From Nitratidesulfovibrio sp. SRB-5 (GTDB taxonomy: Bacteria > Desulfobacterota > Desulfovibrionia > Desulfovibrionales > Desulfovibrionaceae), in the NCBI RefSeq assembly GCF_019931275.1, contig NZ_JAIOTY010000005.1, positions 1 to 64,000 on the forward strand: a DNA stretch of 64,000 nt. The letters run 5' to 3'. Shown piece after piece: positions 1 to 64,000 of the stretch. The translations under genes and the position numbers were made by a program. A model generated the notes under the pieces. That model made no database searches. It saw only the letters and a list, made by a program, of their open reading frames with translations, and had not been told where the DNA came from. Within the stretch, counting starts at the first letter, position 1. Each line of letters starts with the position of its first letter.

Positions 1-77
<77 letters not shown>

Positions 78-89
78 TAAACGTTCCCA

Positions 90-899
90 TTACACTCCCC
101 CTCCCCCGCCAACCGTCACATCATGCGCCGCGATGAGGGCGGCGCCGAGGGCGCCTGTGGCCTGCGGCATGTCGGACACGGTGACGGCAAGGCCGAGGGT
201 ATCGGAAAAGATGCGGGCAAAGGCGGAATTGGTGGCAAGGCCGCCGGTAAAGGCGCAGCCGGGCACCAGGGGCACGCGGCCTGTCAGTGCTTTCAGGCGG
301 CGGGCCACGGAGGCCACGATGGAGGCGGCCAGGTCGTCCTTGGAAACCCCCTGTGCGATGAGCCCGATGACTTCAGTTTCGGCAAACACGGCGCACATGC
401 TGTTGAGGGGCATGGGACTGCCGCGCAGGGCGGCGTCGCCCAGCTCGTCCAGAGTCATGTCGAGCACGCCGGTCATGACCTGGAGAAAACGCCCGGTACC
501 GGCGGCGCACTTGTCGTTCATGACGAAGTCGCGCACGTTGCCGCGCTCGTCCACGGCCACCACCTTGCTGTCCTGCCCGCCCACGTCGAGCACGGTGCGG
601 GTATCGGGCGCAAGGTGATGCGCGCCGCGCGCGTGGCAGGTGATTTCGGTTACGGTGCGATGCAGGAAGGGCAGGGAGATGCGGCCATAGCCGGTGCCCA
701 CGACACGGGCCACCCGGTCGATGCCGGTTCCGGCCTCGCGCAGGGCGGCGTCCAGCACTGCCTGGCCGGTTTCGCGGGGGTTCCAGCCGGTGGGCGTGAC
801 GGCCACCCCCAGCACGGCGCGCGAGGCGGTGTCGAGCACCACGGCCTTGGCGGCGGTGGAGCCCACGTCCACTCCGGCAACCAGACGGGCAACGGGCAT
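90..899 (-). CDS. 2-hydroxyacyl-CoA dehydratase / benzoyl-CoA reductase type activase (BcrAD/BadF/HgdC family)
   Basis: This 269-residue protein is an ASKHA-fold ATPase that, in its family, passes an electron to a radical 2-hydroxyacyl-CoA dehydratase or related enzyme at the cost of ATP. The phosphate-1 motif GVDVGSTAAKAV is at residues 9-20 and DVGGQDSK is at 105-112. The two cysteines that would hold a [4Fe-4S] cluster between the subunits of a homodimer are C131 (in NDKCAAGTG) and C169 (in NSMCAVFAE). The length is normal for the family (about 255-270). The ATG at 899 has a GGAGG box 6-7 bases upstream. The partner dehydratase would lie to the left, outside the window, so the substrate cannot be inferred. 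Family assignment is firm; specific role unknown. Confidence 0.9.
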   Translation of the reverse strand: MPVARLVAGVDVGSTAAKAVVLDTASRAVLGVAVTPTGWNPRETGQAVLDAALREAGTGIDRVARVVGTGYGRISLPFLHRTVTEITCHARGAHHLAPDTRTVLDVGGQDSKVVAVDERGNVRDFVMNDKCAAGTGRFLQVMTGVLDMTLDELGDAALRGSPMPLNSMCAVFAETEVIGLIAQGVSKDDLAASIVASVARRLKALTGRVPLVPGCAFTGGLATNSAFARIFSDTLGLAVTVSDMPQATGALGAALIAAHDVTVGGGGGV

Positions 900-1473
900 G
901 GGGCCTCCTGCGGAAAAACTCGGGCCACACGCGGTGCCCTGCCACTGGATAGCCCACCTGCCAAGTTCCGGTAAAATCGATACTTTCTATCGCACATCAG
1001 GCAATGCATAGACTGTCGCGCCACTGCCTTCGCCGCGGGGCGCGGCATGTGCCATGGCGTGCCCACCCCGGACAGGCCACGCCAGAAGCAACGGTGCGTC
1101 CACTTCCTGCTCCGCCACCAATGAAAAATATACTCCTGTTTCTCGCGTTCGGTGATATCATGAAGGAGATGCCCGCTTCGTTCCGTCGGCGCGCTGCGGA
1201 ATGTCGGGTCCGTATCCTCGTCCCCACGAAAAAAAACGCATTTCGCGCAAATTTCCCCGTGGTTTTGATGTCCGTCACATCGCGCGTTCGCCCCCCGGAC
1301 TATTGTGCACTCAACGACGGGGCGAAAGGCCACGACGGGACGGGCGCGGAAACGTTTCCGCCCCGACGACGCCGCCCCGACGAACCACAACCACAACGGA
1401 GCGCGCCATGGTCCTTTCGAAGATTTTAGGCCTCTTCGGCCACAAGAATGAACCCCAGAAAAAGGAGAGCCCC
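900..1473. other. 574-bp divergent intergenic region (activase / hcp)
   Basis: This stretch separates the leftward activase from rightward hcp. An in-frame reading upstream of hcp exists from 1201, including an ATG at 1408, but only the ATG at 1474 has a proper ribosome-binding site. Besides the candidate HcpR-controlled promoter listed separately, an AT-rich patch at 1121-1134 contains TATACT but no matching -35. I see no RNA gene. Confidence 0.5.
1265..1306 (+). promoter_or_regulatory. Candidate HcpR site and promoter for hcp
   Basis: TTGATGTCCGTCAC at 1265-1278 matches 8 of the 10 defined positions of TTGAC-N4-GTCAA, the motif I recall for HcpR in Desulfovibrio. A -10-like TATTGT lies at 1301-1306. 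With a start point near 1313 the site would be centred at -41.5, the standard position for class II activation by Crp/Fnr proteins, and no -35 box would be needed. An HcpR-like regulator is encoded at 8485-9174. The site and its spacing are seen in the sequence; its binding is inferred. Confidence 0.55.
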
Positions 1474-3102
1474 ATGTCCATGTTCTGCAACCAGTGTGAA
1501 CAGACCGCCAAGGGTACCGGCTGCACCACCATCGGCGTGTGCGGCAAGCAGCCCGAAGTTTCCGCCCTTCAGGATCTGACGGTCTACGCCCTGCGCGGCC
1601 TGGCCCTGGTGGCCCTGGAAGCCCGCAAGAAGGGCATCGTCGATCCCGCCATCGACCACTACGGGGCCAAGGCCCTGTTCACCACCCTTACCAACGTCAA
1701 CTTCGACCCGGCCCGCTTCCAGGCGTACATCAACGAGATCGTCAAGCACCGCACCGCCCTGGCCGCCCGCGCCGGCGTGTCCTTTGGCACCGGCAGCTCC
1801 GGCCCCGCCTCCTTCCAGCCCGCCGCCACCCTGGAAGCGCTGGGCGCCCAGGCCGACGTTGCCGCGCTGACCGCCGACAAGAGCGACCCGGACATCGTCT
1901 CGCTGAAGCAGACCCTGCTCTACGGCATGAAGGGCCTGGCCGCCTACGCCGACCACGCCGCCGTGCTGGGCCAGACCGACCCCGAAGTGTTCGCCTTCCT
2001 GTTCAAGGGCCTGGCCGCCGGGTACGACGGCGTGCAGCGAGACCTTGGCCAGTGGGTGGAGCTTGCACTCGAATGCGGCAAGACCAACCTGCGCGCCATG
2101 GAACTGCTGGACGCGGGCAACACCGGCACCTACGGCCACCCCGTGCCCACCCAGGTGCCGCTGGGCCACCGCAAGAACAAGTGCATCCTCGTTTCCGGCC
2201 ACGACCTGCGCGACCTGCACGAACTGCTGAAGCAGACCGAAGGCAAGGGCATCGACATTTACACCCACGGTGAAATGCTGCCGACGCACGGCTACCCGGA
2301 ACTGAAGAAGTACCCCCACTTCTATGGCCACTTCGGCACCGCCTGGCAGAACCAGCACAAGGAATTCCCGGCCTTCCCCGGCGCCATCCTGTTCACCACC
2401 AACTGCATCCAGAAGCCCCAGGATTCGTACAAGGACCGCGTGTTCACCACCGGCCTCGTGGGCTGGCCCGGCCTGGTGCACTGCGAGAACTACGACTTCT
2501 CCGCAGTGGTCAAGAAGGCGCTGGAAATGCCCGGCTTCACCGATGACGCGCCCGGCAAGAACGTGCTGGTGGGCTTTGGCCGCAACACCGTCATGAGCGT
2601 GGCCGGCCAGGTCATCGACGCGGTGAAGTCCGGCGCCATCCGCCACTTCTTCCTGGTGGGCGGCTGCGACGGCGCCAAGCCGGGCCGCAACTACTACACC
2701 GAGTTCGTGGAAAAGACCCCCAAGGACACCGTGGTGCTCACGCTGGCCTGCGGCAAGTTCCGCTTCTTCGACAAGGAACTGGGCGACATCGGCGGCATTC
2801 CGCGCCTGCTGGACGTGGGCCAGTGCAACGACGCCTACTCGGCCATCCAAATCGCCGTGGCCCTTGCCGGCGCCTTCGAGTGCGGCGTGAACGACCTGCC
2901 CCTGTCGCTGGTGCTCTCGTGGTACGAGCAGAAGGCCGTGGTCATCCTGCTCACCCTGCTGGCCCTGGGTATCAAGGACATCCGCCTCGGACCGTCACTG
3001 CCCGCGTTCATCACCCCCAACGTGCTGAACTTCCTGGTGCAGAACTACAACATCAAGCCCATCACCACTCCGGATGAAGACCTGAAGGCCATTCTGGGGT
3101 AG
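1474..3102 (+). CDS. hcp: Hybrid cluster protein (hydroxylamine / nitric oxide reductase), class I
   Basis: The product is 542 residues, close to the roughly 550 usual for class I Hcp. It is a cytoplasmic Fe-S protein linked to nitrosative stress, with hydroxylamine and NO reductase activity described in the family. The N-terminal cluster motif is C5-x2-C8-x8-C17-x5-C23, the class I spacing. All segments that ligate the hybrid [4Fe-2S-2O] cluster are recognisable: SGHDL, HGEML, TTNCIQ, GGCDGAK, LACGKF, VGQCND and the SWYEQKA Glu/Lys segment. I chose the ATG at 1474 because AAAGGAGA lies 5 bases upstream; an in-frame ATG at 1408 would add 22 residues. The ferredoxin downstream is its probable electron donor. 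A candidate HcpR site precedes it. Confidence 0.97.
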   Translation: MSMFCNQCEQTAKGTGCTTIGVCGKQPEVSALQDLTVYALRGLALVALEARKKGIVDPAIDHYGAKALFTTLTNVNFDPARFQAYINEIVKHRTALAARAGVSFGTGSSGPASFQPAATLEALGAQADVAALTADKSDPDIVSLKQTLLYGMKGLAAYADHAAVLGQTDPEVFAFLFKGLAAGYDGVQRDLGQWVELALECGKTNLRAMELLDAGNTGTYGHPVPTQVPLGHRKNKCILVSGHDLRDLHELLKQTEGKGIDIYTHGEMLPTHGYPELKKYPHFYGHFGTAWQNQHKEFPAFPGAILFTTNCIQKPQDSYKDRVFTTGLVGWPGLVHCENYDFSAVVKKALEMPGFTDDAPGKNVLVGFGRNTVMSVAGQVIDAVKSGAIRHFFLVGGCDGAKPGRNYYTEFVEKTPKDTVVLTLACGKFRFFDKELGDIGGIPRLLDVGQCNDAYSAIQIAVALAGAFECGVNDLPLSLVLSWYEQKAVVILLTLLALGIKDIRLGPSLPAFITPNVLNFLVQNYNIKPITTPDEDLKAILG

Positions 3103-3130
3103 GACGACCACACGCTGAACGACGGGATTC

Positions 3131-3154
3131 GGGGGGCGGCACCGGCCGCCCCCC
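3131..3154 (+). terminator. Hairpin after hcp
   Basis: A perfect 10-bp stem (GGGGGGCGGC / GCCGCCCCCC) with a 4-base loop lies 28 bases after the hcp stop. No T-run follows, so it may attenuate or protect the transcript rather than end it, leaving the ferredoxin partly co-transcribed. Confidence 0.55.
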
Positions 3155-3324
3155 TCCCGCCCCGCCCGAATACGGGTTGCACACCACCGCCGACGCATCA
3201 CGAGTCCATCAGCCACGGCCACCGCACCCACAGCCGCGCCACCCGACATCACCGACATCACCGATATGGCCCCCAACCGACACGGGGCCGCCCGCGCTCC
3301 AACCCGCGGGCAAGGATCACAGAC

Positions 3325-4194
3325 ATGAAGACCACCCGGAACATCCTCGAAATCGACGAAGAACGCTGCGACGGCTGCGGCGCCTGCGTGCTGGACTGCG
3401 CCGAAGGCGCCATCGCCATCGTGGACGGCAAGGCCAAGATCGTGTCCGACAGCTTTTGCGACGGCCTTGGCGCGTGCCTTGGCAGCTGCCCGCAGGGCGC
3501 GCTGCGCATCATCCAGCGCGATGCCGTGCCCTTCGACGAGGACGCGGCCATGGAACACGTGCGCAAGCGCGACGGCGCGCAGCCCCGCACCGGCGACCAT
3601 CATTCAGCTCAGGGCAGGCCCGACGGACACGGCGTGCACGGCCACTACGGCCTGGCGCGTCAGGCCGGACAGGGGGCCGGACAGGGGGCCGGGCACGGGC
3701 CGGGACACGGCCACGGTGGTGGGCATGGCGGCGGCCACGGCGGCTGCCCCGGCTCCATGATCCGCAGCTTCGCCAAGTCCGAGGCTCCCATGTTCGGAGT
3801 GGCGGAAGGCCCGGTTTCCGGCCCCGGCCACTGGCCGCTGAAGATCCGCCTGGTGCCGCCCACGGCCCCCTACCTGAAGGACGCCGACGTGCTGGTGGCG
3901 GCGGACTGCGCGGCGGCGGCATCGCCCCTGTTCCACAGCCACTTCGCCCGGGGCAAGGTGGTGCTCATCGGCTGCCCCAAGTTCGACGACACCGACGCCT
4001 ACGCCCAGCGGCTGGCCGAAATACTGGCCACCAGCGGCATCCGGTCCATGACCGTGCTGCGCATGGAAGTGCCCTGCTGCCGCGGCCTTACCGCCGCGCT
4101 GGCCAAGGCCCGCGAATTGTCCGGCACCAACGTGCCGCTGAACGAAATGGTCATGACGTGCCAAGGCGCGCCAGCGCCTACTCCGCTCGCCTGA
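3325..4194 (+). CDS. Ferredoxin-type Fe-S protein with Gly/His-rich linker, partner of Hcp
   Basis: The protein has 289 residues. The N-terminal ferredoxin domain has a complete first cluster motif (C15, C18, C21, C25). The second (C45, C51, C55) has Leu48 where the second Cys would stand. Residues about 91-141 form a Gly/His-rich linker with about ten His that could bind metal. The C-terminal half has two further Cys-containing segments (IGCPKF, EVPCCRG) typical of the Hcp-associated iron-sulfur protein of Desulfovibrio. The likely job is electron delivery to Hcp. AAGGA stands 8 bases before the ATG. The last nine codons, including the stop, are formed by the first unit of a 27/28-bp tandem repeat, so the C-terminus may have been changed by repeat expansion. 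Confidence 0.85.
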   Translation: MKTTRNILEIDEERCDGCGACVLDCAEGAIAIVDGKAKIVSDSFCDGLGACLGSCPQGALRIIQRDAVPFDEDAAMEHVRKRDGAQPRTGDHHSAQGRPDGHGVHGHYGLARQAGQGAGQGAGHGPGHGHGGGHGGGHGGCPGSMIRSFAKSEAPMFGVAEGPVSGPGHWPLKIRLVPPTAPYLKDADVLVAADCAAAASPLFHSHFARGKVVLIGCPKFDDTDAYAQRLAEILATSGIRSMTVLRMEVPCCRGLTAALAKARELSGTNVPLNEMVMTCQGAPAPTPLA

Positions 4195-4334
4195 CGCGCC
4201 AGCGCCTACCCCGCTTGCCTGATGCGCCAGCGCCTACTCCGCTCGCCTGAAGCGCCAGCGCCTACCCCGCTTGCCTGATGCGCCAGCGCCTACTCCGCTC
4301 GCCTGACGCCCCAGCGTCTACATATCTCGCCTGA
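4168..4334. repeat. 28-bp tandem repeat, six units, overlapping the ferredoxin stop codon
   Basis: Units of 27 bp (GCGCCAGCGCC...GCCTGA) plus one variable base begin at 4168, 4196, 4224, 4252, 4280 and 4308, with the start of a seventh decayed unit at 4336. Units 1, 3 and 5 share one variant (ACTCCGCTC) and units 2 and 4 another (ACCCCGCTT), so the array appears to have grown by duplication of a two-unit block. Unit 1 supplies the last codons and TGA of the ferredoxin gene. Confidence 0.95.
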
Positions 4335-4400
4335 CGCCCCGGCGTCTGCAACGCCCTCCCGGCACGGCCACCTGTTCCGCAAGCCAGCCTCCGCAATCAC

Positions 4401-4436
4401 ATGACGTACGGTCCGTATCCGCGGGCCGTACGTCAT
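4401..4436. terminator. Inverted repeat between ferredoxin and alcohol dehydrogenase genes
   Basis: Perfect 11-bp arms (ATGACGTACGG / CCGTACGTCAT) surround a 14-base spacer. No T-run follows in either direction, so this may be a weak terminator or a protein-binding site ahead of the dehydrogenase gene. The rest of the 376-bp gap is the tandem repeat and an AT-richer leader. Confidence 0.5.
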
Positions 4437-4570
4437 TCCGCATTTGGTAAACCCTGCACACAAAAAGGGTGACGAAACAGCCCCGGCTTGCATACAGTAG
4501 GGATACGGGGAAACACTCGCGGTGCTTTTTGGGAAAAAGGCGCCGCACAGGGCGGCATCAAGGGCGTTCC

Positions 4571-5731
4571 ATGAACGACTACGAACTGCGCAAATTCGTC
4601 GCGCCGGAATTCGTCTTCGGGTACGGCGCGGCAGGTCTGGCCGGGCGGCATGCCCGCAACCTTGGCGCATCGCGCTGCCTCGTGGTGTCCGACCAGGGCG
4701 TGGCGGCGGCGGGGCACACGGATGCGGTGGCCCGCACCCTGCGCGATGAAGGCATTGCCTGCGCGACCTTTCTGGGAGTTTCGGAAAACCCCCGCGATAC
4801 CGAAGTGATGCAGGGCAGCGAGGTGTTCCGCGCCGAAGGGTGCGACGCCATCGTGGCCGTGGGCGGCGGCAGCCCCATGGACTGCGCCAAGGGCATCGGC
4901 ATCGTGGTGGCCAACGGCGGGCACATCCTGGACTACGAAGGGGTGGACGCCATCCCCAAGCCCATGCCGCCGCTGGTCTGCGTGCCCACCACGGCGGGCA
5001 GTTCCGCCGACGTCTCGCAGTTCGCCATCATCCGCGACACGCCGCGCAGGGTGAAGATCGCCATCGTCAGCAAGGCCAACGTGCCAGACGTGGCCCTGGT
5101 GGACCCGCTGACCACCCTGACCAAGCCGCGCGAACTCACCGCCGCCACCGGGCTGGACGCCCTGACCCACGCCGTGGAGGCCTACGCCTCCAACGCGCAC
5201 TCCCCCGTCACCGACATGTTCGCCCTGGAGGCCGTCCGGGGCATCGGCTCCGCCCTGTTCGACGCGCTGGACGACCTTGGCAACCGCGATGCCAGGGCCC
5301 GCATGGCCCTTGGCAGCATGAACGCGGGGCTGGCCTTTTCCAACGCCATCCTGGGGGCGGTACACGCCCTGTCGCACAGCCTGGGCGGCCTGCTGGACCT
5401 GCCCCACGGCGAATGCAACGCCCTGCTGCTGCCCTTCGTGGTGCGCCGCAACTATGTGGCTGCGCCGCAGCGCTACCGCCGCGTGGCCGAGGCGCTGGGC
5501 GTGGCGGATGCCCTTGCCGCCCCGGACGACGAGGTGCGTGACGCCCTGTTCGCCCGTCTTGGCGCCATGCGCCGCAGGGCCGGGTTCGACAAGGGCCTTT
5601 CCCAGTACGGGGTTACCCGTGACCAGTTGGCGGAACTGGCGCGCCTGGCCCAGGAAGACCCCTGCCTTTCCACCAACCCGGTCCCGCTCGACGCGCGCGA
5701 ACTGGAACAACTGTATGCCGAAGCGTTCTGA
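4571..5731 (+). CDS. Iron-containing alcohol dehydrogenase (group III)
   Basis: This 386-residue NAD(P)-dependent dehydrogenase probably interconverts a primary alcohol and its aldehyde in the cytoplasm. The nucleotide-binding GGGS is at 98-101. The metal ligands expected for the family are in place: D196 and H200 (GLDALTH), H265, and H279 (DLPHGE), with the H265-H279 spacing of 14 as in FucO-type enzymes. The ATG at 4571 gives the usual family length; longer in-frame readings from 4469 lack support. Its stop overlaps the start of the histidine kinase gene, so the two are translationally coupled. The substrate cannot be told from the sequence. Confidence 0.92.
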   Translation: MNDYELRKFVAPEFVFGYGAAGLAGRHARNLGASRCLVVSDQGVAAAGHTDAVARTLRDEGIACATFLGVSENPRDTEVMQGSEVFRAEGCDAIVAVGGGSPMDCAKGIGIVVANGGHILDYEGVDAIPKPMPPLVCVPTTAGSSADVSQFAIIRDTPRRVKIAIVSKANVPDVALVDPLTTLTKPRELTAATGLDALTHAVEAYASNAHSPVTDMFALEAVRGIGSALFDALDDLGNRDARARMALGSMNAGLAFSNAILGAVHALSHSLGGLLDLPHGECNALLLPFVVRRNYVAAPQRYRRVAEALGVADALAAPDDEVRDALFARLGAMRRRAGFDKGLSQYGVTRDQLAELARLAQEDPCLSTNPVPLDARELEQLYAEAF

Positions 5732-7529
5732 CGACCTGCGGGCAAAGCTCATCGGGCTCGGGCAGGCCTCCACGCGCAAGAGCTACTACCCGGAGCTGAA
5801 AGAGCGTCTCCAGCAACTGGAACTGTTCCGCGCCCTGCTGGAAAGCGCAGGCGACGGCGTGCTGCTGCTGGCCGCGGAAACCCTGCTGGTGCTGGACGCC
5901 AACGGCGCTGCCTGCCGCTTCGCGGGGCTGCCGTGGGAAGCGCTGACCGGTCGCCCGCTGGCGACGGCGTTTCCCGAACTGGCCGGGTGGAAGCCGCATC
6001 TCGCAGGCAACGCGGAAGGCTTTGTGCCGCAAGACGGCCCGCGCACCGTCGGCTGGCACATGGCCGATGCCGCCCCCCCCGCCGGGGGCGAGGAACGCCG
6101 CCTGATCCGCCAACCCGCGCACGGGGCCGACCTGTGGCTGGAACTGGCCCTGAAGCGCCACGACATCGGCGGCATGCAGTATGTCTCGTGCATCGCGCGC
6201 GACGTGTCGGAACGGCTGCGCGCCGAAGAAGAACTGCGCGAAAGCGAGCGCAAGTACCGCGCGCTGTTCGAGGCGGCCAACGACGCCATTTTCCTGATCC
6301 GCGACGGCCTTGTGCGCGACGCCAACCGCAGGGCCTGCGAGCTGTTCGGCAGGTCCCTGGACCAGTTGACCTCCATGGCCCCGCGCGACCTTTCGCCGCC
6401 AGAGCAGCCCCGCTCCGGGGCCACCCACCTTGCCGAGGACATCCGCCTGGCCAAGGCCCAGGCCGGAGAGCCGCAGTTCTTCGAATGGACGCACCTGCGC
6501 GCGGACGGCACCCCCTTCGACTGCGAAATCTCCCTCAGCCGCTTCACCCTGCGGGGTGAGCCATGGCTCATCGCCATCATTCGCGACGTGACCGAGCAGA
6601 AGAAGCTGCGCGAAATCATGGTCCAGACGGAAAAGATGATGTCCGTGGGGGGTGTGGCCGCCGGCATGGCCCACGAGATCAACAACCCCCTCTCGGCCAT
6701 CGCCCAGTCCGCCCAGAACCTGCAACGCCGCCTGGCGCCCGGCGTGCCGGACAACGAAGCCGCCGCCCTGATGTCCGAAGTGGACCTGGAACGGGTGCAG
6801 CACTACTTCGAGTTGCGCGGGCTGGCCAAGCTGGTGAGCAACATCCGCGAGGCCTGCGCCCGCGCGGCCGACATAGTGCGGCACATGCTGGACTTTGCCC
6901 GGCGCAGCGACGCAGAACGCGCCGCATGCGACCTTGCGGTACTGCTGGACCGGGCAGTGGAACTGGCGGAGAACGATTACAACCTCAAGAAGCGCCACGA
7001 TTTCCGTAACATCCGCATCGTCCGCGACTACGCGCCCGGCGCTCCCATGGCGGAATGCGCTCCCACCGAAATCGAGCAGGTGTTGTTCAACCTGCTGAAA
7101 AACGCCTCGCAGGCCATTTCGCAAAAGGCCTACCCGCAGGGCGAGGCACCGTGCATCACCTTGCGCGTCGGCACGCGGTGCGGTGCGCCGGGCCTGCCCG
7201 GCGGCCTCGGCGGCGCGGACGGTGTCATGGGGATGGGGGAAACAGAAGACCTCGGCGAACCCGGGGCGGCGGACGCCGACCCGGCCAACACGGAATACGT
7301 CTGCGTCCAGGTGGAGGACAACGGCCCGGGCATGGACGAGCGCACGCGGGTGCGGGTGTTCGAGCCGTTCTACACCACCAAGCCGCCGGGCGAAGGCACG
7401 GGGCTGGGCCTTTCGGTGTCGTACTTCATCATCAGCCGCAACCATGGCGGGCACATCATGGTGGAATCGCAGCCGGGGCAGTGGTGTCGCTTCACGGTGC
7501 TGCTGCCCGCCGTACGGCGTGCGGCGTAA
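5715..7529 (+). CDS. PAS-domain sensor histidine kinase
   Basis: The 604-residue protein has no clear membrane segment and is probably cytoplasmic. There are two PAS-like domains (about 30-150 and 175-300; the second begins ESERKYRALFEAANDAIF). The HisKA domain has phosphoacceptor H320 in GMAHEINNPLS. The ATPase domain carries LLKNAS (N-box), DNGPGM (G1) and GTGLGLSVSY (G2). A Gly-rich insert of about 35 residues sits before the G1 box. The gene overlaps the end of the dehydrogenase gene by 17 bases, so both are made together. No response regulator is adjacent. With hcp and the HcpR-like regulator nearby it may sense redox or nitrosative signals; this is inference. Confidence 0.9.
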   Translation: MPKRSDDLRAKLIGLGQASTRKSYYPELKERLQQLELFRALLESAGDGVLLLAAETLLVLDANGAACRFAGLPWEALTGRPLATAFPELAGWKPHLAGNAEGFVPQDGPRTVGWHMADAAPPAGGEERRLIRQPAHGADLWLELALKRHDIGGMQYVSCIARDVSERLRAEEELRESERKYRALFEAANDAIFLIRDGLVRDANRRACELFGRSLDQLTSMAPRDLSPPEQPRSGATHLAEDIRLAKAQAGEPQFFEWTHLRADGTPFDCEISLSRFTLRGEPWLIAIIRDVTEQKKLREIMVQTEKMMSVGGVAAGMAHEINNPLSAIAQSAQNLQRRLAPGVPDNEAAALMSEVDLERVQHYFELRGLAKLVSNIREACARAADIVRHMLDFARRSDAERAACDLAVLLDRAVELAENDYNLKKRHDFRNIRIVRDYAPGAPMAECAPTEIEQVLFNLLKNASQAISQKAYPQGEAPCITLRVGTRCGAPGLPGGLGGADGVMGMGETEDLGEPGAADADPANTEYVCVQVEDNGPGMDERTRVRVFEPFYTTKPPGEGTGLGLSVSYFIISRNHGGHIMVESQPGQWCRFTVLLPAVRRAA

Positions 7530-7618
7530 GGCTTCACTGCCGGGCCTTGCTCCGGACATACGCAACGCGGCTGAAAATGCCCGGGGAGGCATCGGGGGGG
7601 GGGACGTCAGAGTGACGT

Positions 7619-8302
7619 TCAGTCGGCCCTGCCCGGCCTCATTTCCCGCGTGCTGCGGTAGCCCGCCAACAGCAGGAACCCGACCGTGTGCACCACCACG
7701 GCGGGCGGCCCCACCACGAACGCGCCGTACGCCGCGAACTCCCAGATGAACACCGACGGCACGGCGTCCAGCCCGCCGGACATGGCCACCACCCCGCGCG
7801 CCACGGCAAACACCGCGGACATCACGTTGCTGCCTGCTATCAGCAGGGCGGGCCATGGGCTGTCCGTGCGGAACGCCCGCCAGGCCACCCGCACCAGATC
7901 GGCGTAGACCGGCAGCATGTGCAGGCTGAACACCAGCACCCGCGCGGGCACGCTGAACCGCACCCAGGTGAACCACGAGGCAAGGCAGGCCAGCGAGGCC
8001 AGCAACACGGCAACGGCGCGCCACGGCACCCGCCTGCCCAAAAACTGGCGCAAACCCGCCGCGGTCAGCACGCCGCCGCCAACGAGGCACAGGTTGGCCC
8101 CAAGGATGGAAGCGACCCAGGGCCAGGAACCTTGCGTAAGCATCAGGAAGATACCCGTGGACAGCACCCCGCCGCCAGCGGCCCAGGTGAGCATGCCCGG
8201 ATACCGGCGCATGCCCAGGGCAAACACCAGCACGGCAAGGGTGCACAGCACCATCGCCACCATGAGCACCAGCGCCCAGGCGTAGGCCTGAGGGTGTTGC
8301 AT
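7619..8302 (-). CDS. Predicted seven-helix integral membrane protein, unknown function
   Basis: The product is 227 residues, almost all hydrophobic, with about seven predicted membrane helices and a short Arg-rich tail (STREMRPGRAD). I do not recognise a family. The layout is like the membrane sensor modules found ahead of kinases or cyclases, but there is no output domain. The ATG at 8302 is preceded by GGAGG at good spacing; the longer reading to 8485 has no such site. It lies between the sensor kinase (convergent) and the Crp/Fnr regulator (same strand, about 180 bp upstream, separated by a hairpin). Confidence 0.75.
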   Translation of the reverse strand: MQHPQAYAWALVLMVAMVLCTLAVLVFALGMRRYPGMLTWAAGGGVLSTGIFLMLTQGSWPWVASILGANLCLVGGGVLTAAGLRQFLGRRVPWRAVAVLLASLACLASWFTWVRFSVPARVLVFSLHMLPVYADLVRVAWRAFRTDSPWPALLIAGSNVMSAVFAVARGVVAMSGGLDAVPSVFIWEFAAYGAFVVGPPAVVVHTVGFLLLAGYRSTREMRPGRAD

Positions 8303-8452
8303 CGTTCCTCCGCAACGGGTTCGCCGCGCATGGGTAGGAAAATCGCCGGACGCCCGTGTCCGTCCGTAACGTCTGCCGGGCCACCTGCCAGGACACGAAC
8401 GGATGTGACAGGCGCGTACCGCGTGCCGGATCACGCGGATCGGGACATCATG

Positions 8453-8480
8453 CCGACCGCGTGCGGAAACACGCGGTCGG
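8453..8480 (-). terminator. Terminator-like hairpin after the Crp/Fnr regulator gene
   Basis: A perfect 11-bp GC-rich stem (CCGACCGCGTG / CACGCGGTCGG) with a 6-base loop begins 4 bases after the regulator stop. There is no clear T-run on the minus strand. Confidence 0.6.
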
Positions 8481-8484
8481 GGCA

Positions 8485-9174
8485 TCAGAGAGTCTCGTCC
8501 CCGTCGGCCAGGGCCTGCAAGTAGTCACGATCAACGATGGTCACCTCGCGCCCCTCCACGGAAACAGCCCCGCGTTCGGCCAGCTTTCCGAGGCAGCGCG
8601 ATAGCGTCTCGCGCGCGGTGCCCAGCATGCCCGCCAGCACCCCCTTGGCCATGTCCAGCCGAAAGGTGTCGGCATCGCCCTTCAGTTCGCTGGCATGCAG
8701 CAGGTAGGCGGCAAGGCGTTGCGGGGTTTCGTGCAGGGTCAGGGATTCCACCTTGGTGGTGAACACGCGCAGCTTGCGCGACAACGCGGCCAGCATGTTC
8801 ATGGCCAGTGTGGGATCGCGGGTGATGCGGTCCACCAGCCCCTTGCGGGGCAGAAACAGCACGCGCGCGTTCTCCACGGCCATGGCGTGGGCGGGAAAGG
8901 TGCCGCCCTGGAACACCGCCACCTCGCCAAAGGTTTCGCCGGGGCCCATCACGTGCATCACGGCCTCGCGCCCGTCGGGCGCGGTCTTGAATATCTTCAC
9001 GCGGCCCTCGGCCACCACGTAGAAGCCCTCTGCCGGAGAGGACTCGAAAAAAATCATCTGCCCCTTGTCCACGCGACGGTCCACGACGATGCCCGCCAGA
9101 CCTTCCAGCTGGGGGTCGGAAAGTCCGTCGAAAAGGGGCAGCCGTTCGATGATGCGGCGATTCTGCTGGGTCAC
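8485..9174 (-). CDS. hcpR: Crp/Fnr-family regulator, probable HcpR
   Basis: This 229-residue DNA-binding regulator has an N-terminal cyclic-nucleotide-binding-type sensor fold (GRVKIFKTAPDGREAV, GETFGEVAVF) and a C-terminal winged helix whose recognition helix reads GTARETLSRCL. There is no Cys set for an Fe-S cluster, which argues against true FNR; HcpR proteins that have been studied use haem to sense NO. The start is GTG at 9174 with AGAGGAA upstream. The location five genes from hcp and the matching candidate site ahead of hcp support the HcpR assignment. Family is certain; the exact subgroup is probable. Confidence 0.8.
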   Translation of the reverse strand: MTQQNRRIIERLPLFDGLSDPQLEGLAGIVVDRRVDKGQMIFFESSPAEGFYVVAEGRVKIFKTAPDGREAVMHVMGPGETFGEVAVFQGGTFPAHAMAVENARVLFLPRKGLVDRITRDPTLAMNMLAALSRKLRVFTTKVESLTLHETPQRLAAYLLHASELKGDADTFRLDMAKGVLAGMLGTARETLSRCLGKLAERGAVSVEGREVTIVDRDYLQALADGDETL

Positions 9175-9383
9175 TGGCGTTCCTCTGGGTATGGCCGGGC
9201 TATGGTTGCCCTGTAGGCGACAGCATAGGGCACGTCGGCCCCGGGAGCAAGAACGGGCGGCATCCACGGCCAGCGGCCACATACGGAAAACCACCCCGCG
9301 CATCCCTGTTGCGACTGGCGGCGGGGTGCGGTAAGCGGTGGATGACCACGGGCGCCCGCGCCCCATCCACAGGAGACGAATCC

Positions 9384-9902
9384 ATGAAATACGGCAGCAA
9401 GGTGGCGGCGCGCGTAGAGGAACTGTTGCGCGAGCAGTTGGAGGAACTGGGGGAAAACCCCAGCGCCATCGACGCCCACGAAATCGCGGCGCACATGCGT
9501 TGCGAGATATGGGCCGACGACACCATGATCTACATCTGGAAGGAAACCCCCATCCTGCGCGTGTCCTCGGAGCAGCACGACGACGGCAGCGTGACCTGGC
9601 GCATGTTCACCCGCGACGACGAAGGCGACGGCTTTGCCGCCGACCCGGCGGGCAGCCTGACCCGCGACGACGGCCCGCTGCTGGACATGGATCTGGCCTA
9701 TCGCCCCGCCCGGGGGGCGGATGACGACGATGCGGACGACGAGGACGATGACGACCTCGACGAAGACATCCTGTCCGCCCTGCTGGACGACGAGGATTCC
9801 GGCAACGACGACCTCGGCGACGATGACGACGATGACGACGGGGACGACGGGGACGACGGGGGCGGGGACGACCGCCGCAACGGCGGCTACCCGGTGCAGT
9901 AG
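9384..9902 (+). CDS. Hypothetical protein with Asp-rich C-terminal tail
   Basis: The product is 172 residues. The first about 110 residues look like a small folded domain with an amphipathic N-terminus (ARVEELLREQLEEL). The last about 60 are low-complexity and extremely acidic, with runs of Asp, ending GGYPVQ. I recognise no family. AGGAGA stands 7 bases before the ATG. A strong hairpin follows the gene. The acidic tail resembles those of proteins that bind basic partners or divalent metals, but no function is assigned. Confidence 0.75.
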   Translation: MKYGSKVAARVEELLREQLEELGENPSAIDAHEIAAHMRCEIWADDTMIYIWKETPILRVSSEQHDDGSVTWRMFTRDDEGDGFAADPAGSLTRDDGPLLDMDLAYRPARGADDDDADDEDDDDLDEDILSALLDDEDSGNDDLGDDDDDDDGDDGDDGGGDDRRNGGYPVQ

Positions 9903-9977
9903 CCCACGGGCAGGAAGGACCGGAAACGGAAAGGGCCTGCCGGAATCGGAAAAACGGTCGGAATCGGAAGGCAATGA

Positions 9978-10005
9978 AAAGGGGACGCCACATGGCGTCC
10001 CCTTT
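9978..10005. terminator. Bidirectional terminator between convergent genes
   Basis: Perfect 13-bp arms (AAAGGGGACGCCA / TGGCGTCCCCTTT) lie between the convergent acidic-protein and HD-GYP genes, with an A-run on one side and a T-run on the other, so it can act in both directions. Confidence 0.85.
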
Positions 10006-10045
10006 CGCGTGCGGACTCGCGCCCCGCGTTGCGGCATGGCCGCGC

Positions 10046-11302
10046 TCAGCGCCGGATATGGCGCGTGAACTTGCTGTGCGCCTTGTCTTGCGCGGCGGCG
10101 GCGGTGTCGATGATCTCGTCCCGCCGCGACTCCAGCGTGGCCACCACGGCCCTGTCCAGCAGCCCGCGGCGCACCCCGTCTCGCAGCACGTCGACGATCT
10201 CGTCGCGGCGCATGCCCGCCCGGTAGGGCCGGTCTTCGGCCAGGGCGGTGCACATGTCGGCCACGGCCATGATTCGCGAGCCGATGCTGAGGCCGCCCGC
10301 ACCGATGCGGAACGGGTAGCCCGAACCATCGAGCTTCTCGTGGTGAAAGGCCGCCCATTCGGCAATGCCGCCCAGCCCCTTCATGGAATTGAGCACCAGA
10401 TAGGTGTGATAGGTATGCTGGCGCATGATGGCGAATTCCTCGTCGGTGAGGGGCCCCGCCTTTTCCAGAATGGCGTTGGGCACCACCATCTTGCCCAGGT
10501 CGTGCAGGTTGCCCGCGATCTCCATCAGCCTCGCCTCGGGCTCGGGCAGGCCGAAAGCCCGCGCCAGCGCCCCGGCGGACGCGGAAACCCCGGCGGAATG
10601 GGTGGCGGTGAACGGCGAACGAAAGTCGATGATCTCGCGCACCAGCAGCGACCACGTGCGCACGCCGTCCAGGTCCAGTTGCAGGCGGCGGCAGGGATTG
10701 CGCTCGCTCAGAAAGGTGAACAGGCGGGGCGAGACAAGGTTCAGCCAGAATTCGTCCCGGCCGGAAACCAGCAGAAAGGCCTCCACCACCCGGCGGTCGA
10801 TGGCGCAGCCGGACATGCGGCGAATTTCCGCGGTGAGGTCGTCGTGCTGGTGCAGCACGTAGATGCGCCGGTCCATGGACCGTTCCAGGGTGTCGGCCAG
10901 CAGGACGATCTGAGCCAGCAGGCCCACGCGCGGATCGGGGCCGTGCGTGTCCAGTTCCGGCAGCGTGGCGTGGTGCAGGCGGACCACCTCCGCCGCCTCG
11001 GCCAGGCCCGGCCCCTGCGCCAGCAGACCCGCGCCCACGACGCAGTGCTCGTCCATGCTTTCCACGCGCGATGCGCGCACGTCCAGCTTGTCTTCCGGCG
11101 AAAGCGCGCCCACATCGTGCAGCAGTGACGCGATGAACAGCGTCTCCTTGTCCTTCTGCGGAAGGTCCAGCGCCTCGGCCAGTTCCCACGCCACGAAGGC
11201 GACCCGCAACTGGTGCTGTGACAGCGAAGGGCTCGCAAGGTCGAGCGCCTCCGAAATGGACAACAGCATGTCCGACAGGTCGACCGAAATCCCCGAATAC
11301 AT
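10046..11302 (-). CDS. HD-GYP domain protein (cyclic-di-GMP phosphodiesterase-like)
   Basis: This 418-residue protein probably degrades cyclic di-GMP. The C-terminal HD-GYP domain shows HD at 267-268 (NLHDLGKM), H296, HH at 320-321 and GYP at 328-330 (HEKLDGSGYP). The N-terminal half contains a second HD-like region (LLHDVGAL at about 60-67, HHATLPE at 110-116) without the GYP part, possibly a degenerate duplicate. The ATG at 11302 sits two bases after a seven-G tract. An in-frame upstream start at 11374 cannot be excluded. It has no signal-receiver domain, so how it is controlled is unclear. Confidence 0.88.
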   Translation of the reverse strand: MYSGISVDLSDMLLSISEALDLASPSLSQHQLRVAFVAWELAEALDLPQKDKETLFIASLLHDVGALSPEDKLDVRASRVESMDEHCVVGAGLLAQGPGLAEAAEVVRLHHATLPELDTHGPDPRVGLLAQIVLLADTLERSMDRRIYVLHQHDDLTAEIRRMSGCAIDRRVVEAFLLVSGRDEFWLNLVSPRLFTFLSERNPCRRLQLDLDGVRTWSLLVREIIDFRSPFTATHSAGVSASAGALARAFGLPEPEARLMEIAGNLHDLGKMVVPNAILEKAGPLTDEEFAIMRQHTYHTYLVLNSMKGLGGIAEWAAFHHEKLDGSGYPFRIGAGGLSIGSRIMAVADMCTALAEDRPYRAGMRRDEIVDVLRDGVRRGLLDRAVVATLESRRDEIIDTAAAAQDKAHSKFTRHIRR

Positions 11303-11779
11303 GGCCCCCCCGGCACTGTCCCGGCAACCCGGCACCACTCCGGGTCCGCATTGCGCGTCCGGCCACCGCACCACGTTCCCCGGCGGCGTCCGACAACATT
11401 GATGGTCCTACACTTTATCGACGAGCAAATGGCGGTGTCAACAAGCAAATGACGCTTTACCGGATTCCCTGTCCGCCGGAATGGGGCGCAGCCGTTGCAT
11501 ACCCCTTGCGTCAGCAGGGGTGGAATGCCGCGAGGCGGTTTGATGACGGTACGTTGCGGCGCACGGAACAGGCCCCGCGAACGCGCCGGAAAACGCGGAC
11601 GCCCCCCGGCGGTGCAACAATGCAGAAGGCCGGAAGCAGTGCTTCCGGCCTTCGGTTCGGCGTCAATGCGTGCGCAGCACGGATACGGAGGGGATACGGA
11701 GGGGACACGGCGCGGACACGGCACGGACACGCCCTGCCATCGCCGCATCGTCACGGCGACAGTGCCGTGGATGGCGGAC
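11303..11779. other. 477-bp intergenic region between gltX and HD-GYP genes
   Basis: Both flanking genes run leftward, so this holds the gltX terminator (listed), the HD-GYP promoter region and a patch at about 11690-11735 of short related blocks (GGATACGGAG / GGACACGGC-like, about 10-12 bp). A stretch at 11405-11465 is AT-richer than its surroundings. No gene seen. Confidence 0.5.
11625..11653 (-). terminator. Terminator hairpin downstream of gltX
   Basis: A near-perfect palindrome with 14-bp arms (GAAGGCCGGAAGCA / TGCTTCCGGCCTTC) and one central base lies about 125 bases after the gltX stop. Confidence 0.7.
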
Positions 11780-13174
11780 CTAGGCCAGGGCAGCCGCCCG
11801 GTCAAGACGGGCCAGGGTTTCGGCCCGGCCCAGCACTTCCATGATCTCGGGCAGGCCGGGGCCGCCCAGCGATCCCGCCAGGGCCACGCGCAGCGGCGGG
11901 CCAACCTGCTTGAACTTCAGGCCGCCCTGCTCCACGTAATCGTGCACCACCTTTTCCAGCGTGGCCTTGTCGAAGGGGTCGGCCTGTTCCAGCAGCCCGC
12001 GCAGGGCCGCCACATGGGCCTTGCCCTCGGCGGTCAGGGCCTTGGCCACGGCGGCGGGGTCATGCTCCAGCGCGGCGGCGTCCACCAGCATGAAGCGCAT
12101 CACCTTGGCCAGGTCGGCCAGGTTCGAGGCACGCTCGCGAAACAGGGGCACCAGCGCGGCCAGCCGTTCGGGGGCCACGTCGAAGCCTTCCGCCTTCACG
12201 AAGGGCGCGGCCAGTCGGGCCAGTTCGTCCACCGGGGTTTCGCGCAGGTAATGGGCGTTCAGCCACTGCAACTTGTCCGGGTCGAAGGCGGCGGGGGCGC
12301 TGTTCAGGTTGTCGGTGGTGAACTTTTCCACCAGTTCCTGCAACGCGAAGATTTCCTGGTCGCCAAACGACCAGCCAAGGCGCACCAGATAGTTCACCAG
12401 CGCCTGGGGCAGCAGGCCGTCCTGCTCGTACTCGATGACCGCGCGGGCGCCATGGCGCTTGGACAGCTTTTTCTTGTCCGGGCCAAGGATCATGGGCACG
12501 TGGCCGAATACGGGCAGGGGCAGGCCCAGCGCCTGGTAGATCAGCACCTGCTTGGGCGTGTTGGACACGTGGTCGTCGCCGCGCAGCACGTGGGTGACGC
12601 CCATGGTGGCGTCGTCCACCACCACGGCCATGTTGTAGGTGGGCGTGCCATCGGAGCGGCGCAGCACCATGTCGTCCAGTTCTGCCGCGTCAAAGGCCAG
12701 AGTGCCCTTTACCACATCCTCGAACACCACGCGGCCGGTCAAAGGGGCCTTCAGGCGCACCACCCGACCGGGACCGGGGCCAAGGCCGCGCTCGCGGCAG
12801 CGACCGTCGTACTTGGGCTTCAGGCCGCGTTCGCGCGCCGTTTCGCGCATCTGCTCCACTTCTTCCGGCGTGCATTCGCACCAGTAGGCGTGGCCGGTTT
12901 CCAGCATGCGGTCGATGTAGCCGTTGTAGATGTCGAAACGCCTGCTCTGGTAGATGAGGTCGCCGTCCCAGTCCAGGCCCAGCCAGCGCATGGAGGCCAG
13001 GATGGAGTCGGTGTACTCTTGCAGCGAGCGTTCCTGGTCGGTGTCTTCGATGCGCAGCAGAAAGGTGCCGCCAAAGTGGCGGGCCAGCAGCCAGTTGAAG
13101 ATGGCGGTGCGCGCGCCGCCGATGTGCAGGTGCCCGGTGGGGCTCGGCGCGAAGCGCGTGACGACCTTGGTCAT
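11780..13174 (-). CDS. gltX: Glutamyl-tRNA synthetase
   Basis: The 464-residue enzyme charges tRNA-Glu with glutamate. The class I signature HIGH is present as HIGG (PTGHLHIGG, residues 14-22) and the KMSKS loop as KLSKRHG (DKKKLSKRHGARAV). Cys residues in YWCECT and GRCRE match the SWIM/Zn region of many bacterial GluRS. Length is normal (460-490). The ATG at 13174 has GGGGAGAA upstream, and the protein begins directly with the conserved VTRFAPSPTG. The gene stands alone. Confidence 0.96.
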   Translation of the reverse strand: MTKVVTRFAPSPTGHLHIGGARTAIFNWLLARHFGGTFLLRIEDTDQERSLQEYTDSILASMRWLGLDWDGDLIYQSRRFDIYNGYIDRMLETGHAYWCECTPEEVEQMRETARERGLKPKYDGRCRERGLGPGPGRVVRLKAPLTGRVVFEDVVKGTLAFDAAELDDMVLRRSDGTPTYNMAVVVDDATMGVTHVLRGDDHVSNTPKQVLIYQALGLPLPVFGHVPMILGPDKKKLSKRHGARAVIEYEQDGLLPQALVNYLVRLGWSFGDQEIFALQELVEKFTTDNLNSAPAAFDPDKLQWLNAHYLRETPVDELARLAAPFVKAEGFDVAPERLAALVPLFRERASNLADLAKVMRFMLVDAAALEHDPAAVAKALTAEGKAHVAALRGLLEQADPFDKATLEKVVHDYVEQGGLKFKQVGPPLRVALAGSLGGPGLPEIMEVLGRAETLARLDRAAALA

Positions 13175-13482
13175 GATGTTCTCCCCGTTCTTCGGGTGTC
13201 GGTATGGCGTGGAAAACGTGGTGGCGCCCGTCTGGATGTCTGGATCTATCCGGACCTGTCGGGCCCAGTCTGACCTGTCCGGCAGCCTGCCGGATGGTGG
13301 GCGCATGCCCCGGACAGCGTGGCCCGGACAGCGTGGCCCGGACGGCGTGGTCCGGACAGCGTGGCCCGAACGGTGTGACCCGGACTGTGTGCCGAAAGAT
13401 TGCGGCGCGTACCCGGAACGCGGATGCGCCCGGCGCGGAAACGATGCGAAAAAGATGCAGTAAACGCCGCGCGGCGCGGAGG
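13175..13482. other. 308-bp intergenic region between nfu and gltX
   Basis: It contains the 14-bp tandem repeat listed separately and a small hairpin at about 13278 (TCCGGCAG / CTGCCGGA). Both neighbours run leftward; no convincing promoter was found. Confidence 0.5.
13311..13394. repeat. 14-bp tandem repeat, six units
   Basis: Six contiguous 14-bp units of the form CGGACAGCGTGGCC start at 13311, 13325, 13339, 13353, 13367 and 13381. Units 1, 2 and 4 are identical; the last two are decayed. The array lies between nfu and gltX. There are no spacers, so it is not a CRISPR. Confidence 0.95.
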
Positions 13483-13716
13483 CTACACGGCCTCGACGCG
13501 CTTCACCTCGGCCACTTCCTTCAGCACCATGCGCTCCACGCCGCCCTTCAGGGTCTGCTGCGACATGGGGCAGCCCTTGCAGGCGCCGGTCAGGCGCACG
13601 CGGACCACGCCGTCGGCGGTGATTTCCACCAGTTCGACATCGCCGCCGTCGCCCTGCAAATAGGGGCGGACCTTGTCGAGGGCGGCCTGCACCCTTTCAT
13701 GAATGGCATCGGACAT
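13483..13716 (-). CDS. NifU C-terminal-domain (Nfu) iron-sulfur carrier
   Basis: A 77-residue protein made only of the Nfu domain, which carries and delivers Fe-S clusters. The conserved YLQGDGGDVELV and the cluster-binding C46-x2-C49 (GACKGCPMS) are present. The ATG at 13716 has a perfect AGGAGG box 5 bases upstream; the upstream extension to 13785 is unlikely. It stands alone rather than in an isc or suf operon. Confidence 0.95.
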   Translation of the reverse strand: MSDAIHERVQAALDKVRPYLQGDGGDVELVEITADGVVRVRLTGACKGCPMSQQTLKGGVERMVLKEVAEVKRVEAV

Positions 13717-14031
13717 GGAAACCTCCTGAAGTTCCCCCACCAGCAAAAGGGAGAGGGCGACGAATGGCGCGCCGGGCAATGACATGTCCGGCAGGGGCCG
13801 CGAACGCCGCGCCCTTCTACTGCCTTCGGCGGCGGGGTGTCAAACCATGGGGGGAATGGCAAAGATGCGGGGGCGCAGGGGACGGCAGCCGTTATGCGAA
13901 TCTTGGAGCATTGCCCTAACCGTTAGGTGAGCGAAGCAAACCTTACGGATAGGGACCGCAAAGCGCGGATGGCGATCGCAACGCGCTACAGCCCCCTGCC
14001 CGCCGGAGGCAAGCAAAAAACCGCCCGCCCC
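13717..14031. other. 315-bp intergenic region upstream of nfu
   Basis: The stretch holds the nfu leader and a short perfect palindrome, CCTAAC-C-GTTAGG at 13915-13927, that could be an operator. Nothing else stands out. Confidence 0.4.
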
Positions 14032-14931
14032 CTACACCGGGGCCACGTCCACCGCAAACTTCTTCAAAAATCCCAATGGATTGTAGCTTTCCTTGGCCTG
14101 CCGCAGGCCCAGGTCGTCCAGATCCTGCTCGCGGTTGATGTACCGGAAGCTCATGGCGTGCTCGCGCGCGTACAGGTTGTTGATGGCCTGATACACGCCG
14201 CGATACTCCGGCTTGGCCTTCTCGAAGTGCACCACCAGCGTCTCGTCGTCCAGCCGCTCGCCCACGGTATAGGCGATCATCTTGCCGTCCACGTACAGCG
14301 ACCCGCCGGAAAGCCCGGGAATCCTGTCCCAGTGCTCCAGCACCCTGCGCACGGCGGTATTCTCCGCCACCAGCGCGTGGGATTCGTCGCACTCGCGCCA
14401 CTTGCACCACTCCTCCTGCATGTCCAGCACCGCCTCCATGCAGTCGGAGGTCAAGGGATGGTACTCGTGCGGGTAGGCCTTCAGAAAACCGTTCACGTGG
14501 TTCTTCTTCTTGTGGAACCTGTTGCCCTTCAGCTCCGCCAGATCCTGCGCGGCGTACAGGTAATCCCACTGGCCACGCGCCTCGGTCAGCGTCACCCGGT
14601 CGCCCAGGACCTGTTGCCAGTGCACGGCCAGCGACTCCGGCACGCGGATGAACCTTGCCCCCCCGCCCAGCAGCGCGCACTGGCGCCAGTCGGCATCCAG
14701 CCACGGCCCCACGGGCGCCCACCACACCGGTTCGGGCCGCGTCTGGCGCAGCCAGCACAGCCCGTGCGCAAAGGTCCATTCCAGACCGTAGTATTCGGCC
14801 CAGCCCCAGACGTTGGTGAAACTGAAGTCCGACGCGTGCTGCGGCGTGCGGGCGAAAAGGTCGAGATACTCGGCCATGCGGTCGAGCGAGACAGGCCGGA
14901 ACTCTCCGGGGGTCAACTCACTGTCGGTCAT
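14032..14931 (-). CDS. DUF2156 / phosphatidylglycerol lysyltransferase C-terminal-like protein (GNAT fold)
   Basis: The 299-residue soluble protein matches the DUF2156 group, a double GNAT-like fold shared with the catalytic domain of MprF-type aminoacyl-phosphatidylglycerol synthases. Features include a Trp-rich N-terminal half (SFTNVWGWAEYY), KGNRFHKKKNHVNGFLK in the middle, and the GNAT-like YRGVYQAINN toward the end. Many sulfate reducers carry this stand-alone form; its substrate is unknown. The gene begins inside the last codons of the MATE gene (14-base overlap), so they form one operon. AAGGAG lies 10 bases before the ATG. Confidence 0.8.
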   Translation of the reverse strand: MTDSELTPGEFRPVSLDRMAEYLDLFARTPQHASDFSFTNVWGWAEYYGLEWTFAHGLCWLRQTRPEPVWWAPVGPWLDADWRQCALLGGGARFIRVPESLAVHWQQVLGDRVTLTEARGQWDYLYAAQDLAELKGNRFHKKKNHVNGFLKAYPHEYHPLTSDCMEAVLDMQEEWCKWRECDESHALVAENTAVRRVLEHWDRIPGLSGGSLYVDGKMIAYTVGERLDDETLVVHFEKAKPEYRGVYQAINNLYAREHAMSFRYINREQDLDDLGLRQAKESYNPLGFLKKFAVDVAPV

Positions 14932-16339
14932 GCGAGGCTGCTCCTTGTGGCGCGGCCTTGCGGCCATTGCGCCGGATCATGCTGAACCGGCTCCAGTCGT
15001 GCGTGTGGAACAACCACAGCATGACCAGAGACTGGAACACCTGGGAAACGAACATGGCAAGAAATATCCCCGCCGCATCGCGCCACACCACATGGCCCAT
15101 GCCCCATGCCAGCGGCAGCCGCACGAACCACGTGGCCGAACCGTACACCAGAAAGGAGTACAGGGTGGCGCCCGCGCCGGTCATGACCCCGCCCAGGGTC
15201 ATGCTGGCCACGGTGAAGGGAATGGAAACAAGATTGTAGCGCAGATAGCTGACCACCTGCACGGCCACGGCGGGTTCCGGGGCCAGCCAGGCGGCGATGT
15301 CCGCCGTCCACGGCCACAGCAGCACGGCAAACACGCTCATGGATGCGCAGCCGATGCCCAGCAGGCGCAGGCTTACCCGCACCGCCTCGGGCTTGCGGCC
15401 CGCGCCCAGCAGATGGCCCACCAGCACCGAGGCGGTCATGTTGAAGGCCAGCGCGGGCAGGAAGATGAACGACTCGACGCGCATGCCCGCCGTCATGCCC
15501 GCAAGGGCCGCCACGCTGTCCACGGGCAACGACGCGGTGATGGAAAACAGCACCAGATAGCCGAGGTTCCACATGATTTGCAGCCCGGCGGCAGGCGCGG
15601 CCACGCGGAACAGGTAGGGCGCGCCGCGCCGCATCCAGCGCAAGGGAGGAAACGAGGCGCGTTGCAACAGCTCGTGGTCGCGGGCCAGCATGCCAAGGTT
15701 CAGCAAGGCCCCGACGACGATGGCCACGAACGTGGCCCAGGCCACCCCGGCGTAGCCGTAGGCGGGCAGGCCCCACAACCCCAGGCCGAACCCCAGGGTG
15801 CCCCCGGCGTTGACGACGCACACCGCCACCATGGACAGCAGCGGCGCGATCATGCGCTTGCGGGCGCGGAACACCGCCCCGGTGATGGTGAACAGATAGT
15901 TGGCGGGCAGGCCCAGCAGGTACACCTTCCAGAAATACGAGGCCACCGGCATGACCGGTTCCGGCACCTGCAACAGCCGCAGGAAGGGCTCTATGGTGCC
16001 CAGCCCCAGCAGCATGATGCCCACGCCCACCGTGCAGCCCCCGGCCAGCACCATGCCCGCGTAGCGCCGGGCACGCGGCAGCAGCCCCGCGCCCAGCGCC
16101 TGGCTGATGGCCGCCACCCCGGCGTTGGCCCCGGCCACGGCAACCACCAGCAGAAAGAACAGGCACTGCGAGACAAGACCGATGGCGGCCTGCACCTCTG
16201 GCTGGATGCGGCCCGCCACCCACACGTCGGTGAACCCGATGAGGAAGTGGAAGAGCATCATCAGCATCTGGGGCCATGTCAGCCGCCAGATGCCGCGATA
16301 GGAAGCGTCGTCGCCCTGCGGGCGCGCGTGCTGCGACAT
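14918..16339 (-). CDS. MATE-family multidrug / toxin efflux transporter
   Basis: A 473-residue membrane protein with about twelve helices and the two-fold repeated organisation of MATE antiporters, which export organic cations in exchange for Na+ or H+. The first helix contains LTWPQMLMMLFHFLIGFTD, as in NorM-type members, and the second half begins near RVAAPAAGLQIMWNLGY. The ATG at 16339 is chosen because the conserved region begins about 20 residues later; the reading frame upstream is Arg/Pro-rich shadow. It is translationally coupled to the DUF2156 gene. The substrate is unknown. Confidence 0.9.
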   Translation of the reverse strand: MSQHARPQGDDASYRGIWRLTWPQMLMMLFHFLIGFTDVWVAGRIQPEVQAAIGLVSQCLFFLLVVAVAGANAGVAAISQALGAGLLPRARRYAGMVLAGGCTVGVGIMLLGLGTIEPFLRLLQVPEPVMPVASYFWKVYLLGLPANYLFTITGAVFRARKRMIAPLLSMVAVCVVNAGGTLGFGLGLWGLPAYGYAGVAWATFVAIVVGALLNLGMLARDHELLQRASFPPLRWMRRGAPYLFRVAAPAAGLQIMWNLGYLVLFSITASLPVDSVAALAGMTAGMRVESFIFLPALAFNMTASVLVGHLLGAGRKPEAVRVSLRLLGIGCASMSVFAVLLWPWTADIAAWLAPEPAVAVQVVSYLRYNLVSIPFTVASMTLGGVMTGAGATLYSFLVYGSATWFVRLPLAWGMGHVVWRDAAGIFLAMFVSQVFQSLVMLWLFHTHDWSRFSMIRRNGRKAAPQGAASHDRQ

Positions 16340-16566
16340 CTCGTGCCGTCCGTTGGGTTCGGTGGTGGGCGTCGCACCCGCCCGCAGGCATGATCCGGCG
16401 CAGGGCACGGGGCGTCGCCGCCCGCATGTGCGGGTGGCCGCCGCGTGGCCGGGCGCGCAAAAACCCGCGGCCGTGCCGGAAACCGGCAGGGCCGAAGGAA
16501 AGGCGCGCCGCGCGCCCGGCACCGGTGGATCACACCGGCAGGGCGCGGCCCCGAAGAGATAGGTGC

Positions 16567-17565
16567 TTACAGCCTGCTGTCAATGACGTCGCCCGCATGC
16601 AGGCGATGTTCGCGCCCATCGGCATCCACCAGGCGCAGCAGGCCGTCGGGATCGACGTCGGCCACCAGCCCTTCCACCACGCCGTGCGGCGTGCCCACCC
16701 GCAGGGGGGTGCCGATGATGGCGGAAAGCTCCTTCCAGCGGGCGATGACCGGGCCGGGGTCGCCCTCGCGCAGGGCGGCGTACCAGTGCTCGGCCCGTTC
16801 CAGAAAGGCGCGCAGCACGTCCACCCGCGACACGGGGCGGCCCAGTTCCGCCGCCAGCGATGTGGCCTTGCCGCGCAGGTCTTCGGGCAGGTCCTCGACG
16901 CGGGTGTTCACGTTGATGCCCGCGCCGGTGACCACGTGGGACACGGCATCGGCCACCAGGGCCACCTCGGTCAGGTTGCCCGACACCTTGCGGCCATGCA
17001 GCAGCACGTCGTTGGGCCATTTGGCGCGCGGGGCAAGACCGGTGACCTCGGCCACCGCCTCGGCCACGGCCACGGCGGTCATCAGGGTGACCAGCGGCGC
17101 GGCCTGCGGGGCAAGACGAGGCCGCAGCACCAGCGAAACGTACACCCCCACCCCGGCGGGCGACGCCCAGACGCGACCGGCGCGTCCGCGTCCGGCGGTC
17201 TGCGCCGATGCCGCCACCACGGTGCCTTCGGGGGCACCGCCCAGGGCCAGCAGCGCGGCCTCGCGGTTGGTGGATTCGGTGGATTCGTGCAGGACAAAAT
17301 CTCCCTGCCCGAAACAGCGGGTGCGCAGCCCCCGGCGGACCCCGTCAACGGTCAGCACGTCGGCTTCGGCCAGCATCCGGTATCCCCGGCGGGTCATGGC
17401 CTCGATCTGGTGCCCTTCGCCGCGCAGCGTCCGCACGTGCTTGGCCACGGCGGCCCGGCTTACGCCAAGCAACCGTGAAAGTTCCTCTCCCGATCGCCAG
17501 TTGCCGCCCGCTTCGCGCAACATGGCGAACACACGACCCTTCGTGGGCGTCCTGTCTGTGTCCAC
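16567..17565 (-). CDS. birA: Bifunctional biotin-protein ligase and biotin operon repressor
   Basis: This 332-residue protein attaches biotin to carboxylase carrier domains and, as biotinyl-AMP holo-repressor, shuts off biotin genes. The N-terminal winged helix (about 8-62) contains LLGVSRAAVAKHVRTL. The ligase domain has the biotin-AMP loop GRGRAGRVW (125-133) and KWPND (182-186), with a C-terminal SH3-like domain. The start is GTG at 17565. No Shine-Dalgarno is visible, and the BirA operator lies only 5 bases upstream, so the mRNA may be leaderless or the start may be internal. It diverges from bioB across that operator, implying autoregulation. Confidence 0.95.
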   Translation of the reverse strand: MDTDRTPTKGRVFAMLREAGGNWRSGEELSRLLGVSRAAVAKHVRTLRGEGHQIEAMTRRGYRMLAEADVLTVDGVRRGLRTRCFGQGDFVLHESTESTNREAALLALGGAPEGTVVAASAQTAGRGRAGRVWASPAGVGVYVSLVLRPRLAPQAAPLVTLMTAVAVAEAVAEVTGLAPRAKWPNDVLLHGRKVSGNLTEVALVADAVSHVVTGAGINVNTRVEDLPEDLRGKATSLAAELGRPVSRVDVLRAFLERAEHWYAALREGDPGPVIARWKELSAIIGTPLRVGTPHGVVEGLVADVDPDGLLRLVDADGREHRLHAGDVIDSRL

Positions 17566-17570
17566 GGCGA

Positions 17571-17625
17571 TTGTAAACCATCAGGCAATTGCTTGGTTGA
17601 CAAAAAGGAACACGCCCGCTACTCG
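17571..17625 (+). promoter_or_regulatory. BirA operator overlapping the bioB promoter
   Basis: TTGTAAACC at 17571-17579 and GGTTGACAA at 17595-17603 are separated by 15 bases. This fits the bacterial BirA consensus TTGTAAACC-N14/15-GGTTTACAA with one mismatch. The right arm contains a perfect -35 box, TTGACA (17597-17602), followed after 17 bases by a weak -10, TACTCG (17620-17625). Bound BirA would therefore cover the bioB promoter and the start of birA at once. Confidence 0.92.
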
Positions 17626-17661
17626 CCCTGAACTGCCATTCAACAGGAGCGATACCGAGAC

Positions 17662-18756
17662 ATGAACCCCCTGCTGGAACGTCTGTGCGCGCGCCTTTCG
17701 GACACCATTCCCCCCGGAACGGAAACTCCGTACGCATCGCCAAGCCACGCCCGCACGGAGGAAGCCCCCTGGTCCGGCATCACCGGAGAAGAGGCGCTCG
17801 CCGTGGCGCGGCTGCCCGCGTCCGACATCCTGGACATCCTGGCCGTGGCGCAGGCCGTGCGTTCGGCCCACAAGGGGCCGTTGGCGACCACTTGCGGCAT
17901 CGTCAACGCCAAGTCGGGCCGGTGCGGCGAGGATTGCGCCTTTTGCGCCCAATCGTCGCACCACGACACGGGTGCCCCGGTGCATGCGCTGCTCGGCCCC
18001 GACGCGTTGCTGCGCCATGCGGAAGAACTGGCCCGCGCGGGGGTGCGCCGCTTCGGCATCGTGACCAGCGGCAACGCCCTTTCGGAACGGGAGTTCGACG
18101 CGGTCTGCCATGCGGCGCGCCTGCTGCGCGACCGTGTGGACATCGGCCTGTGCGCCTCCCTGGGGCAACTCGCCACCGGGTCCGCCGAGAGCGGAAACCG
18201 GGGAGAACGAGCGCGCCGCCTGAAGGACGCAGGCATCTCCAGCTACCACCACAATCTTGAAACGGCCAGAAGTTTTTTCCCGCAGGTATGTACCACACAC
18301 CCTTACGACGACGACATGGCCACCGTGCGCGAGGCCGCGCGGGCGGGTCTGCGCACCTGTTGCGGCGGCATCCTGGGCCTTGGCGAAACGTGGGAACACC
18401 GCGTGGAACTGGCCCTGACCCTGCGTGAACTGGACGTGGACTCCATCCCGCTGAACTTCCTGCATCCCGTTCCGGGCACACGGCTGGGCCACCGCAGTCC
18501 GCTGCCCCCCATGGAGGCCCTGCGGGCCATTGCCGTGTTCCGGCTGCTTCACCCGCAGCGGGACATACTGGTGTGCGGCGGGCGCGAGACGACCCTTGGC
18601 CAGTGGCAGTCGTGGGTATTCGCCGCCGGGGCCAACGGGCTGATGGTGGGCAACTACCTGACCACGGCGGGCCGCGCCCTTGCCGACGACATGGAGATGC
18701 TGGCCGCGCTGGGCGTGGGCGAAATTTCCCGCAAAGGCGAGGGGGCACGGGCATGA
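17662..18756 (+). CDS. bioB: Biotin synthase
   Basis: The 364-residue radical-SAM enzyme inserts sulfur into dethiobiotin. The SAM-cluster motif is C88-x3-C92-x2-C95 (RCGEDCAFC). Segments expected for the second cluster are present (GLCASLGQL, YHHNLETA, CCGGILGLGE). Length is slightly above the 320-350 norm because of an N-terminal extension of about 30 residues. AGGAG stands about 12 bases before the ATG. It is the first gene of the BirA-controlled operon, and its stop overlaps the bioA start as ATGA. Confidence 0.97.
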   Translation: MNPLLERLCARLSDTIPPGTETPYASPSHARTEEAPWSGITGEEALAVARLPASDILDILAVAQAVRSAHKGPLATTCGIVNAKSGRCGEDCAFCAQSSHHDTGAPVHALLGPDALLRHAEELARAGVRRFGIVTSGNALSEREFDAVCHAARLLRDRVDIGLCASLGQLATGSAESGNRGERARRLKDAGISSYHHNLETARSFFPQVCTTHPYDDDMATVREAARAGLRTCCGGILGLGETWEHRVELALTLRELDVDSIPLNFLHPVPGTRLGHRSPLPPMEALRAIAVFRLLHPQRDILVCGGRETTLGQWQSWVFAAGANGLMVGNYLTTAGRALADDMEMLAALGVGEISRKGEGARA

Positions 18757-20246
18757 GCGGACGGACCATGGATACCGGCATGCCCGGAGCGGCCCCCACT
18801 CCCCCCGCCGCAACGGACGCCACCCTGCGCCTGCGCGCGCTGGACAAGGCCCACGTGTGGCACCCCTTCACCCAGATGCGCGACTGGCTGGCGGCGGACC
18901 CGCTGGTCATCGCCGCCGCCGAAGGCAACCGGCTCACGGACACCGACGGCGTGTCCTATCTGGACGGAGTTTCCTCGCTGTGGACCAACGTGCACGGACA
19001 TCGCCACCCCCGGCTGGACGCGGCCATCCGCGCGCAACTGGACAAGGTGGCCCACACCACCTTGCTGGGGCTGGGCAGCGAACCATCCATAGAACTGGCG
19101 GCGCGCCTTGCCGCCATCGCCCCGCAGGGGCTGACGCGGGCATTCTATTCCGACAGCGGGTCCACGTCGGTGGAGGTGGCGCTGAAGATCGCCTTCCAGT
19201 TTCACCGTCAGGCCCCGGCGCATCTGGGTGGAGACGCCCGGCGCACCCGCTTTCTCAGCCTGCGCAACGCCTACCATGGCGACACGGTGGGCGCCGTGGC
19301 CCTGGGCGGCATGGCCCTGTTCCATTCCATCTATGCGCCGCTGCTGTTCGACACGGTGAAGGCGGAAAGCCCGTACTGCTACCGCTGCCCCTTCGGGCGG
19401 CAGGCCGAGGCGTGCGAGCGGGAATGCATCACCCACATGGAAACGCTGTTCGCCCGGCACGGCCACGAACTGTGCGCCGCCGTGGTGGAACCGCTGGTGC
19501 AGGGCGCGGCGGGCATGCTGTTGCAGCCCCCCGGCTGGCTGCGTCGGGTGCGCGAACTGTGCGACGAGCACGGGGTTTTCCTGGTGGCGGACGAGGTGGC
19601 CGTGGGCTTCGGCAAGACCGGCACCCTGTTCGCCTGCGAGCAGGAAGGGGTGGCGCCCGACTTCCTGTGCCTGGCCAAGGGCATTTCCGGCGGCTACCTG
19701 CCGCTGGCCGCCACCCTGACCACCGAGCGGGTGCACGACGGCTTTCTGGCCCGCCACGAGGAACTGCGCACCTTCTTCCACGGCCACACCTACACCGGCA
19801 ACCCGCTGGCCTGCGCGGCGGCCATCGCCTCGCTGGACGTGTTCGAGGAAGAGCGGGTGATGGAACGGCTGCAACCGAAGATCGCCCGGCTGGCCGCGCG
19901 GCTGGATACGCTGCGCGACCTGCCCCACGTGGGGGACATTCGCCAGCGCGGCGTGATGACCGGCATCGAGATGGTGCGGAACCGCGCAACGAAGGACCCC
20001 TACGATCTGGCCCAACGCATGGGCCACCGGGTGACCCTGGAGGCGCGGCGGCGCGGGGTGATCGTCCGACCGCTGGGCGACGTGATGGTGCTCATGCCGC
20101 CCCTGTCCATCACCGACGAGGAGATCGACCTGCTGGTGGACGCCACGGGCGAGGCCATCCGCGCGGTGACCGAGCGCGGGGCCACCGGCGGATTGGACAT
20201 GCCGAACGGATTTGGCGGCCTGCCGCCCGCGCCGGGGGTGGCATGA
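18753..20246 (+). CDS. bioA: Adenosylmethionine-8-amino-7-oxononanoate (DAPA) aminotransferase
   Basis: The 497-residue PLP enzyme converts KAPA to DAPA using SAM as amino donor. It has the conserved WHPFTQM near the N-terminus (36-42), the PLP-contacting D280 in [10 protein letters not shown], and the Schiff-base K309 in [12 protein letters not shown]. An insert with five Cys (about 208-225) is unusual in position but does not break motifs. The ATG at 18753 overlaps the bioB stop, and its own stop overlaps the next start (ATGA). It is longer than E. coli BioA (about 430) through terminal extensions at both ends. Confidence 0.96.
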
Positions 20247-20722
20247 CCGCCACGGCAGACACGCACCCCACCGTACGGAGCGGGGTGTTCCGGTTCGACC
20301 CGGCCCACCCGCTGTTCGTGGATCATTTCCCCGGCGCCCCCGTGGTGCCGGGGTCGTGCATCGTGCAGGCCTTTGCGGACGAAGCGTCGCGCTGGGCCCG
20401 CGAGCACGCTCGGGGCGACGGTCCGGATGGCCGCCTGCCCGAAGAGACGCCGCACGAGGCATGCGCGGCGCCCGCACTACACCCCGTACGCCCCGTACGT
20501 GAAATGCGCGGGTTCCGCTTCCGGCGCTTCGTGACCCCGGGGGACTACGGCTTTCGCATGGAATGCACACGCGACGGCCTGCGCTGCTCGCTGCACGCGC
20601 TGCCGCACGGGCACGCCGGTGCGGCGGGGCACGGGACGAACGGGCCGGAAGCATCAGGCGGACCGGACGCCACGGCAGGCCCCGCCCTTGCCCCCCTGGT
20701 CACCGGGGTGCTGGCGTGGTAG
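20243..20722 (+). CDS. FabZ-like hotdog subunit 1 (keeps catalytic His, lacks Glu)
   Basis: The product is 159 residues. HPLFVDHFPGAPVVPG at 22-37 is the signature loop of 3-hydroxyacyl-ACP dehydratases with catalytic H28. FRFRRFVTPGDYGFRMEC further on matches the FabZ strand carrying PGD. At the place of the catalytic Glu (six residues after PVVPG) stands Q42. It also lacks the usual N-terminal RFLLLDR strand. In FabZ the His and Glu of one active site come from two subunits, so this protein could work with hotdog subunit 2 (23480-24019), which keeps Glu and lacks His. Start and stop overlap both neighbours. The middle (50-70) and the C-terminus are poorly conserved linkers. Confidence 0.8.
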   Translation: MTATADTHPTVRSGVFRFDPAHPLFVDHFPGAPVVPGSCIVQAFADEASRWAREHARGDGPDGRLPEETPHEACAAPALHPVRPVREMRGFRFRRFVTPGDYGFRMECTRDGLRCSLHALPHGHAGAAGHGTNGPEASGGPDATAGPALAPLVTGVLAW

Positions 20723-21546
20723 CCGCCGCCGGATCGCCCTCCCGCCTGCGCGGCCCCGTGCTCATCGCCGGGGGCACGTGCGAACTGGGGCTGGCCCTGG
20801 GGGCGACGCTGGCCGCCGACGGCATGGGCGTGGCCCTGACCGCGCGCGATGCGGCGGGCGCGGCGCGCATCCACGCGGCCCTGCCGGAAGCGACGGTACT
20901 GCGCCTGCACGCGCGCGGGCCGGAACGGAACACCGCCGGACAGGATTTCACCACGCCGCCTGCAATCGACGGAGCGGACGCCGAAAACGACACCCCGGAA
21001 ACCCTGCCCGAACGCGCCCGCGCGGCACTGGGCGAGGCGCCCCGGCTGTTCGTGGACCTGCTGCATTCGCGCTTCGAATGCCTGCTGGCCGGGGCGGACC
21101 CCGCCGACATCGACCTGTGGGCCGCGCGCGACATCGCCTTTCGCGCCCGGCTGCTGCGGGCCGTCAGCCGATCCATGCTGGCCGCGCGCGACGGGCGGTG
21201 CGTGTTCGTCTCGTCCTCCGCCGCAGAGCGGGCCGCGCCGGGGCAGGGCTACTACGCCGCCGCCAAGCTGGCCGGAGAAGCCCTGTACCGCGCCGTGGGC
21301 GTGGAACTGGCCCCGCGCGGGGTCACCGCCTGTTCGCTGCGGCTGGGCTGGCTGGATGCGGGCCGGGGCGCGCCGTTCCTGCAATCCCGTGCCGCAGACG
21401 CCCCCCTGCCGCCCACCGGGCGTACCGTGACCGTTGCCGAGGCCGTACAGACCCTGCGCTTTCTGCTGACCGCCCCGGCCACGGCCATCAACGCCACCAC
21501 CCTGACCTGCGACGGCGGCTTCGGCGCGCTGAAACCGGCCAGCTGA
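20716..21546 (+). CDS. SDR-family 3-oxoacyl-ACP reductase-like protein of the biotin cluster
   Basis: A 276-residue short-chain dehydrogenase. The dinucleotide-binding turn reads GGTCELGLALG (19-29). The catalytic set is Ser at 166-168 (VFVSSSA), Y180 and K184 (YAAAK), and the C-terminus has the typical TLTCDGGFGAL. The best start is GTG at 20716, overlapping the previous stop by 7 bases. A Pro/Thr-rich stretch at about 70-100 replaces the usual compact cofactor-domain strands. By context it would reduce 3-oxoacyl-ACP intermediates on the way to pimeloyl-ACP. It could instead be an inactive or differently specific SDR. Confidence 0.82.
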   Translation: MVAAAGSPSRLRGPVLIAGGTCELGLALGATLAADGMGVALTARDAAGAARIHAALPEATVLRLHARGPERNTAGQDFTTPPAIDGADAENDTPETLPERARAALGEAPRLFVDLLHSRFECLLAGADPADIDLWAARDIAFRARLLRAVSRSMLAARDGRCVFVSSSAAERAAPGQGYYAAAKLAGEALYRAVGVELAPRGVTACSLRLGWLDAGRGAPFLQSRAADAPLPPTGRTVTVAEAVQTLRFLLTAPATAINATTLTCDGGFGALKPAS

Positions 21547-21624
21547 CGCCAACGCCCGCACGCCCACGCACCGGCAAGGCCCCCTTCACCCTCCCTTTGC
21601 ATCAAACCCCACAGGCAGAACACC

Positions 21625-22047
21625 ATGCCCTCACATATCCGACACCAACCGCACGACTCGCACGACATTGTAGCGGCCATAGCCGCGCTGGTGGCCCCCA
21701 TCTTCGACGTGGACGCAGCCACCCTGTCGCCCGCCACCCGGCTTATGGCCGACCTGCCCTGCGAATCCATCGACCTGCTGGAAATCGGCGCGGGGCTGAA
21801 CCGCCGCTTCGCCATTCCCGTGCGCGATGCCGCCGCCTTTCTCACCGACCTGCGCATCCACGTGCTGGAGGCGGAACGCACCGGCGAAGCGCCCGCAGCC
21901 CGGCTGGCGCGGGAATATCCGCACCTGTCCGCCGCCCGCGTGGCGGAGGTGCTGGCGGCGGTGCGCGTGCCCGGCGCGCCCCCGGTGCTGACCATCGGTG
22001 ATGTGGCGGCGTACGTGGCGTGGTCCCTGACGCGAAACAACGGATAG
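21625..22047 (+). CDS. Dedicated acyl carrier protein of the biotin cluster
   Basis: The product is 140 residues against about 80 for a normal ACP. The 4-phosphopantetheine site is S48 in LPCESIDLLEIG; the usual Asp-Ser-Leu is Glu-Ser-Ile here. The region up to residue about 68 covers helices I-III. The final TIGDVAAYVAWSL looks like helix IV. Between them lies an unusual insert of about 45 residues (75-120). The gene follows the SDR after 78 bases and precedes the ketosynthase. A specialised carrier in the same operon suggests that pimelate assembly is kept apart from housekeeping fatty acid synthesis. Confidence 0.82.
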   Translation: MPSHIRHQPHDSHDIVAAIAALVAPIFDVDAATLSPATRLMADLPCESIDLLEIGAGLNRRFAIPVRDAAAFLTDLRIHVLEAERTGEAPAARLAREYPHLSAARVAEVLAAVRVPGAPPVLTIGDVAAYVAWSLTRNNG

Positions 22048-22088
22048 CCGGTCCGGACGGCACCGCCGCGCCGAGGCCCGACAAACAC

Positions 22089-23483
22089 ATGCAGCCGCCC
22101 TCTTCTCCCTTCCATCCCCCCCGCCGCGTGGTCATCACCGGCGCGGGCGCGGTAACCCCGCTGGGGCACACCCCGCAGGACATGGCGCGCGCCATCCGCG
22201 AGGGGCGCAGCCCGTTCCGCCATGCCCCGGCCCTGCCCGGCGCGGCCTGCGCCCCGGTGCCGGACTTCGACGCCGCAACGGCCACCGGACGCTGGCGGCA
22301 CCGCCGCTATCTTTCGCGCGGGGGGCAACTGGCCCTTGCCGCCGCCCTGACCGCCACCCGGCAGGCCGGATACGCCTGTGACAATGGGACCGGGGGGACC
22401 GGGGGCACAGGGGGAATCAGGGGAATGGGGAGAGCGGGCGACACCGGCTCCGCAACGGGCGACGGCGGCACGCCCCTCCTGCCCCGCCTTCCGGACGACA
22501 CCGCGCTGGTGGCCGCCAGCGGCCCCAACATGGACGTGGGGGCGGACTTTCCCGCCGCGTGCGCACCGCGCACAGGGGACTACGCCGCACTATCCGGTCT
22601 GGAACACCCCGATCTGGACGCCCTGTGGATGCTGCGCTGGCTGCCCAACACCGCCGCCTCCGCCGTGGCCATGCGCTGCGGCGTCCGGGGCGAAGGGCTG
22701 GTGCTGGGCACGGCCTGCGCCGCCTCGTTGCAGGCCGTGGGCGAGGCCGCCCGGCGGGTGCGCTGGGGCCTTGCCCCGGCGGCGCTGGCCGTGGGGGGCG
22801 ATTCGCGCCTGTCGGAAGGGGGATTGCTGGGCTACGCCCGCGCCGGGGCCATCCAGCGCGACATGGACCCCGCCGACGCCGACGCACCGCACCGCGCCTG
22901 CCGCCCCTTCGACGCCGCGCGGCGCGGCTTCGTGCCCGGCGAGGGAGGCGCCGCCTTCGTGCTGGAGCCGCTGGACACGGCGCTGGCCCGCAGGGCCACG
23001 CCACTGGCCGAAGTGCTGGGCATGGGGGCCACGCTGGACGGCCATGCCCTGACCGCCCCGGAACCCGACGCCCGCCGGGCCGAGGCCGCCGTGCGCGGCG
23101 CGCTGGCCGAAGCGGGGCTTGCCCCCGGCGACGTGCACTGGGTGGCGGCCCACGGCACCGGCACCGCCCTCAACGACGCGGCGGAAATCCGCCTGCTGGA
23201 ACGGCTGTTCGCCGACGCGGGCCACGCCCCCGCCGTCACCGCCGTGAAGTCGTGGACCGGGCACTGCGCCTCGGCCTGCGGCGCGGTGGAACTGGCCGTC
23301 CTGCTGGCCTGCGCGGCGGACGGCTTTCTGCCGCCGGTGCGCAACCTGACCACGCCGGAGAGCGCGCGGCTGGATTTCGTGCGTCAACCACGCCCATTGC
23401 CCGCTTCCGGCAAGGGTTCCATCGGCTTGCTGCTCAATTTCGGCTTCGGCGGGCAGAACGCCGCGCTGGTGGTGCGGCTGTGA
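22089..23483 (+). CDS. Beta-ketoacyl-ACP synthase (FabF-like) of the biotin cluster
   Basis: The 464-residue condensing enzyme has the complete KAS I/II triad: C210 (GTACAAS), H355 (AAHGTGT) and H392 (SWTGHCAS), with K387 between. NFGFGGQNAALV closes the fold. A Gly/Thr-rich low-complexity insert lies at about 99-128. I chose the ATG at 22089; a GTG at 22020, inside the ACP gene, would add 23 residues. The stop overlaps the next start (GTGA). By context it would extend malonyl- or glutaryl-type starters by two carbons to reach the C7 chain. Which primer it accepts is not visible. Confidence 0.88.
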   Translation: MQPPSSPFHPPRRVVITGAGAVTPLGHTPQDMARAIREGRSPFRHAPALPGAACAPVPDFDAATATGRWRHRRYLSRGGQLALAAALTATRQAGYACDNGTGGTGGTGGIRGMGRAGDTGSATGDGGTPLLPRLPDDTALVAASGPNMDVGADFPAACAPRTGDYAALSGLEHPDLDALWMLRWLPNTAASAVAMRCGVRGEGLVLGTACAASLQAVGEAARRVRWGLAPAALAVGGDSRLSEGGLLGYARAGAIQRDMDPADADAPHRACRPFDAARRGFVPGEGGAAFVLEPLDTALARRATPLAEVLGMGATLDGHALTAPEPDARRAEAAVRGALAEAGLAPGDVHWVAAHGTGTALNDAAEIRLLERLFADAGHAPAVTAVKSWTGHCASACGAVELAVLLACAADGFLPPVRNLTTPESARLDFVRQPRPLPASGKGSIGLLLNFGFGGQNAALVVRL

Positions 23484-24019
23484 CCCTTTTCCGCCACGCC
23501 CTTCCGGAGGAAACTCCGGACCGCTTCCTGCTGCTGGACCGACTGGACAGTTGCGACGAAACCGGAGCCACGGCCCGCCGCGCCTTCACCGCCGCGCCCC
23601 CGTGGCAGGGGCTGGAAGCCATGGCCCAATTGGCCGCGCTGCACGCCCGATGGACAGCCGACTTCAAGCTGCACGCCTTTCTGCTGACGGTGGAGGAATG
23701 CACCTGGCCGGACCACGTACCGGCAGCCGACATGCGCCCTGACATGCGCCCCGGCATGCCACGCCTCACACCGGGCGGCGCACTGCGCGGCACCCTGCGC
23801 ATTGGGGCCTGCCTGCTGGCCGAAAGCGACCGCGCGGCCACCTACGCGACCACCATCACACCCCTGCCAGCATTCTCCGACGCGGCCCTCGCGCCTGCGC
23901 CCCCCTGCATGGCCGCCACCCTGACCATTGGCCGCACGGCCTACGACACCCGCTTCAACGGCGACACACTCACCGCCCGTTATCGAGAGACCTTCGCATG
24001 GCTGACCAGAACCGCCTGA
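23480..24019 (+). CDS. FabZ-like hotdog subunit 2 (keeps catalytic Glu, lacks His loop)
   Basis: This 179-residue protein opens like FabZ (PDRFLLLDRLDS at 13-24) and has the helix start QGLEAMAQLAALHARW with E46 and Q50, where FabZ has its catalytic Glu. The HFPGxPVxPG loop that should precede it is replaced by the shorter AFTAAPPWQG, so the catalytic His is missing. The rest fits a hotdog C-terminal half (GTLRIGACLLAE). It complements hotdog subunit 1, which has the His loop but no Glu. The start is GTG overlapping the ketosynthase stop. A short DMRPDMRPGM repeat at about 83-92 is low complexity. Function is inferred. Confidence 0.7.
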   Translation: MTLFRHALPEETPDRFLLLDRLDSCDETGATARRAFTAAPPWQGLEAMAQLAALHARWTADFKLHAFLLTVEECTWPDHVPAADMRPDMRPGMPRLTPGGALRGTLRIGACLLAESDRAATYATTITPLPAFSDAALAPAPPCMAATLTIGRTAYDTRFNGDTLTARYRETFAWLTRTA

Positions 24020-25431
24020 CCGACCCCCAACTGTCCGGCCCTGACTCGTCTGGCCCTGACATGTCTGCCCCTGACATGTCTGCCCCTGACATGTCCGGCG
24101 CAACGCCCGCCGCCGCGCCGCCCCCGGCGTCTCCCGGCCTGCTGGCCGCGCGCCTGGCCCTGCGGGTGGAGGAACTGCACGCAGCAGGCCTTGGCCGCAA
24201 CGCGCTGCCGCTGGACGGGCTGCCCGCGCCCACGCCGCGCAGCGCCGCCGGGCAGTCTCCCTCCCCGGCGCTGGTGCGCATGGAGGGGCGTCCGCTGCTC
24301 CATTTCGCGGGCAACGATTATCTGGGCCTTGCCGCCGACGGGGAATGGCGGGCCACGGTGGCCGCCTGCTTCGCCCGCCACGCCCCCTCGGGCACGGCCT
24401 CGCGTCTGGCCGCCGGGCACACCGCCCTGACGGCAGAGGCAGAGGCGGCCTGGGCCGACTACTTCGGCTATGCCGAGTGCCTGTTCCTGCCCAGCGGGTA
24501 TCAGGCCAACCTGGCCCTGTTGTGGGGGCTGCTGGGGCACGGCGATGCCGTGTTCCTGGACCGCCGGGTGCACGCCAGCATGGCCCACGCCCTGCCCCCC
24601 ACCGGGGCGCGCCTGCACACCCACCGCCACGCGGACATGGACGACCTGTCGCGCCGTCTGGCCGCGTGGCGGCACAACAGCGACAACGACAGCTGCGGCA
24701 ACGACGGCCCACCCGCCTGCGGGACGGCCTGCGCGCCACAGCCCGTGGTCCTGGCCGAATCGCTGTACAGCATGGACGGCACCCTGCCGGACATGGCCCG
24801 CCTGGGCGCGGTGACCCGCGAACACGGGGCCTTCGTCATCGTGGACGAGGCCCACGCCTTCGGCGCGCTGGGCGCGGGCGGACGCGGGCGGGCGCACGGC
24901 GTGGCCGACGTGGCCGTGGGCACGCTGGGCAAGGCGCTGGGGCTGTTCGGTGCCTTCCTGCTGCTGCCGCGCGGCACCCGGAACGCACTGGAAAACCTGG
25001 CCTCGCCGCTGATCCACTCCACCGCCCTGCCGGAAGCGCACGCAGCCTGCTGCCTGGCCCTGCTGGACCTGCTGCCCCGTCTGGATGACCGCCGCCACCA
25101 CCTTGCCGCGCTGGGCGCGGCCCTGCGCACCGGGCTGCGCGCCGAAGGGGTGCCCGCCCGCGAGGGCGCCCACGTGGTGTGCGTGGACGTGGGCGACGAG
25201 GACCGCTGCACCCGCCTTGCGGCAAGGCTGCGCACCCCCGCGGATGGCGGCCCCGGCGTGCTGGCCCTGGCCGCGCGCCACCCCACCGTGCCGCGCGGCG
25301 CGGCAACGCTGCGCCTTGGCCTTACCGCCCTGCACCGGGTGGACGACGTGGCCCGCTGCGTGGACCTGCTGGCCCGCGCCTGGAAAGAAGAGGAAGAGAA
25401 GCGGGGCGATACGCCCGGAGATCAATCATGA
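23998..25431 (+). CDS. bioF: 8-amino-7-oxononanoate (KAPA) synthase
   Basis: The 477-residue PLP enzyme condenses a pimeloyl thioester with alanine to give KAPA. Conserved parts are FAGNDYLGLA (103-112), SGTASRLAAGHT (131-142), D283 in VDEAHAFG and the PLP lysine K312 in GTLGKALG. It is about 90 residues longer than usual. The first about 45 residues form a Ser/Gly/Pro/Asp-rich tail containing a 15-bp tandem repeat (24031-24090), and there is a low-complexity loop at about 226-248. It starts 22 bases inside the previous gene; its stop overlaps the bioD start. Confidence 0.94.
   Translation: MADQNRLTDPQLSGPDSSGPDMSAPDMSAPDMSGATPAAAPPPASPGLLAARLALRVEELHAAGLGRNALPLDGLPAPTPRSAAGQSPSPALVRMEGRPLLHFAGNDYLGLAADGEWRATVAACFARHAPSGTASRLAAGHTALTAEAEAAWADYFGYAECLFLPSGYQANLALLWGLLGHGDAVFLDRRVHASMAHALPPTGARLHTHRHADMDDLSRRLAAWRHNSDNDSCGNDGPPACGTACAPQPVVLAESLYSMDGTLPDMARLGAVTREHGAFVIVDEAHAFGALGAGGRGRAHGVADVAVGTLGKALGLFGAFLLLPRGTRNALENLASPLIHSTALPEAHAACCLALLDLLPRLDDRRHHLAALGAALRTGLRAEGVPAREGAHVVCVDVGDEDRCTRLAARLRTPADGGPGVLALAARHPTVPRGAATLRLGLTALHRVDDVARCVDLLARAWKEEEEKRGDTPGDQS
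24031..24100 (+). repeat. 15-bp tandem repeat inside bioF
   Basis: Four 15-bp units starting at 24031, 24046, 24061 and 24076 plus a partial fifth encode repeating (M/S)-S-(G/A)-P-D. Units 3 and 4 are identical. It extends the non-conserved N-terminal tail of BioF without changing the frame. Confidence 0.9.
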
Positions 25432-26171
25432 ACGCAATGAACCAGCCCCCCTCCCGAGCCCTGTTCGTGGTGGGCACGGACACGGGCGTGGGCAAGACGG
25501 TGGTTTCGATGCTGCTGCTGCGCGAACTGTTTGCGCGGGGGGAGCGGCCCTTCTACGCCAAGCCCATGCAGACCGGGTGCAAGACCCCGTACGACGCGGA
25601 CAGCGACGCGGCCTTCGTGTACCGGCACGTTCCGGAACTGGCCGGGCGCGACCCGGCGGAAGCGGTGGGGTGGTGCTTTGCGGCGCCTAAGGCTCCGCTC
25701 CACGCCGCGCGGGACGAAATGCGCGGCGTGGAGACGGAAGACCTGGTGCGCAGTCTGGCATGTCTGCGCAGTGAACACGCCTCTCTGGTCCTCGAAGGCG
25801 CGGGCGGCCTGATGGTGCCGTTCACGCCGGAGGCCCTGTGCATCGACTGCATCCGGGCCGCCGACGCCCGTCCCGTGCTGGTGGCGCGGGCGGGACTGGG
25901 CACCGTGAACCACACGCTCCTCTCGGTGGAGGCGCTGGTCCGGAGAGGGATGGAACCGGCAGGGATCGTTTTCGTTCACACCAAGGAACGTTCCGCATCC
26001 CCGGACCTTGTGCGGGACAACATGGAGGCGGTAGCCATGCTGTCCGGTTTTCCGGTGAGCGGCGTGGTGCCGCCCATCGAAAATCTGCTGCATCCGCCCG
26101 ACGCCGCCTTCGCGCCCTTGCGGCGCATGCTCGACGTGCCGGACGGGGCGGACGCAGTGGTAACCGGCTAA
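25428..26171 (+). CDS. bioD: Dethiobiotin synthetase
   Basis: This 247-residue ATP-dependent carboxylase closes the ureido ring of dethiobiotin from DAPA and CO2. The P-loop GTDTGVGKT (16-24) and EGAGGLMVPF are diagnostic. The ATG at 25428 overlaps the bioF stop (ATGA). It is the last gene of the operon and is followed by a long palindromic element before convergent lysA. Confidence 0.96.
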   Translation: MNAMNQPPSRALFVVGTDTGVGKTVVSMLLLRELFARGERPFYAKPMQTGCKTPYDADSDAAFVYRHVPELAGRDPAEAVGWCFAAPKAPLHAARDEMRGVETEDLVRSLACLRSEHASLVLEGAGGLMVPFTPEALCIDCIRAADARPVLVARAGLGTVNHTLLSVEALVRRGMEPAGIVFVHTKERSASPDLVRDNMEAVAMLSGFPVSGVVPPIENLLHPPDAAFAPLRRMLDVPDGADAVVTG

Positions 26172-26243
26172 CTCCCGAGGGGGTCAGCCTCAGAGTTCAA
26201 CACCCTATCTAAATTCCCGTTGTCCCCGCTTTCTTCTTTATAC

Positions 26244-26406
26244 GCCGCGCCGGCTTTGCGGCGCGGCTGGCTAGTGCGGGCTTGATGCAAGGAATTACGG
26301 GTTTTTTCGCCGGACAAGGAAGATTTGGATTTTTGCGCGGAGCGTACTGATGTACGTGAGCACAAAAAGACAAATCTGACGCAGTCCGGCGGAAAAATAC
26401 GGATTC
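26244..26406. repeat. Terminator hairpin plus long imperfect palindromic element between bioD and lysA
   Basis: A 9-bp stem (GCCGCGCCG / CGGCGCGGC, loop GCTTTG) at 26244-26267 can end the bio transcript. It is followed at about 26290-26406 by a long imperfect palindrome. The nested arms include GGAAT / ATTCC at the outside, CGCCGGAC / GTCCGGCG, AGATTTG / CAAATCT, TTTTTG / CAAAAA and GTAC / GTAC around a TGAT centre. The region is clearly less GC-rich than its neighbours. It resembles an intergenic REP or terminator-type repeat, and could serve both convergent genes. Confidence 0.75.
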
Positions 26407-26440
26407 CGACAGCAACGAGTCCGCGCATCCCCACCAGGGC

Positions 26441-27706
26441 CTACGCATCCGGGAACAGCGCCATCAGATCGGCCAACTCTTCCCGGCGGCGAATCAGGCG
26501 GGGCTCACCATCAAGGCCGATGAGCACCTCGGCGGGGCGCAACCGCTGGTTGTACGTGGAGCTCATGGCGTAGCCATAGGCTCCGGCGTCCAGCACGCCC
26601 AGAATGTCGCCCTCCTGGATGGCGGGCAGTTGCCGTTCCCTGGCCATGATGTCGCCGCTCTCGCAGATGTTGCCCACCACGGTCTGGGGGTGCAGGGCCG
26701 CGTCGGGCGTTCCGTTCTTGCGGTACACCTCGATGTCGTGGTGCGCGTCGTACATCACCGGACGGGCCAGCACGTTGAAGCCAAGGTCGGTGCCCACGTA
26801 GCGGGTGGGGCCGTTGTTCTTGGTGGCGTGCACGGTGCCCAGCAGCAGGCCGCATTCGGCCACCACGTAGCGGCCCGGCTCGATGTAGAAGCGGCCCTTG
26901 TAGCCGGTGCGTTCCGACCAGCCGGAAATGAGCGCGTGCAGGCGTTCCGCCGTGGCGGCCAGATCCAGCCGGGACTGGTCCTCGTACTTGCGGTAGGGAA
27001 TGCCGAAGCCGCCGCCGAAGTCGATGACCTCCACGGTGTCGAACTTTTCCGCCACGGACAGCAGGAAGTCCGCCGCCGCCACATAACCTTCCGGCTCCAG
27101 GAACAGCGAGCCGATGTGCTGGTTGATGCCCGCCAGGGTCATGTCGTGCCTGGCCAGGATGGCCCGCAACTCGGCCAGCGTGGCATCGGACGGGTCCACG
27201 CCGAACTTGGTGGCCTTGCCCGCCGTGACCACCTTCTGGTGGTGCCCCGCGCCGATGCCGGGGTTGAAGCGCACCATCACCTTGCCGCCCCGGTTCACCC
27301 TGCCCAGGGTTTCGAGCTGCGACAGCGAATCCACGCTCACCAGAAGGCCGTGCGACACGGCGTTGGCCAGTTCCGCCTCGGACACGTTGTTGCACACGTA
27401 CAGGATCTGGTCCGGGGTGAACCCGGCGGCCTTGTTGACGTGGATTTCGCCGGGCGACATGGCGTCCACCACCAGCCCTTCCTCGCGCACGATGCGCAGC
27501 AGGGAAAGGTTGGTGTTGGCCTTGGCCGAATAGTTCACGAAAAAGCCGGGGTGCGACGACAACCCCTTCATGTCGCGGCAGCGCTTGCGCAGCAGGGCCT
27601 CGCTGTAGACGTACAGGGGGCTGCCGAAGGCGGCCACCAGTTCTTCGGGCGTGGTCCGGCCAAAGAAGCCGACCGCATCGGTGTACGTGGAACGAACGTT
27701 GGGCAT
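26441..27706 (-). CDS. lysA: Diaminopimelate decarboxylase
   Basis: This 421-residue PLP enzyme (fold type III) makes L-lysine from meso-diaminopimelate. The PLP lysine is K62 in NYSAKANTN. Other conserved parts are the glycine loop DFGGGFGIPY, EPGRYVVAECG, and the active-site CESGDI and GAYGYAMSSTYN segments. Length matches the family. The ATG at 27706 has GGAGA at proper distance. It converges with bioD. Confidence 0.97.
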   Translation of the reverse strand: MPNVRSTYTDAVGFFGRTTPEELVAAFGSPLYVYSEALLRKRCRDMKGLSSHPGFFVNYSAKANTNLSLLRIVREEGLVVDAMSPGEIHVNKAAGFTPDQILYVCNNVSEAELANAVSHGLLVSVDSLSQLETLGRVNRGGKVMVRFNPGIGAGHHQKVVTAGKATKFGVDPSDATLAELRAILARHDMTLAGINQHIGSLFLEPEGYVAAADFLLSVAEKFDTVEVIDFGGGFGIPYRKYEDQSRLDLAATAERLHALISGWSERTGYKGRFYIEPGRYVVAECGLLLGTVHATKNNGPTRYVGTDLGFNVLARPVMYDAHHDIEVYRKNGTPDAALHPQTVVGNICESGDIMARERQLPAIQEGDILGVLDAGAYGYAMSSTYNQRLRPAEVLIGLDGEPRLIRRREELADLMALFPDA

Positions 27707-27767
27707 GAAGGTCTCCGTCAAGTTTCCGTGGCGGGCCGCGTTGCGCGCGGCGTCCGTCCGGTGTGCG

Positions 27768-28565
27768 TCAGTTGTCAGAAACGGGGTCCGTCCCGGTGTC
27801 ATTCATCGAGCCCGGCATCGAGCCTGGCATCGAGCCCGGCATCGAGCCCGGCATCGAGCCCGGCATGGCGGCCCGGATACGGATCAGCTCCATTTCATGA
27901 AGTATGGCCTCGCGCATCAGGTACACCAGGTGCTCGTTGCGCGAATACAGGCAGCGCCCGCTCACGCCCGGCTCCAGCAGGCCCGCGATGACCTCGCTGG
28001 TATCGGCTATGAGCTTCACGTGGCCGGTGCCCGCCTGATTCTTCAGAAAGGTGGCCCCGGCGATGCCCGGCTCCGCATTGGACAGCAGCACCACCTTCAG
28101 CCCCCGCGCCACGCAGTCGTCGAACTCGCGCCGGAACAGCGCCACGTTGTCCGCGTGCATGGATGCGTACACCCGCAGCCGCGCCAGGTGCAGCATGTTG
28201 CGGATCTTGTCCTCGGTGTTGCGCAGGCCCGCCACGGTCAGATAGGGCGTCTCGTCCGGCTCGGTGTCCGGCAGGTTGGCTTCAAGGAAGGCCAGCGTGC
28301 CCTCGGCATCGCGCCGCAGGTTCAGCAGCAGTTCCTCTCGCGGGACGGCCATGTAGCGACTGGTGTCGCCGCTGGCCACAACGGCCCCGCCTTTCTCCAC
28401 CAGGCTCGACAGCGCCGCGTAAGCGTTGGAGCGCGAAATTCCGGCGGCCTTGGCCGCCTCGTACCCGGTCATGGGATTCTGGCCCGCATGCCGCAGCAGG
28501 GTGAGGTACATCAACGATTCCTGCTGGGTGAAACCGAACTTGCGCAAAGCCTGAATGAGTTCCAT
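27768..28565 (-). CDS. TrmB-type transcriptional regulator
   Basis: The 265-residue regulator has an N-terminal winged helix (LRKFGFTQQESLMYLTLLR; AAKAAGISRSNAYAALSSLVEKG) as in TrmB proteins, and a C-terminal effector domain (KVVLLSNAEPGIAG; YSRNEHLVYLM). The last about 35 residues contain five PGSM repeats made by a 12-bp minisatellite. The ATG at 28565 has AAGGAAG upstream. It diverges from the M20 amidohydrolase gene and may control it. Known TrmB ligands are sugars; the ligand here is unknown. Confidence 0.85.
   Translation of the reverse strand: MELIQALRKFGFTQQESLMYLTLLRHAGQNPMTGYEAAKAAGISRSNAYAALSSLVEKGGAVVASGDTSRYMAVPREELLLNLRRDAEGTLAFLEANLPDTEPDETPYLTVAGLRNTEDKIRNMLHLARLRVYASMHADNVALFRREFDDCVARGLKVVLLSNAEPGIAGATFLKNQAGTGHVKLIADTSEVIAGLLEPGVSGRCLYSRNEHLVYLMREAILHEMELIRIRAAMPGSMPGSMPGSMPGSMPGSMNDTGTDPVSDN
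27804..27863 (-). repeat. 12-bp tandem repeat in the 3-prime end of the TrmB-like gene
   Basis: Five 12-bp units at 27804, 27816, 27828, 27840 and 27852, differing by one base in one unit, encode repeated Pro-Gly-Ser-Met near the C-terminus. Unit number can change without shifting the frame. Confidence 0.93.
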
Positions 28566-29038
28566 GTGCTTCCTTCCAAAGGCCCGCCGGGATGGCGAGG
28601 TACCGGTGCATGAGGGCCGGATGGCCGGATGAACGGATACCGGATGGCCGGGCTGCGGGGCTGACGACAGCTCCGCCTTGCGCTACACTGGCCACGGTGC
28701 CGTCCCGGCATCCGCCCGGGTTTCTCCGCCCCGCTCCGTGCGCCTGGCCAGTTGCTGGTCATGGCGGCACCGGGTCCCATGCGCGGCGGGAGAAACTCAT
28801 GCGTGGTACTGATTGGTACTACTATCGCCGCGTCTGCGGCTTGTCAACGCCCGAAACGCGGAATCCGGCCATCCGGGGCCTTGCGCGGCTACTGGCCCAT
28901 GGCCCGTTGCCGGGCAATCCGGCGGTGGCCACTGCGCCCGCGCCGTGCCCCACGAGCCACGCGCCTCCGGGGCTCCGGTCGCTGCACGCACATCGCCGCG
29001 CCCCGCCAAGGACTGTGGCCGCGCAGGCAGGAGAACCC
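28566..29038. other. 473-bp divergent intergenic region (TrmB-like regulator / amidohydrolase)
   Basis: A short AT-richer island at 28801-28825 has the direct repeat TGGTACT (28804-28810 and 28815-28821, 11 bases apart), a possible operator for the adjacent TrmB-like regulator. No other signal or gene was seen. Confidence 0.45.
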
Positions 29039-30241
29039 ATGGAATCCCTTTCCGACCGTGTCCGCGCCGCCGCACCGCATATCGTCGACCTGCGCCGCCG
29101 CCTGCACCGCATCCCCGAAACCGGCTTCAACGAAGTGCGCACCGCCGCCCTGGTGGCCGAAGAACTGGCCGCGCTGGGCCTGCCCGTGCGTACCGGCATC
29201 GCGGGCACCGGGGTCACCGCCCTGCTTGATTCCGGACGGCCCGGCCCCACGGTGATGCTGCGCGCCGACATGGACGCCCTGCCCATCACCGAGGCCACGG
29301 GGCTCCCCTACGCCTCGGAGCACCCCGGCTGCATGCACGCCTGCGGGCACGATATGCACATGGCCATGCTGCTGGGCGCGGCGCGGGTGCTTGCCGGGCT
29401 GGCGGAGCAGAACCCCGGCGCGCTGCGCGGGCGCATCCTGTTCCTGTTCCAGCCTGCGGAGGAAGGCCCCGGCGGGGCCGCGCCCATGATCGAGGCGGGC
29501 GTGCTGGACGACCCCGGGGTGGACGTATGCATCGGCGCGCACGTCTGGCCGGAGATTCCTGCCGGTTTCGTGGGGGTGAAGCCCGGCCCGCTCATGGCGG
29601 CCATGGACCGCTTCGAGCTGACCGTGCTGGGCAAGGGCGGCCACGCAGCCAACCCGCACCTGTGCGTGGACGCGCTGGAAACCGCCACCCAGGTGGTGGG
29701 CGCGCTGCAACGGGTGGTCAGCCGCATGACCAGCCCGCTGGAGCCGGTCATCCTGACCATAGGCGAACTGCACGCGGGCACGGCCTACAACGTCATTCCC
29801 GGCGAGGCGCGCATGGCCGGCACGGTGCGGGCCTTTGCGCCCGAGGTGCGCAACCGGTGGGAACAGCGCATCAACCAGGTGGCGGGCGGGGTATGCGCGG
29901 CCATGGGCGCCACGCATCGGCTGGATTTCCAGTGGTGCCACCCGGCGGTGATCAACGACCCGCGCGCGGCGGCCGAGGTGCGCCGGGCCGCGCTGGACGC
30001 CGTGGGTGCGGACAGGGTGATGGAGCCCGTGCCCACCATGGGCGGAGAGGACTTTTCCATGTTCCTGCAACGGGTGCCGGGGTGCTTCTTTTTCGTGGGC
30101 TGCGGCGGGCCGGGCGTGGCCCCGGTGCACAACCCGTGCTTTGCCCCGGATGAATCGTGCCTGCCCGTGGGCGCCGAGGTGCTCTGCCGGGCCGCCGTGC
30201 AGCTCTGCGCGCGGTGGGATGCGCCGCAGGCCGGGGTGTAG
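29039..30241 (+). CDS. M20D-family amidohydrolase (hippurate / N-acyl-amino-acid hydrolase type)
   Basis: This 400-residue di-metal enzyme cleaves an N-acyl or amide bond of an amino-acid derivative. The M20D signature MHACGHDMH includes metal ligands C102 and H104. QPAEEGPGGA carries the catalytic and metal-binding Glu pair, and GGEDFSMF supplies a late ligand His/Glu region. A dimerisation domain lies in the middle (KGGHAANPH). The ATG at 29039 follows CAGGAG; the reading frame further upstream is not supported. No signal peptide, so it is cytoplasmic. Substrate unknown. Confidence 0.93.
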   Translation: MESLSDRVRAAAPHIVDLRRRLHRIPETGFNEVRTAALVAEELAALGLPVRTGIAGTGVTALLDSGRPGPTVMLRADMDALPITEATGLPYASEHPGCMHACGHDMHMAMLLGAARVLAGLAEQNPGALRGRILFLFQPAEEGPGGAAPMIEAGVLDDPGVDVCIGAHVWPEIPAGFVGVKPGPLMAAMDRFELTVLGKGGHAANPHLCVDALETATQVVGALQRVVSRMTSPLEPVILTIGELHAGTAYNVIPGEARMAGTVRAFAPEVRNRWEQRINQVAGGVCAAMGATHRLDFQWCHPAVINDPRAAAEVRRAALDAVGADRVMEPVPTMGGEDFSMFLQRVPGCFFFVGCGGPGVAPVHNPCFAPDESCLPVGAEVLCRAAVQLCARWDAPQAGV

Positions 30242-30451
30242 CCCGCAACCGGGGCACCGCCCTTTCCGTTGCCCCGGCAACACCGCCACGCGGCATGCCC
30301 TGCCCCTCATCCCCGCGCAGGGAATAATCTTTGACATTCCCCACGGGGCGGGCGATGGTCCACGGGTCCGCCCGGTCGCCGCGGCTGTTGCCGCCCCATT
30401 CATTCCGGCCGACGGGTACCCACTACAAGATTCTCCCCCAAGGAGCCCCAC

Positions 30452-30874
30452 ATGGCACTCAAGAACGGCGATACCGTCCGCGTTCACTACACCGGCACGC
30501 TGGACGATGGCACCGAATTCGATTCCTCGCGCGACCGCGAACCCCTGGAATTCACCCTGGGTGAAGGCATGCTGATTCCCGGCTTCGAAAAGGCCGTGCT
30601 GGGCCTTGGCAAGGGCCAGTCGGTGAAGATCACCATTCCCGCCGACGAAGCCTACGGCGAGCACGTGGAAGAAATGATCATCACCGTGCCCCGCGACCAG
30701 GTGCCCCCGCACATCGAGCCCGAAGTGGGCCTGATGCTGCAACTCATGACCGACGACGGCGAGCTTGACGTCACCGTCACCGACGTCACCGAAGAGCACG
30801 TCACCCTCGACGCCAACCACCCCCTGGCGGGCGAAGACCTGACGTTCGACATCGAACTGGTCGAAATCTGCTAG
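30452..30874 (+). CDS. slyD: SlyD-like FKBP-type peptidyl-prolyl isomerase
   Basis: The 140-residue protein has the split FKBP core of SlyD: N-terminal VRVHYTGTLDDGTEFDSS, the IPGFEKAVLGLGKGQ segment, then the inserted flap (about 65-125) with chaperone activity, ending in ELVEIC. It lacks the His-rich metal-binding tail of E. coli SlyD. AAGGAG lies 7 bases ahead of the ATG. A TTGACA at 30331-30336 upstream could be its -35, with no good -10. A terminator follows. Confidence 0.95.
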   Translation: MALKNGDTVRVHYTGTLDDGTEFDSSRDREPLEFTLGEGMLIPGFEKAVLGLGKGQSVKITIPADEAYGEHVEEMIITVPRDQVPPHIEPEVGLMLQLMTDDGELDVTVTDVTEEHVTLDANHPLAGEDLTFDIELVEIC

Positions 30875-30978
30875 ACGGTTTCCGGCCAGTTCTGGCCCGT
30901 TCCGGCCATCTGCCGATAGAACCGGCCAGCCAGAAGCCTTGCAGGACAGCGATGCCGCTGCCCGACCATCGATACGCC

Positions 30979-31010
30979 AACGGCGCCTCCCTCACGGGGG
31001 GCGCCGTTTT
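30979..31010 (+). terminator. Rho-independent terminator after slyD
   Basis: Arms AACGGCGCC / GGCGCCGTT with inner pairs (TCC / GGG) are followed by TTTT at 31007-31010. It lies between slyD and the convergent diguanylate cyclase gene. Confidence 0.85.
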
Positions 31011-31040
31011 CACATCCGAAGGCCCATGGTCCCGCCGCCG

Positions 31041-32699
31041 TCAGGAACCGCTCAGCGGTCCGCGCAACCGGGCAACTCCCTGTTCCTGCCCTTCGTCGTC
31101 CGGGGTGCCCCGCTCCTCTACCCCGGCACGCTCGGCATCGTCCCACAGCACCACCCGGTTGCGGCCCGCCTGCTTGGCCCGGTACAGCGCGTGGTCGGCC
31201 CGTGCCAGAAGGTCTTCCAGCGGTCCGGCACCGTAGCGCGGCGTAACGGTCATGCCTGCCACCCCCACGCTGATGGCCACTGGCACGGGCATGTCCGCCT
31301 GGCGCAGGTCGATGCGCTCCACGTTGCGGCGCAGTCGCTCGGCCAGGGCCATGGCGTGCGTGGCATCGGTATTGGGCGCGATGATGGCGAATTCCTCGCC
31401 GCCCATGCGCACCGCGAAGTCGGACGAACGCACCGTGGTCATGATGGCGGCGGCCAGCCTGCGCAGCACCTCGTCACCGGTGGCATGCCCGTGCACGTCG
31501 TTGATGTGCTTGAAGTGGTCCAGGTCCAGCATCAGGCAGGCGCACGGTTGCCCGGCCCGGCGGCAGATGCTGACGATGCGCGCGCCCGCGTCGGCCAGCA
31601 GGCGGCGGTTGGCCAGCCCGGTCAGTTCGTCGGTGCCGGACAGGCGCTCCAGCTCGCCCACGTGGGTGCCGATGCGCTCGGCCATGCGGCAGAAATTGCG
31701 GTACAGCCGTTCCAGTTCCGGGGGCATGGCCGCCACGTCGAGACCGGGGCAGGCATTCCCGTATTCCCCGGCCATGATGCGCTCGGACATGGCCGAAATG
31801 CGCTCGATGGGTCCGGTGACCCGCCGCGCAAGGCGCAGCAGAAAGGGAGTACACACCGCAATGGTCAGGCCCGACACCGCCAGCAGGAGCAGCAGCAACC
31901 GGTGCATGTCGCCCAGTATGTCACCCACGGCGCGCTCCTGAACAAGCAGCCATTCGCCGTTCTTGAGCGGCAGCCCCACCCCCAGCACCTCGGCATCGTC
32001 ACGATTGCGGTAGATGGCCGGGCCGTCGATGGGCGCGTCCAGCGAGGGCAACGGGATGGGACGGGCGTCTTCCGGGGCCAGCAGGGGGACCCCGGTGGAG
32101 GCGACCACCAGGAAGGAGGGATCCACCGGTGTGCGCCGCAGGCTGCTGACCATTTCCAGCAGTTCGTTGATGCGCACCACGCCGAAGACCAGCCCCGCAA
32201 AGTCGCCCTGCGGATTCAGCACCGGGGATGAAAAAATCACGATGGACTTGCCCGATGTGCGCCCCGTCAGCACGCGCGAAATGAACGGCTGCCCCTGCCG
32301 CCCCCGCAGGAAGTATTCGCGGTCGGAAATGTCCACGCCGCCTTCCGGCATGTCGAAGTCGAGCACGGTGCGCCCTTCGGCATTCACGTAGACCAGGGAG
32401 CGAAAGTCGCCGTGGGAGTCGAGAAAGGCATGAAAGTCGCGCGCCATGGCGGGCAGATCCACGGTGCGCACCGCATCGGTGCGCGACACGTGCACCACGT
32501 CGGCCAGGCGGTAGCCCAGCCAGCGTTCCACGTCGAAGCGGTGGTGCCGCAGTTCCGCCTGCATCTCGCCCTGGGCCTTGCGCAGCCCTTCGGTGCGCAG
32601 CACGCCGTAGAACGCCGCCAGCGACAGGGCCAGCGGCAGCAGGATGAGCAGCAACGAATGAAACCGGAGTTCCGCCTTGATGGTACGGCCAGGCCGCAT
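31041..32699 (-). CDS. Membrane diguanylate cyclase with periplasmic Cache sensor
   Basis: The 552-residue protein should make cyclic di-GMP at the inner membrane in response to an external ligand. The order is TM1 (about 12-32), a periplasmic dCache-type sensor (about 40-280; DISDREYFLRGRQGQ is typical), TM2 (about 285-310), a HAMP-like linker, then GGDEF. The active-site motif is GGEEF at 433-437, and an RxxD inhibitory site (R424-D427) sits five residues upstream, so product inhibition is expected. The ATG at 32699 is 9 bases from a seven-G tract that serves as ribosome-binding site. It stands alone. Confidence 0.93.
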   Translation of the reverse strand: MRPGRTIKAELRFHSLLLILLPLALSLAAFYGVLRTEGLRKAQGEMQAELRHHRFDVERWLGYRLADVVHVSRTDAVRTVDLPAMARDFHAFLDSHGDFRSLVYVNAEGRTVLDFDMPEGGVDISDREYFLRGRQGQPFISRVLTGRTSGKSIVIFSSPVLNPQGDFAGLVFGVVRINELLEMVSSLRRTPVDPSFLVVASTGVPLLAPEDARPIPLPSLDAPIDGPAIYRNRDDAEVLGVGLPLKNGEWLLVQERAVGDILGDMHRLLLLLLAVSGLTIAVCTPFLLRLARRVTGPIERISAMSERIMAGEYGNACPGLDVAAMPPELERLYRNFCRMAERIGTHVGELERLSGTDELTGLANRRLLADAGARIVSICRRAGQPCACLMLDLDHFKHINDVHGHATGDEVLRRLAAAIMTTVRSSDFAVRMGGEEFAIIAPNTDATHAMALAERLRRNVERIDLRQADMPVPVAISVGVAGMTVTPRYGAGPLEDLLARADHALYRAKQAGRNRVVLWDDAERAGVEERGTPDDEGQEQGVARLRGPLSGS

Positions 32700-33055
32700 G
32701 GCGTCAGTCCCCCCCAAAAAATGGCTTTCGGCCTGTCTCCGCAACCCTTCCGCCCCACCTTCAACACGGCGTCTTCCATGCACCGTGGCATGTGCGGCGT
32801 GCCCCCCGGCAGGCCGTGCATGGCATCGGCACGGACCAGTGTAAACGGCGCGAACCCCGCGCGCAAGCGGATGAAGGCTGCGGCGGGGCGGGCATCGCAG
32901 GGCCGCGAAGATGCCGGAAGCCGCGCGGATGCCGGTCCTTCGGGACGTCCCAACGGAAACGGGGCGTCCCGAAGGACGCCCCGTTGTGGTTGCGCATGTT
33001 GTGCTGATGACGCGCTGATGTTGCGCTGATGACGCGCGGGCCCTGCCCGGCGGGG
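32700..33055. other. 356-bp intergenic region between the cyclase gene and feoB
   Basis: It contains the cyclase leader (C7-A6 tract at 32709-32721) and the feoB terminator listed separately. Both genes run leftward. No gene or clear -10/-35 pair was seen. Confidence 0.5.
32936..32984 (-). terminator. Terminator downstream of feoB with two alternative hairpins
   Basis: An 11-bp stem ACGGGGCGTCC / GGACGCCCCGT at 32959-32984 closes a 4-base loop (TTCG on the minus strand) and is followed on that strand by TTTCC. An overlapping alternative stem pairs 32936-32947 with 32965-32976. Together they form a strong leftward terminator about 70 bases after feoB. Confidence 0.85.
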
Positions 33056-35326
33056 TTAGCCCCCACCCAGCATGGCGGTGCCGATCTGGTAAACGGCCAC
33101 GGCCAGGCCGAAGGCCATGATGGTGCTGAACACCGTGCTGAAGATGGCCCAGCGCCACGACCCCGATTCCTGCTTGATGGCCACCACGGTGACGAAGCAG
33201 GGGGCGTACAGCAGCACGAAGACCATCAGCGCGGCGGCAGCGGCGGGGGTCCAGTGCGGGTCGGCCTTGATGCGTTCGGCCAGCGACCCGGCGTCTTCGG
33301 CGTCCACCTCGCCCAGCGAGTAGGCCGTGCCCAGGGTGGAGACGATGACTTCCTTGGCCGCGAAGCCGCCCACCAGGGCGATGTTGGTGCGCCAGTCGAA
33401 CCCGGCAGCGCCGGTCACCGATTCCAGGGCGATGCCCACGCGGCCCGCGATGGAGTGTTCCAGCCCGGCGGCGGCTTCCTCGGCGTCGATGGCGGCAAGC
33501 TGTTCCTCGAACGGATCGGTCTTTTCGCCTTCGGCGGCGGCTTCGGCGCCTTCCTCCGCAGCGGTGGCAGCGGTGGCTTCCGCTGCGTCGCCCTTTTCAG
33601 CGGCGGCTTCCGCCGCTTCCTTCTGGGCGGTGACGGCGGCGCGCTGCGTCTCGAACGCGGCGGTGCGGTCCTCGGGCAGTTGCGGGAAGGTCATGGCCGC
33701 CCACAGCAGGATGGAGATGGCCAGAATGACGGTACCGGCCTTCTTGATGTACTGCCAGGTGCGCTCCCAGGTATGGATGAGAATGCCGCGCAGGGTGGGC
33801 AGGCGGTACGGGGGCAGTTCCATGACGAAGGGGGTGGATTCGCCCTTGATCACCGTGGAGCGCAGGATGCGCGCGACGATGAGCGCCATGCCCCAGCCCA
33901 GCAGGGTAAGGGCGAACATGGCCTGGGCTTGCTGCTCGGCAAAGAACACGCCCACGAACAGGATGAACACCGGCAGCTTTGCGCCGCAGGTCATGAACGG
34001 CGCGGTAAGGATGGTGGCCAGCCGTTCGCGCGGGCTGCGCAGGGTGCGCGCGGCCATGACGCCGGGCACGGCGCAGCCGCCCGCGATGCCGCCGGACACG
34101 ATGTAGGGCATCACCGAGCAGCCGTGCAGGCCGAACAGGCGGAATACCCGGTCCAGCATGTAGGCCACGCGGGCCATGTAGCCGGAGTCTTCAAGGAAGG
34201 CGATCATCATGAACATGAGCATGATCAGCGGCACGAAGCCCATGACCCCGCCCACGCCGTCGATGATGCCCGAAACCACCAGCGACTTCAGCAGCCCGTC
34301 GGGCAGCGCGGCCGATGCCGTTTCGTTCAGCCAGCCAAAGAAGGCTTCCACCCATCCCATGGGGTATTCACCGATGGCGAAGGTGATTTCGTAGATGCCG
34401 TACAGCACGGCCAGCATGATCACCGGGCCGAGCAGGCGGTGGGTGAGCACGCGGTCCATGCGGTCGGAGGCGGCAAGGCGCTGCGAAAGCTCGTCGTGGC
34501 GGGTCAGCACGCCCTGGCGCAGCACGCCGGAAATGTAGCCGTAGCGGTAGTCGGCGATGACGGCTTCGGGGTAGCTGTTCAGGGTGGCTTCCAGGTGGCG
34601 GGCCACTTCCGCGGCCATGGCTTCAAGCTCTGCCGCCAGCGGACCGGCGGCGCGGCCCAGGGCGCGGATGTCGTCGTCGCTTTCCAGATACTTCAGGGCC
34701 ACCCAGCGGGCCGGATACTTGTCGGTAAGGAACCGTGCGGCCTCGATGCGTTCGACCATGCGGGCCAGCACGGGGTCGAGGTCGGGACCGTAGGAGATTT
34801 CCAGCGGCTTCCAGGGGGCGCCGCGCTTGGCGTCGCCGTGGGCCACGGCGGCGGACATCAGGGCCTTCAGGCCTTCGCCGGTGCGGGCCACGGTTTCCAC
34901 CACGGGCAGGTCCAGCAGCTGCGACAGGCGTGCGGCGTCGATGCGCAGGCCCTGCTTGCGGGCCTCGTCGATCATGTTCAGGCCGAGGGCCACGGGAATG
35001 CCCAGTTCCATCAACTGCACGGCCAGGTACAGGTTGCGCTCCAGCGCGCCCGCGTTGATGACGTCGATGACCACGTCGGGGCGGTCTTCCACCAGCACGC
35101 GGCGGGCCACCACTTCTTCCTGGGTGTAGGCGGTAAGCGAATAGGTGCCGGGCAGGTCCACCACGCGCACTTCACGCCCGTCCACGCGGGCGATGCCTTC
35201 CTTCTTTTCCACCGTGATGCCGGGGTAGTTGCCCACGTGCTGGCGCGAACCGGTGTACTCGTTGAACGCGGTGGTCTTGCCGGAGTTGGGGTTGCCCGCA
35301 AGGGCGACGATGACGTTGGCGGACAT
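33056..35326 (-). CDS. feoB: Ferrous iron transporter FeoB
   Basis: The 756-residue inner-membrane protein takes up Fe2+. The N-terminal G domain has G1 GNPNSGKT (11-18), the YPGITVEKKEG switch region, G3 DLPGTYSL and G4 LNMID. The membrane part has two gate regions with Cys (FMTCGAK, YAPCFVTV). A low-complexity Ala/Glu insert of about 45 residues (about 560-605) interrupts the C-terminal membrane domain between helices. The gene starts 2 bases after feoA ends, so the two are coupled. Expression is expected to be controlled by Fur through the site upstream of feoA. Confidence 0.97.
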   Translation of the reverse strand: MSANVIVALAGNPNSGKTTAFNEYTGSRQHVGNYPGITVEKKEGIARVDGREVRVVDLPGTYSLTAYTQEEVVARRVLVEDRPDVVIDVINAGALERNLYLAVQLMELGIPVALGLNMIDEARKQGLRIDAARLSQLLDLPVVETVARTGEGLKALMSAAVAHGDAKRGAPWKPLEISYGPDLDPVLARMVERIEAARFLTDKYPARWVALKYLESDDDIRALGRAAGPLAAELEAMAAEVARHLEATLNSYPEAVIADYRYGYISGVLRQGVLTRHDELSQRLAASDRMDRVLTHRLLGPVIMLAVLYGIYEITFAIGEYPMGWVEAFFGWLNETASAALPDGLLKSLVVSGIIDGVGGVMGFVPLIMLMFMMIAFLEDSGYMARVAYMLDRVFRLFGLHGCSVMPYIVSGGIAGGCAVPGVMAARTLRSPRERLATILTAPFMTCGAKLPVFILFVGVFFAEQQAQAMFALTLLGWGMALIVARILRSTVIKGESTPFVMELPPYRLPTLRGILIHTWERTWQYIKKAGTVILAISILLWAAMTFPQLPEDRTAAFETQRAAVTAQKEAAEAAAEKGDAAEATAATAAEEGAEAAAEGEKTDPFEEQLAAIDAEEAAAGLEHSIAGRVGIALESVTGAAGFDWRTNIALVGGFAAKEVIVSTLGTAYSLGEVDAEDAGSLAERIKADPHWTPAAAAALMVFVLLYAPCFVTVVAIKQESGSWRWAIFSTVFSTIMAFGLAVAVYQIGTAMLGGG

Positions 35327-35328
35327 GG

Positions 35329-35586
35329 CTACTCCTGCGGACGGGGCTGGGCGTCGATCTCGACGGCGATGAAGTCGGCCTCGTTGTTGCGCAACGAGAG
35401 GGTGAACCCCTTCAGGCGCAGGGCCACCGGATCCATCAGGGGCGCACGCCCCATGACCTCCACTTCCGCACCGGGGATCAGCCCCATGTCGCGGATGCGC
35501 CGCCCCAGTTCGCCATGCGCGTCAACCTTGGCGATGCGCGCCCGCTGGCCCACGGCCAGTTGCCGCAGGGGAATGGTTTTGCCCAT
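35329..35586 (-). CDS. feoA: FeoA domain protein
   Basis: An 85-residue SH3-like protein that assists FeoB. RRIRDMGLIPGAEVEVMGRAPLMDPVALRLKG is the typical core of the family. The ATG at 35586 is preceded by GAGGAG. It is immediately followed by feoB and preceded by a candidate Fur box. Confidence 0.95.
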   Translation of the reverse strand: MGKTIPLRQLAVGQRARIAKVDAHGELGRRIRDMGLIPGAEVEVMGRAPLMDPVALRLKGFTLSLRNNEADFIAVEIDAQPRPQE

Positions 35587-35634
35587 CTTCGTGTCTCCTC
35601 CTCGCTGTGCGCGGGCTGGCTGCCCCCGCGAAAT

Positions 35635-35649
35635 TGAAAATCTTTCTCA
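35635..35649 (-). promoter_or_regulatory. Candidate Fur box upstream of feoA
   Basis: TGAAAATCTTTCTCA matches 11 of 14 positions of the 7-1-7 Fur consensus TGATAAT-N-ATTATCA and lies in an AT-rich island 49 bases before feoA. Confidence 0.6.
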
Positions 35650-35708
35650 TTGAGTCGCGTTAAAAAAAGGCACGGCCCTCGGGCCGGCCATCACCAGCGT
35701 GTCGCGTG

Positions 35709-35933
35709 CTACTTGCCGCAGCCGCAGGATGTGCCCGGCTTTGAGGCAATGTGCCCTCCGCCGCCGCAGCAGCCCGAGCCGCCGGAACTGCCGGAACTGC
35801 TGGAACTGGCGGAACTGGCGGAGCAGTCGCAACCGCATCCGCACCCGCCCGACTTGCGGAACAGGTACCGCCGCGCGACATACCCCGCCGCCGCCACCAC
35901 GATGGCGACGACCAAGAGAGTGTCCCAAGTCAT
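35709..35933 (-). CDS. FeoB-associated Cys-rich membrane protein
   Basis: A 74-residue protein: one N-terminal membrane helix (TLLVVAIVVAAAGYVARRYLF), then a Cys/Gly/Ser-rich tail with eight or more Cys (CGCGCDCS, GCCGGGG, SCGCGK). This is the small partner often found beside FeoB in anaerobes. AGGAG lies 7 bases before the ATG at 35933. It may handle Fe2+ or Fe-S material at the transporter; role not established. Confidence 0.88.
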   Translation of the reverse strand: MTWDTLLVVAIVVAAAGYVARRYLFRKSGGCGCGCDCSASSASSSSSGSSGGSGCCGGGGHIASKPGTSCGCGK

Positions 35934-35970
35934 ACTGCTTCTCCTTGTCGATGGCCGTGGCCGGACCCCG

Positions 35971-36219
35971 TCAGTCGTGCATCTGCCGACCGGAATGCAC
36001 CGGCTCGCAGAAGACGCCGCAGGCCAGGGTGTCGCCCAGGACCAGCGAGGCTTCACGCACCCGGACGCAACAGGCGCCCCCCTGCGAACAGACTTCCAGC
36101 TCCGTGCCGGGCGTTATGCCCAGCGCGCACAGCCTTCCCCGCTCGCCCTGCTTGTCGCAGAGACGACGCACCCGAACCCGGCATCCGGCGGGAACATCAC
36201 TCAACTTGCAACAAGGCAT
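35971..36219 (-). CDS. Second FeoA domain protein, Cys-rich
   Basis: The 82-residue protein has the FeoA core RGRLCALGITPGTELEV but carries seven Cys (CC near the N-terminus, C23, C34, C47, CC at 53-54, C69, C74 approximately), far more than usual FeoA. The ATG at 36219 follows AAGGAG. A strong Fur box lies about 120 bases upstream, so this is probably the first gene of the feo operon (second FeoA, Cys-rich protein, feoA, feoB). Confidence 0.88.
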   Translation of the reverse strand: MPCCKLSDVPAGCRVRVRRLCDKQGERGRLCALGITPGTELEVCSQGGACCVRVREASLVLGDTLACGVFCEPVHSGRQMHD

Positions 36220-36566
36220 ACGCGTCTCCTTGGTCCGGTCGACACCGACCGTCTGCCCGCCCCACCGCTGCCGCGCGGGGCGCGGGCAACAGGTGCGGGG
36301 CCGGGAATGCACGCCCGACGCCCTATCAGTGCACCTCCTGAAAATGATTGTCAAGTTCCTTCTCGACAAAAACCACCACTCCCGGTCCGGCAAGCGGCCA
36401 CTCACGACATGCCGGAACATTATCGGGACATGGCCGGGAACTGGACGCGCCCGGCCCGCTGCGGTAGCCTTTCGGTCCGCCGCCGCAACCCGGTCAACGT
36501 CCCATGCGGGCAACGAACGGAGCGCCGGTCGCACCACCCACAGCTTTCGCAGGAGCCTTCGCCGCA
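36220..36566. other. 347-bp divergent intergenic region (feo operon / M20 peptidase)
   Basis: Holds the feo promoter with the Fur box at 36339-36353 in a short AT-rich island (36335-36380) and the leader of the M20 peptidase gene. No other feature seen. Confidence 0.55.
36339..36353 (-). promoter_or_regulatory. Fur box upstream of the feo operon
   Basis: TGAAAATGATTGTCA matches 12 of 14 positions of the 7-1-7 Fur consensus TGATAAT-N-ATTATCA. It lies in the divergent region ahead of the Cys-rich FeoA gene and predicts repression by Fe2+-Fur. Confidence 0.82.
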
Positions 36567-37802
36567 ATGCCCCAATCCACAGACACCTTCGCCCGCTTCG
36601 CGGAACAGGCCCGCGCCTGCCTGCCCTCCGGGCTGGACGAGGCTACCGCCTCGGACATCGCCGACATGGTGGCGCTGACCGCCCGTCTCATGGCCATCCG
36701 CTCCACGGCCTCGCGCCCGGAAGAACTGGCCCGCTGCGCCGACGTCATCGCCGCCTGGCTGGCCGACAACAACATTCCCTGCACCCGCATGGAGCACGAG
36801 GGAGTGCCATCCCTTGTGGCGGGCAACCCGGCTCACGCCGCGCCGCTGGCCCTGCTGGTGCACTTCGACGTGGTGGACGGCGCGGACGCCATGTTCGCCC
36901 CGCGCCTGGACCTGGCGGCGGGCGTGCTGCACGGGCGCGGCAGCATCGACGACAAGTACGCCGTGGCGCTGGCCCTGATGCTGTGCCGCCGCTGCCTGCG
37001 CGAGCTTGCGGCACGGGGCCTTGGCCCGGATGCCCTGCCCCTGGTGCTGGTGATCACCGGCGACGAGGAAACCGGCGGCCGCAATGGCGCCTTCCGCGTG
37101 CTGCCGCACATCCGGGCCGACTTCTGCGTGGCGCTGGACGGCGGTTCGCCGGGCTCGGTCATCACCAAGGAAAAGGGCGTCATCGACCTGGTGCTCACGG
37201 CGCGGGGCAAAAGCGCCCACGGCGCCCGGCCCTGGCTGGGCGAAAACGCCGTGGATGCGCTGGTGCGCGACTACGAGGCCCTGAAGCCCCTCTTTCCCGG
37301 CCTGTATCCGGAACGGGCGGGGCTGGCAGCGCCTGATGCGCCGTCCCTCTCCGCCGTGTTGCCGCAGGCGGAGGCCCACTGGCACCGCACCCTCAACCTG
37401 GGCCTGCTGCACGCGGGCACGGCGGTGAACCAGGTGCCCGGCGAAGCTGTGGCCCATCTGGACGTGCGCTACACGGAGCACGACGATCCCCACCAACTGG
37501 TGGCCGCCATGCGCGCCGCCGTGCGAGGCGAACTGGCCGTCACCCGCATGGAGCCGCTGTTCGTCACCGGCGACACCCCGTGGCTGGACAGGCTGTTGCG
37601 CCACGCCCCCGGCGCGGCCACCGGCTGCGCCCACGGGGCCAGCGATGCCCGGTTCCTGACCGATCTTTCCATGGCCGGGGTGGTCTGGGGCGCGGAAGGC
37701 GAAACCAGCCAGCACACCGACCACGAACACCTGCTGATCCCCAGCTTGGTGCCGGTGTACCAGGCCCTGCTGGCCCTGGCGCGTGACGCGGCCAACGGAT
37801 AG
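36567..37802 (+). CDS. M20-family metallopeptidase (ArgE/DapE/CPG2 type)
   Basis: The 411-residue cytoplasmic enzyme has the di-zinc peptidase layout: LLVHFDVVDG (first metal His and Asp), GRGSIDDKYA (bridging Asp), TGDEETGG (catalytic Glu and metal Glu), and a late HTDHEHLL with the last His ligand. ARGKSAHGARPWLGENA starts the lid domain. It most resembles dipeptidase / acyl-amino-acid deacylase members. The ATG at 36567 has GCAGGAG upstream. The peptide-type ABC ATPase gene follows after 75 bases, so a role in peptide use is plausible. Confidence 0.9.
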   Translation: MPQSTDTFARFAEQARACLPSGLDEATASDIADMVALTARLMAIRSTASRPEELARCADVIAAWLADNNIPCTRMEHEGVPSLVAGNPAHAAPLALLVHFDVVDGADAMFAPRLDLAAGVLHGRGSIDDKYAVALALMLCRRCLRELAARGLGPDALPLVLVITGDEETGGRNGAFRVLPHIRADFCVALDGGSPGSVITKEKGVIDLVLTARGKSAHGARPWLGENAVDALVRDYEALKPLFPGLYPERAGLAAPDAPSLSAVLPQAEAHWHRTLNLGLLHAGTAVNQVPGEAVAHLDVRYTEHDDPHQLVAAMRAAVRGELAVTRMEPLFVTGDTPWLDRLLRHAPGAATGCAHGASDARFLTDLSMAGVVWGAEGETSQHTDHEHLLIPSLVPVYQALLALARDAANG

Positions 37803-37877
37803 CCCTTGCGAACAGCCTTCTTTCGGACGGCCCTCCGCCCACTGGCACCATCACCTGGAAACAACTACAGGCCAGAC

Positions 37878-38954
37878 ATGACCGACGACAACAGAACACC
37901 CCGGACGGTGACCGACGCGGCACACCTGCTGGACGTGCGCGACCTGAGCGTGGAATTTCCGGGGCGGCCCGAGGCGGACGGCACGCCGGGCGCTCCCCTG
38001 CGCGCTGTGGCGGGGATATCCTTTTCCATAGCGCCGGGGGGCACGCTGTGCCTGGTGGGCGAATCGGGCTGCGGCAAGAGCATGACCGCGCTGGCCCTGC
38101 TGCGCCTGGTGCCCGAGCCGGGACGCGTTGCCTCCGGGTCGGTGCGGCTGGAGGGGCGGGAACTGCTGACCCTGCCGGAACCGGACATGCGCGGGGTGCG
38201 CGGGCGCAGCATTTCGATGATCTTTCAGGAACCCATGACCTCGCTGAACCCGGTGTTCCGGGTGGGCGAGCAGATCGCCGAGGGGTTGCGGCTGCATCTG
38301 GGCCTTTCCCGGTCCGATGCCGCCGCGCGCGCCGTGGACCTGCTGCGACAGGTGGGCATTCCCTCGCCGGAACTGCGCGCCCGCGACTTTCCGCACCAGA
38401 TGAGCGGCGGCATGCGCCAGCGGGTGATGATCGCCATGGCGCTGGCCTGCGACCCGCGCCTGCTCATCGCCGATGAACCCACCACCGCGCTGGACGTGAC
38501 CATCCAGCGCCAGATACTGCGCCTGATGCGTGACCTTGCCGCCCACCGGGGGGCATCGGTGCTGCTGATCACCCACGACCTCGGCGTGGTGGCGGAAACC
38601 GCCGACCACGTGGCCGTGATGTATGCCGGCAGGATCATGGAACATGCGTCGGTGGGCGATTTTTTCGCGCGCCCGCTGCATCCCTATGCCCAGGGGCTGA
38701 TGCGCTCGGTGCCGCAGGCGGTTTCCGGCCCGAGGGCCGAACGGCTGTCGGCCATTCCAGGCACGGTGCCGCCGCTATGGGCGCTGCCATCCGGCTGCAC
38801 CTTCCGCGACCGTTGCCCGCACGCCTTCGCCCGGTGCGCCGAACAGGAACCGCCCCTGCTGGCCATGCCGCCGCAGGCACCCACCGCCGCTCCCACGGAC
38901 AACGCGGCCCAGGAGCACGGCGTGCGCTGCTGGCTGCACGCCCCCAAGGAATGA
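37878..38954 (+). CDS. Oligopeptide/dipeptide ABC transporter ATP-binding protein (OppD/DppD type)
   Basis: The 358-residue ATPase has Walker [10 protein letters not shown]-loop [12 protein letters not shown], signature MSGGMRQR, Walker [13 protein letters not shown] and H-loop LLITHDLG. The C-terminal OppD extension with [15 protein letters not shown] is present. No permease, binding protein or OppF partner is adjacent; the next gene is an unrelated regulator. It is therefore either an orphan that serves a transporter elsewhere or the remnant of a broken operon. Confidence 0.93.
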
Positions 38955-39278
38955 CCGGCGACAGGTGACCGGCCGGGCTTCGCCCCGTCATGCCTGCACG
39001 AAGCGCCCCGCAGTGCGCCCCCCGCATCTCCGCATCGCGCCGGAACGCACCACGCAGACGGCCCATGCTGCATGCGCAGGCACAGCGGCGCACAGGCGTA
39101 CCGCATCATCGCCGCCCGCGTTGCGGCGACACGCCATGCACGCCCCCCACACCCACCCCTACGTCGCAATGGGGAATAACCCTACTACGGCGAAAGCAGG
39201 TTTACAATTCCACCGGGGGCACATATAACGTACCGTGTTATTTTCAGACCAGCCACATCATAGTCAAAGGCTGCCGAC
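38955..39278. other. 324-bp region upstream of the LuxR-type response regulator
   Basis: GC-rich in its first 200 bases with nothing recognised, then an AT-richer end holding the promoter listed at 39201-39229. Confidence 0.5.
39201..39229 (+). promoter_or_regulatory. Sigma-70-type promoter of the response regulator gene
   Basis: TTTACA (39201-39206) and TATAAC (39224-39229) are 17 bases apart, each one base from consensus, 50 bases ahead of the start codon. Confidence 0.75.
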
Positions 39279-39929
39279 ATGTCGAAAACCGTTGTGCTCG
39301 TCGAAGACCTCGATATCGTCCGGGAAGGGCTTAAGGCCCTGCTCGGGGCATATCCCGCTTTCTCCATCGTGGGAGAGGCCCCGGACGGCATCCAGGCCTT
39401 GAAAATCGTTGAAAAGCACATGCCGGATATAGTGCTCATGGACCTGACGCTGCCGCTCATGGACGGCACGGAAGCCATCCGCGAAATCAAGCGGCGCTGC
39501 GAGCGCACCAAGGTGCTGGCGCTGACCGCCCACAAGAAGGATAGCCTGATCTACCGCACTCTCAGCGCGGGGGCCGACGGCTACGTGCTGAAGAACGTTT
39601 CCAGCGACATTCTGGTGCAAGCCATGGAAACGGTGCTGTCCGGGCGCCGGTACATCAGCCCCGAAATTTCCGAACTGCTCATCGAAGACTTTCTGCGCCA
39701 CGGCCGCCGCGAAAGCGGGTCGCTGCTGGATCTTTTGAGCGACCGCGAAAAGCAGGTGCTGAAGCTGGTGGCCGAAGGCCACGGCAACAAGATGATCGCC
39801 GACAAGCTGTGCATAAGCCACAAGACCGTGGAAAAGCACAAGGCCAACCTGAAGCGCAAACTGGGTGCCGACAGCACGGCGGAACTGGTCAGCTTTGCCA
39901 TCGAGCACGGGCTGACCGTCACACCGTAG
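39279..39929 (+). CDS. NarL/LuxR-family response regulator
   Basis: The 216-residue protein has a receiver domain with E9/D10 and phosphoacceptor D55 (VLMDLTLPLMDG), Thr of LALTAH and Lys of YVLKN. The C-terminal LuxR helix-turn-helix reads LSDREKQVLKLVAEGHGNKMIADKLCISHKTVEKH. No kinase is next to it. The HPt protein encoded downstream on the opposite strand could be part of its phosphorelay. It has a good promoter of its own and a bidirectional terminator after it. Confidence 0.95.
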   Translation: MSKTVVLVEDLDIVREGLKALLGAYPAFSIVGEAPDGIQALKIVEKHMPDIVLMDLTLPLMDGTEAIREIKRRCERTKVLALTAHKKDSLIYRTLSAGADGYVLKNVSSDILVQAMETVLSGRRYISPEISELLIEDFLRHGRRESGSLLDLLSDREKQVLKLVAEGHGNKMIADKLCISHKTVEKHKANLKRKLGADSTAELVSFAIEHGLTVTP

Positions 39930-39971
39930 CCGCAAGACACCCTGCCCCGCCAGCCCCGAACGGATGCAAAA

Positions 39972-40007
39972 CGACGGGCCGGACTCCACTGCGAGTCCGG
40001 CCCGTCG
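39972..40007. terminator. Bidirectional terminator
   Basis: A perfect 15-bp stem (CGACGGGCCGGACTC / GAGTCCGGCCCGTCG) with a 6-base loop separates the convergent response-regulator and HPt genes. Confidence 0.88.
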
Positions 40008-40080
40008 ATGCATTTCACGGGGCACACAATACGGCGGAACGGCTGTTGCCGATACGGCGGTGCCGCGTGTCCGGCAGGGG

Positions 40081-41034
40081 CTAATCGTGCGGATCGGGCT
40101 CCGCGCCCACAGGAGACGGAACAGATTGGCCGGATTGACCGGGCAGGCCGGGCAGGCCAGACAGGTCGGGCAGGCCAGACAGGGCCGTCAGCGCGGCACG
40201 CAGCCACGCCAGGGAGTCGGAGGCGGCGTCCATGTCGGCGCAGTTGGCGGCACATTCCAGCGCCGCCGCGCAGGCGGCCCATTCCGGCATGGCGTAGTTG
40301 GCCGCCATGCCGCGCATGGTGTGGCCCACACGGGCCAGCAACACCATGTCCCGCGCATGCAGCGCATCGCCCGCCTGGCCGACGAGCGCCTCTGCAGTGC
40401 GCCACACGCCGGGCAGCAACGGGCGCAGCACCTCCGGCATGGCCGCTATCAGGGCCGCCCCGGAAAGCCGCTGGCCGGACGGCACGCCGGTGTCGGCCAC
40501 CCGGCGCAGTTGGCCGCACCGGGCCAGCGCCAGCGCCACGTCGGCAAGGTCCGCATATCCGGATGCATGGGCCGGGGCGCGCTCTCCATCCACGTCGCGG
40601 GGGCGCACCTCCGCCAGTGGGGCATCCTCCCAGCCGGGGGGCACGGCGGGGGCATCCCCCGCAAGCCGCACCACCAAGAGCGGAGGCGCAGCAGGCATGG
40701 CCGAGGTGTTGCACCTGCCCCGGCACGGCGTTGCACCAGTCTCATCCTTCGGGCCTGCGGCGTGCACGCGCGCGCCAGGCTCATCTTTCGGGCTTGCGGC
40801 GTGTACGCGCGCGCCAGTCTCATCCTTCGGGCTTGCGGCATGCGCGCGCGCGCCCGGCAGCAGCAGTACCACCTGCGCCGACAGGGCCTCGCGCACCGCT
40901 GCACGCGCGCCGCTCACCAGCACGAGGAGATGCCCCGTGTCCGTTCCCGGCGCGGCTGCATCGGCATGCGCCTGGTCCGGCTGTCCTCTTCGATTCGGGG
41001 ACGGCGTGGTGCCGCCTTCCCTGTCCTTGGGCAT
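40081..41034 (-). CDS. HPt-domain phosphotransfer protein with repeat-bearing N-terminus
   Basis: The 317-residue protein has a C-terminal HPt four-helix bundle (about 190-285) with phosphorylatable H238 in ARVGHTMRGMAANYAM. The N-terminal half is unlike known domains: residues about 60-102 are three 13-residue repeats (GARVHAASPKDET-type) from a 39-bp minisatellite, and the tail has a Leu-Pro-Gly repeat (LSGLPDLSGLPGLPG). The ATG at 41034 has GGAGAGGAG upstream. It may link a hybrid kinase elsewhere to the convergent response regulator; this is inference. Confidence 0.82.
   Translation of the reverse strand: MPKDREGGTTPSPNRRGQPDQAHADAAAPGTDTGHLLVLVSGARAAVREALSAQVVLLLPGARAHAASPKDETGARVHAASPKDEPGARVHAAGPKDETGATPCRGRCNTSAMPAAPPLLVVRLAGDAPAVPPGWEDAPLAEVRPRDVDGERAPAHASGYADLADVALALARCGQLRRVADTGVPSGQRLSGAALIAAMPEVLRPLLPGVWRTAEALVGQAGDALHARDMVLLARVGHTMRGMAANYAMPEWAACAAALECAANCADMDAASDSLAWLRAALTALSGLPDLSGLPGLPGQSGQSVPSPVGAEPDPHD
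40741..40857 (-). repeat. 39-bp tandem repeat, three units, inside the HPt gene
   Basis: Units begin at 40741, 40780 and 40819. They encode three 13-residue repeats. The period is a multiple of three, so copy number can vary without frame loss. Confidence 0.93.
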
Positions 41035-41225
41035 CGTGTCTCCTCTCCCCCGGTGGACGGAAGCCGCTGCGCTCCTGCCCGATGTTCGCTCCGGTGCTAT
41101 CGGCAGGCATGAGCCTTTGCCTTAGCCCCGGCCCGCCACGCAAGTATTTTTCCGCGCCCGCCAACGCCATTCGGGGCGGGAAAAGGCGACACGACCAGCA
41201 TTCGCAAGGTTTTTGAAAAAAACGC

Positions 41226-41254
41226 TTGCCAACCACTCGGCGTTTGGCTAGAAG
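41226..41254 (+). promoter_or_regulatory. Promoter of tRNA-Leu
   Basis: TTGCCA (41226-41231) and TAGAAG (41249-41254) are 17 bases apart, ending 10 bases ahead of the mature tRNA. Confidence 0.7.
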
Positions 41255-41264
41255 ACCCTCCTGC

Positions 41265-41351
41265 GCCGAAGTGGTGGAATTGGTAGACACGCTAGGTTCA
41301 GGGTCTAGTGGGGGTTCCCCCGTGGGAGTTCGACTCTCCCCTTCGGCACCA
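41265..41351 (+). tRNA. tRNA-Leu (anticodon CAG)
   Basis: The 87-base class II tRNA has a 7-bp acceptor stem (GCCGAAG / CTTCGGC), discriminator A, encoded CCA, D-arm GGAATTGGTAGACAC, anticodon stem CTAGG / TCTAG with loop TTCAGGG giving CAG, a long variable arm (GGGGGTTCCCCC), and T-loop GTTCGACTC. No integrase or attachment-site duplicate is next to it. Confidence 0.97.
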
Positions 41352-41359
41352 TCGACGGT

Positions 41360-41387
41360 AAAGGTCCCGGCATTCGCCGGGACCTTT
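41360..41387 (+). terminator. Terminator of tRNA-Leu
   Basis: A perfect 12-bp stem (AAAGGTCCCGGC / GCCGGGACCTTT) with an ATTC loop lies 9 bases after the tRNA; a T-containing tail follows. Confidence 0.88.
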
Positions 41388-41602
41388 CTGCGTTTTCAGG
41401 CCCTCACGTCCCGTTGTCCCACAGTCTTTCCGCTCTCCTTCCCCGGCCAGCCCCGCCAGCCATCTTCATACCTGCCCTGCTCACTCCATATTCAACCTCA
41501 CGTACGGTTCGTTTTCTCTAACATCGTTGCTGCAAACGAAAAAATCGTGCATGACTTGAGGTAATTCATTCCTGATGGTGCAGCCTTTGGGGGGGGAGTG
41601 CC

Positions 41603-43756
41603 ATGCCGTTTCCATCGGTTCGCCAGCCATTGCGTTCCGTCGCCTGGCTGTTGCGCGGCGGCGTGGGGCTGGGGGTTTCCATAGCCTGCCTATGGTATCT
41701 CCTGCGGGCAGGCCTGCTGCGCGCGCACCTGCCGCAGGCGCTGGCCCTGCCGGAAAGCTCCGGCGAATGGGTGATGCCCATCGCCATTGTCACCATGCTG
41801 GCGTGTGCCCGCTGCGTGGCACTGCTGCCGCACGCCACGCGCCTTTCGCGCGTGCATGACGCCGCGCTGGCAGCCCTGCTGCTGCCGCTGCTGGGGCTGG
41901 TGCCGGGGGTCGACATGCACCGCGCGGCGCTGGAGGTGGTTACCGGCCCCCTGGCCGTGGCCGGTGCCGTCCTGCTTTTCCATGGCTGGGGCGTGCGGCT
42001 GGCGGCCTTGTCCGGCCTCGACATCGCGTTGTGTTTCGCCATGGCCACCTTTGTGGCGGAATCGGTGTTGGCCGTGTCCGCTTCAGGTCTTGGCGGCGAG
42101 ACCGCCTGGCTTGCCCTGGGTGCGGGACTGCCCGTGCTTTCACGGTTGCTGCTCGGCAACATCACCCTGCCGGAAACCGACGACGACAAGGACCCCGCCC
42201 CCCTGCGGCCCCTGCCCGCCACGCTGCTGGCGGCGCTGTTTCTGGCCAGCGCGGCCTGCGGCCTGTTCTACCAGTTGCTGGATCAACTGCCCCCGGAAAG
42301 CGACGCCACGGTCATTGCCTCCAGTGCGGTGTTCTGCGGGGTGGCCCTGTGCGCGGCCATCCTGTTGCGCGTCTTTCCCTCCTTGGCTCCGCGCCACCTG
42401 TTCCGGCTGGCCCTGCCTCTGCTGGGGCTGGGCTTTGCCACGCTGATGCTGCTGGGCCAGCGCATGCCCCGCGTGCCCATGTTCATCCAGCTTTCGGGCA
42501 GCGCCCTGCTGGACGTGTTCATGTACTCGTCGCTGCTGCACAGCGCGGGCCTGCACGCCGGGCGCAACCGCGCCCGCATCCTGGCCCTGTACTGGGCGCT
42601 GCTGTTCGGTTCGCAGTGGGCGGGCAGCCTGCTGTTCATGGTGCTGGGCCTGCTGCTGCCGCCGGACATCGCCCACATCCAGGTGCTTTCGCTGGCGGCG
42701 GTGTGCGCCATCATATCCATCATGCTGGTGGTACGGCCCGACCCGGCCACCTACATGGGCTGGCGACTGCCGGGACACGTGCCCGATAACGACACGGACG
42801 AACCGGTCTGCGACGACGGCGACACCGAATGTGACGACGATGCCGCCCTGCGGACCATCCTGTCTGCCATGCCCGGCTGTTCCGGCCCCTTCGGCGTGTC
42901 TGGCATGTCGGGCAGCAGGGCTGACCGGGCATCGCAATGTTCACCGGACGTGGCTCTGGGCACCGCCCCAGACATCCCCCCGGACGCGGCACCATCCGTG
43001 GCAACCGCAGCCAGCCCCATTGCGCATGACGCGGCCATTGAACCAGACGCATCGCGCGGGCATGCCATGCCCTCGCCCCCTGCCGCTCCGGCTGCCCAGA
43101 CATCCCCGCCGCCCCGCATGCCCACCAGCACCTGGCGTACCCCCGCCCCTATCGGCGCGGACGGCGCGGAACTGCCGGTACCCGCACATTTCAGCCTGCA
43201 TGACGCTGGGGCCCCCGGCATGACGCGCACACCTGCTCCCTCTGCCCTCTCCGCCCCATCCGGCACATCCAGTACATCCCGCACATCCGGCGCACCTGAT
43301 GCACCCGGCACGCCGGGCGAACCGCACGCGTCGCATGCACCCCACTCCGCGCCCCTTGCGGATCAGCCCTGCGCAGTCCCCCCGGCCGCGCCACCAGACA
43401 CGATGGCGGACACCGTATCGACCGCCGCAGCAGGCAGCGCCCCCAATGCCGCCCCCGTTCCCCCTGCCCGCCCCGTCCTGCCCAGCGAAGCGGCCCCGAG
43501 CTCCTATCCGTCGGCACCGCCCGCTGCCTGCCTTGCCGATTCGCTGCGCCGCATGGGCCTCACCCGTCAGCAGGTGGCGGTCACCCTGCTGCTGGCGGAC
43601 CGGCACAGCGGCCCGGAAATCTGCGACAGGCTTAACATTTCGTACAACACCCTCAAGACGCACGTGCGCAACATTTACCGGCAGCTCGGCGTGACCAACC
43701 AGCAGGAATTGCGCAACGCGGTCACCCTGTTCGATCCCGCCCGCCCGACAGCATGA
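41603..43756 (+). CDS. Membrane-embedded LuxR-type regulator (12-TM transporter-like domain plus HTH)
   Basis: The 717-residue protein starts with about 12 hydrophobic helices (residues about 12-375) organised like an MFS transporter. A very long Pro/Ala/Ser-rich linker follows (about 380-640). It ends in a LuxR-type helix-turn-helix (about 650-710: GLTRQQVAVTLLLADRHSGPEICDRLNISYNTLKTHVRNIYRQLG). It may be a one-component regulator that senses at the membrane and reaches DNA from there. The ribosome-binding site is an eight-G tract followed by AG at 41589-41598, 6 bases before the ATG. The target is unknown; the pilus locus begins about 650 bases downstream. Confidence 0.85.
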   Translation: MPFPSVRQPLRSVAWLLRGGVGLGVSIACLWYLLRAGLLRAHLPQALALPESSGEWVMPIAIVTMLACARCVALLPHATRLSRVHDAALAALLLPLLGLVPGVDMHRAALEVVTGPLAVAGAVLLFHGWGVRLAALSGLDIALCFAMATFVAESVLAVSASGLGGETAWLALGAGLPVLSRLLLGNITLPETDDDKDPAPLRPLPATLLAALFLASAACGLFYQLLDQLPPESDATVIASSAVFCGVALCAAILLRVFPSLAPRHLFRLALPLLGLGFATLMLLGQRMPRVPMFIQLSGSALLDVFMYSSLLHSAGLHAGRNRARILALYWALLFGSQWAGSLLFMVLGLLLPPDIAHIQVLSLAAVCAIISIMLVVRPDPATYMGWRLPGHVPDNDTDEPVCDDGDTECDDDAALRTILSAMPGCSGPFGVSGMSGSRADRASQCSPDVALGTAPDIPPDAAPSVATAASPIAHDAAIEPDASRGHAMPSPPAAPAAQTSPPPRMPTSTWRTPAPIGADGAELPVPAHFSLHDAGAPGMTRTPAPSALSAPSGTSSTSRTSGAPDAPGTPGEPHASHAPHSAPLADQPCAVPPAAPPDTMADTVSTAAAGSAPNAAPVPPARPVLPSEAAPSSYPSAPPAACLADSLRRMGLTRQQVAVTLLLADRHSGPEICDRLNISYNTLKTHVRNIYRQLGVTNQQELRNAVTLFDPARPTA

Positions 43757-44403
43757 CAGCAAGCCCGCATGGTTGCCGTACTCTTGCAGATCATGGTGCC
43801 GCGGATTTCGCCATCCCCGTGCCGTGCATCACTTCGCCAACGTGTACGGCATGTTGCACCATGGGATGCGGGTAGCAACACCGCATCCCCGCACAAAATC
43901 ACCCCAAATATCACCCGCCCCTTCGCTATAAGGTGATTGTTTTTTTTCTTTCTCCGGTTATTGTGGCGCCACCGTTGCCTTTCCTTCATGCAGCGCACCT
44001 CGGAATGCCGTGCGGCAAACCGAACAGATTTCGCTGCGAACCGTGTGTTGATGAGTGGTCTTTTTTCTAGAAAAGTTATAACACGCTTGCACGACAACAA
44101 ATTATCGTTGCAAGGTCAGAGCCGCTAGAGGGGGGAAACGCCGGGCCGCAGGGGGGGGCCTTTCGACCCGGCGCATTCCATGCATCCACAACGAGCAGAA
44201 CCGGACGGACACCTCACCGTCATAACCCACCGCTACCATTCTCGGTATGGCGGGTCATGGCGAGCGGCCGGGCTTGATCTCGCGGTATGCCTTCATCGTC
44301 ACGGCGGTGGGCATCCGTGCGGTACGACCTGGCCTTGCGATACGGCACGACAACAACGGGTGGCCCCGGCCCCCCGCGAAACCGTAATCGGGATGGTGGT
44401 TCC
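43757..44403. other. 647-bp intergenic region upstream of the pilus cluster
   Basis: This is the longest gap in the window and distinctly AT-richer at 43895-44120 (TATAAGGTGATTG at 43927, T8 tract, CTAGAAAAGTTATAACACG). It contains a hairpin CGCCGGG / CCCGGCG (44139-44145 with 44167-44173) whose loop includes a G8 tract. A second imperfect stem is CATAACCCACC / GGCGGGTCATG around 44221-44258. It probably carries the pilus promoter and leader regulation. I could not match a known riboswitch. Confidence 0.5.
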
Positions 44404-46350
44404 ATGGGTCTGCACGCCAATGCGTCCTCCACCGGGCGACTGCTCGAACTCATTCGCAAGGGCGATGCAGCGCGCCCCGCTCCCCGGCAAGAACCCGTCC
44501 AATCAATGCATACGGGCCCCGGCAAGTGGAACATCCCGCTGCTGCGCCCGCTGAAGGAACGCCGCGTGCTGGGCGTGGAGTGGCGTGGCCGCTGCCTGTA
44601 CCTGGCGGAAAGCCGCCATGGCCGCACCGGCCTGCCGGTATTGCAGGGGGTGCAGGCCCTCCGCATTCCCGCCGGCATCCGGCCCGGCGACGACGCCTTT
44701 TCCTCCTTCCTGCGCCAGCAGATCCTGGACTTCTGCGGCCCCGCCCCGGACCTTGAGGTATGGGTCGCCCTGCCCGACGAACACGCCGAACACTGGCACT
44801 TCCGCATTCCCAAGGTTTCGGCCAAGGAACGCGACGACGTGGCCTTCTGGACCGCCCGCAAGGAACGCGAGTTCGACGAGCGGCAATCGGTGTTCGACTG
44901 CACCATCGGCAACGAAATCATCGAAAAGGGCGTGCCCAAGCTGCCCGTCACCGCCACGCTGGCCGTGCGCGCCGCACTTGGCGAGGTGCGCAACATCGTG
45001 CAACGCGCGGGGTTTGCCCTTGCAGGCGCGGCCACGCGGGTCATCGCCTCGCACAACCTGTTCACCACCGGATGGCTGGACCCGGCGGCGGAACAGTTCG
45101 CGGTGCTGCACATCGACGAGGAATCGACCCGCATCGACATCTATTCCTCGTCGCAGGTGGTGCTGAGCCGCATGGTCAAGACCGGCTTCGCCAGCCTGGC
45201 CCGCGCCCTGGTGGAATCCACCGCCGGTACCGCCGCCCCCCTTTCCGATGCCGAAGCCCGCACCGTGCTACTGCGCGACAGCTCCTGCACCCTGCCAGCC
45301 CCGGTCAGACAGGGCTCCACGGGGCAGGGCACTGATCGGGGCACCACCGGCCAGCCCATGCCGGTGCCCGCCGAGCCCGGCATGCCGGTATCCCCCGTGA
45401 CCCTGCCCGTACCGGACATCGGCGCCAGCATCGCCCCCGCCGTCGAGCGCCTGGTGCGCCAGCTCGAACGCACCATGGACCACTTCGCCAACACCCTCGG
45501 CTACCCCGCCGTATCGCGCATGTTCCTTTCCACCCCCGGCGGCTGCCTGCAACCGCTGGTGGACGAGTTCGGGCGGCAGGTGGGCATTCCGTGCACGGCG
45601 CTGAACAGCCAGCGCGGTCCGGCCACACCCGGGGCCGAACTGGACATGGCCAAGCTGCCGACGGACTGCGCCGAGGCCCAGTGGGCCGTCGGCCTTTCGC
45701 TGTCCAGCGACGAGCGCACCCAGAACTGCGTCAACACCTTTCGCGAACGCAAGCAGGCCCGCCAGCGCGAACGCATCCGCCTGGCCGTGGCCGTGGGCAG
45801 CATGGTGGTGGTGCTGTGCACCTCCGTCTTCGCCAGCATCCAGGGTGCGGCGCTGCTGTCAGCCCGGAACGAACGCGACGGACTGCGCCAGCAGCTGACC
45901 GCCTATGGCGAAACCACCGACAAGTCCAAACTGCTGGCCGCTTCCGCCAAGGGCAGGGCCCTGCGCCTGGCCGTGCAATCCATGAGCCGCCGCCAGATGC
46001 CCGTGGCCCTGCTGTCGGAACTGGCCGCCGTCACGCCTTCGGGGGTGCGGCTTTCCGGCCTGCGCCTGACGCAGCTGGACCACGGCCAGATACCCGGCGC
46101 AAAGGATGCCAAGGCCAGGTCGGCGCAGCCGCAGGGCAAGGCCGACGCCGCCGCCGAGGCAACGGCCATGGCCGTGGTCACCGGGGTGGTCGCGGGCGAC
46201 ATGCTGCAACGCGAAGCCTTGCTGGCGGACTTTCTGTACCGGCTGGAACGCTCGCCCATGGTGCTTTCCGTCACGGTGGAGAAAAAGGCCCCTGAAACGG
46301 GCACCACCACGGAATCATTGCAGTTCATAGCCACCCTCAAACTGGTGTGA
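44404..46350 (+). CDS. PilM-PilN fusion protein (GspL-like), type IV pilus assembly
   Basis: The 648-residue protein joins two normally separate parts of the pilus inner-membrane platform. Residues about 50-450 are PilM-like, an actin-fold domain (VLGVEWRGRCLYLAES; VLHIDEESTRIDIYSSSQVVL), with a Pro/Thr-rich insert near 300-340. Then follow one membrane helix (AVAVGSMVVVLCTSVFASI, about 460-480), a coiled coil and a PilN-like ferredoxin-fold domain (ALLSELAAVTPSGVRLSGLRLTQ). This is the same order as in GspL of type II secretion. The ATG at 44404 is chosen as start; the upstream reading is shadow. Its stop overlaps the next start. Confidence 0.82.
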   Translation: MGLHANASSTGRLLELIRKGDAARPAPRQEPVQSMHTGPGKWNIPLLRPLKERRVLGVEWRGRCLYLAESRHGRTGLPVLQGVQALRIPAGIRPGDDAFSSFLRQQILDFCGPAPDLEVWVALPDEHAEHWHFRIPKVSAKERDDVAFWTARKEREFDERQSVFDCTIGNEIIEKGVPKLPVTATLAVRAALGEVRNIVQRAGFALAGAATRVIASHNLFTTGWLDPAAEQFAVLHIDEESTRIDIYSSSQVVLSRMVKTGFASLARALVESTAGTAAPLSDAEARTVLLRDSSCTLPAPVRQGSTGQGTDRGTTGQPMPVPAEPGMPVSPVTLPVPDIGASIAPAVERLVRQLERTMDHFANTLGYPAVSRMFLSTPGGCLQPLVDEFGRQVGIPCTALNSQRGPATPGAELDMAKLPTDCAEAQWAVGLSLSSDERTQNCVNTFRERKQARQRERIRLAVAVGSMVVVLCTSVFASIQGAALLSARNERDGLRQQLTAYGETTDKSKLLAASAKGRALRLAVQSMSRRQMPVALLSELAAVTPSGVRLSGLRLTQLDHGQIPGAKDAKARSAQPQGKADAAAEATAMAVVTGVVAGDMLQREALLADFLYRLERSPMVLSVTVEKKAPETGTTTESLQFIATLKLV

Positions 46351-46910
46351 CGGGCACAGCCATGCAAGCATCCAAAAGCACCTCGCCCTTTCTCGTTCCC
46401 GTGCTGTCCCTTGTGGCCATCGTGGGCATGACGCTGCTGCTCATCGTGCCCGCCATGCGAGAGACGGCCCGCGTGCGCGAAGAAGCGGCGCAGATTCGCG
46501 CCATGCTGCACATGCAGCAGACCTTCGCCCCGGTCATTGCCGAAATGAAGGCCGACGCCGCCCGCTTCGACACCACCCTGGCCCGGCGCACGGCGCTGGC
46601 CGCGCCCAACCCGCCCGCCCTGACCGAGGCCATCGGCACCTTGCAGGACATGGGCAACCACGCCTCGCTCAAGGGAGTGCGCTTTGTCCCCCTGGCGGAA
46701 TCGGTGCTGGGCGGCAGCAACATGGTGCGGCTGGACGGGGTCATGGACGGACCGCTGGAATCGTTTCGCGCCTTTCTGATGCAGGTCACGGCACAACCGT
46801 GGCTGGACCGCGTGGAATCCATGGAAGTGACGGCAGGCACCCAGTGGCCGGGCTACAAGGTGTCCATCTGGGTGAAGGTAAACGGCAACACAACGCGCAT
46901 TGGTGGGTGA
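46347..46910 (+). CDS. PilO/GspM-like pilus platform protein
   Basis: The 187-residue protein has one N-terminal membrane helix (PFLVPVLSLVAIVGMTLLLIV), then a coiled coil (RVREEAAQIRAMLHMQQTFAPVIAEM), then a ferredoxin-like domain (FRAFLMQVTAQPWLDRVESMEV), matching PilO-type proteins. The start is GTG at 46347 (GTGA overlap with the PilMN gene) or ATG at 46362. The order PilMN-PilO-PilP-secretin is that of classical pil operons, which supports the call. Confidence 0.78.
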   Translation: MTGTAMQASKSTSPFLVPVLSLVAIVGMTLLLIVPAMRETARVREEAAQIRAMLHMQQTFAPVIAEMKADAARFDTTLARRTALAAPNPPALTEAIGTLQDMGNHASLKGVRFVPLAESVLGGSNMVRLDGVMDGPLESFRAFLMQVTAQPWLDRVESMEVTAGTQWPGYKVSIWVKVNGNTTRIGG

Positions 46911-46914
46911 CGGC

Positions 46915-47520
46915 ATGACCCGCAGGGAACAGATACTGATCGGCATGGCGGGCGTTGCGGCCATTGCGGCGGCGGTCATCCTGCTGCTGCCGTCGGGCAC
47001 GCCGCGGCCCGTACCGGCGGCCAGCGCCCCTGGAGTTTCGTCCAGCCTGTCGGCACCGGCAGACGGCGGCACCGCGTCTGCCTCACCAGGCGCCCCCTCC
47101 CCTCTGGCGGGGCTGCTGCCACCCGGCGCCGATGCGACAGGCGCCCCGCAGGCCATCGTGGACCAGGCCCGCAAGACCCTGGCCGAAGCGGTCATCACCC
47201 CCAGCCAGTTGTACGTGCTGGATGCGGCGGTGCGCCAGGCCGCGCCAAACCCCTTCCACCCGGTGCCGGGCAAGGGCGACGGCACGGGCGGATCAGGCGA
47301 AAAGGACGGCAAGTCCGCCGCGCACGACATCGCCTACACAGGTTACGTGGCCATCGGCAACAGCGTGCTGGCCATTCTGGACGGGCTTGAATACCGCGTG
47401 GGTGAAACCGTGGCGGATACCGGATACGTGGTGAAGTCGATAACGCCGGGCAAGGTCGTCCTGGCATCGCCGGGTGATGTGACCGACAGGGAAATTCCCT
47501 ACTCGGGCGACGACCTGTAA
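46915..47520 (+). CDS. PilP/GspC-like pilus protein
   Basis: The 201-residue protein has an N-terminal membrane anchor (ILIGMAGVAAIAAAVILLL), a long Ala/Pro/Ser-rich periplasmic linker (about 25-90), and a small beta domain at the C-terminus (AYTGYVAIGNSVLAILDGLEYRVGETVADTGYVVKSITPGKVVLA). This resembles PilP or the HR domain of GspC, which contact the secretin. Overall similarity is weak, so the call rests on layout and position before the secretin gene. Confidence 0.72.
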   Translation: MTRREQILIGMAGVAAIAAAVILLLPSGTPRPVPAASAPGVSSSLSAPADGGTASASPGAPSPLAGLLPPGADATGAPQAIVDQARKTLAEAVITPSQLYVLDAAVRQAAPNPFHPVPGKGDGTGGSGEKDGKSAAHDIAYTGYVAIGNSVLAILDGLEYRVGETVADTGYVVKSITPGKVVLASPGDVTDREIPYSGDDL

Positions 47521-47546
47521 CCTGCGAGCAGTACGGGAGAATTCTG

Positions 47547-49205
47547 ATGCGCTCCATGAGAAGACACGTTCCCTTGGCCCTCGTCGTCCTGCTTGCGGCG
47601 GCATTCATCCTTGGCACCCTGGGCTGCGCCAAACGCAAGGAAGAAGCCGACCCGTTCTTCGACAAATGGAAGACCATGGCCACCAACTCCACGGGCTACT
47701 CCCCCTCGCGCGAAACACGCGACATCAAGCCCCGCGCCGTGCTGAAGCAGGACAAGGTGGCGGAAGAACAGGTGGAGCAGGCCCGGCCCCTGCCCAGCGT
47801 GCCGGTAACGCTGAAGCTGCACAACGTGGACGTGGGCGTGGCCCTGCGCAGCCTGGCCGCCGCCGCGGGCAAGAACATCATCCTCAGCCCCGGCGTGAAG
47901 GGCTCGGTCAACGTCAACGTCAACCGGGTGCCGTGGTCCGACGTGTTCAAGGGCATGCTGGACAGCAACGGGCTGGACTACGCGTGGCAGGGCGAACTGA
48001 TCAAGGTCATGACCATGGCCGACAAGAAGGTGGAGCTTGAACGCACCACGCTGGAAAACCAGCGCATGGCCCAGAAGCTGAAGGGCCGCAAGGTGGGCCC
48101 GCTGATCACCACCGTGCTCGACGTGCGCTACGCCGAAGCTGCGGAACTGAAGAAGAACCTGGAAGGCTTTCTTTCCAAGGACGAACAGAACAAGCCCGTG
48201 GGTTCGGTGGTGGTAGACACCTTCACCAACTCGCTGATCATCCAGGCCGTGGAAGACGACCAGCACAAGCTGATGACCCTGGTTTCCAACCTCGACAAGC
48301 CCCGCGCGCAAATCCAGCTCAAGGCGCACATCGTGGAAGCCACCAAGGAAACCGCGCGTGAACTGGGCATCCAGTGGGGCGGCGTGAATCGGGTAGGCAA
48401 CATGGCGGGCAGCAACGACCTGTGGGTCACCCCCGGCGGCACCGGCGGCACGGCGGGCACCAGCCCGTACAACGGCAGCTACACGCCCATCTTCGGGTCT
48501 CCCGGCATCAGCGGGCAAGGCAACGGCATCAACTTCCCCATCGACACCACGGGCAAGTCGGGCGCGGGCTCGCTGGGCCTCATGTTCGGCACCATTGGCG
48601 GCAACATGCTGGAAATGCAGCTTTCCGCCTTGCAGGAAAACAGCAAGATCAACATCCTTTCATCGCCGTCCATCTCCACGCTGGATAACCAGATGGCCTA
48701 CACCGAAAACGGCGAAAAGGTGCCCTACGTCTCCACCAACGCCCAGGGCGACCGCGAAGTGAAATTTGAAGACGCCGTGCTGCGCCTTGAAATCACTCCC
48801 CATGTCATCGACGACAAGAACCTGAAGCTGAAGGTGCTGGTAAAGAAGGACGAAGTGGACCTTACCCGCACGGTGGAAGGCAACCCCTTCATCATCAAGA
48901 AGCAGACGGAAACCACCCTTATCGTGCAGGACGGCGAAACCATTGTCATTTCCGGCCTGACCAAGGACCGCAAGAGCACGGGCCGCAGCGGCGTGCCCGG
49001 CCTGCACGACGTGGAAGGGCTGGGCTGGCTGTTCGGCAGCGATTCCAAGGCCAGCAAGCTTGAAGAAGTGCTGATCTTCATCACTCCGGCGGTGCTGCCC
49101 TACCGCGAAATGGCGGAGCAGGGCGCCACGCAGCAGATCACGGTGCAGCCCGGCCAGTTGGGCCAGGCCCCCACGGTCGATCAGCAGCTGCTGCCCCGCC
49201 AGTAG
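47547..49205 (+). CDS. pilQ: Type IV pilus / type II secretion secretin, lipoprotein
   Basis: The 552-residue outer-membrane pore protein has a lipoprotein signal with lipobox LGTLGC (C27). Residues about 87-155 form a secretin/TonB short N-terminal domain (VTLKLHNVDVGVALRSLAAAAGKNIIL), then an N3-type domain and the secretin core (about 255-525) with NSKINILSSPSISTLDNQMA and the closing SGVPGLHDVEGLGWLFGSDS. It is shorter than typical PilQ (about 700), because the AMIN domains are absent. It lies in the pil operon, and the PilB ATPase follows. Confidence 0.93.
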   Translation: MRSMRRHVPLALVVLLAAAFILGTLGCAKRKEEADPFFDKWKTMATNSTGYSPSRETRDIKPRAVLKQDKVAEEQVEQARPLPSVPVTLKLHNVDVGVALRSLAAAAGKNIILSPGVKGSVNVNVNRVPWSDVFKGMLDSNGLDYAWQGELIKVMTMADKKVELERTTLENQRMAQKLKGRKVGPLITTVLDVRYAEAAELKKNLEGFLSKDEQNKPVGSVVVDTFTNSLIIQAVEDDQHKLMTLVSNLDKPRAQIQLKAHIVEATKETARELGIQWGGVNRVGNMAGSNDLWVTPGGTGGTAGTSPYNGSYTPIFGSPGISGQGNGINFPIDTTGKSGAGSLGLMFGTIGGNMLEMQLSALQENSKINILSSPSISTLDNQMAYTENGEKVPYVSTNAQGDREVKFEDAVLRLEITPHVIDDKNLKLKVLVKKDEVDLTRTVEGNPFIIKKQTETTLIVQDGETIVISGLTKDRKSTGRSGVPGLHDVEGLGWLFGSDSKASKLEEVLIFITPAVLPYREMAEQGATQQITVQPGQLGQAPTVDQQLLPRQ

Positions 49206-49263
49206 CCGCACGGGCCGCAACCCATGACGCAACACCATCACCCCGAAGCAAGGTAGGACCACC

Positions 49264-50970
49264 GTGCGTCAGCGTGTACGATTGGGCGAACTGCTGGTGC
49301 AGGCCGGGCTGCTTACCGACGAGCAGCTGAAGGCCGCCCTGCGCGAACACAAGAAAAGCGGGCTGCGTCTTGGCCAGTACCTGACCAAGACCAACCTGTG
49401 CCGCGAAGCCGACGTGGTGGAAGTGATAAGCCGCCAGCTGAAGATAGAACGGTACACCCCGCAGCAGCACCCGCTCAGCCTGAACATGGCGGAACGCCTG
49501 CCGCTGGACGTTGCCCAGAAGTGCAGCGCGGCGCCCCTGCAACAGTACGGCCATGTGCTGGTGGTGGCCATGGTAGACCCGCTGGACATCGACGCGCTGG
49601 ACACGCTGGAATTTGCCACCAACAGCGAGGTGGAACCGCTGATCTGCACGGAACAGGAGTACAACCAGCTGTTCAGTGCCATCTACGGCATGTTCACCAA
49701 CCTTGACGGCGTCATCGAAAGCCTGGGCGACCTGCAAACCGCCGCCACCAGCGCCACCGACGCCGCCGAGCGCGATGTGGCCGTGGACGAACTGGCCAAC
49801 CAGGCCGACCTTGCACCCGTCGTGCGGCTGGTCAACTCCATTCTGGCGCAGGCCGTGCGCGAAGGCGCCAGCGACGTGCACATCAGCCCGGAAAAGGACA
49901 GCGTGCAGGTGCGTTTTCGCATAGACGGCAAGCTGCGCGAGGCCCCGGCCCCGCCGCGCAGCGTGGCACCTGCCGTTGTTTCGCGCATCAAGATATTGGG
50001 CAACATGGACATTGCCGTCACCCGCGTGCCGCAGGATGGCCGCTTTACCATGCACCTGGACAACCGCGAGATAAACGTGCGTGTTTCCAGCATACCCACC
50101 ATCTACGGCGAAAACATGGTGCTGCGCCTGCTGGACATGAGCGGGCGCGACTACACGCTGGACATGCTGGGCATGCAGCAGAGCGACCACGTGACCATCG
50201 AAGGGGCCATCCACAAGCCCTACGGCATGATCCTGTCCACCGGCCCCACGGGCAGCGGCAAGTCCACCAGCCTGTACGCCATCCTCAAAAGCATCAACAG
50301 GCCGGACATCAACATCATCACCCTGGAAGATCCGGTGGAATACCGCATCCGGGGCATCCGACAGGTACAGCTCAACCGCAAGGCGGGCATGACCTTTGCC
50401 AGCGGCCTGCGCTCCATCCTGCGGCAGGACCCGGACGTGGTGATGGTGGGTGAAATACGCGACGCGGAAACCGCCGCCATTGCCGTGCAGGCCGCCCTTA
50501 CCGGCCACCTTGTGCTGTCCACCCTGCACACCAACGATGCAGCGGGCGCGGTGACACGGCTCATCGACATGGGCATAGAGCCGTTTCTTGTTTCTTCCGT
50601 GCTGCTGGTTTCGTTCGCGCAGCGGCTGGTGCGCCGGGTGTGCACCAACTGCGCGGAACCGTACGAGCCGCTGCCCGCCGCGCTGGCCGCCTTCGGCCTT
50701 GCGCCGGACACGCCGGGGGCCACCTACCTGAGGGGGCGTGGCTGCCACCACTGCGCGCACACCGGCTACCGGGGGCGCACCGGGGTATTCGAGATACTGC
50801 CCATGACGCAGATGATTCAGGATCTGGTGATACGGCGCAGTTCCACGCAGGCCATCGCGGATGCGGCCATAGAGACGAACCTGATGCGCAACCTGAAGCA
50901 GGACGCGGCCATGAAGATTCTGCGCGGCACCACTACTGTTGAGGAGGCGGCCACATCGGTCATGCTGTAG
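49264..50970 (+). CDS. pilB: Pilus extension / secretion ATPase PilB (GspE type)
   Basis: The 568-residue hexameric ATPase has an N-terminal MshEN-type domain (RLGELLVQAGLLTDEQLKAAL), Walker A GPTGSGKS at 327-334, ASDVHISPE, the Asp box (LEDPVEYR), Walker B MVGEIRDAETA, and the zinc-binding Cys set CTNC and CHHC. MshEN domains in some PilB proteins bind cyclic di-GMP, which would fit the cyclase and HD-GYP genes in this window. The start is GTG at 49264 with AGGTAGGA upstream. Confidence 0.95.
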   Translation: MRQRVRLGELLVQAGLLTDEQLKAALREHKKSGLRLGQYLTKTNLCREADVVEVISRQLKIERYTPQQHPLSLNMAERLPLDVAQKCSAAPLQQYGHVLVVAMVDPLDIDALDTLEFATNSEVEPLICTEQEYNQLFSAIYGMFTNLDGVIESLGDLQTAATSATDAAERDVAVDELANQADLAPVVRLVNSILAQAVREGASDVHISPEKDSVQVRFRIDGKLREAPAPPRSVAPAVVSRIKILGNMDIAVTRVPQDGRFTMHLDNREINVRVSSIPTIYGENMVLRLLDMSGRDYTLDMLGMQQSDHVTIEGAIHKPYGMILSTGPTGSGKSTSLYAILKSINRPDINIITLEDPVEYRIRGIRQVQLNRKAGMTFASGLRSILRQDPDVVMVGEIRDAETAAIAVQAALTGHLVLSTLHTNDAAGAVTRLIDMGIEPFLVSSVLLVSFAQRLVRRVCTNCAEPYEPLPAALAAFGLAPDTPGATYLRGRGCHHCAHTGYRGRTGVFEILPMTQMIQDLVIRRSSTQAIADAAIETNLMRNLKQDAAMKILRGTTTVEEAATSVML

Positions 50971-50972
50971 CA

Positions 50973-51101
50973 CTCCAAAGCGTCCTTTTGCCCGTTGGCT
51001 TCGTCAACCTTCGTCCGCCGCTTCGGTCGAATACCACAAAAGTATACTCCCTCACGGTGGACTCGGTTTCCTCGCCAACGAACAAAAATCCTGCTTTGGA
51101 G
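50973..51101. repeat. Long imperfect palindromic repeat element, copy 1 (between pilB and pilC)
   Basis: Perfect outer arms CTCCAAAGC / GCTTTGGAG enclose a conserved core: TTTTGCCCGTTGGC near the left, GCCAACGAACAAAA near the right, and CCGCCGCTTCGGTCGA with AGTATACTCCCTCA in the middle. The same core occurs at 60495-60643 with different but again complementary outer arms. It interrupts an operon (PilB to PilC, both rightward), so it may work as an RNA hairpin that modulates pilC expression, or be a mobile REP/MITE-like repeat. Confidence 0.85.
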
Positions 51102-51186
51102 AAAGGCATCCGAAGAAGCTAGAAGAGAATTTACGGCCACGGGGCACATTCACAGCTAACCGACAACGCACTTAACAGGCACGTAC

Positions 51187-52407
51187 ATGCCCACCTACGT
51201 CTACACCGCGCTGAACGAACACGGCGTGAACATGCAAGGCACCATCGACGCCGAATCTCCGGACACGGCCCGTGCCCTGCTGCTGTCGCGCGGCTACGTG
51301 CCCATGAAGGTCAAGGCGCAGGGGGCCAGTTTCGAGTTCGGCGCGCTGGGCGACATCCTGAACCCGGTGAAGCCCAAGGAACTCATCCTGTTCACCAAGC
51401 AGTTCCGCACCCTGTTCCAGGCGGGCATACCCATTACCCAGCTGTTGCAGGTGTTGCAGAACCAGACCGAGAGTCCAAAACTCAAACGCGTTGCTGCGGA
51501 CATGACCCAGGCCATCATGGGCGGCAGTACCCTGTACGACGCCTTCAAGGCGCACCCCCGCGTGTTCAGTGAGTTGTACTGCTCCATGATGCGCGCCGGG
51601 GAGGCCAGCGGCGCTCTGGGCGACGTGATGGAACGGCTTGTGTACCTGCTGGAGCACGAGCACAAGATACGTTCCGACATCAAGTCCGCCATGCGCTACC
51701 CCAAGATGGTGCTGGGGGCGCTGACCATCGCCTTCTTCGTGCTGTTGAACATGGTCATTCCCAAATTCGTCACTATTTTTGCCAAAGCTCGAATTGAGTT
51801 ACCCTTACCAACAAAGATTGCCATCGGCATGCACCATGCCATCACTGATTATTGGCCCTTGCTACTGGTCGTGCTGACTGCACTGATCGTAGTTTACAAA
51901 TGGTGGAGTCGCACCCCCATCGGCAAATTCTGGCGGGACAATCTGCTGCTGCGTATGCCCATTACCGGGCCAGTACTCCAGAAGTCAGTCATGGCACGGT
52001 TCGCCTCCATCTTTTCCATCATGCAGTCAAGCGGCGTTTCCGTACTGGACGCTTTGGACGTGCTGACCAACACCATTGGCAACGAAGCCATAGCGCGGGA
52101 ATTCCGCAAGATACAGGACAAGCTGAAGGAAGGCCGGGGCATTGCAGACCCGTTGAAATCCGCAAAATTCTTCACACCCTTGGTCATCAACATGGTAGCC
52201 ATTGGTGAGGAATCGGGCAGCCTCGATTCCATGCTGAAAGACGTGGCCGCCCACTATGACGAGGAAGTGGAATACGCCGTGGCAGGTATGGCCGAAGCCA
52301 TCGGGCCGGTGCTTATCGTGGTGCTGGCGGCGGTGGTGGGTTTTTTCGCCCTCGCCATCTTCATGCCCATGTGGGACCTGACCCAGATGGCAGGCAAGCG
52401 TGGATAA
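51187..52407 (+). CDS. pilC: Pilus inner-membrane platform protein PilC (GspF type)
   Basis: The 406-residue polytopic protein contains two GspF repeats (about 65-190 and 268-390) each followed by membrane helices. FTKQFRTLFQAGIPITQLLQVL and MARFASIFSIMQSSGVSVLDAL are the paired repeat starts, and the first residues PTYVYTALNEHG are typical. The middle of the gene (about 51760-51900) is visibly AT-richer than its ends. It follows the palindromic element after PilB. Confidence 0.95.
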   Translation: MPTYVYTALNEHGVNMQGTIDAESPDTARALLLSRGYVPMKVKAQGASFEFGALGDILNPVKPKELILFTKQFRTLFQAGIPITQLLQVLQNQTESPKLKRVAADMTQAIMGGSTLYDAFKAHPRVFSELYCSMMRAGEASGALGDVMERLVYLLEHEHKIRSDIKSAMRYPKMVLGALTIAFFVLLNMVIPKFVTIFAKARIELPLPTKIAIGMHHAITDYWPLLLVVLTALIVVYKWWSRTPIGKFWRDNLLLRMPITGPVLQKSVMARFASIFSIMQSSGVSVLDALDVLTNTIGNEAIAREFRKIQDKLKEGRGIADPLKSAKFFTPLVINMVAIGEESGSLDSMLKDVAAHYDEEVEYAVAGMAEAIGPVLIVVLAAVVGFFALAIFMPMWDLTQMAGKRG

Positions 52408-52450
52408 CATCAACAAAGCCCAGGCATGCCGATACAGGGCGCGTATACCC

Positions 52451-52459
52451 GGGGGGGGG
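52451..52459 (+). other. G9 tract in the pilin leader region
   Basis: Nine G bases follow GTATACCC between pilC and the pilin gene, 112 bases ahead of the pilin start. Such tracts can slip during replication; whether it affects the pilin promoter is not known. Confidence 0.6.
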
Positions 52460-52570
52460 CAGCGCGTGCCCGCAGCGGCACCAGATAGGGAGGGGGACGG
52501 AAGGTCCGGAACCCGGATGGATTTGAGCACCGCAGTACAACGTAACACCATGCATCAGGAGGAACATCCC

Positions 52571-52993
52571 ATGACCCAGAACAAGAAGGATCGGCAGAAG
52601 GAAGCGGGCTTCACCCTCATCGAAATCATCGCTGTGCTGGTCATCCTCGGCATTCTCGCCGCTGTAGCTGTGCCCAAATACTTTGAGTTGACTGCGAATG
52701 CGGCTAACCGTGCAACAGACGCCGCTGCTGCAGAAGTTCAGGCTCGGGTTAATCAGCTCTTCGCAGATTCGCTTCTCAATGCCAACGGCGCATGCACTGC
52801 TGCCCTCACCGCGATGGGGACGAACAACGCACAAATCTTTGACTCTGGCACTCTCATCGGTGGCTGGACTGTAACGGGTGTGCCTACAACCTTCACCTCG
52901 GCTGCAACAGCAACAATAACCCTTATCAACGACGCAGCCAACGTTCCTTCACCTGGCCAAACGCGCACGCTGCGTGTCCCGAGCTGCCAATAG
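52571..52993 (+). CDS. Type IV pilin-like prepilin (major-pilin candidate)
   Basis: The 140-residue prepilin has a 13-residue charged leader (MTQNKKDRQKEAG), cleavage G13|F14 and the key Glu at +5 (FTLIEIIAVLVILGILAAVAVPKYFE). The globular part is small with two Cys near 76 and 139 that could form the C-terminal disulfide loop. A strong AGGAGG is 6 bases ahead of the ATG. Codon use is less GC-rich than in neighbours. Its size and position after PilC suggest it is the main pilin; this is not proven. Confidence 0.92.
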   Translation: MTQNKKDRQKEAGFTLIEIIAVLVILGILAAVAVPKYFELTANAANRATDAAAAEVQARVNQLFADSLLNANGACTAALTAMGTNNAQIFDSGTLIGGWTVTGVPTTFTSAATATITLINDAANVPSPGQTRTLRVPSCQ

Positions 52994-53056
52994 CATATCT
53001 GGCGGCGGCGCACTCGCGCCGCCGCCCTCCCCTCCCTCTACGCACAGGTGCCCGCC

Positions 53057-54340
53057 ATGAACGAAACGTTCCACCGCATCATTTCCCAGGCCGTAGCCAT
53101 GGGCTGGTCTGACGTGCACCTTACCGGCGGTCATGCCGTGGTGTACCGCAAGGACGGGGACATCGGCATGCTGCGCGACACCGTGCTTTCCCCTGCCGAT
53201 GTGGACGACCTGGCGCGCAGCCTGCTGAACCCGCACCGGGCAGACATTTTGCGCCGCCGCTGGTCCGTGGACTTCGCCCATTCCGTGGCAGGCATCCGGG
53301 TGCGGGTGAACATATTCAACACCACGCGGGGCCTCAGCCTGGCCGTACGGCTGCTGGCCGGGCGCATCCCCACCCTGGCCCACCTGAACCTGCACCCATC
53401 CCTGGAAGAATTCACCCGCCTGCGGGCCGGGCTGATACTGGTGTGCGGGGCCACGGGCAGCGGCAAGACCACCACCATGGCCGCCATGCTGGACGAGATA
53501 AACCGCAACCGCCCGGCGCACATCATCACCCTGGAAGACCCCATCGAATACCGCTTTGCCTCCAAAAAGGGCTTTGTGGAACAGCGGGAACTGGGGGCGC
53601 ATTTTCCCAGCTTCGAGCGCGGCCTGCTGGACGTGCTGCGCGAAGACCCGGACGTGATTCTGGTGGGCGAACTGCGAGAGGCGGAAACCATCCGCCTTGC
53701 CCTTTCCGCCGCCGAATCGGGCCATCTGGTCATTGCCTCGCTGCATTCCGCCACGCCGGAAGAAGCCCTGTACCGGCTTTGCAACGCCTTTCCGCTGGAG
53801 GCGCAAGACTTGGTGCGGCACCAGTTGTCGTCCACCCTGCACGCCATCATGGTGCAGCAGTTGCGCATGCACCCCGTGGCGCGGTTCCGCGTGCCGGTGC
53901 TGTCCATGCTCATCGGCACCCACCCGGTGCGCATGCTGGTGCGCGAAGGCAAGTTTGCCCAGTTGCACAGCATCATGGAAATGGGGCGCGGCGACGGCAT
54001 GTTCACCATGGACGCCTACTACGACGACTACCTGAACAGGCCACAGCGTTTTTCCGCCCCGTCCAACGTGTTTCGCCCCGCCCCGGAGGAAGAAACGTTG
54101 CCGGACCACGAATCGCCGCTGGTGGATCGCGGCCTTGGCACTACCCACTACACCCCGGAAGCAGCCCGGCATCTGGCCCGGTCGGATGCCCATCCGGCGG
54201 ATGTCCCCCTTGGGAATGCCACGCGGCTTGATCTCGGCCCCTCCGGCACGGCACGGACGGACGAACACGGCGAGACGGTGTACACCCTTACCGACGAGGG
54301 CAGGCTGGAAGACGTGCTGCGGGAGTTTGCCAGCCGGTAG
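53057..54340 (+). CDS. PilT-like pilus retraction ATPase (first copy)
   Basis: The 427-residue hexameric ATPase has SDVHLTGG near the start, Walker A GATGSGKTTT (K137), LEDPIEYRF (Asp box), VILVGELREAET (Walker B) and HSATPEEALYRL (His box). It lacks the Cys set of PilB. The C-terminus runs about 80 residues past a usual PilT and is poorly conserved. I used the ATG at 53057; a GTG at 53048 is possible. A second PilT gene is at 61880, so the system has two retraction-type motors. Confidence 0.9.
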   Translation: MNETFHRIISQAVAMGWSDVHLTGGHAVVYRKDGDIGMLRDTVLSPADVDDLARSLLNPHRADILRRRWSVDFAHSVAGIRVRVNIFNTTRGLSLAVRLLAGRIPTLAHLNLHPSLEEFTRLRAGLILVCGATGSGKTTTMAAMLDEINRNRPAHIITLEDPIEYRFASKKGFVEQRELGAHFPSFERGLLDVLREDPDVILVGELREAETIRLALSAAESGHLVIASLHSATPEEALYRLCNAFPLEAQDLVRHQLSSTLHAIMVQQLRMHPVARFRVPVLSMLIGTHPVRMLVREGKFAQLHSIMEMGRGDGMFTMDAYYDDYLNRPQRFSAPSNVFRPAPEEETLPDHESPLVDRGLGTTHYTPEAARHLARSDAHPADVPLGNATRLDLGPSGTARTDEHGETVYTLTDEGRLEDVLREFASR

Positions 54341-54494
54341 CGCGCGCACTTTCAGGGTGCCAATACATGGACGGCATCGTTCAGGCGGTTATATTCCGGG
54401 GGGCACGGCGGGCACGGGGGCACGCCGCAGCGGCACGGATGACCACAAATTTTCCACGCCTTACGGGCGGGCTCCAACCCGCCGGGCACGCACA

Positions 54495-55094
54495 ATGACG
54501 ACGCACACCACACAGCACCCAGCCACGCCCCCCCAAGGCGACCACGGCACCTACCGCGCTGCCGATGGCCGACACGCGGCACAACTGGCTGCCCTCTTTT
54601 CCCCTGCTCTGCTTCCTGCACACTACAAAACCGGGCAGCGCGGCTTCACCATCATCGAAGTGGTGGCCGTGCTGGTAATCATGGCCGTCATCACCGCCGT
54701 GGCCACAGAGCGTTTCTTCAACCAGACCCCCATGGAACTAGGCGGCATCGAGGCCAGCGTGCGCAGCCACCTGCGCTATGCCCGCACCCGATCCATGAAC
54801 AGCGATCAGGTGTTCGGTGTGCAGATACTCTCCACCACCACCTATGCCATCTTCCGCAACGGCAATACCGGCACTCGCGTGATCCTGCCCGGTCAGCCGG
54901 CCACCGGCATCATCACCCTGGAAGACGGGGCCACCTTCACCACCGGGGCCACCACCTTCAGCTTCGACCAGTGGGGCAGGCCCTGCCCCAACGCAACGGG
55001 CACCCTGCCGAGTTCGAGTATTACCATCTCTCTGAGCTATCTTGGCCAGACCGCAAGCATCGTGGTGGTGCGCAACACGGGGTACCTGCAATGA
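54495..55094 (+). CDS. Minor prepilin (GspH/FimT-like) with very long leader
   Basis: The 199-residue prepilin has cleavage motif QRG|FTIIEVVAVLVIMAVITAV at G50|F51 with Glu at +5. The apparent 50-residue leader is much longer than normal (5-25), so the true start may be a rare codon nearer the motif. The mature part contains DQWGRPCPNATG and a beta-rich C-terminus like GspH/FimT. It overlaps the next gene by 4 bases (ATGA). Confidence 0.85.
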   Translation: MTTHTTQHPATPPQGDHGTYRAADGRHAAQLAALFSPALLPAHYKTGQRGFTIIEVVAVLVIMAVITAVATERFFNQTPMELGGIEASVRSHLRYARTRSMNSDQVFGVQILSTTTYAIFRNGNTGTRVILPGQPATGIITLEDGATFTTGATTFSFDQWGRPCPNATGTLPSSSITISLSYLGQTASIVVVRNTGYLQ

Positions 55095-55561
55095 ATCCGC
55101 ACACCCACCGCACGGATGCAAGGCACCCAGCACGCGCCGACCTGCGCGCAGGATTCACGCTTATCGAAATCATCATCACGGTTGTGCTGGCGGCCCTCAT
55201 GGGGCTCATGATGCTGTCCGTATCCGGCACGGCCCTGCGCGGCAGCACGGAAAGTTACGGTCTAGCGGTAACGCAGGCACAACTGACCGACATCATCGAA
55301 TCCATGACCGCAGACTACCGGGCGCTGTACTCCACGGAAAGCGACCCCATCGCCACCATCACGGGGCGCATCGGTACGGCGGGCAGCACACAGACCAACA
55401 ATCGCTACACCACCGGCTCGTACACCGTGGTCGTGAACCGGCGCATCCGCTTTGCGGGCAGTGCCCCCAACTTCACGGAACAGTCCGACAGCAACGGCGA
55501 CATGCTGCGCGTGACCATAGCGGTAGGCGACTCGACCGCCACCACCCTGTTCTCGCGCTAG
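55091..55561 (+). CDS. Minor prepilin (GspI/PilV-like)
   Basis: The 156-residue prepilin has a 21-residue leader, cleavage G21|F22 and Glu at +5 (GFTLIEIIITVVLAALMGLMML). The mature domain is Thr/Ser-rich. It starts inside the stop of the previous gene. As one of three consecutive minor prepilins it probably belongs to the priming complex at the pilus tip. Confidence 0.88.
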   Translation: MNPHTHRTDARHPARADLRAGFTLIEIIITVVLAALMGLMMLSVSGTALRGSTESYGLAVTQAQLTDIIESMTADYRALYSTESDPIATITGRIGTAGSTQTNNRYTTGSYTVVVNRRIRFAGSAPNFTEQSDSNGDMLRVTIAVGDSTATTLFSR

Positions 55562-55573
55562 GGGGGACATGCC

Positions 55574-58500
55574 ATGAACGCCAAGGGCTTTACCCTCATT
55601 GAAATCATTGTGGTATTGATGCTTGTGGGGATGCTGGCCGCCGTGGCCGGGGTGGGCATTGCCACCGGGGCGCGCAGCTTCGTGACAGCGCGCGAGGCCA
55701 GTGACCTGGCGCAGGAAGCGCAACTGGCCATGGACCGCCTGACCCGCGAGATTGTTGAACTGGTGGACATACCGGCCAACAGTTCCTCCACGCTGCTGGT
55801 GCTGCGCAACGTGGGCGCAAGAGGCGCAGCGCAGTTCGACCGGTCCATCCAGTACGTGTCCAACGCCCGGGCGATACGCATTGCGGATGGCCGTGGTGGC
55901 GCGGCCAACGGTGACACGCTCATCGACAACGTGACCGCCTTCAGCCTGACCTACTGGCAAGAGGACGCCTCCTCCACCTCGTGGGCCGCCAACACCGATG
56001 CCCGATTGCTGTCCGCCATCGATGTCGATTTCACCCTAACCGCGCCGGGCGGCACCACGCGCCAGTTCGTCAACCGTATCGTGCCCCGCAACAACGAAAA
56101 CCGGGGCGGGGCCAGCCCCAACTCCGCGCCGCCATCGCTGGCCCGGTACGACGTGTGCTTCGTTGCAACGGCGGCGGCTGGCAATGGCGACCACCCCGTG
56201 GTAGTGCAACTGCGCCAGTTCCGCGACAGGCTGCTGCTGCCATGGTCCGGTGGGCGGGCACTGGTGCGAGCTTATTACGCCGTGGGGCCGGACATGGCCC
56301 GCGTGGTTGCCGCGCACGAGCCTTTGCGTGCCGCCACCCTGGCCGCCCTGACGCCGGTTGCCGCGCTGGCGGGGCTGGCCGTACATGCGCCAGGGTGGCT
56401 GGTGGCCTGTGTGGTGCTTTCCGCCCTGCTGGTGGCGGTGGCGGGCCGTGCCCTGCGCAGAGGACGCGCCGCCGCGCAGGCGACCATCGGCGCTAGCATG
56501 GATGTTGCCCGTAACGCTGGTCAGCGTGGGGCGGTGCTCCTTAGCACCATCGTGACCATCCTGGCCTTTTCGGTACTGGCGGCCACCATGGTGCCCATGA
56601 TGACCGGATCCATGATGGGCGAAATTTCAGCCGTGCAGGGCGACCAAGCCTACTACCTTGCGGAATCGGGCTTTGGCGCTGCGGGCAGCATGTTTCTTGC
56701 GGCGGGCGACGAGCAGGCCCGCAAGGACTTACTGGAAACCATGGACGGGTCCACCTACACCCTGCTGAACAACGCGGGTTCGTTCACTCTGGGGGTGGAA
56801 CCCTATTGGTATGAAGTCGTCAGCAGTTCCGGAAATACACTGACCACCAAGGCCTATGGCACCCCGCCACCTTTGCCCGCCAACACAACAGGGCGTATTC
56901 GCGTAGGGACTGCGGCCAATTTTTACACTTACAGCAACATTGCGGTTTCTGGCAGCAACGTAGTTTTCACTCTGAGCGCCACACCTAATCCGGCCATCGC
57001 AACCGGGGCCGATGTATTCCTGAGCGCCCACCCAGCCACCGCCACCTCGATATCTGAACGTGGCAACCTGAGCCTTACTACGACGCATGCCGCTGCCTTT
57101 CCCGACGTGAATGGCATGTTCACTATTCGCGACGGCTCAGTGCATACCGGTTCCGTGGCGTATGTATACCGCCGCAAGACCACGCAAGATAATACCGTAC
57201 AACTCGAAGACATTCGACTTGTGGACGAAACAGCCAACTGGCCCAGCAACAGTTCGCTCTCCGCCAACGCCAACATCACGCTGGAAGCGTACCTGCGCCT
57301 GCACTCAACGGGTACGCCTCCCGGTGGCCTACCGCGTGAGGTCATCTACAACGTACCCATCGGATGGGTTCTGGGAGGCGGCAGTTTCAACAAGGAACGC
57401 TTTCAAGACACCTTCGAAGACCTGAGCAAGTGGTTCTCAGCACAAGGTGACGCAGAGCACGGCCACCTTGGCAGGCATCAGGCTGTCGAAGTGGATGGCA
57501 CCAACAAGGCGCTTGATGTGACGCAAATGGAAACGGCGGCCACCAATATCGTGGGGGCCATCGTCTCGTGGCTGACGGGCCGCAACCAGTGGAGTACGAT
57601 TTTTTTCAACTGGGGCCAGACAAGCACCAACCTGTACCGTGGCTGGCTGGATTCACAAGGTTTCTTGAGCTACGATCTGCAATTCAAAACCTATGCTTCG
57701 AACCAGGCCAGCGAGCCCGAGTTCTTCGCAGGCATGACTTTCAGAGGCCGTAACAACGGCAACGATCTTGACACATTCGGAATTTCTCTGGTCCGCTTCA
57801 AGATGGAGTACACCCTTGTCAGCTTAATTCCTTTCGTCATCGAAATTGCACTGACAGGCGACACCCCTCAGCAACTTGTCCCCAACTACATAAATAGCGA
57901 CTCTCCGGGACCGCTTTTCGACCAAAGCGAAAATTATACATGGGAACGGTATTCAGTCCCCGCCATCCTGCTGTGGGAACGACGCAACGGTGTTTTCCGT
58001 TGGCTGGCCTACAAAACCCTGCCGAGCAGTGCATCGAATATTGTCACCTACAAATACGCCAGCAGAAGGCACACATACTCGCTGAACAAATGGCCGACCC
58101 TGCTGACACGCCTTGTGGAAGGGCAACCGCTCGGATTCCGCAACGGCGGCGGCGCAGACGGTGCCGGAAACACGAAGCGCATCAATTATGGTGATACAGT
58201 GACATGCAGTACGGGCGCCAAGGCCCGCGTCATTGGTCAGCCTATCGTCACCAGCGGTTCATGGTCCGACGGTTCCGCCGCAGGCATACTTGTGGTTGCA
58301 AACATCGATACAAGCCAAGGAGACTTCACGGCCAGCCAGCCCCTGAGCGTAGACAACGTGGCTCACGCCACCGTGACCACCTTGCCCGGAAGCAGCGCCG
58401 TCATGGGCAGCAAAACCAACTACATCCGCGTATACTACGCCGACAGTGGAGCATCCATATCCGGCAACAGCATTCCTTATGACAATATACGACGTTCAAA

Positions 58501-58849
58501 TGCGCGGCTTTCATCATCGGGCGCCACCGTCAACTGGATTCCCGACGACTACGAGCAATGGACGAGCAGCACGGACTACTTCACCATTGTCGAATGGGAT
58601 GGGGTCAACACTGTTGGCGCAGGCAGTCTGAGCGAACGTCTTGGGGACAGCACCGACAGGCGAACCATCATAACGAGCCCCAACCTGCTATCTCCGGCCT
58701 ATGACCCCAACAACCTGCCGGACTCGATTGCCGAAGGGATAGCTTTTGCCACGTCCGGCGCAAGTGGTGACACCATCTACTTCGACGACTTCGGCCTGCA
58801 ACTGGACCTGCGCAGCGGCAAGGGTTTTCTGCCGCCCATCCAGCAGTAA
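55574..58849 (+). CDS. Giant fusion: minor prepilin (PilW/GspJ-like) + CFI-box + PilX-like segment + large C-terminal domain
   Basis: The 1091-residue product is far larger than any usual prepilin. Residues 1-190: prepilin with leader MNAKG|FTLIEIIVVLMLVGML and a GspJ/PilW-like fold. Residues 195-308: CFVATAAAG...RQFRDRLLLP...YYAVGPD followed by two hydrophobic stretches, matching the CFI-box domain normally found at the extreme C-terminus of exported proteins. Residue 309 is Met, and MDVARNAGQRGAVLLSTIV onward is a second, PilX-like N-terminus. Residues about 345-1091 are a large beta-rich region I do not recognise, with AT-richer DNA. There is no stop and no clear ribosome-binding site at 56498. 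It may be a true fusion or two genes joined by loss of a stop. Confidence 0.85.
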   Translation: MNAKGFTLIEIIVVLMLVGMLAAVAGVGIATGARSFVTAREASDLAQEAQLAMDRLTREIVELVDIPANSSSTLLVLRNVGARGAAQFDRSIQYVSNARAIRIADGRGGAANGDTLIDNVTAFSLTYWQEDASSTSWAANTDARLLSAIDVDFTLTAPGGTTRQFVNRIVPRNNENRGGASPNSAPPSLARYDVCFVATAAAGNGDHPVVVQLRQFRDRLLLPWSGGRALVRAYYAVGPDMARVVAAHEPLRAATLAALTPVAALAGLAVHAPGWLVACVVLSALLVAVAGRALRRGRAAAQATIGASMDVARNAGQRGAVLLSTIVTILAFSVLAATMVPMMTGSMMGEISAVQGDQAYYLAESGFGAAGSMFLAAGDEQARKDLLETMDGSTYTLLNNAGSFTLGVEPYWYEVVSSSGNTLTTKAYGTPPPLPANTTGRIRVGTAANFYTYSNIAVSGSNVVFTLSATPNPAIATGADVFLSAHPATATSISERGNLSLTTTHAAAFPDVNGMFTIRDGSVHTGSVAYVYRRKTTQDNTVQLEDIRLVDETANWPSNSSLSANANITLEAYLRLHSTGTPPGGLPREVIYNVPIGWVLGGGSFNKERFQDTFEDLSKWFSAQGDAEHGHLGRHQAVEVDGTNKALDVTQMETAATNIVGAIVSWLTGRNQWSTIFFNWGQTSTNLYRGWLDSQGFLSYDLQFKTYASNQASEPEFFAGMTFRGRNNGNDLDTFGISLVRFKMEYTLVSLIPFVIEIALTGDTPQQLVPNYINSDSPGPLFDQSENYTWERYSVPAILLWERRNGVFRWLAYKTLPSSASNIVTYKYASRRHTYSLNKWPTLLTRLVEGQPLGFRNGGGADGAGNTKRINYGDTVTCSTGAKARVIGQPIVTSGSWSDGSAAGILVVANIDTSQGDFTASQPLSVDNVAHATVTTLPGSSAVMGSKTNYIRVYYADSGASISGNSIPYDNIRRSNARLSSSGATVNWIPDDYEQWTSSTDYFTIVEWDGVNTVGAGSLSERLGDSTDRRTIITSPNLLSPAYDPNNLPDSIAEGIAFATSGASGDTIYFDDFGLQLDLRSGKGFLPPIQQ

Positions 58850-58969
58850 AGGCGCAACGGGCATGGGGTGATGTGAGCGACGGGGGAAGCACCGGGCGGG
58901 GGACGGCGCGCGGGCGACGCACATATCGTGTTGCGTGACGTGCGTAACGCAGCCAACGCAGGAAAACAG

Positions 58970-58999
58970 GCGCGCCCCCCGATGGTTCAGGGGGCGCGC
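58970..58999. terminator. Hairpin between convergent genes
   Basis: Perfect 10-bp arms GCGCGCCCCC / GGGGGCGCGC with a 10-base loop lie between the giant prepilin fusion gene and the convergent DUF4124 gene. Probably a bidirectional terminator. Confidence 0.75.
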
Positions 59000-59106
59000 A
59001 AGCGTGGCGATGTGGGCAGGGCGGGCAGCCGGAAGACGGCGATGGTACCCGGCGCGAGAAAAGGCGGAACAGCGACGAAAACCGGCGATACGGATGACTG
59101 CCCCGG

Positions 59107-59757
59107 CTACTGGGCGCCCTCGCCGCCGGAGGATTCACTGCCCGCGTCCAGCAGTTTGAGGCGGCTTTCCACCTCGTTGATGCGGCCTTCCACCTCGTTC
59201 TGGTGGTAGCGCGAACGCTGCTTGGCGTAGCCGTCGCCCTTGGCGCGGGCGCGCCGGTTGTCGAGGTCGTAGGCCTCTTTTTCCTTCTGGAGTTCCTCCA
59301 GGCGGCGTTGCAGGGCCTCGCGCTCTTCCGCCTTGGGGTCCGGCCCGGACTGCACGGCGGGCAGCATCTGACCATCAGAACCGATGCCGGGCACGCCGGG
59401 TTGCAGGGGCTGACCGTCGGGGCCGAAACGCAGTGGTTGGCCGTCCGGCCCCGGTATGGGCTGGCCGTCCGCCCCCACGAGCACGCCATCCACCACGTGC
59501 GCACCTTCCATGCCGGGCAGGGCGACGCCGGAACCGCCAGCAGCGTCGGGGGCACCGGGCCTCCCCTCGCTGGGCGTGGCGGAAAGACTTTTCATGTCGG
59601 CGGGGGCCTGCGCCGGGGGCTTGTCGGTAATATGCTTCACGCCCTTTTCGTCGGTCCAGATGTAGACCTTGCCGCCAAGGGCCACGCCCGGCGCAACCAG
59701 CAACCCGGCCACCAGCAATGCCGCCAGCGGCGCACCCGGCTTACGCAGTGAGAACAT
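59107..59757 (-). CDS. DUF4124-domain exported protein with C-terminal coiled coil
   Basis: The 216-residue protein has a signal peptide (LAALLVAGLLVAPGVALGG), a DUF4124 motif (KVYIWTDEKGVKHITDKPP at about 29-47), a Gly/Pro-rich segment with PDGQP repeats (about 95-135) and a charged coiled coil (EEREALQRRLEELQKEKEAYDL). DUF4124 is often seen in envelope proteins and next to transglycosylases. The ATG at 59757 follows GGGAGG. It diverges from a second DUF4124 gene. Confidence 0.85.
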   Translation of the reverse strand: MFSLRKPGAPLAALLVAGLLVAPGVALGGKVYIWTDEKGVKHITDKPPAQAPADMKSLSATPSEGRPGAPDAAGGSGVALPGMEGAHVVDGVLVGADGQPIPGPDGQPLRFGPDGQPLQPGVPGIGSDGQMLPAVQSGPDPKAEEREALQRRLEELQKEKEAYDLDNRRARAKGDGYAKQRSRYHQNEVEGRINEVESRLKLLDAGSESSGGEGAQ

Positions 59758-59888
59758 CGACACCTCCCATGCATCACATGACATTCAGGCCACATTCGAC
59801 GCCCGCTCCGGCATCCGGCCCCCATGCGGCACCATACACCACCGGGGCAGCATCAGCCACGCCCATTAGATGGCGCGGGCGGAGCCGC

Positions 59889-60497
59889 ATGGCCCTGCTG
59901 GCGGCGGCTCTGACGCTGGCCCTTGCCGTACCTGCCGGGGGTATCGGCGGCCTTGTCCGCCCCGCCGCCGCGGCATCCGCTGGAGAAGTCGTCACCATCT
60001 ACCGCTACGTGGACGAGGACGGCGTGGTGCACCTGACCGACAAGCCAAAGGGCGACACACGCTACCGTGTGTTCGGGCGGTTTCGGGTGCAGGAACTGGT
60101 GAAGGCCGTGGGGCCGGTGGGCATCAAGGGGCTGGCCGCCAAGCACGGCGCGCGCCACGGCGTGGACCCGCGCCTGGTGGAAGCGGTGATTGCCGTGGAA
60201 TCGAACTACGACCCCACGGCGGTTTCGCCCGCCGGGGCGCAGGGGCTGATGCAGATCATGCCCGGCACCCAGCGCGACCTGGGGGTTTCCGCGCCGTTCG
60301 ACGCCGACGCCAACGTGGAGGGCGGCGTGCGCTACCTGAAATCGCTCATGGACCGCTTCGGCGAGTTGCCGCTGGCGCTGGCCGCCTACAACGCCGGGCC
60401 GGAACGGGTGGCGAAGCACGGCGGCATTCCGCCCATACCGGAAACGCAGCAGTACGTGACCAAGGTGATGGATACCTATGCCCGGCTTTCGCGGTAG
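59889..60497 (+). CDS. DUF4124 + lytic transglycosylase (SLT) protein
   Basis: The 202-residue exported protein has an Ala-rich signal region, DUF4124 (YRYVDEDGVVHLTDKPKGDTRY at about 38-59) and an SLT domain with catalytic E104 (EAVIAVESNYDP), AQGLMQIMPGTQRDLGV and ALAAYNAGPERV. It probably cuts peptidoglycan locally to let the pilus machine through. I chose the ATG at 59889 (GGAG upstream); starts at 59769 or 59778 would give a more usual positive N-region (RWRGRSR) for the signal peptide. The stop codon is part of the palindromic element that follows. Confidence 0.85.
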   Translation: MALLAAALTLALAVPAGGIGGLVRPAAAASAGEVVTIYRYVDEDGVVHLTDKPKGDTRYRVFGRFRVQELVKAVGPVGIKGLAAKHGARHGVDPRLVEAVIAVESNYDPTAVSPAGAQGLMQIMPGTQRDLGVSAPFDADANVEGGVRYLKSLMDRFGELPLALAAYNAGPERVAKHGGIPPIPETQQYVTKVMDTYARLSR

Positions 60498-60643
60498 GGG
60501 CTGTCTCTAAATTGTCCTTTCGCCCGTTGGCATCGTCAAACTTCACCCGCCATTTCGGTCGAATACGAGAAGAGTATACTCCCTCATGGCGGGCTTGTTT
60601 TCCTTGCCAACGAACGAAATGCCTAATTTAGAAACAGCCCCTA
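60495..60643. repeat. Long imperfect palindromic repeat element, copy 2 (between SLT gene and pilD)
   Basis: Outer arms of 19 bases (60495-60513 with 60625-60643) pair with one wobble and include the TAG of the SLT gene. Inside are GCCCGTTGGC and GCCAACGAACG, CCCGCCAT and ATGGCGGG, and GAATAC with GTATAC at the centre. The core is shared with 50973-51101. A shortened relative follows at 60651-60678 (TTCCAAC / GTTGGAA around TCTTTTCGCCCG). Lying between convergent genes it could serve both as terminator. Confidence 0.88.
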
Positions 60644-60721
60644 GCGGCTATTCCAACTTGTCTTTTCGCCCGTTGGAAAAAGGATGGCTGCTGGCCGGGG
60701 CTGTTTCCGAATCAGGACGGT

Positions 60722-61525
60722 TCAGACCGGCTTTCCGGTGACAAATCCGAACCACCAGCGCACCAGCGCCGGGCCGTACAGCATGTAGATCATGGCCCCC
60801 AGGCTGAGGAACGGACCGAAGGGAATGGCCACCTCGCGGGCGGACTGGCCCTCTTCGCGGCGGCGCAGGAACCACGCGGCGGCCAGCAGGGCCGAAAGGC
60901 CCGCCAACAGCGTGACCACGGGCAGGGCCTGCCAGCCGCACAGTCCGCCGATGAGCACCATCAGCTTCACGTCGCCAAGGCCCATGCCGTCAATGCCGCG
61001 CACCCGCTTGAAGCCCGCAAGCACCAGCCAGAACGCGCCGCCGCCCGCCACCGCGCCGATCAGGCTGTCGGCCAGGGGCATGCCCAGCAGCAGCACGGCG
61101 GCCACCGGGGCGGCCACGGCGCCGGTCAGGGTGATGACATCGGGCAGGATGAACGTTTCGAAATCAATGAACGAGGCCACCAGCAGCGCCCCGCCGAACA
61201 CCATGTACACGGCGAAGGGCCACGTGGCGCCAAAGCGAAAGGCCAGCAGCAGGGCCAGCAAGCCGGACACGGCCTCGACAGTGGGATAACGGGGGCTGAT
61301 GCGCTGGCCGCAGGCATGGCAGCGTCCGCGCAGCGCAAGATAGCTGAGGATGGGCACAAGATGCCACGGGCGCAGCCGCGCGGCGCAGTGCGGGCAGTGC
61401 GACGGCGGCCATAGCAGCGACTGGCCCTCGATGGCCCGGTGGATGCACACGTTGTAGAAACTGCCAAGCACAAGGCCCAGCACCAGCGCAAGCCACGGAA
61501 AGACGGCGGGGTCGGTGTACGGCAT
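60722..61525 (-). CDS. pilD: Prepilin peptidase / N-methyltransferase
   Basis: The 267-residue aspartyl protease of the inner membrane cleaves and N-methylates the prepilins encoded nearby. The zinc-binding Cys pairs are C44-C47 and C69-C72 (CPHC, CHAC). The catalytic aspartates are D121 (SFIDFETFILPD) and D185 (MGLGDVK). The N-terminus LGLVLGSFYNVCIHR is typical. About eight membrane helices. AGGAG lies 10 bases before the ATG. Confidence 0.96.
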   Translation of the reverse strand: MPYTDPAVFPWLALVLGLVLGSFYNVCIHRAIEGQSLLWPPSHCPHCAARLRPWHLVPILSYLALRGRCHACGQRISPRYPTVEAVSGLLALLLAFRFGATWPFAVYMVFGGALLVASFIDFETFILPDVITLTGAVAAPVAAVLLLGMPLADSLIGAVAGGGAFWLVLAGFKRVRGIDGMGLGDVKLMVLIGGLCGWQALPVVTLLAGLSALLAAAWFLRRREEGQSAREVAIPFGPFLSLGAMIYMLYGPALVRWWFGFVTGKPV

Positions 61526-61879
61526 GGTGTCTCGGCTCCTTCATTGCGTTGCGCAAGCGACTTCTAGCAGAAGGGGCCGCGACACGCCATTAGTATACGA
61601 TACTTGATTATTCCGCCCATCCGCATAGGATCGGGCCAGCCTTTGAGGCGGCATCGGGCAGGCGGAAAAAGGCATCCGGAAGGCAGGAGCGGGCATCCGC
61701 CCCGATCCGGCCAACGAAGATGCAGCCGGATTCGACCATACGTGAACCGGGCCTCGAACCGGCAGGGAACCGGCCCCGATTTACCCCGATCTGCCCCGAT
61801 CTGCCCCGGTTTACCCCGATCTGCCTCGAACCGGCGCACACATCCCCCACCGCCGCCCGCGCGGCGCAAGGAACCACGC
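61526..61879. other. 354-bp divergent intergenic region (pilD / pilT)
   Basis: It carries the decamer tandem repeat at 61774-61833. An AT-richer stretch at 61585-61615 (AGTATACGATACTTGATTATT) is the likeliest promoter site. No gene was seen. Confidence 0.5.
61774..61833. repeat. 10-bp tandem repeat, six units, upstream of pilT
   Basis: Decamers starting at 61774, 61784, 61794, 61804, 61814 and 61824 follow CCCCGATCTG or CCCCGATTTA-like forms. The period is close to one DNA turn, and the array ends 46 bases before the pilT start. Confidence 0.92.
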
Positions 61880-62998
61880 ATGGCACGCATCGACCAGTTC
61901 TTCCACATCCTGCACGGGCTTGGCGGCTCGGACCTGCACCTTTCCAGCGGCTGCACGCCCATGGTGCGCGTGCACGGCACGCTGCAACGGCTGGATCACC
62001 CCGCGCTGGACGACGCCACCCTTGCCGCCATGCTGGACGAGATCATTCCGCCCGCCCGGCGCGACGAATTCGCCGCCAGCGGCGACCTGGACTTCGGCTA
62101 CGCCGTGCCCGGCATGGCCCGCTACCGCGCCAACTTCTACCGTCACGAGCGCGGCGTGGGCGCGGCCTTTCGCGAGATTCCAGGCAACATCCCCTCGGTG
62201 GAGGCGCTGGGCCTGCCCCCGCTGCTGCGCGACCTGGCCATGCTGCCCAAGGGCCTCGTGCTGCTGACCGGCCCCACCGGCAGCGGCAAGTCCACCACGC
62301 TGGCGGCCATGATCGACCATGCCAACGCCCACCGCCGCGACCACATCATCACCATCGAAGACCCGGTGGAATTCGTGCACGAGCCGCGCGGGTGCCTGAT
62401 CAACCAGCGCGAGGTGGGACGCCACACCAAAAGCTTTGCCGCCGCCCTGCGCGGTGCCCTGCGCGAAGACCCGGACATCATTCTGGTGGGCGAAATGCGC
62501 GACCTCGAAACCATCAGCCTGGCGCTGGAGGCGGCGGAAACCGGGCATCTGGTGCTGTCCACGGTGCACACCATATCCGCGCCCAAGACCATCGACCGCA
62601 TCGTCGAGGTGTTTCCGTCCGAGATGCAGGCCCAGATCCGCACCAGCCTTTCGGAAACCCTGCAGGCCGTCATCTCGCAGGTGCTCTTTCCGCGCGCGGA
62701 CAGGCCGGGGCGGGTGGCCGCGCTGGAAATCATGCTGGGCGTGCCCGCCGTGCGCAACCTGATCCGCGAAAGCAAGACCTACCAGCTGGCCAGCGTGCTG
62801 CAAACCGGCAAGAACGCGGGCATGCAGACCCTGGACGATGACATTCTGCGGCTGCTGGGCGCGGGGCTGATCAACCCGCGCGACGCCGCCGTGCACGTGG
62901 CCGACAAGCCGCGCTTCAAGCCGTATCTGGCCGGGGCAGGCGCCACCTCGGTGGCGCGCGCGGATAGCGCGGCGGGCTTCGCGGATGACGACTTCTGA
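61880..62998 (+). CDS. pilT: Pilus retraction ATPase PilT
   Basis: The 372-residue hexameric ATPase that drives pilus retraction: GSDLHLSSG (16-24), Walker A GPTGSGKST (131-139, K137), IEDPVEFVH (Asp box), IILVGEMRDLET (Walker B), LSTVHT (His box), and the end of the core near QTLDDDI. Length is near the family norm (about 345-370). AAGGAA precedes the ATG at 61880. The ExeA-like gene follows after 32 bases. Confidence 0.95.
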   Translation: MARIDQFFHILHGLGGSDLHLSSGCTPMVRVHGTLQRLDHPALDDATLAAMLDEIIPPARRDEFAASGDLDFGYAVPGMARYRANFYRHERGVGAAFREIPGNIPSVEALGLPPLLRDLAMLPKGLVLLTGPTGSGKSTTLAAMIDHANAHRRDHIITIEDPVEFVHEPRGCLINQREVGRHTKSFAAALRGALREDPDIILVGEMRDLETISLALEAAETGHLVLSTVHTISAPKTIDRIVEVFPSEMQAQIRTSLSETLQAVISQVLFPRADRPGRVAALEIMLGVPAVRNLIRESKTYQLASVLQTGKNAGMQTLDDDILRLLGAGLINPRDAAVHVADKPRFKPYLAGAGATSVARADSAAGFADDDF

Positions 62999-63030
62999 TT
63001 AGCGGGAATCACGGGTGCCGGAGACAAGCC

Positions 63031-64000
63031 ATGAACTACCTTGAATTGCTGGGGCTTTCGCGCGAGCCGTTTTCCACCTCGCCAGACCCGCTCTCGTACT
63101 ATCGCGCGCCCGGCCACGAGCTGTGCCTGCACCGGCTGGAAATCGCCGTGCGGTTGCGGCGCGGGCTGAACGTGGTGCTGGGCGAGGTGGGCACCGGCAA
63201 GAGCACCCTGTGCCGCTGCCTGCTGCGCGCCTTTGCCGAACAGCCGGAAGTGACCGCGCACCTGATCCTGGACCCCGGCTTTGCCAGTGCAGAGGCCTTT
63301 GCCCTGCACCTGTGCGAACTGCTGGCCGGGCCTGATGGCGGAACAGGCGCGGGGGGCGCACCCGGCGCGGGAGTCGGCGGAGGGATGGTCGCCAACTGGG
63401 AGGCAGGCGCCTTCAGGGACGACGCCGAACTCGTCCCCATGGCGGCCAACATCACGGTCAGCAGCGCGCCCGCGCAAGGGCGCGCGCCGGGGGCCGCGCA
63501 CGCTCTGGCCGAAACCCCACGCACGGCCCCCGGCAGCGAACTGCGGCGCGAGGCCGTGGAGCGCATCCAGGCCGCGCTGCTGCGCCTGACGCAGGAGCAG
63601 CCCGGCCTTCCCGATCCGCAAGGGCAACACGGGCAGCGGGAAGGGGGGCGCATCGTGGTGCTGTGCATCGACGAAGGCCAGAAGCTGCTGCCAGAATGCC
63701 TGGAAGTGTTGCGCGAACTGCTGAACTTCGAGACCAACACCGAAAAGCTGCTCCAGATCATCCTGTTCGGCCAGCGCGAACTGGAAGACACCATCGCCGC
63801 GCTGCCCAACTTCCGCGACCGCATCAACGAATACCTGCCCCTGCGCCCCCTTTCGCGGCGCGAAACCATCCGCATGGTGCGCCACCGGCTACGCCTTGCG
63901 GGCGGCCCCGCCGGAGAGCGGCTGTTCACCCTGCCCGCGCTGCTGGCCGTGCATCACGCCACCGGCGGCTACCCCCGCAAGATCATGCGCCTGTGCCATC
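63031..64000 (+). CDS. ExeA/GspA-like AAA ATPase (cut by window end)
   Basis: At least 323 residues; the 3-prime end lies outside the window. The N-terminus MNYLELLGLSREPFSTSPDP is the signature of ExeA-type ATPases. Walker A is GEVGTGKST (51-59) and Walker B is VVLCIDEGQ. A Gly/Ala-rich insert (about 100-170) separates them. ExeA proteins use ATP to help place the secretin through peptidoglycan, fitting the nearby SLT enzyme and secretin. RBS CCGGAG lies before the ATG at 63031. Confidence 0.9.
   Translation, partial: MNYLELLGLSREPFSTSPDPLSYYRAPGHELCLHRLEIAVRLRRGLNVVLGEVGTGKSTLCRCLLRAFAEQPEVTAHLILDPGFASAEAFALHLCELLAGPDGGTGAGGAPGAGVGGGMVANWEAGAFRDDAELVPMAANITVSSAPAQGRAPGAAHALAETPRTAPGSELRREAVERIQAALLRLTQEQPGLPDPQGQHGQREGGRIVVLCIDEGQKLLPECLEVLRELLNFETNTEKLLQIILFGQRELEDTIAALPNFRDRINEYLPLRPLSRRETIRMVRHRLRLAGGPAGERLFTLPALLAVHHATGGYPRKIMRLCH

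Follow-up and report, generated by a model that had tools for sequence, protein, structure and literature searches.

The window analysed here is the whole 64,000-nucleotide stretch of Nitratidesulfovibrio sp. SRB-5 DNA. Its operon is a Desulfovibrio-type biotin cluster, in which the bio genes flank FabZ-like, SDR, ACP, ketosynthase (KS) and FabZ-like genes under BirA. The gene types match those of the cluster DVU2558-DVU2565 in PMC10102598 and PMC545781. By gene order, the two FabZ-like hotdog proteins are the counterparts of DVU2560 (hotdog 1, hd1) and DORF42491 (hotdog 2, hd2). The features are as follows:

16567-17565, minus strand: birA (Pfam BPL_LplA_LipB, E = 5.3e-21, and HTH_11)
17571-17603, plus strand: BirA operator-like palindrome, 1 mismatch to the PMC545781 consensus (0/100 shuffles match)
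17662-18756, plus strand: bioB (Pfam BATS, E = 2.4e-26; Radical_SAM, E = 2.8e-19)
18753-20246, plus strand: bioA (Pfam Aminotran_3, E = 8.8e-103)
20243-20722, plus strand: hd1, putative His-loop subunit, 159 aa; His28 is invariant, and Gln42 stands where the catalytic Glu would be
20716-21546, plus strand: 3-oxoacyl-ACP reductase-like SDR, YxxxK motif YYAAAK (Pfam adh_short_C2, E = 3.7e-17)
21625-22047, plus strand: specialised acyl carrier protein (18.4 bits against Pfam PP-binding, whose cut-off is 20.8, and E = 1.5e-5 against NCBIfam ACP; both are below cut-off)
22089-23483, plus strand: FabF-like KS (E = 3.8e-74 against TIGR03150 fabF, without reaching the equivalog cut-off)
23480-24019, plus strand: hd2, putative Glu/acyl-pocket subunit, 179 aa, with invariant Glu46 and Arg57 and without a His loop
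23998-25431, plus strand: bioF (Pfam Aminotran_1_2, E = 5.4e-30)
25428-26171, plus strand: bioD (Pfam AAA_26, E = 2.6e-39; start and frame verified)

The palindrome lies between birA and the biotin operon. Neighbouring genes overlap by 4 bases (bioA/hd1 and KS/hd2) or 22 bases (hd2/bioF), and hd1 overlaps the SDR start at 20716; these overlaps bear out an earlier sequence-only reading, which placed both hotdog genes in one tightly overlapping operon. In the KS translation, GTACAAS contains a Cys that resembles an active-site residue, and there are two His motifs. Pfam and NCBIfam scans of the operon genes found a KS, a reductase and an ACP, and no dehydratase besides the two hotdogs.

Both proteins had been taken for FabZ-type hotdogs, and this assignment held, for hd1 by Pfam FabA and for hd2 by profile comparison. 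The hd1 protein passes Pfam FabA (PF07977) with 25.1 bits (cut-off 23), and all 24 aligned hd1 rows match this family at E<=1; Pfam ApeI-like was matched at the same threshold by 7/24 rows (best 2.7e-4). It falls below the NCBIfam FabZ cut-offs, with 26.1 bits vs 155 (TIGR01750) and 25.7 vs 113 (NF000582). For hd2 itself, neither Pfam nor NCBIfam gave a match at E<=1; of 26 orthologs, four have weak NCBIfam FabZ matches (best E = 0.043) and none matches Pfam ApeP-like. Since these libraries give no strong match, the kinship of hd2 rests on profiles. The hd2 profile matched the FabZ structure PDB 8ayd (E = 0.0025) with Glu aligned on Glu, and the hhalign single-pair E-value of hd2 against FabZ was 9.2e-9; the hd2 Glu falls on the catalytic Glu of FabZ, and the alignment is gapless through the position eleven residues further on (E+11). 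The hd2 profile also covers the N-terminal segment of FabZ, a region that precedes the start of the hd1 alignment. In single-pair comparisons, hd1 matched ApeI (3e-10) and hd2 matched ApeP (7.5e-7); the crosswise values were 0.0074 (hd1-ApeP) and 0.16 (hd2-ApeI), and that of hd1-hd2 was 0.1. Single-chain structure models were poor for both, with a mean pLDDT of 33.6 for hd2 (3 close sequences) and 49.1 for hd1 (2 close sequences).

The residues described for the two window proteins are present in the frames and at the coordinates listed above: hd1 has H28 in HFPGAPVVPG and Gln42 fourteen residues later (H+14), and hd2 has E46 in LEAMAQ with no His-loop motif N-terminal of it. Neither protein thus combines, on one chain, the His of an HFPG loop with Glu at H+14. 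Among relatives retrieved with profiles in which the catalytic His or Glu was already conserved, the His was kept in 64/64 hd1 and Glu46 in all 67 hd2 of the genomes read. No conserved His precedes Glu46: across the 60 preceding columns, His occurs in at most 9 of 68 rows in any column. The H+14 position of hd1 is occupied by ten different residues (E18, H11, G10, Q9, A8, D4, K1, S1, N1 and R1; n = 64), so that Glu is missing in 46/64 and any acid in 42/64. On a 57-genome tree it changed at least 14 times, six of them between acid and non-acid. The variability of this column is middling, 36 of the 85 hd1 columns being more variable. The FabZ paralogs used as controls kept both His and Glu in 18/18. 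These controls (17 from 16 of the 67 genomes and one from G403) all score above the NCBIfam NF000582 cut-off of 113 bits; they were partly picked by a Glu-requiring motif, and rechecking by family score and profile matches left the result unchanged. The residue pattern of hd1 and hd2 is more than chance.

The hd1 gene was detected in 64 of the 67 hd2-bearing genomes, and was not found in G018, G553 and G624 (84-91% complete). Fourteen of the 64 lay outside the stretch first read, 13 on a different contig and one (G577) on the same contig; many of the assemblies were broken at that place. In G594 and G590, hd1 is separate from SDR-ACP-KS-hd2. This separation and the three genomes without a detected hd1 count against the pairing. 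No hd1-hd2 fusion occurred in the clusters read, and the only frame matching both profiles was a FabZ (L143). This frame, from G403, and L144 of G495 were excluded from the counts despite matching the hd2 profile, as was L194 of G624, a different hotdog (Met at H+14, no NCBIfam match). Eight weak matches in the phylum (G172, G194, G274, G286, G292, G335, G481 and G494) and one at order level (G699) were also kept outside the 67. L144 of G495 is an ApeP-like hotdog adjoining two KS genes.

The sequence-only reading also proposed strict co-occurrence of the two residue losses as a test, and this test fails: Glu is retained in 18/64 hd1 and Asp stands in its place in four more, and hd1 homodimers could therefore be complete in those lineages. 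Strict co-loss was dropped as a criterion for this reason. Retention of Glu by hd1 or of His by hd2 had been named as refuting the pairing; the former was seen in these 18 hd1 and counts against it, the latter was never seen. As hd2 never regains the His, the expectation of a single complete site of mixed origin still stands. Overall, the split-site pairing is partly supported. The invariant Arg57 of hd2 lies at E+11, and the equivalent FabZ position lines the tunnel. Arg57 was considered as a hallmark of hd2, a view tempered by the presence of Arg at E+11 in one of 17 FabZ (L175) and in PDB 8ayd.

The reciprocal invariance of His in hd1 and Glu in hd2, their co-occurrence and the intact FabZ paralogs fit what would be expected of an obligate heterodimer; the parallel with ApeI/ApeP and the fitness data published for the cluster lend further support. 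We therefore propose, with fairly good confidence, that the two proteins make up an obligate heterodimer, a FabZ-type 3-hydroxyacyl-ACP dehydratase for biotin with one composite site. In such a dimer, hd1 would give the HFPG loop with His28. The hd2 subunit would give Glu46 from its central helix, together with the two elements that shape the FabZ acyl pocket, the N-terminal segment and the helix face. The opposite site would be inactive, since hd2 lacks a His loop and the acid position of hd1 is unconstrained. The dehydratase would serve a methyl-ester-free route from malonyl-ACP to pimeloyl-ACP. We infer the pairing of the two proteins, the activity of the pair and its substrates, 3-hydroxyglutaryl-ACP and 3-hydroxypimeloyl-ACP; more speculatively, Arg57 may hold the free omega-carboxylate. 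The residues, conservation, co-occurrence and profiles come from this analysis; the FabZ geometry, the requirement in D. vulgaris and ApeI/ApeP come from published papers.

Other arrangements of the two hotdogs are less probable. With its HFPG loop intact and its clearer membership of the FabA/FabZ family, hd1 might act as a homodimeric dehydratase, using the His alone or with the H+14 residue, while hd2 is non-catalytic, for example in ACP docking or as a scaffold. The 18 hd1 that retain Glu agree with this, but the Glu gone from 46/64 hd1 is invariant in 67/67 hd2, where a scaffold would not need it, and the hd2 profile matches the N-terminal segment of FabZ ahead of the start of the hd1 alignment; we regard this explanation as unlikely. 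Each hotdog might instead pair with a canonical FabZ, giving hybrid dimers for the biotin intermediates. Both hotdogs are FabZ-like and the genome itself encodes a complete FabZ (L154). However, hd1 with FabZ and hd2 with FabZ would each make one site, which leaves complementary subunits co-occurring in 64/67 genomes unnecessary, and direct pairing has been described for ApeI/ApeP; such hybrids seem quite improbable. It is more improbable still that one or both hotdogs perform another chemistry, for example with hd1 as a separate enzyme and hd2 as a homodimer that binds acyl groups or resembles a thioesterase. In favour of this, the hd2 protein has no family match of its own and its orthologs at most weak ones, and its invariant Arg57 is missing in three ApeP rows and 16/17 FabZ; but its Glu aligns without gaps on the catalytic Glu of FabZ, and the operon genes scanned supply a KS, a reductase and an ACP without another dehydratase.

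The composite-site dehydratase would be a concrete and testable candidate for the dehydration step in pimelate synthesis. The D. vulgaris cluster is required in the absence of biotin according to fitness data, and both hotdog genes are named there (PMC10102598). Transposon phenotypes can be polar, which tells against the proposal. The cluster genes were called FabZ-like in 2023 (PMC10102598), and a hydroxymyristoyl-ACP dehydratase homolog was listed in 2004 (PMC545781); in the excerpts of these two papers, the literature found on this cluster, a split site is not mentioned. PMC10102598 leaves open how Desulfovibrio-type anaerobes make the pimelate moiety by a route free of methyl esters. The proposal specifies a residue to mutate in each protein and would account for the need of both FabZ-like genes. 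It also suggests that recruitment of FabZ to unusual substrates can give rise to split-site dehydratases. A further and only tentative reading gives this vitamin pathway a split-site dehydratase of its own. Dividing the site over two subunits would have freed hd2 to rebuild the acyl pocket around the invariant Arg57, so as to accept free-acid 3-hydroxyglutaryl- and 3-hydroxypimeloyl-ACP. If true, it would account for pimeloyl-ACP made without the BioC/BioH methyl-ester disguise.

Profile comparison places hd1 and hd2 in the same hotdog family as FabZ. The FabZ site consists of His58 and Glu72' from two subunits (PMC2692856), in agreement with the geometry assumed earlier, and Ile20-His23, Gly79 and Phe83 are given as pocket residues alongside Glu72. 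Each FabZ chain carries both residues and a dimer has two sites, whereas hd1 and hd2 have half each in most lineages. The mycobacterial HadAB/HadBC had been cited as a precedent, and these are indeed heterodimeric hotdog dehydratases with a single site; however, the His-Asp dyad lies entirely in HadB, and HadA binds the substrate (PMC4491049). Labour is thus divided with the dyad unsplit, whereas the invariant His and Glu of hd1/hd2 lie on different proteins. HadAB was rejected as a model, being a poor analogue because the whole dyad is in HadB.

The aryl polyene enzymes ApeI/ApeP are a better precedent. One paper treats them as a heterodimer that has only one active site, a description based on sequence comparison and co-expression of the pair rather than on a structure (PMC8041823); another regards them as seemingly duplicated functions (PMC8253772). 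Both points limit the weight of this precedent. As in hd1/hd2, one subunit has the His loop and the other the Glu without a His loop, the cluster also encodes KS, KR and ACP, and the profiles pair hd1 with ApeI and hd2 with ApeP, not crosswise. This kind of split is therefore not new; the earlier statement that none was described in biotin synthesis stands for the literature found. There are also differences. Three ApeI of clear pairs have an acid at H+14 (D, D and E), whereas 42/64 hd1 have a non-acid; a less certain ApeI-like hotdog below the Pfam ApeI cut-off (L157) has Asn there, and this difference is thus one of degree. At E+11, three ApeP have Gly and hd2 has Arg, and Pfam ApeP-like recognizes none of the 26 hd2 compared. 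Moreover, ApeI/ApeP belong to a pigment pathway, whereas hd1/hd2 belong to a vitamin pathway with dicarboxylate intermediates.

The biotin operon runs in the order bioB, bioA, hotdog 1, an SDR reductase, an ACP, a FabF-like ketosynthase (KS), hotdog 2, bioF and bioD, with mostly overlapping genes; birA is divergent and located upstream. The relevant features are:

17571-17603: BirA operator-like palindrome between birA and bioB, one mismatch against the published consensus
20243-20722, plus strand: hotdog 1, FabZ-like
23480-24019, plus strand: hotdog 2, FabZ-like

The locus corresponds to the extended biotin operon described for Desulfovibrio in 2004 (PMC545781), and two Desulfovibrio sp. records (L146 and L147) are the nearest named loci to the genome studied here. 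In the 2023 transposon-fitness paper on D. vulgaris (PMC10102598), DVU2560 and DORF42491 were called FabZ-like, and ten genes were important without biotin, nine of them within DVU2558-DVU2565; we count these nine as DORF42491 and the eight genes that carry numbers. The gene order suggests that DVU2560 and DORF42491 are the counterparts of hotdog 1 and hotdog 2. Tandem repeats encoding DMS/MRP-rich stretches are located at the start of bioF (24032-24097, period 15/30) and inside hotdog 2 (23727-23759, period 12). Another tandem 12-mer (27804-27866, 5.2 copies) lies in a minus-strand ORF, where it encodes an MPGS repeat close to the C-terminus.

The sequence-only reading of complementary catalytic residues in the two hotdogs was borne out. 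Hotdog 1 has H28 within the HFPG loop and Gln42 at the FabZ Glu position, 14 residues further on; hotdog 2 has Glu46 within LEAMAQ and lacks the His loop. The hhalign alignment of hotdog 2 with FabZ shows two gaps in hotdog 2 exactly at the His-loop site, one of 11 residues and one of 3, which indicates that the loop is missing rather than point-mutated. Both His and Glu are present in the FabZ encoded elsewhere in this genome (L154). Hotdog 1 of this genus also contains Ala/Gly/Pro-rich inserts of variable length (residues about 55-85 and 121-150), which are absent from most hotdog 1 proteins of other genera.

A single-query search of 150 genomes of the order gave 20 matching genomes for hotdog 1 and 29 for hotdog 2, FabZ matches being counted in. 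With the profile A2, built from 26 hotdog 2 orthologs, 63 of 348 genomes matched in the order and 17 of 395 in the phylum. The final hotdog 2 sample comprised 67 genomes (62 of the 63 from the order and 5 from outside); nine weak profile matches were left out, and G403 (FabZ) and G495 (ApeP-like) were excluded, both being read as something else. The ApeP-like hotdog of G495 (L144:3847-4344) adjoins two ketosynthase genes, resembling a type II polyketide cluster. Hotdog 1 was first recovered for 58 of the 67 genomes, and a genome-wide search of the other nine added six, giving 64 of 67. In 14 genomes, hotdog 1 was located beyond the stretch that was read first. The genome-wide search did not find it in G018, G553 and G624, which are 84, 91 and 86% complete. 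At the edge of a contig, G624 carries part of a further hotdog of the HFPG type (L194:1-309), with Met at the Glu position and no NCBIfam match. In G594 (L115/L166) and G590 (L126/L165), hotdog 1 is on a separate contig from SDR-ACP-KS-hotdog 2, which has several kb upstream without hotdog 1; the contigs of G595 and G591 stop upstream of these genes, and the two genomes were not counted as having hotdog 1 set apart. Outside the order, G506 (L145) has a complete but very divergent bioA-hotdog 1-SDR-ACP-KS-hotdog 2-bioF cluster, with Asp at the Glu position of hotdog 1.

In hotdog 2, Glu46 and Arg57 were each kept in 67/67 genomes and His55 in 62/67, and none of the 60 columns preceding Glu46 had His in more than 9 of 68 rows. 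The catalytic His of hotdog 1 was present in 64/64, and the residue 14 positions beyond it was Glu (18), His (11), Gly (10), Gln (9), Ala (8), Asp (4), or Lys, Ser, Asn or Arg (one each). The strict joint loss of the hotdog 1 Glu and the hotdog 2 His was thus not found, as Glu stays in 18 of 64, which counts against the wording of the sequence-only reading. On a tree of KS and hotdog 2 (57 of the 58 genomes; G577 was omitted, as the stretch read from it contained no KS match), this position changed at least 14 times, six of them between acid and non-acid; 36 of 85 hotdog 1 columns vary more. Both His and Glu were present in all 18 FabZ controls above the NCBIfam FabZ cut-off of 113 bits (17 from 16 hotdog 2 genomes, one from G403).

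The FabZ site combines His58 of one subunit with Glu72' of the other (PMC2692856). In a heterodimer with one live site, hotdog 1 would give the His and hotdog 2 the Glu; the live-site residue would be fixed in each protein, and the dead-site residue free (hotdog 1) or deleted (hotdog 2). In hhalign, the match of the hotdog 2 profile to FabZ begins at the N-terminal PFLLVDRV segment and extends through the Glu helix; the alignment of hotdog 1 begins only shortly before the His loop. Read with these spans, the residue conservation is the selective pattern expected from such a heterodimer, which suggests that the two proteins pair. Where hotdog 1 bears Glu (15 of the 18 belong to genus g3), its homodimer might work alone; hotdog 2 is retained in these genomes, with Glu and without His. 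By numbering (72+11), Arg57 of hotdog 2 corresponds to Phe83 of H. pylori FabZ, which is listed with Ile20, Leu21, Pro22, His23 and Gly79 as a pocket residue together with Glu72 (PMC2692856). A positive charge here would suit a pathway with free-acid intermediates; the active sites of these enzymes were speculated to be less hydrophobic (PMC10102598). Arg also occurs at this position in 1/17 FabZ (L175) and in PDB 8ayd, and is therefore not unique to hotdog 2.

No paper on a split-site dehydratase in biotin synthesis was recognised in the titles, abstracts and some passages covered (subscription journals mostly fell outside). HadAB, cited before as a heterodimeric dehydratase, is unlike the hotdog pair, since the whole dyad is in HadB (PMC4491049). 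The closer likeness is to ApeI/ApeP of the aryl polyene clusters, a known kind of split, which one paper describes as a heterodimer with a single active site (PMC8041823). A second paper names ApeH-ApeP as the dehydratase (PMC8358021), and in a third, ApeI and ApeP are seemingly duplicated functions (PMC8253772). In the pairs from Cupriavidus metallidurans, Pseudoalteromonas and G167 (same phylum), ApeP has the Glu without the His loop (3/3), and ApeI has the His, followed at the Glu position by Asp, Asp or Glu. In G163, an ApeP-like protein exceeds the Pfam cut-off; the ApeI-like hotdog of this genome, which has Asn at that position, falls short of it. Single-pair hhalign gave 3e-10 for hotdog 1-ApeI and 7.5e-7 for hotdog 2-ApeP, against 0.0074 (hotdog 1-ApeP) and 0.16 (hotdog 2-ApeI) crosswise; the values with FabZ were 3e-12 and 9.2e-9 for hotdog 1 and hotdog 2, respectively. 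The resemblance of the two pairs might reflect either shared descent or convergence.
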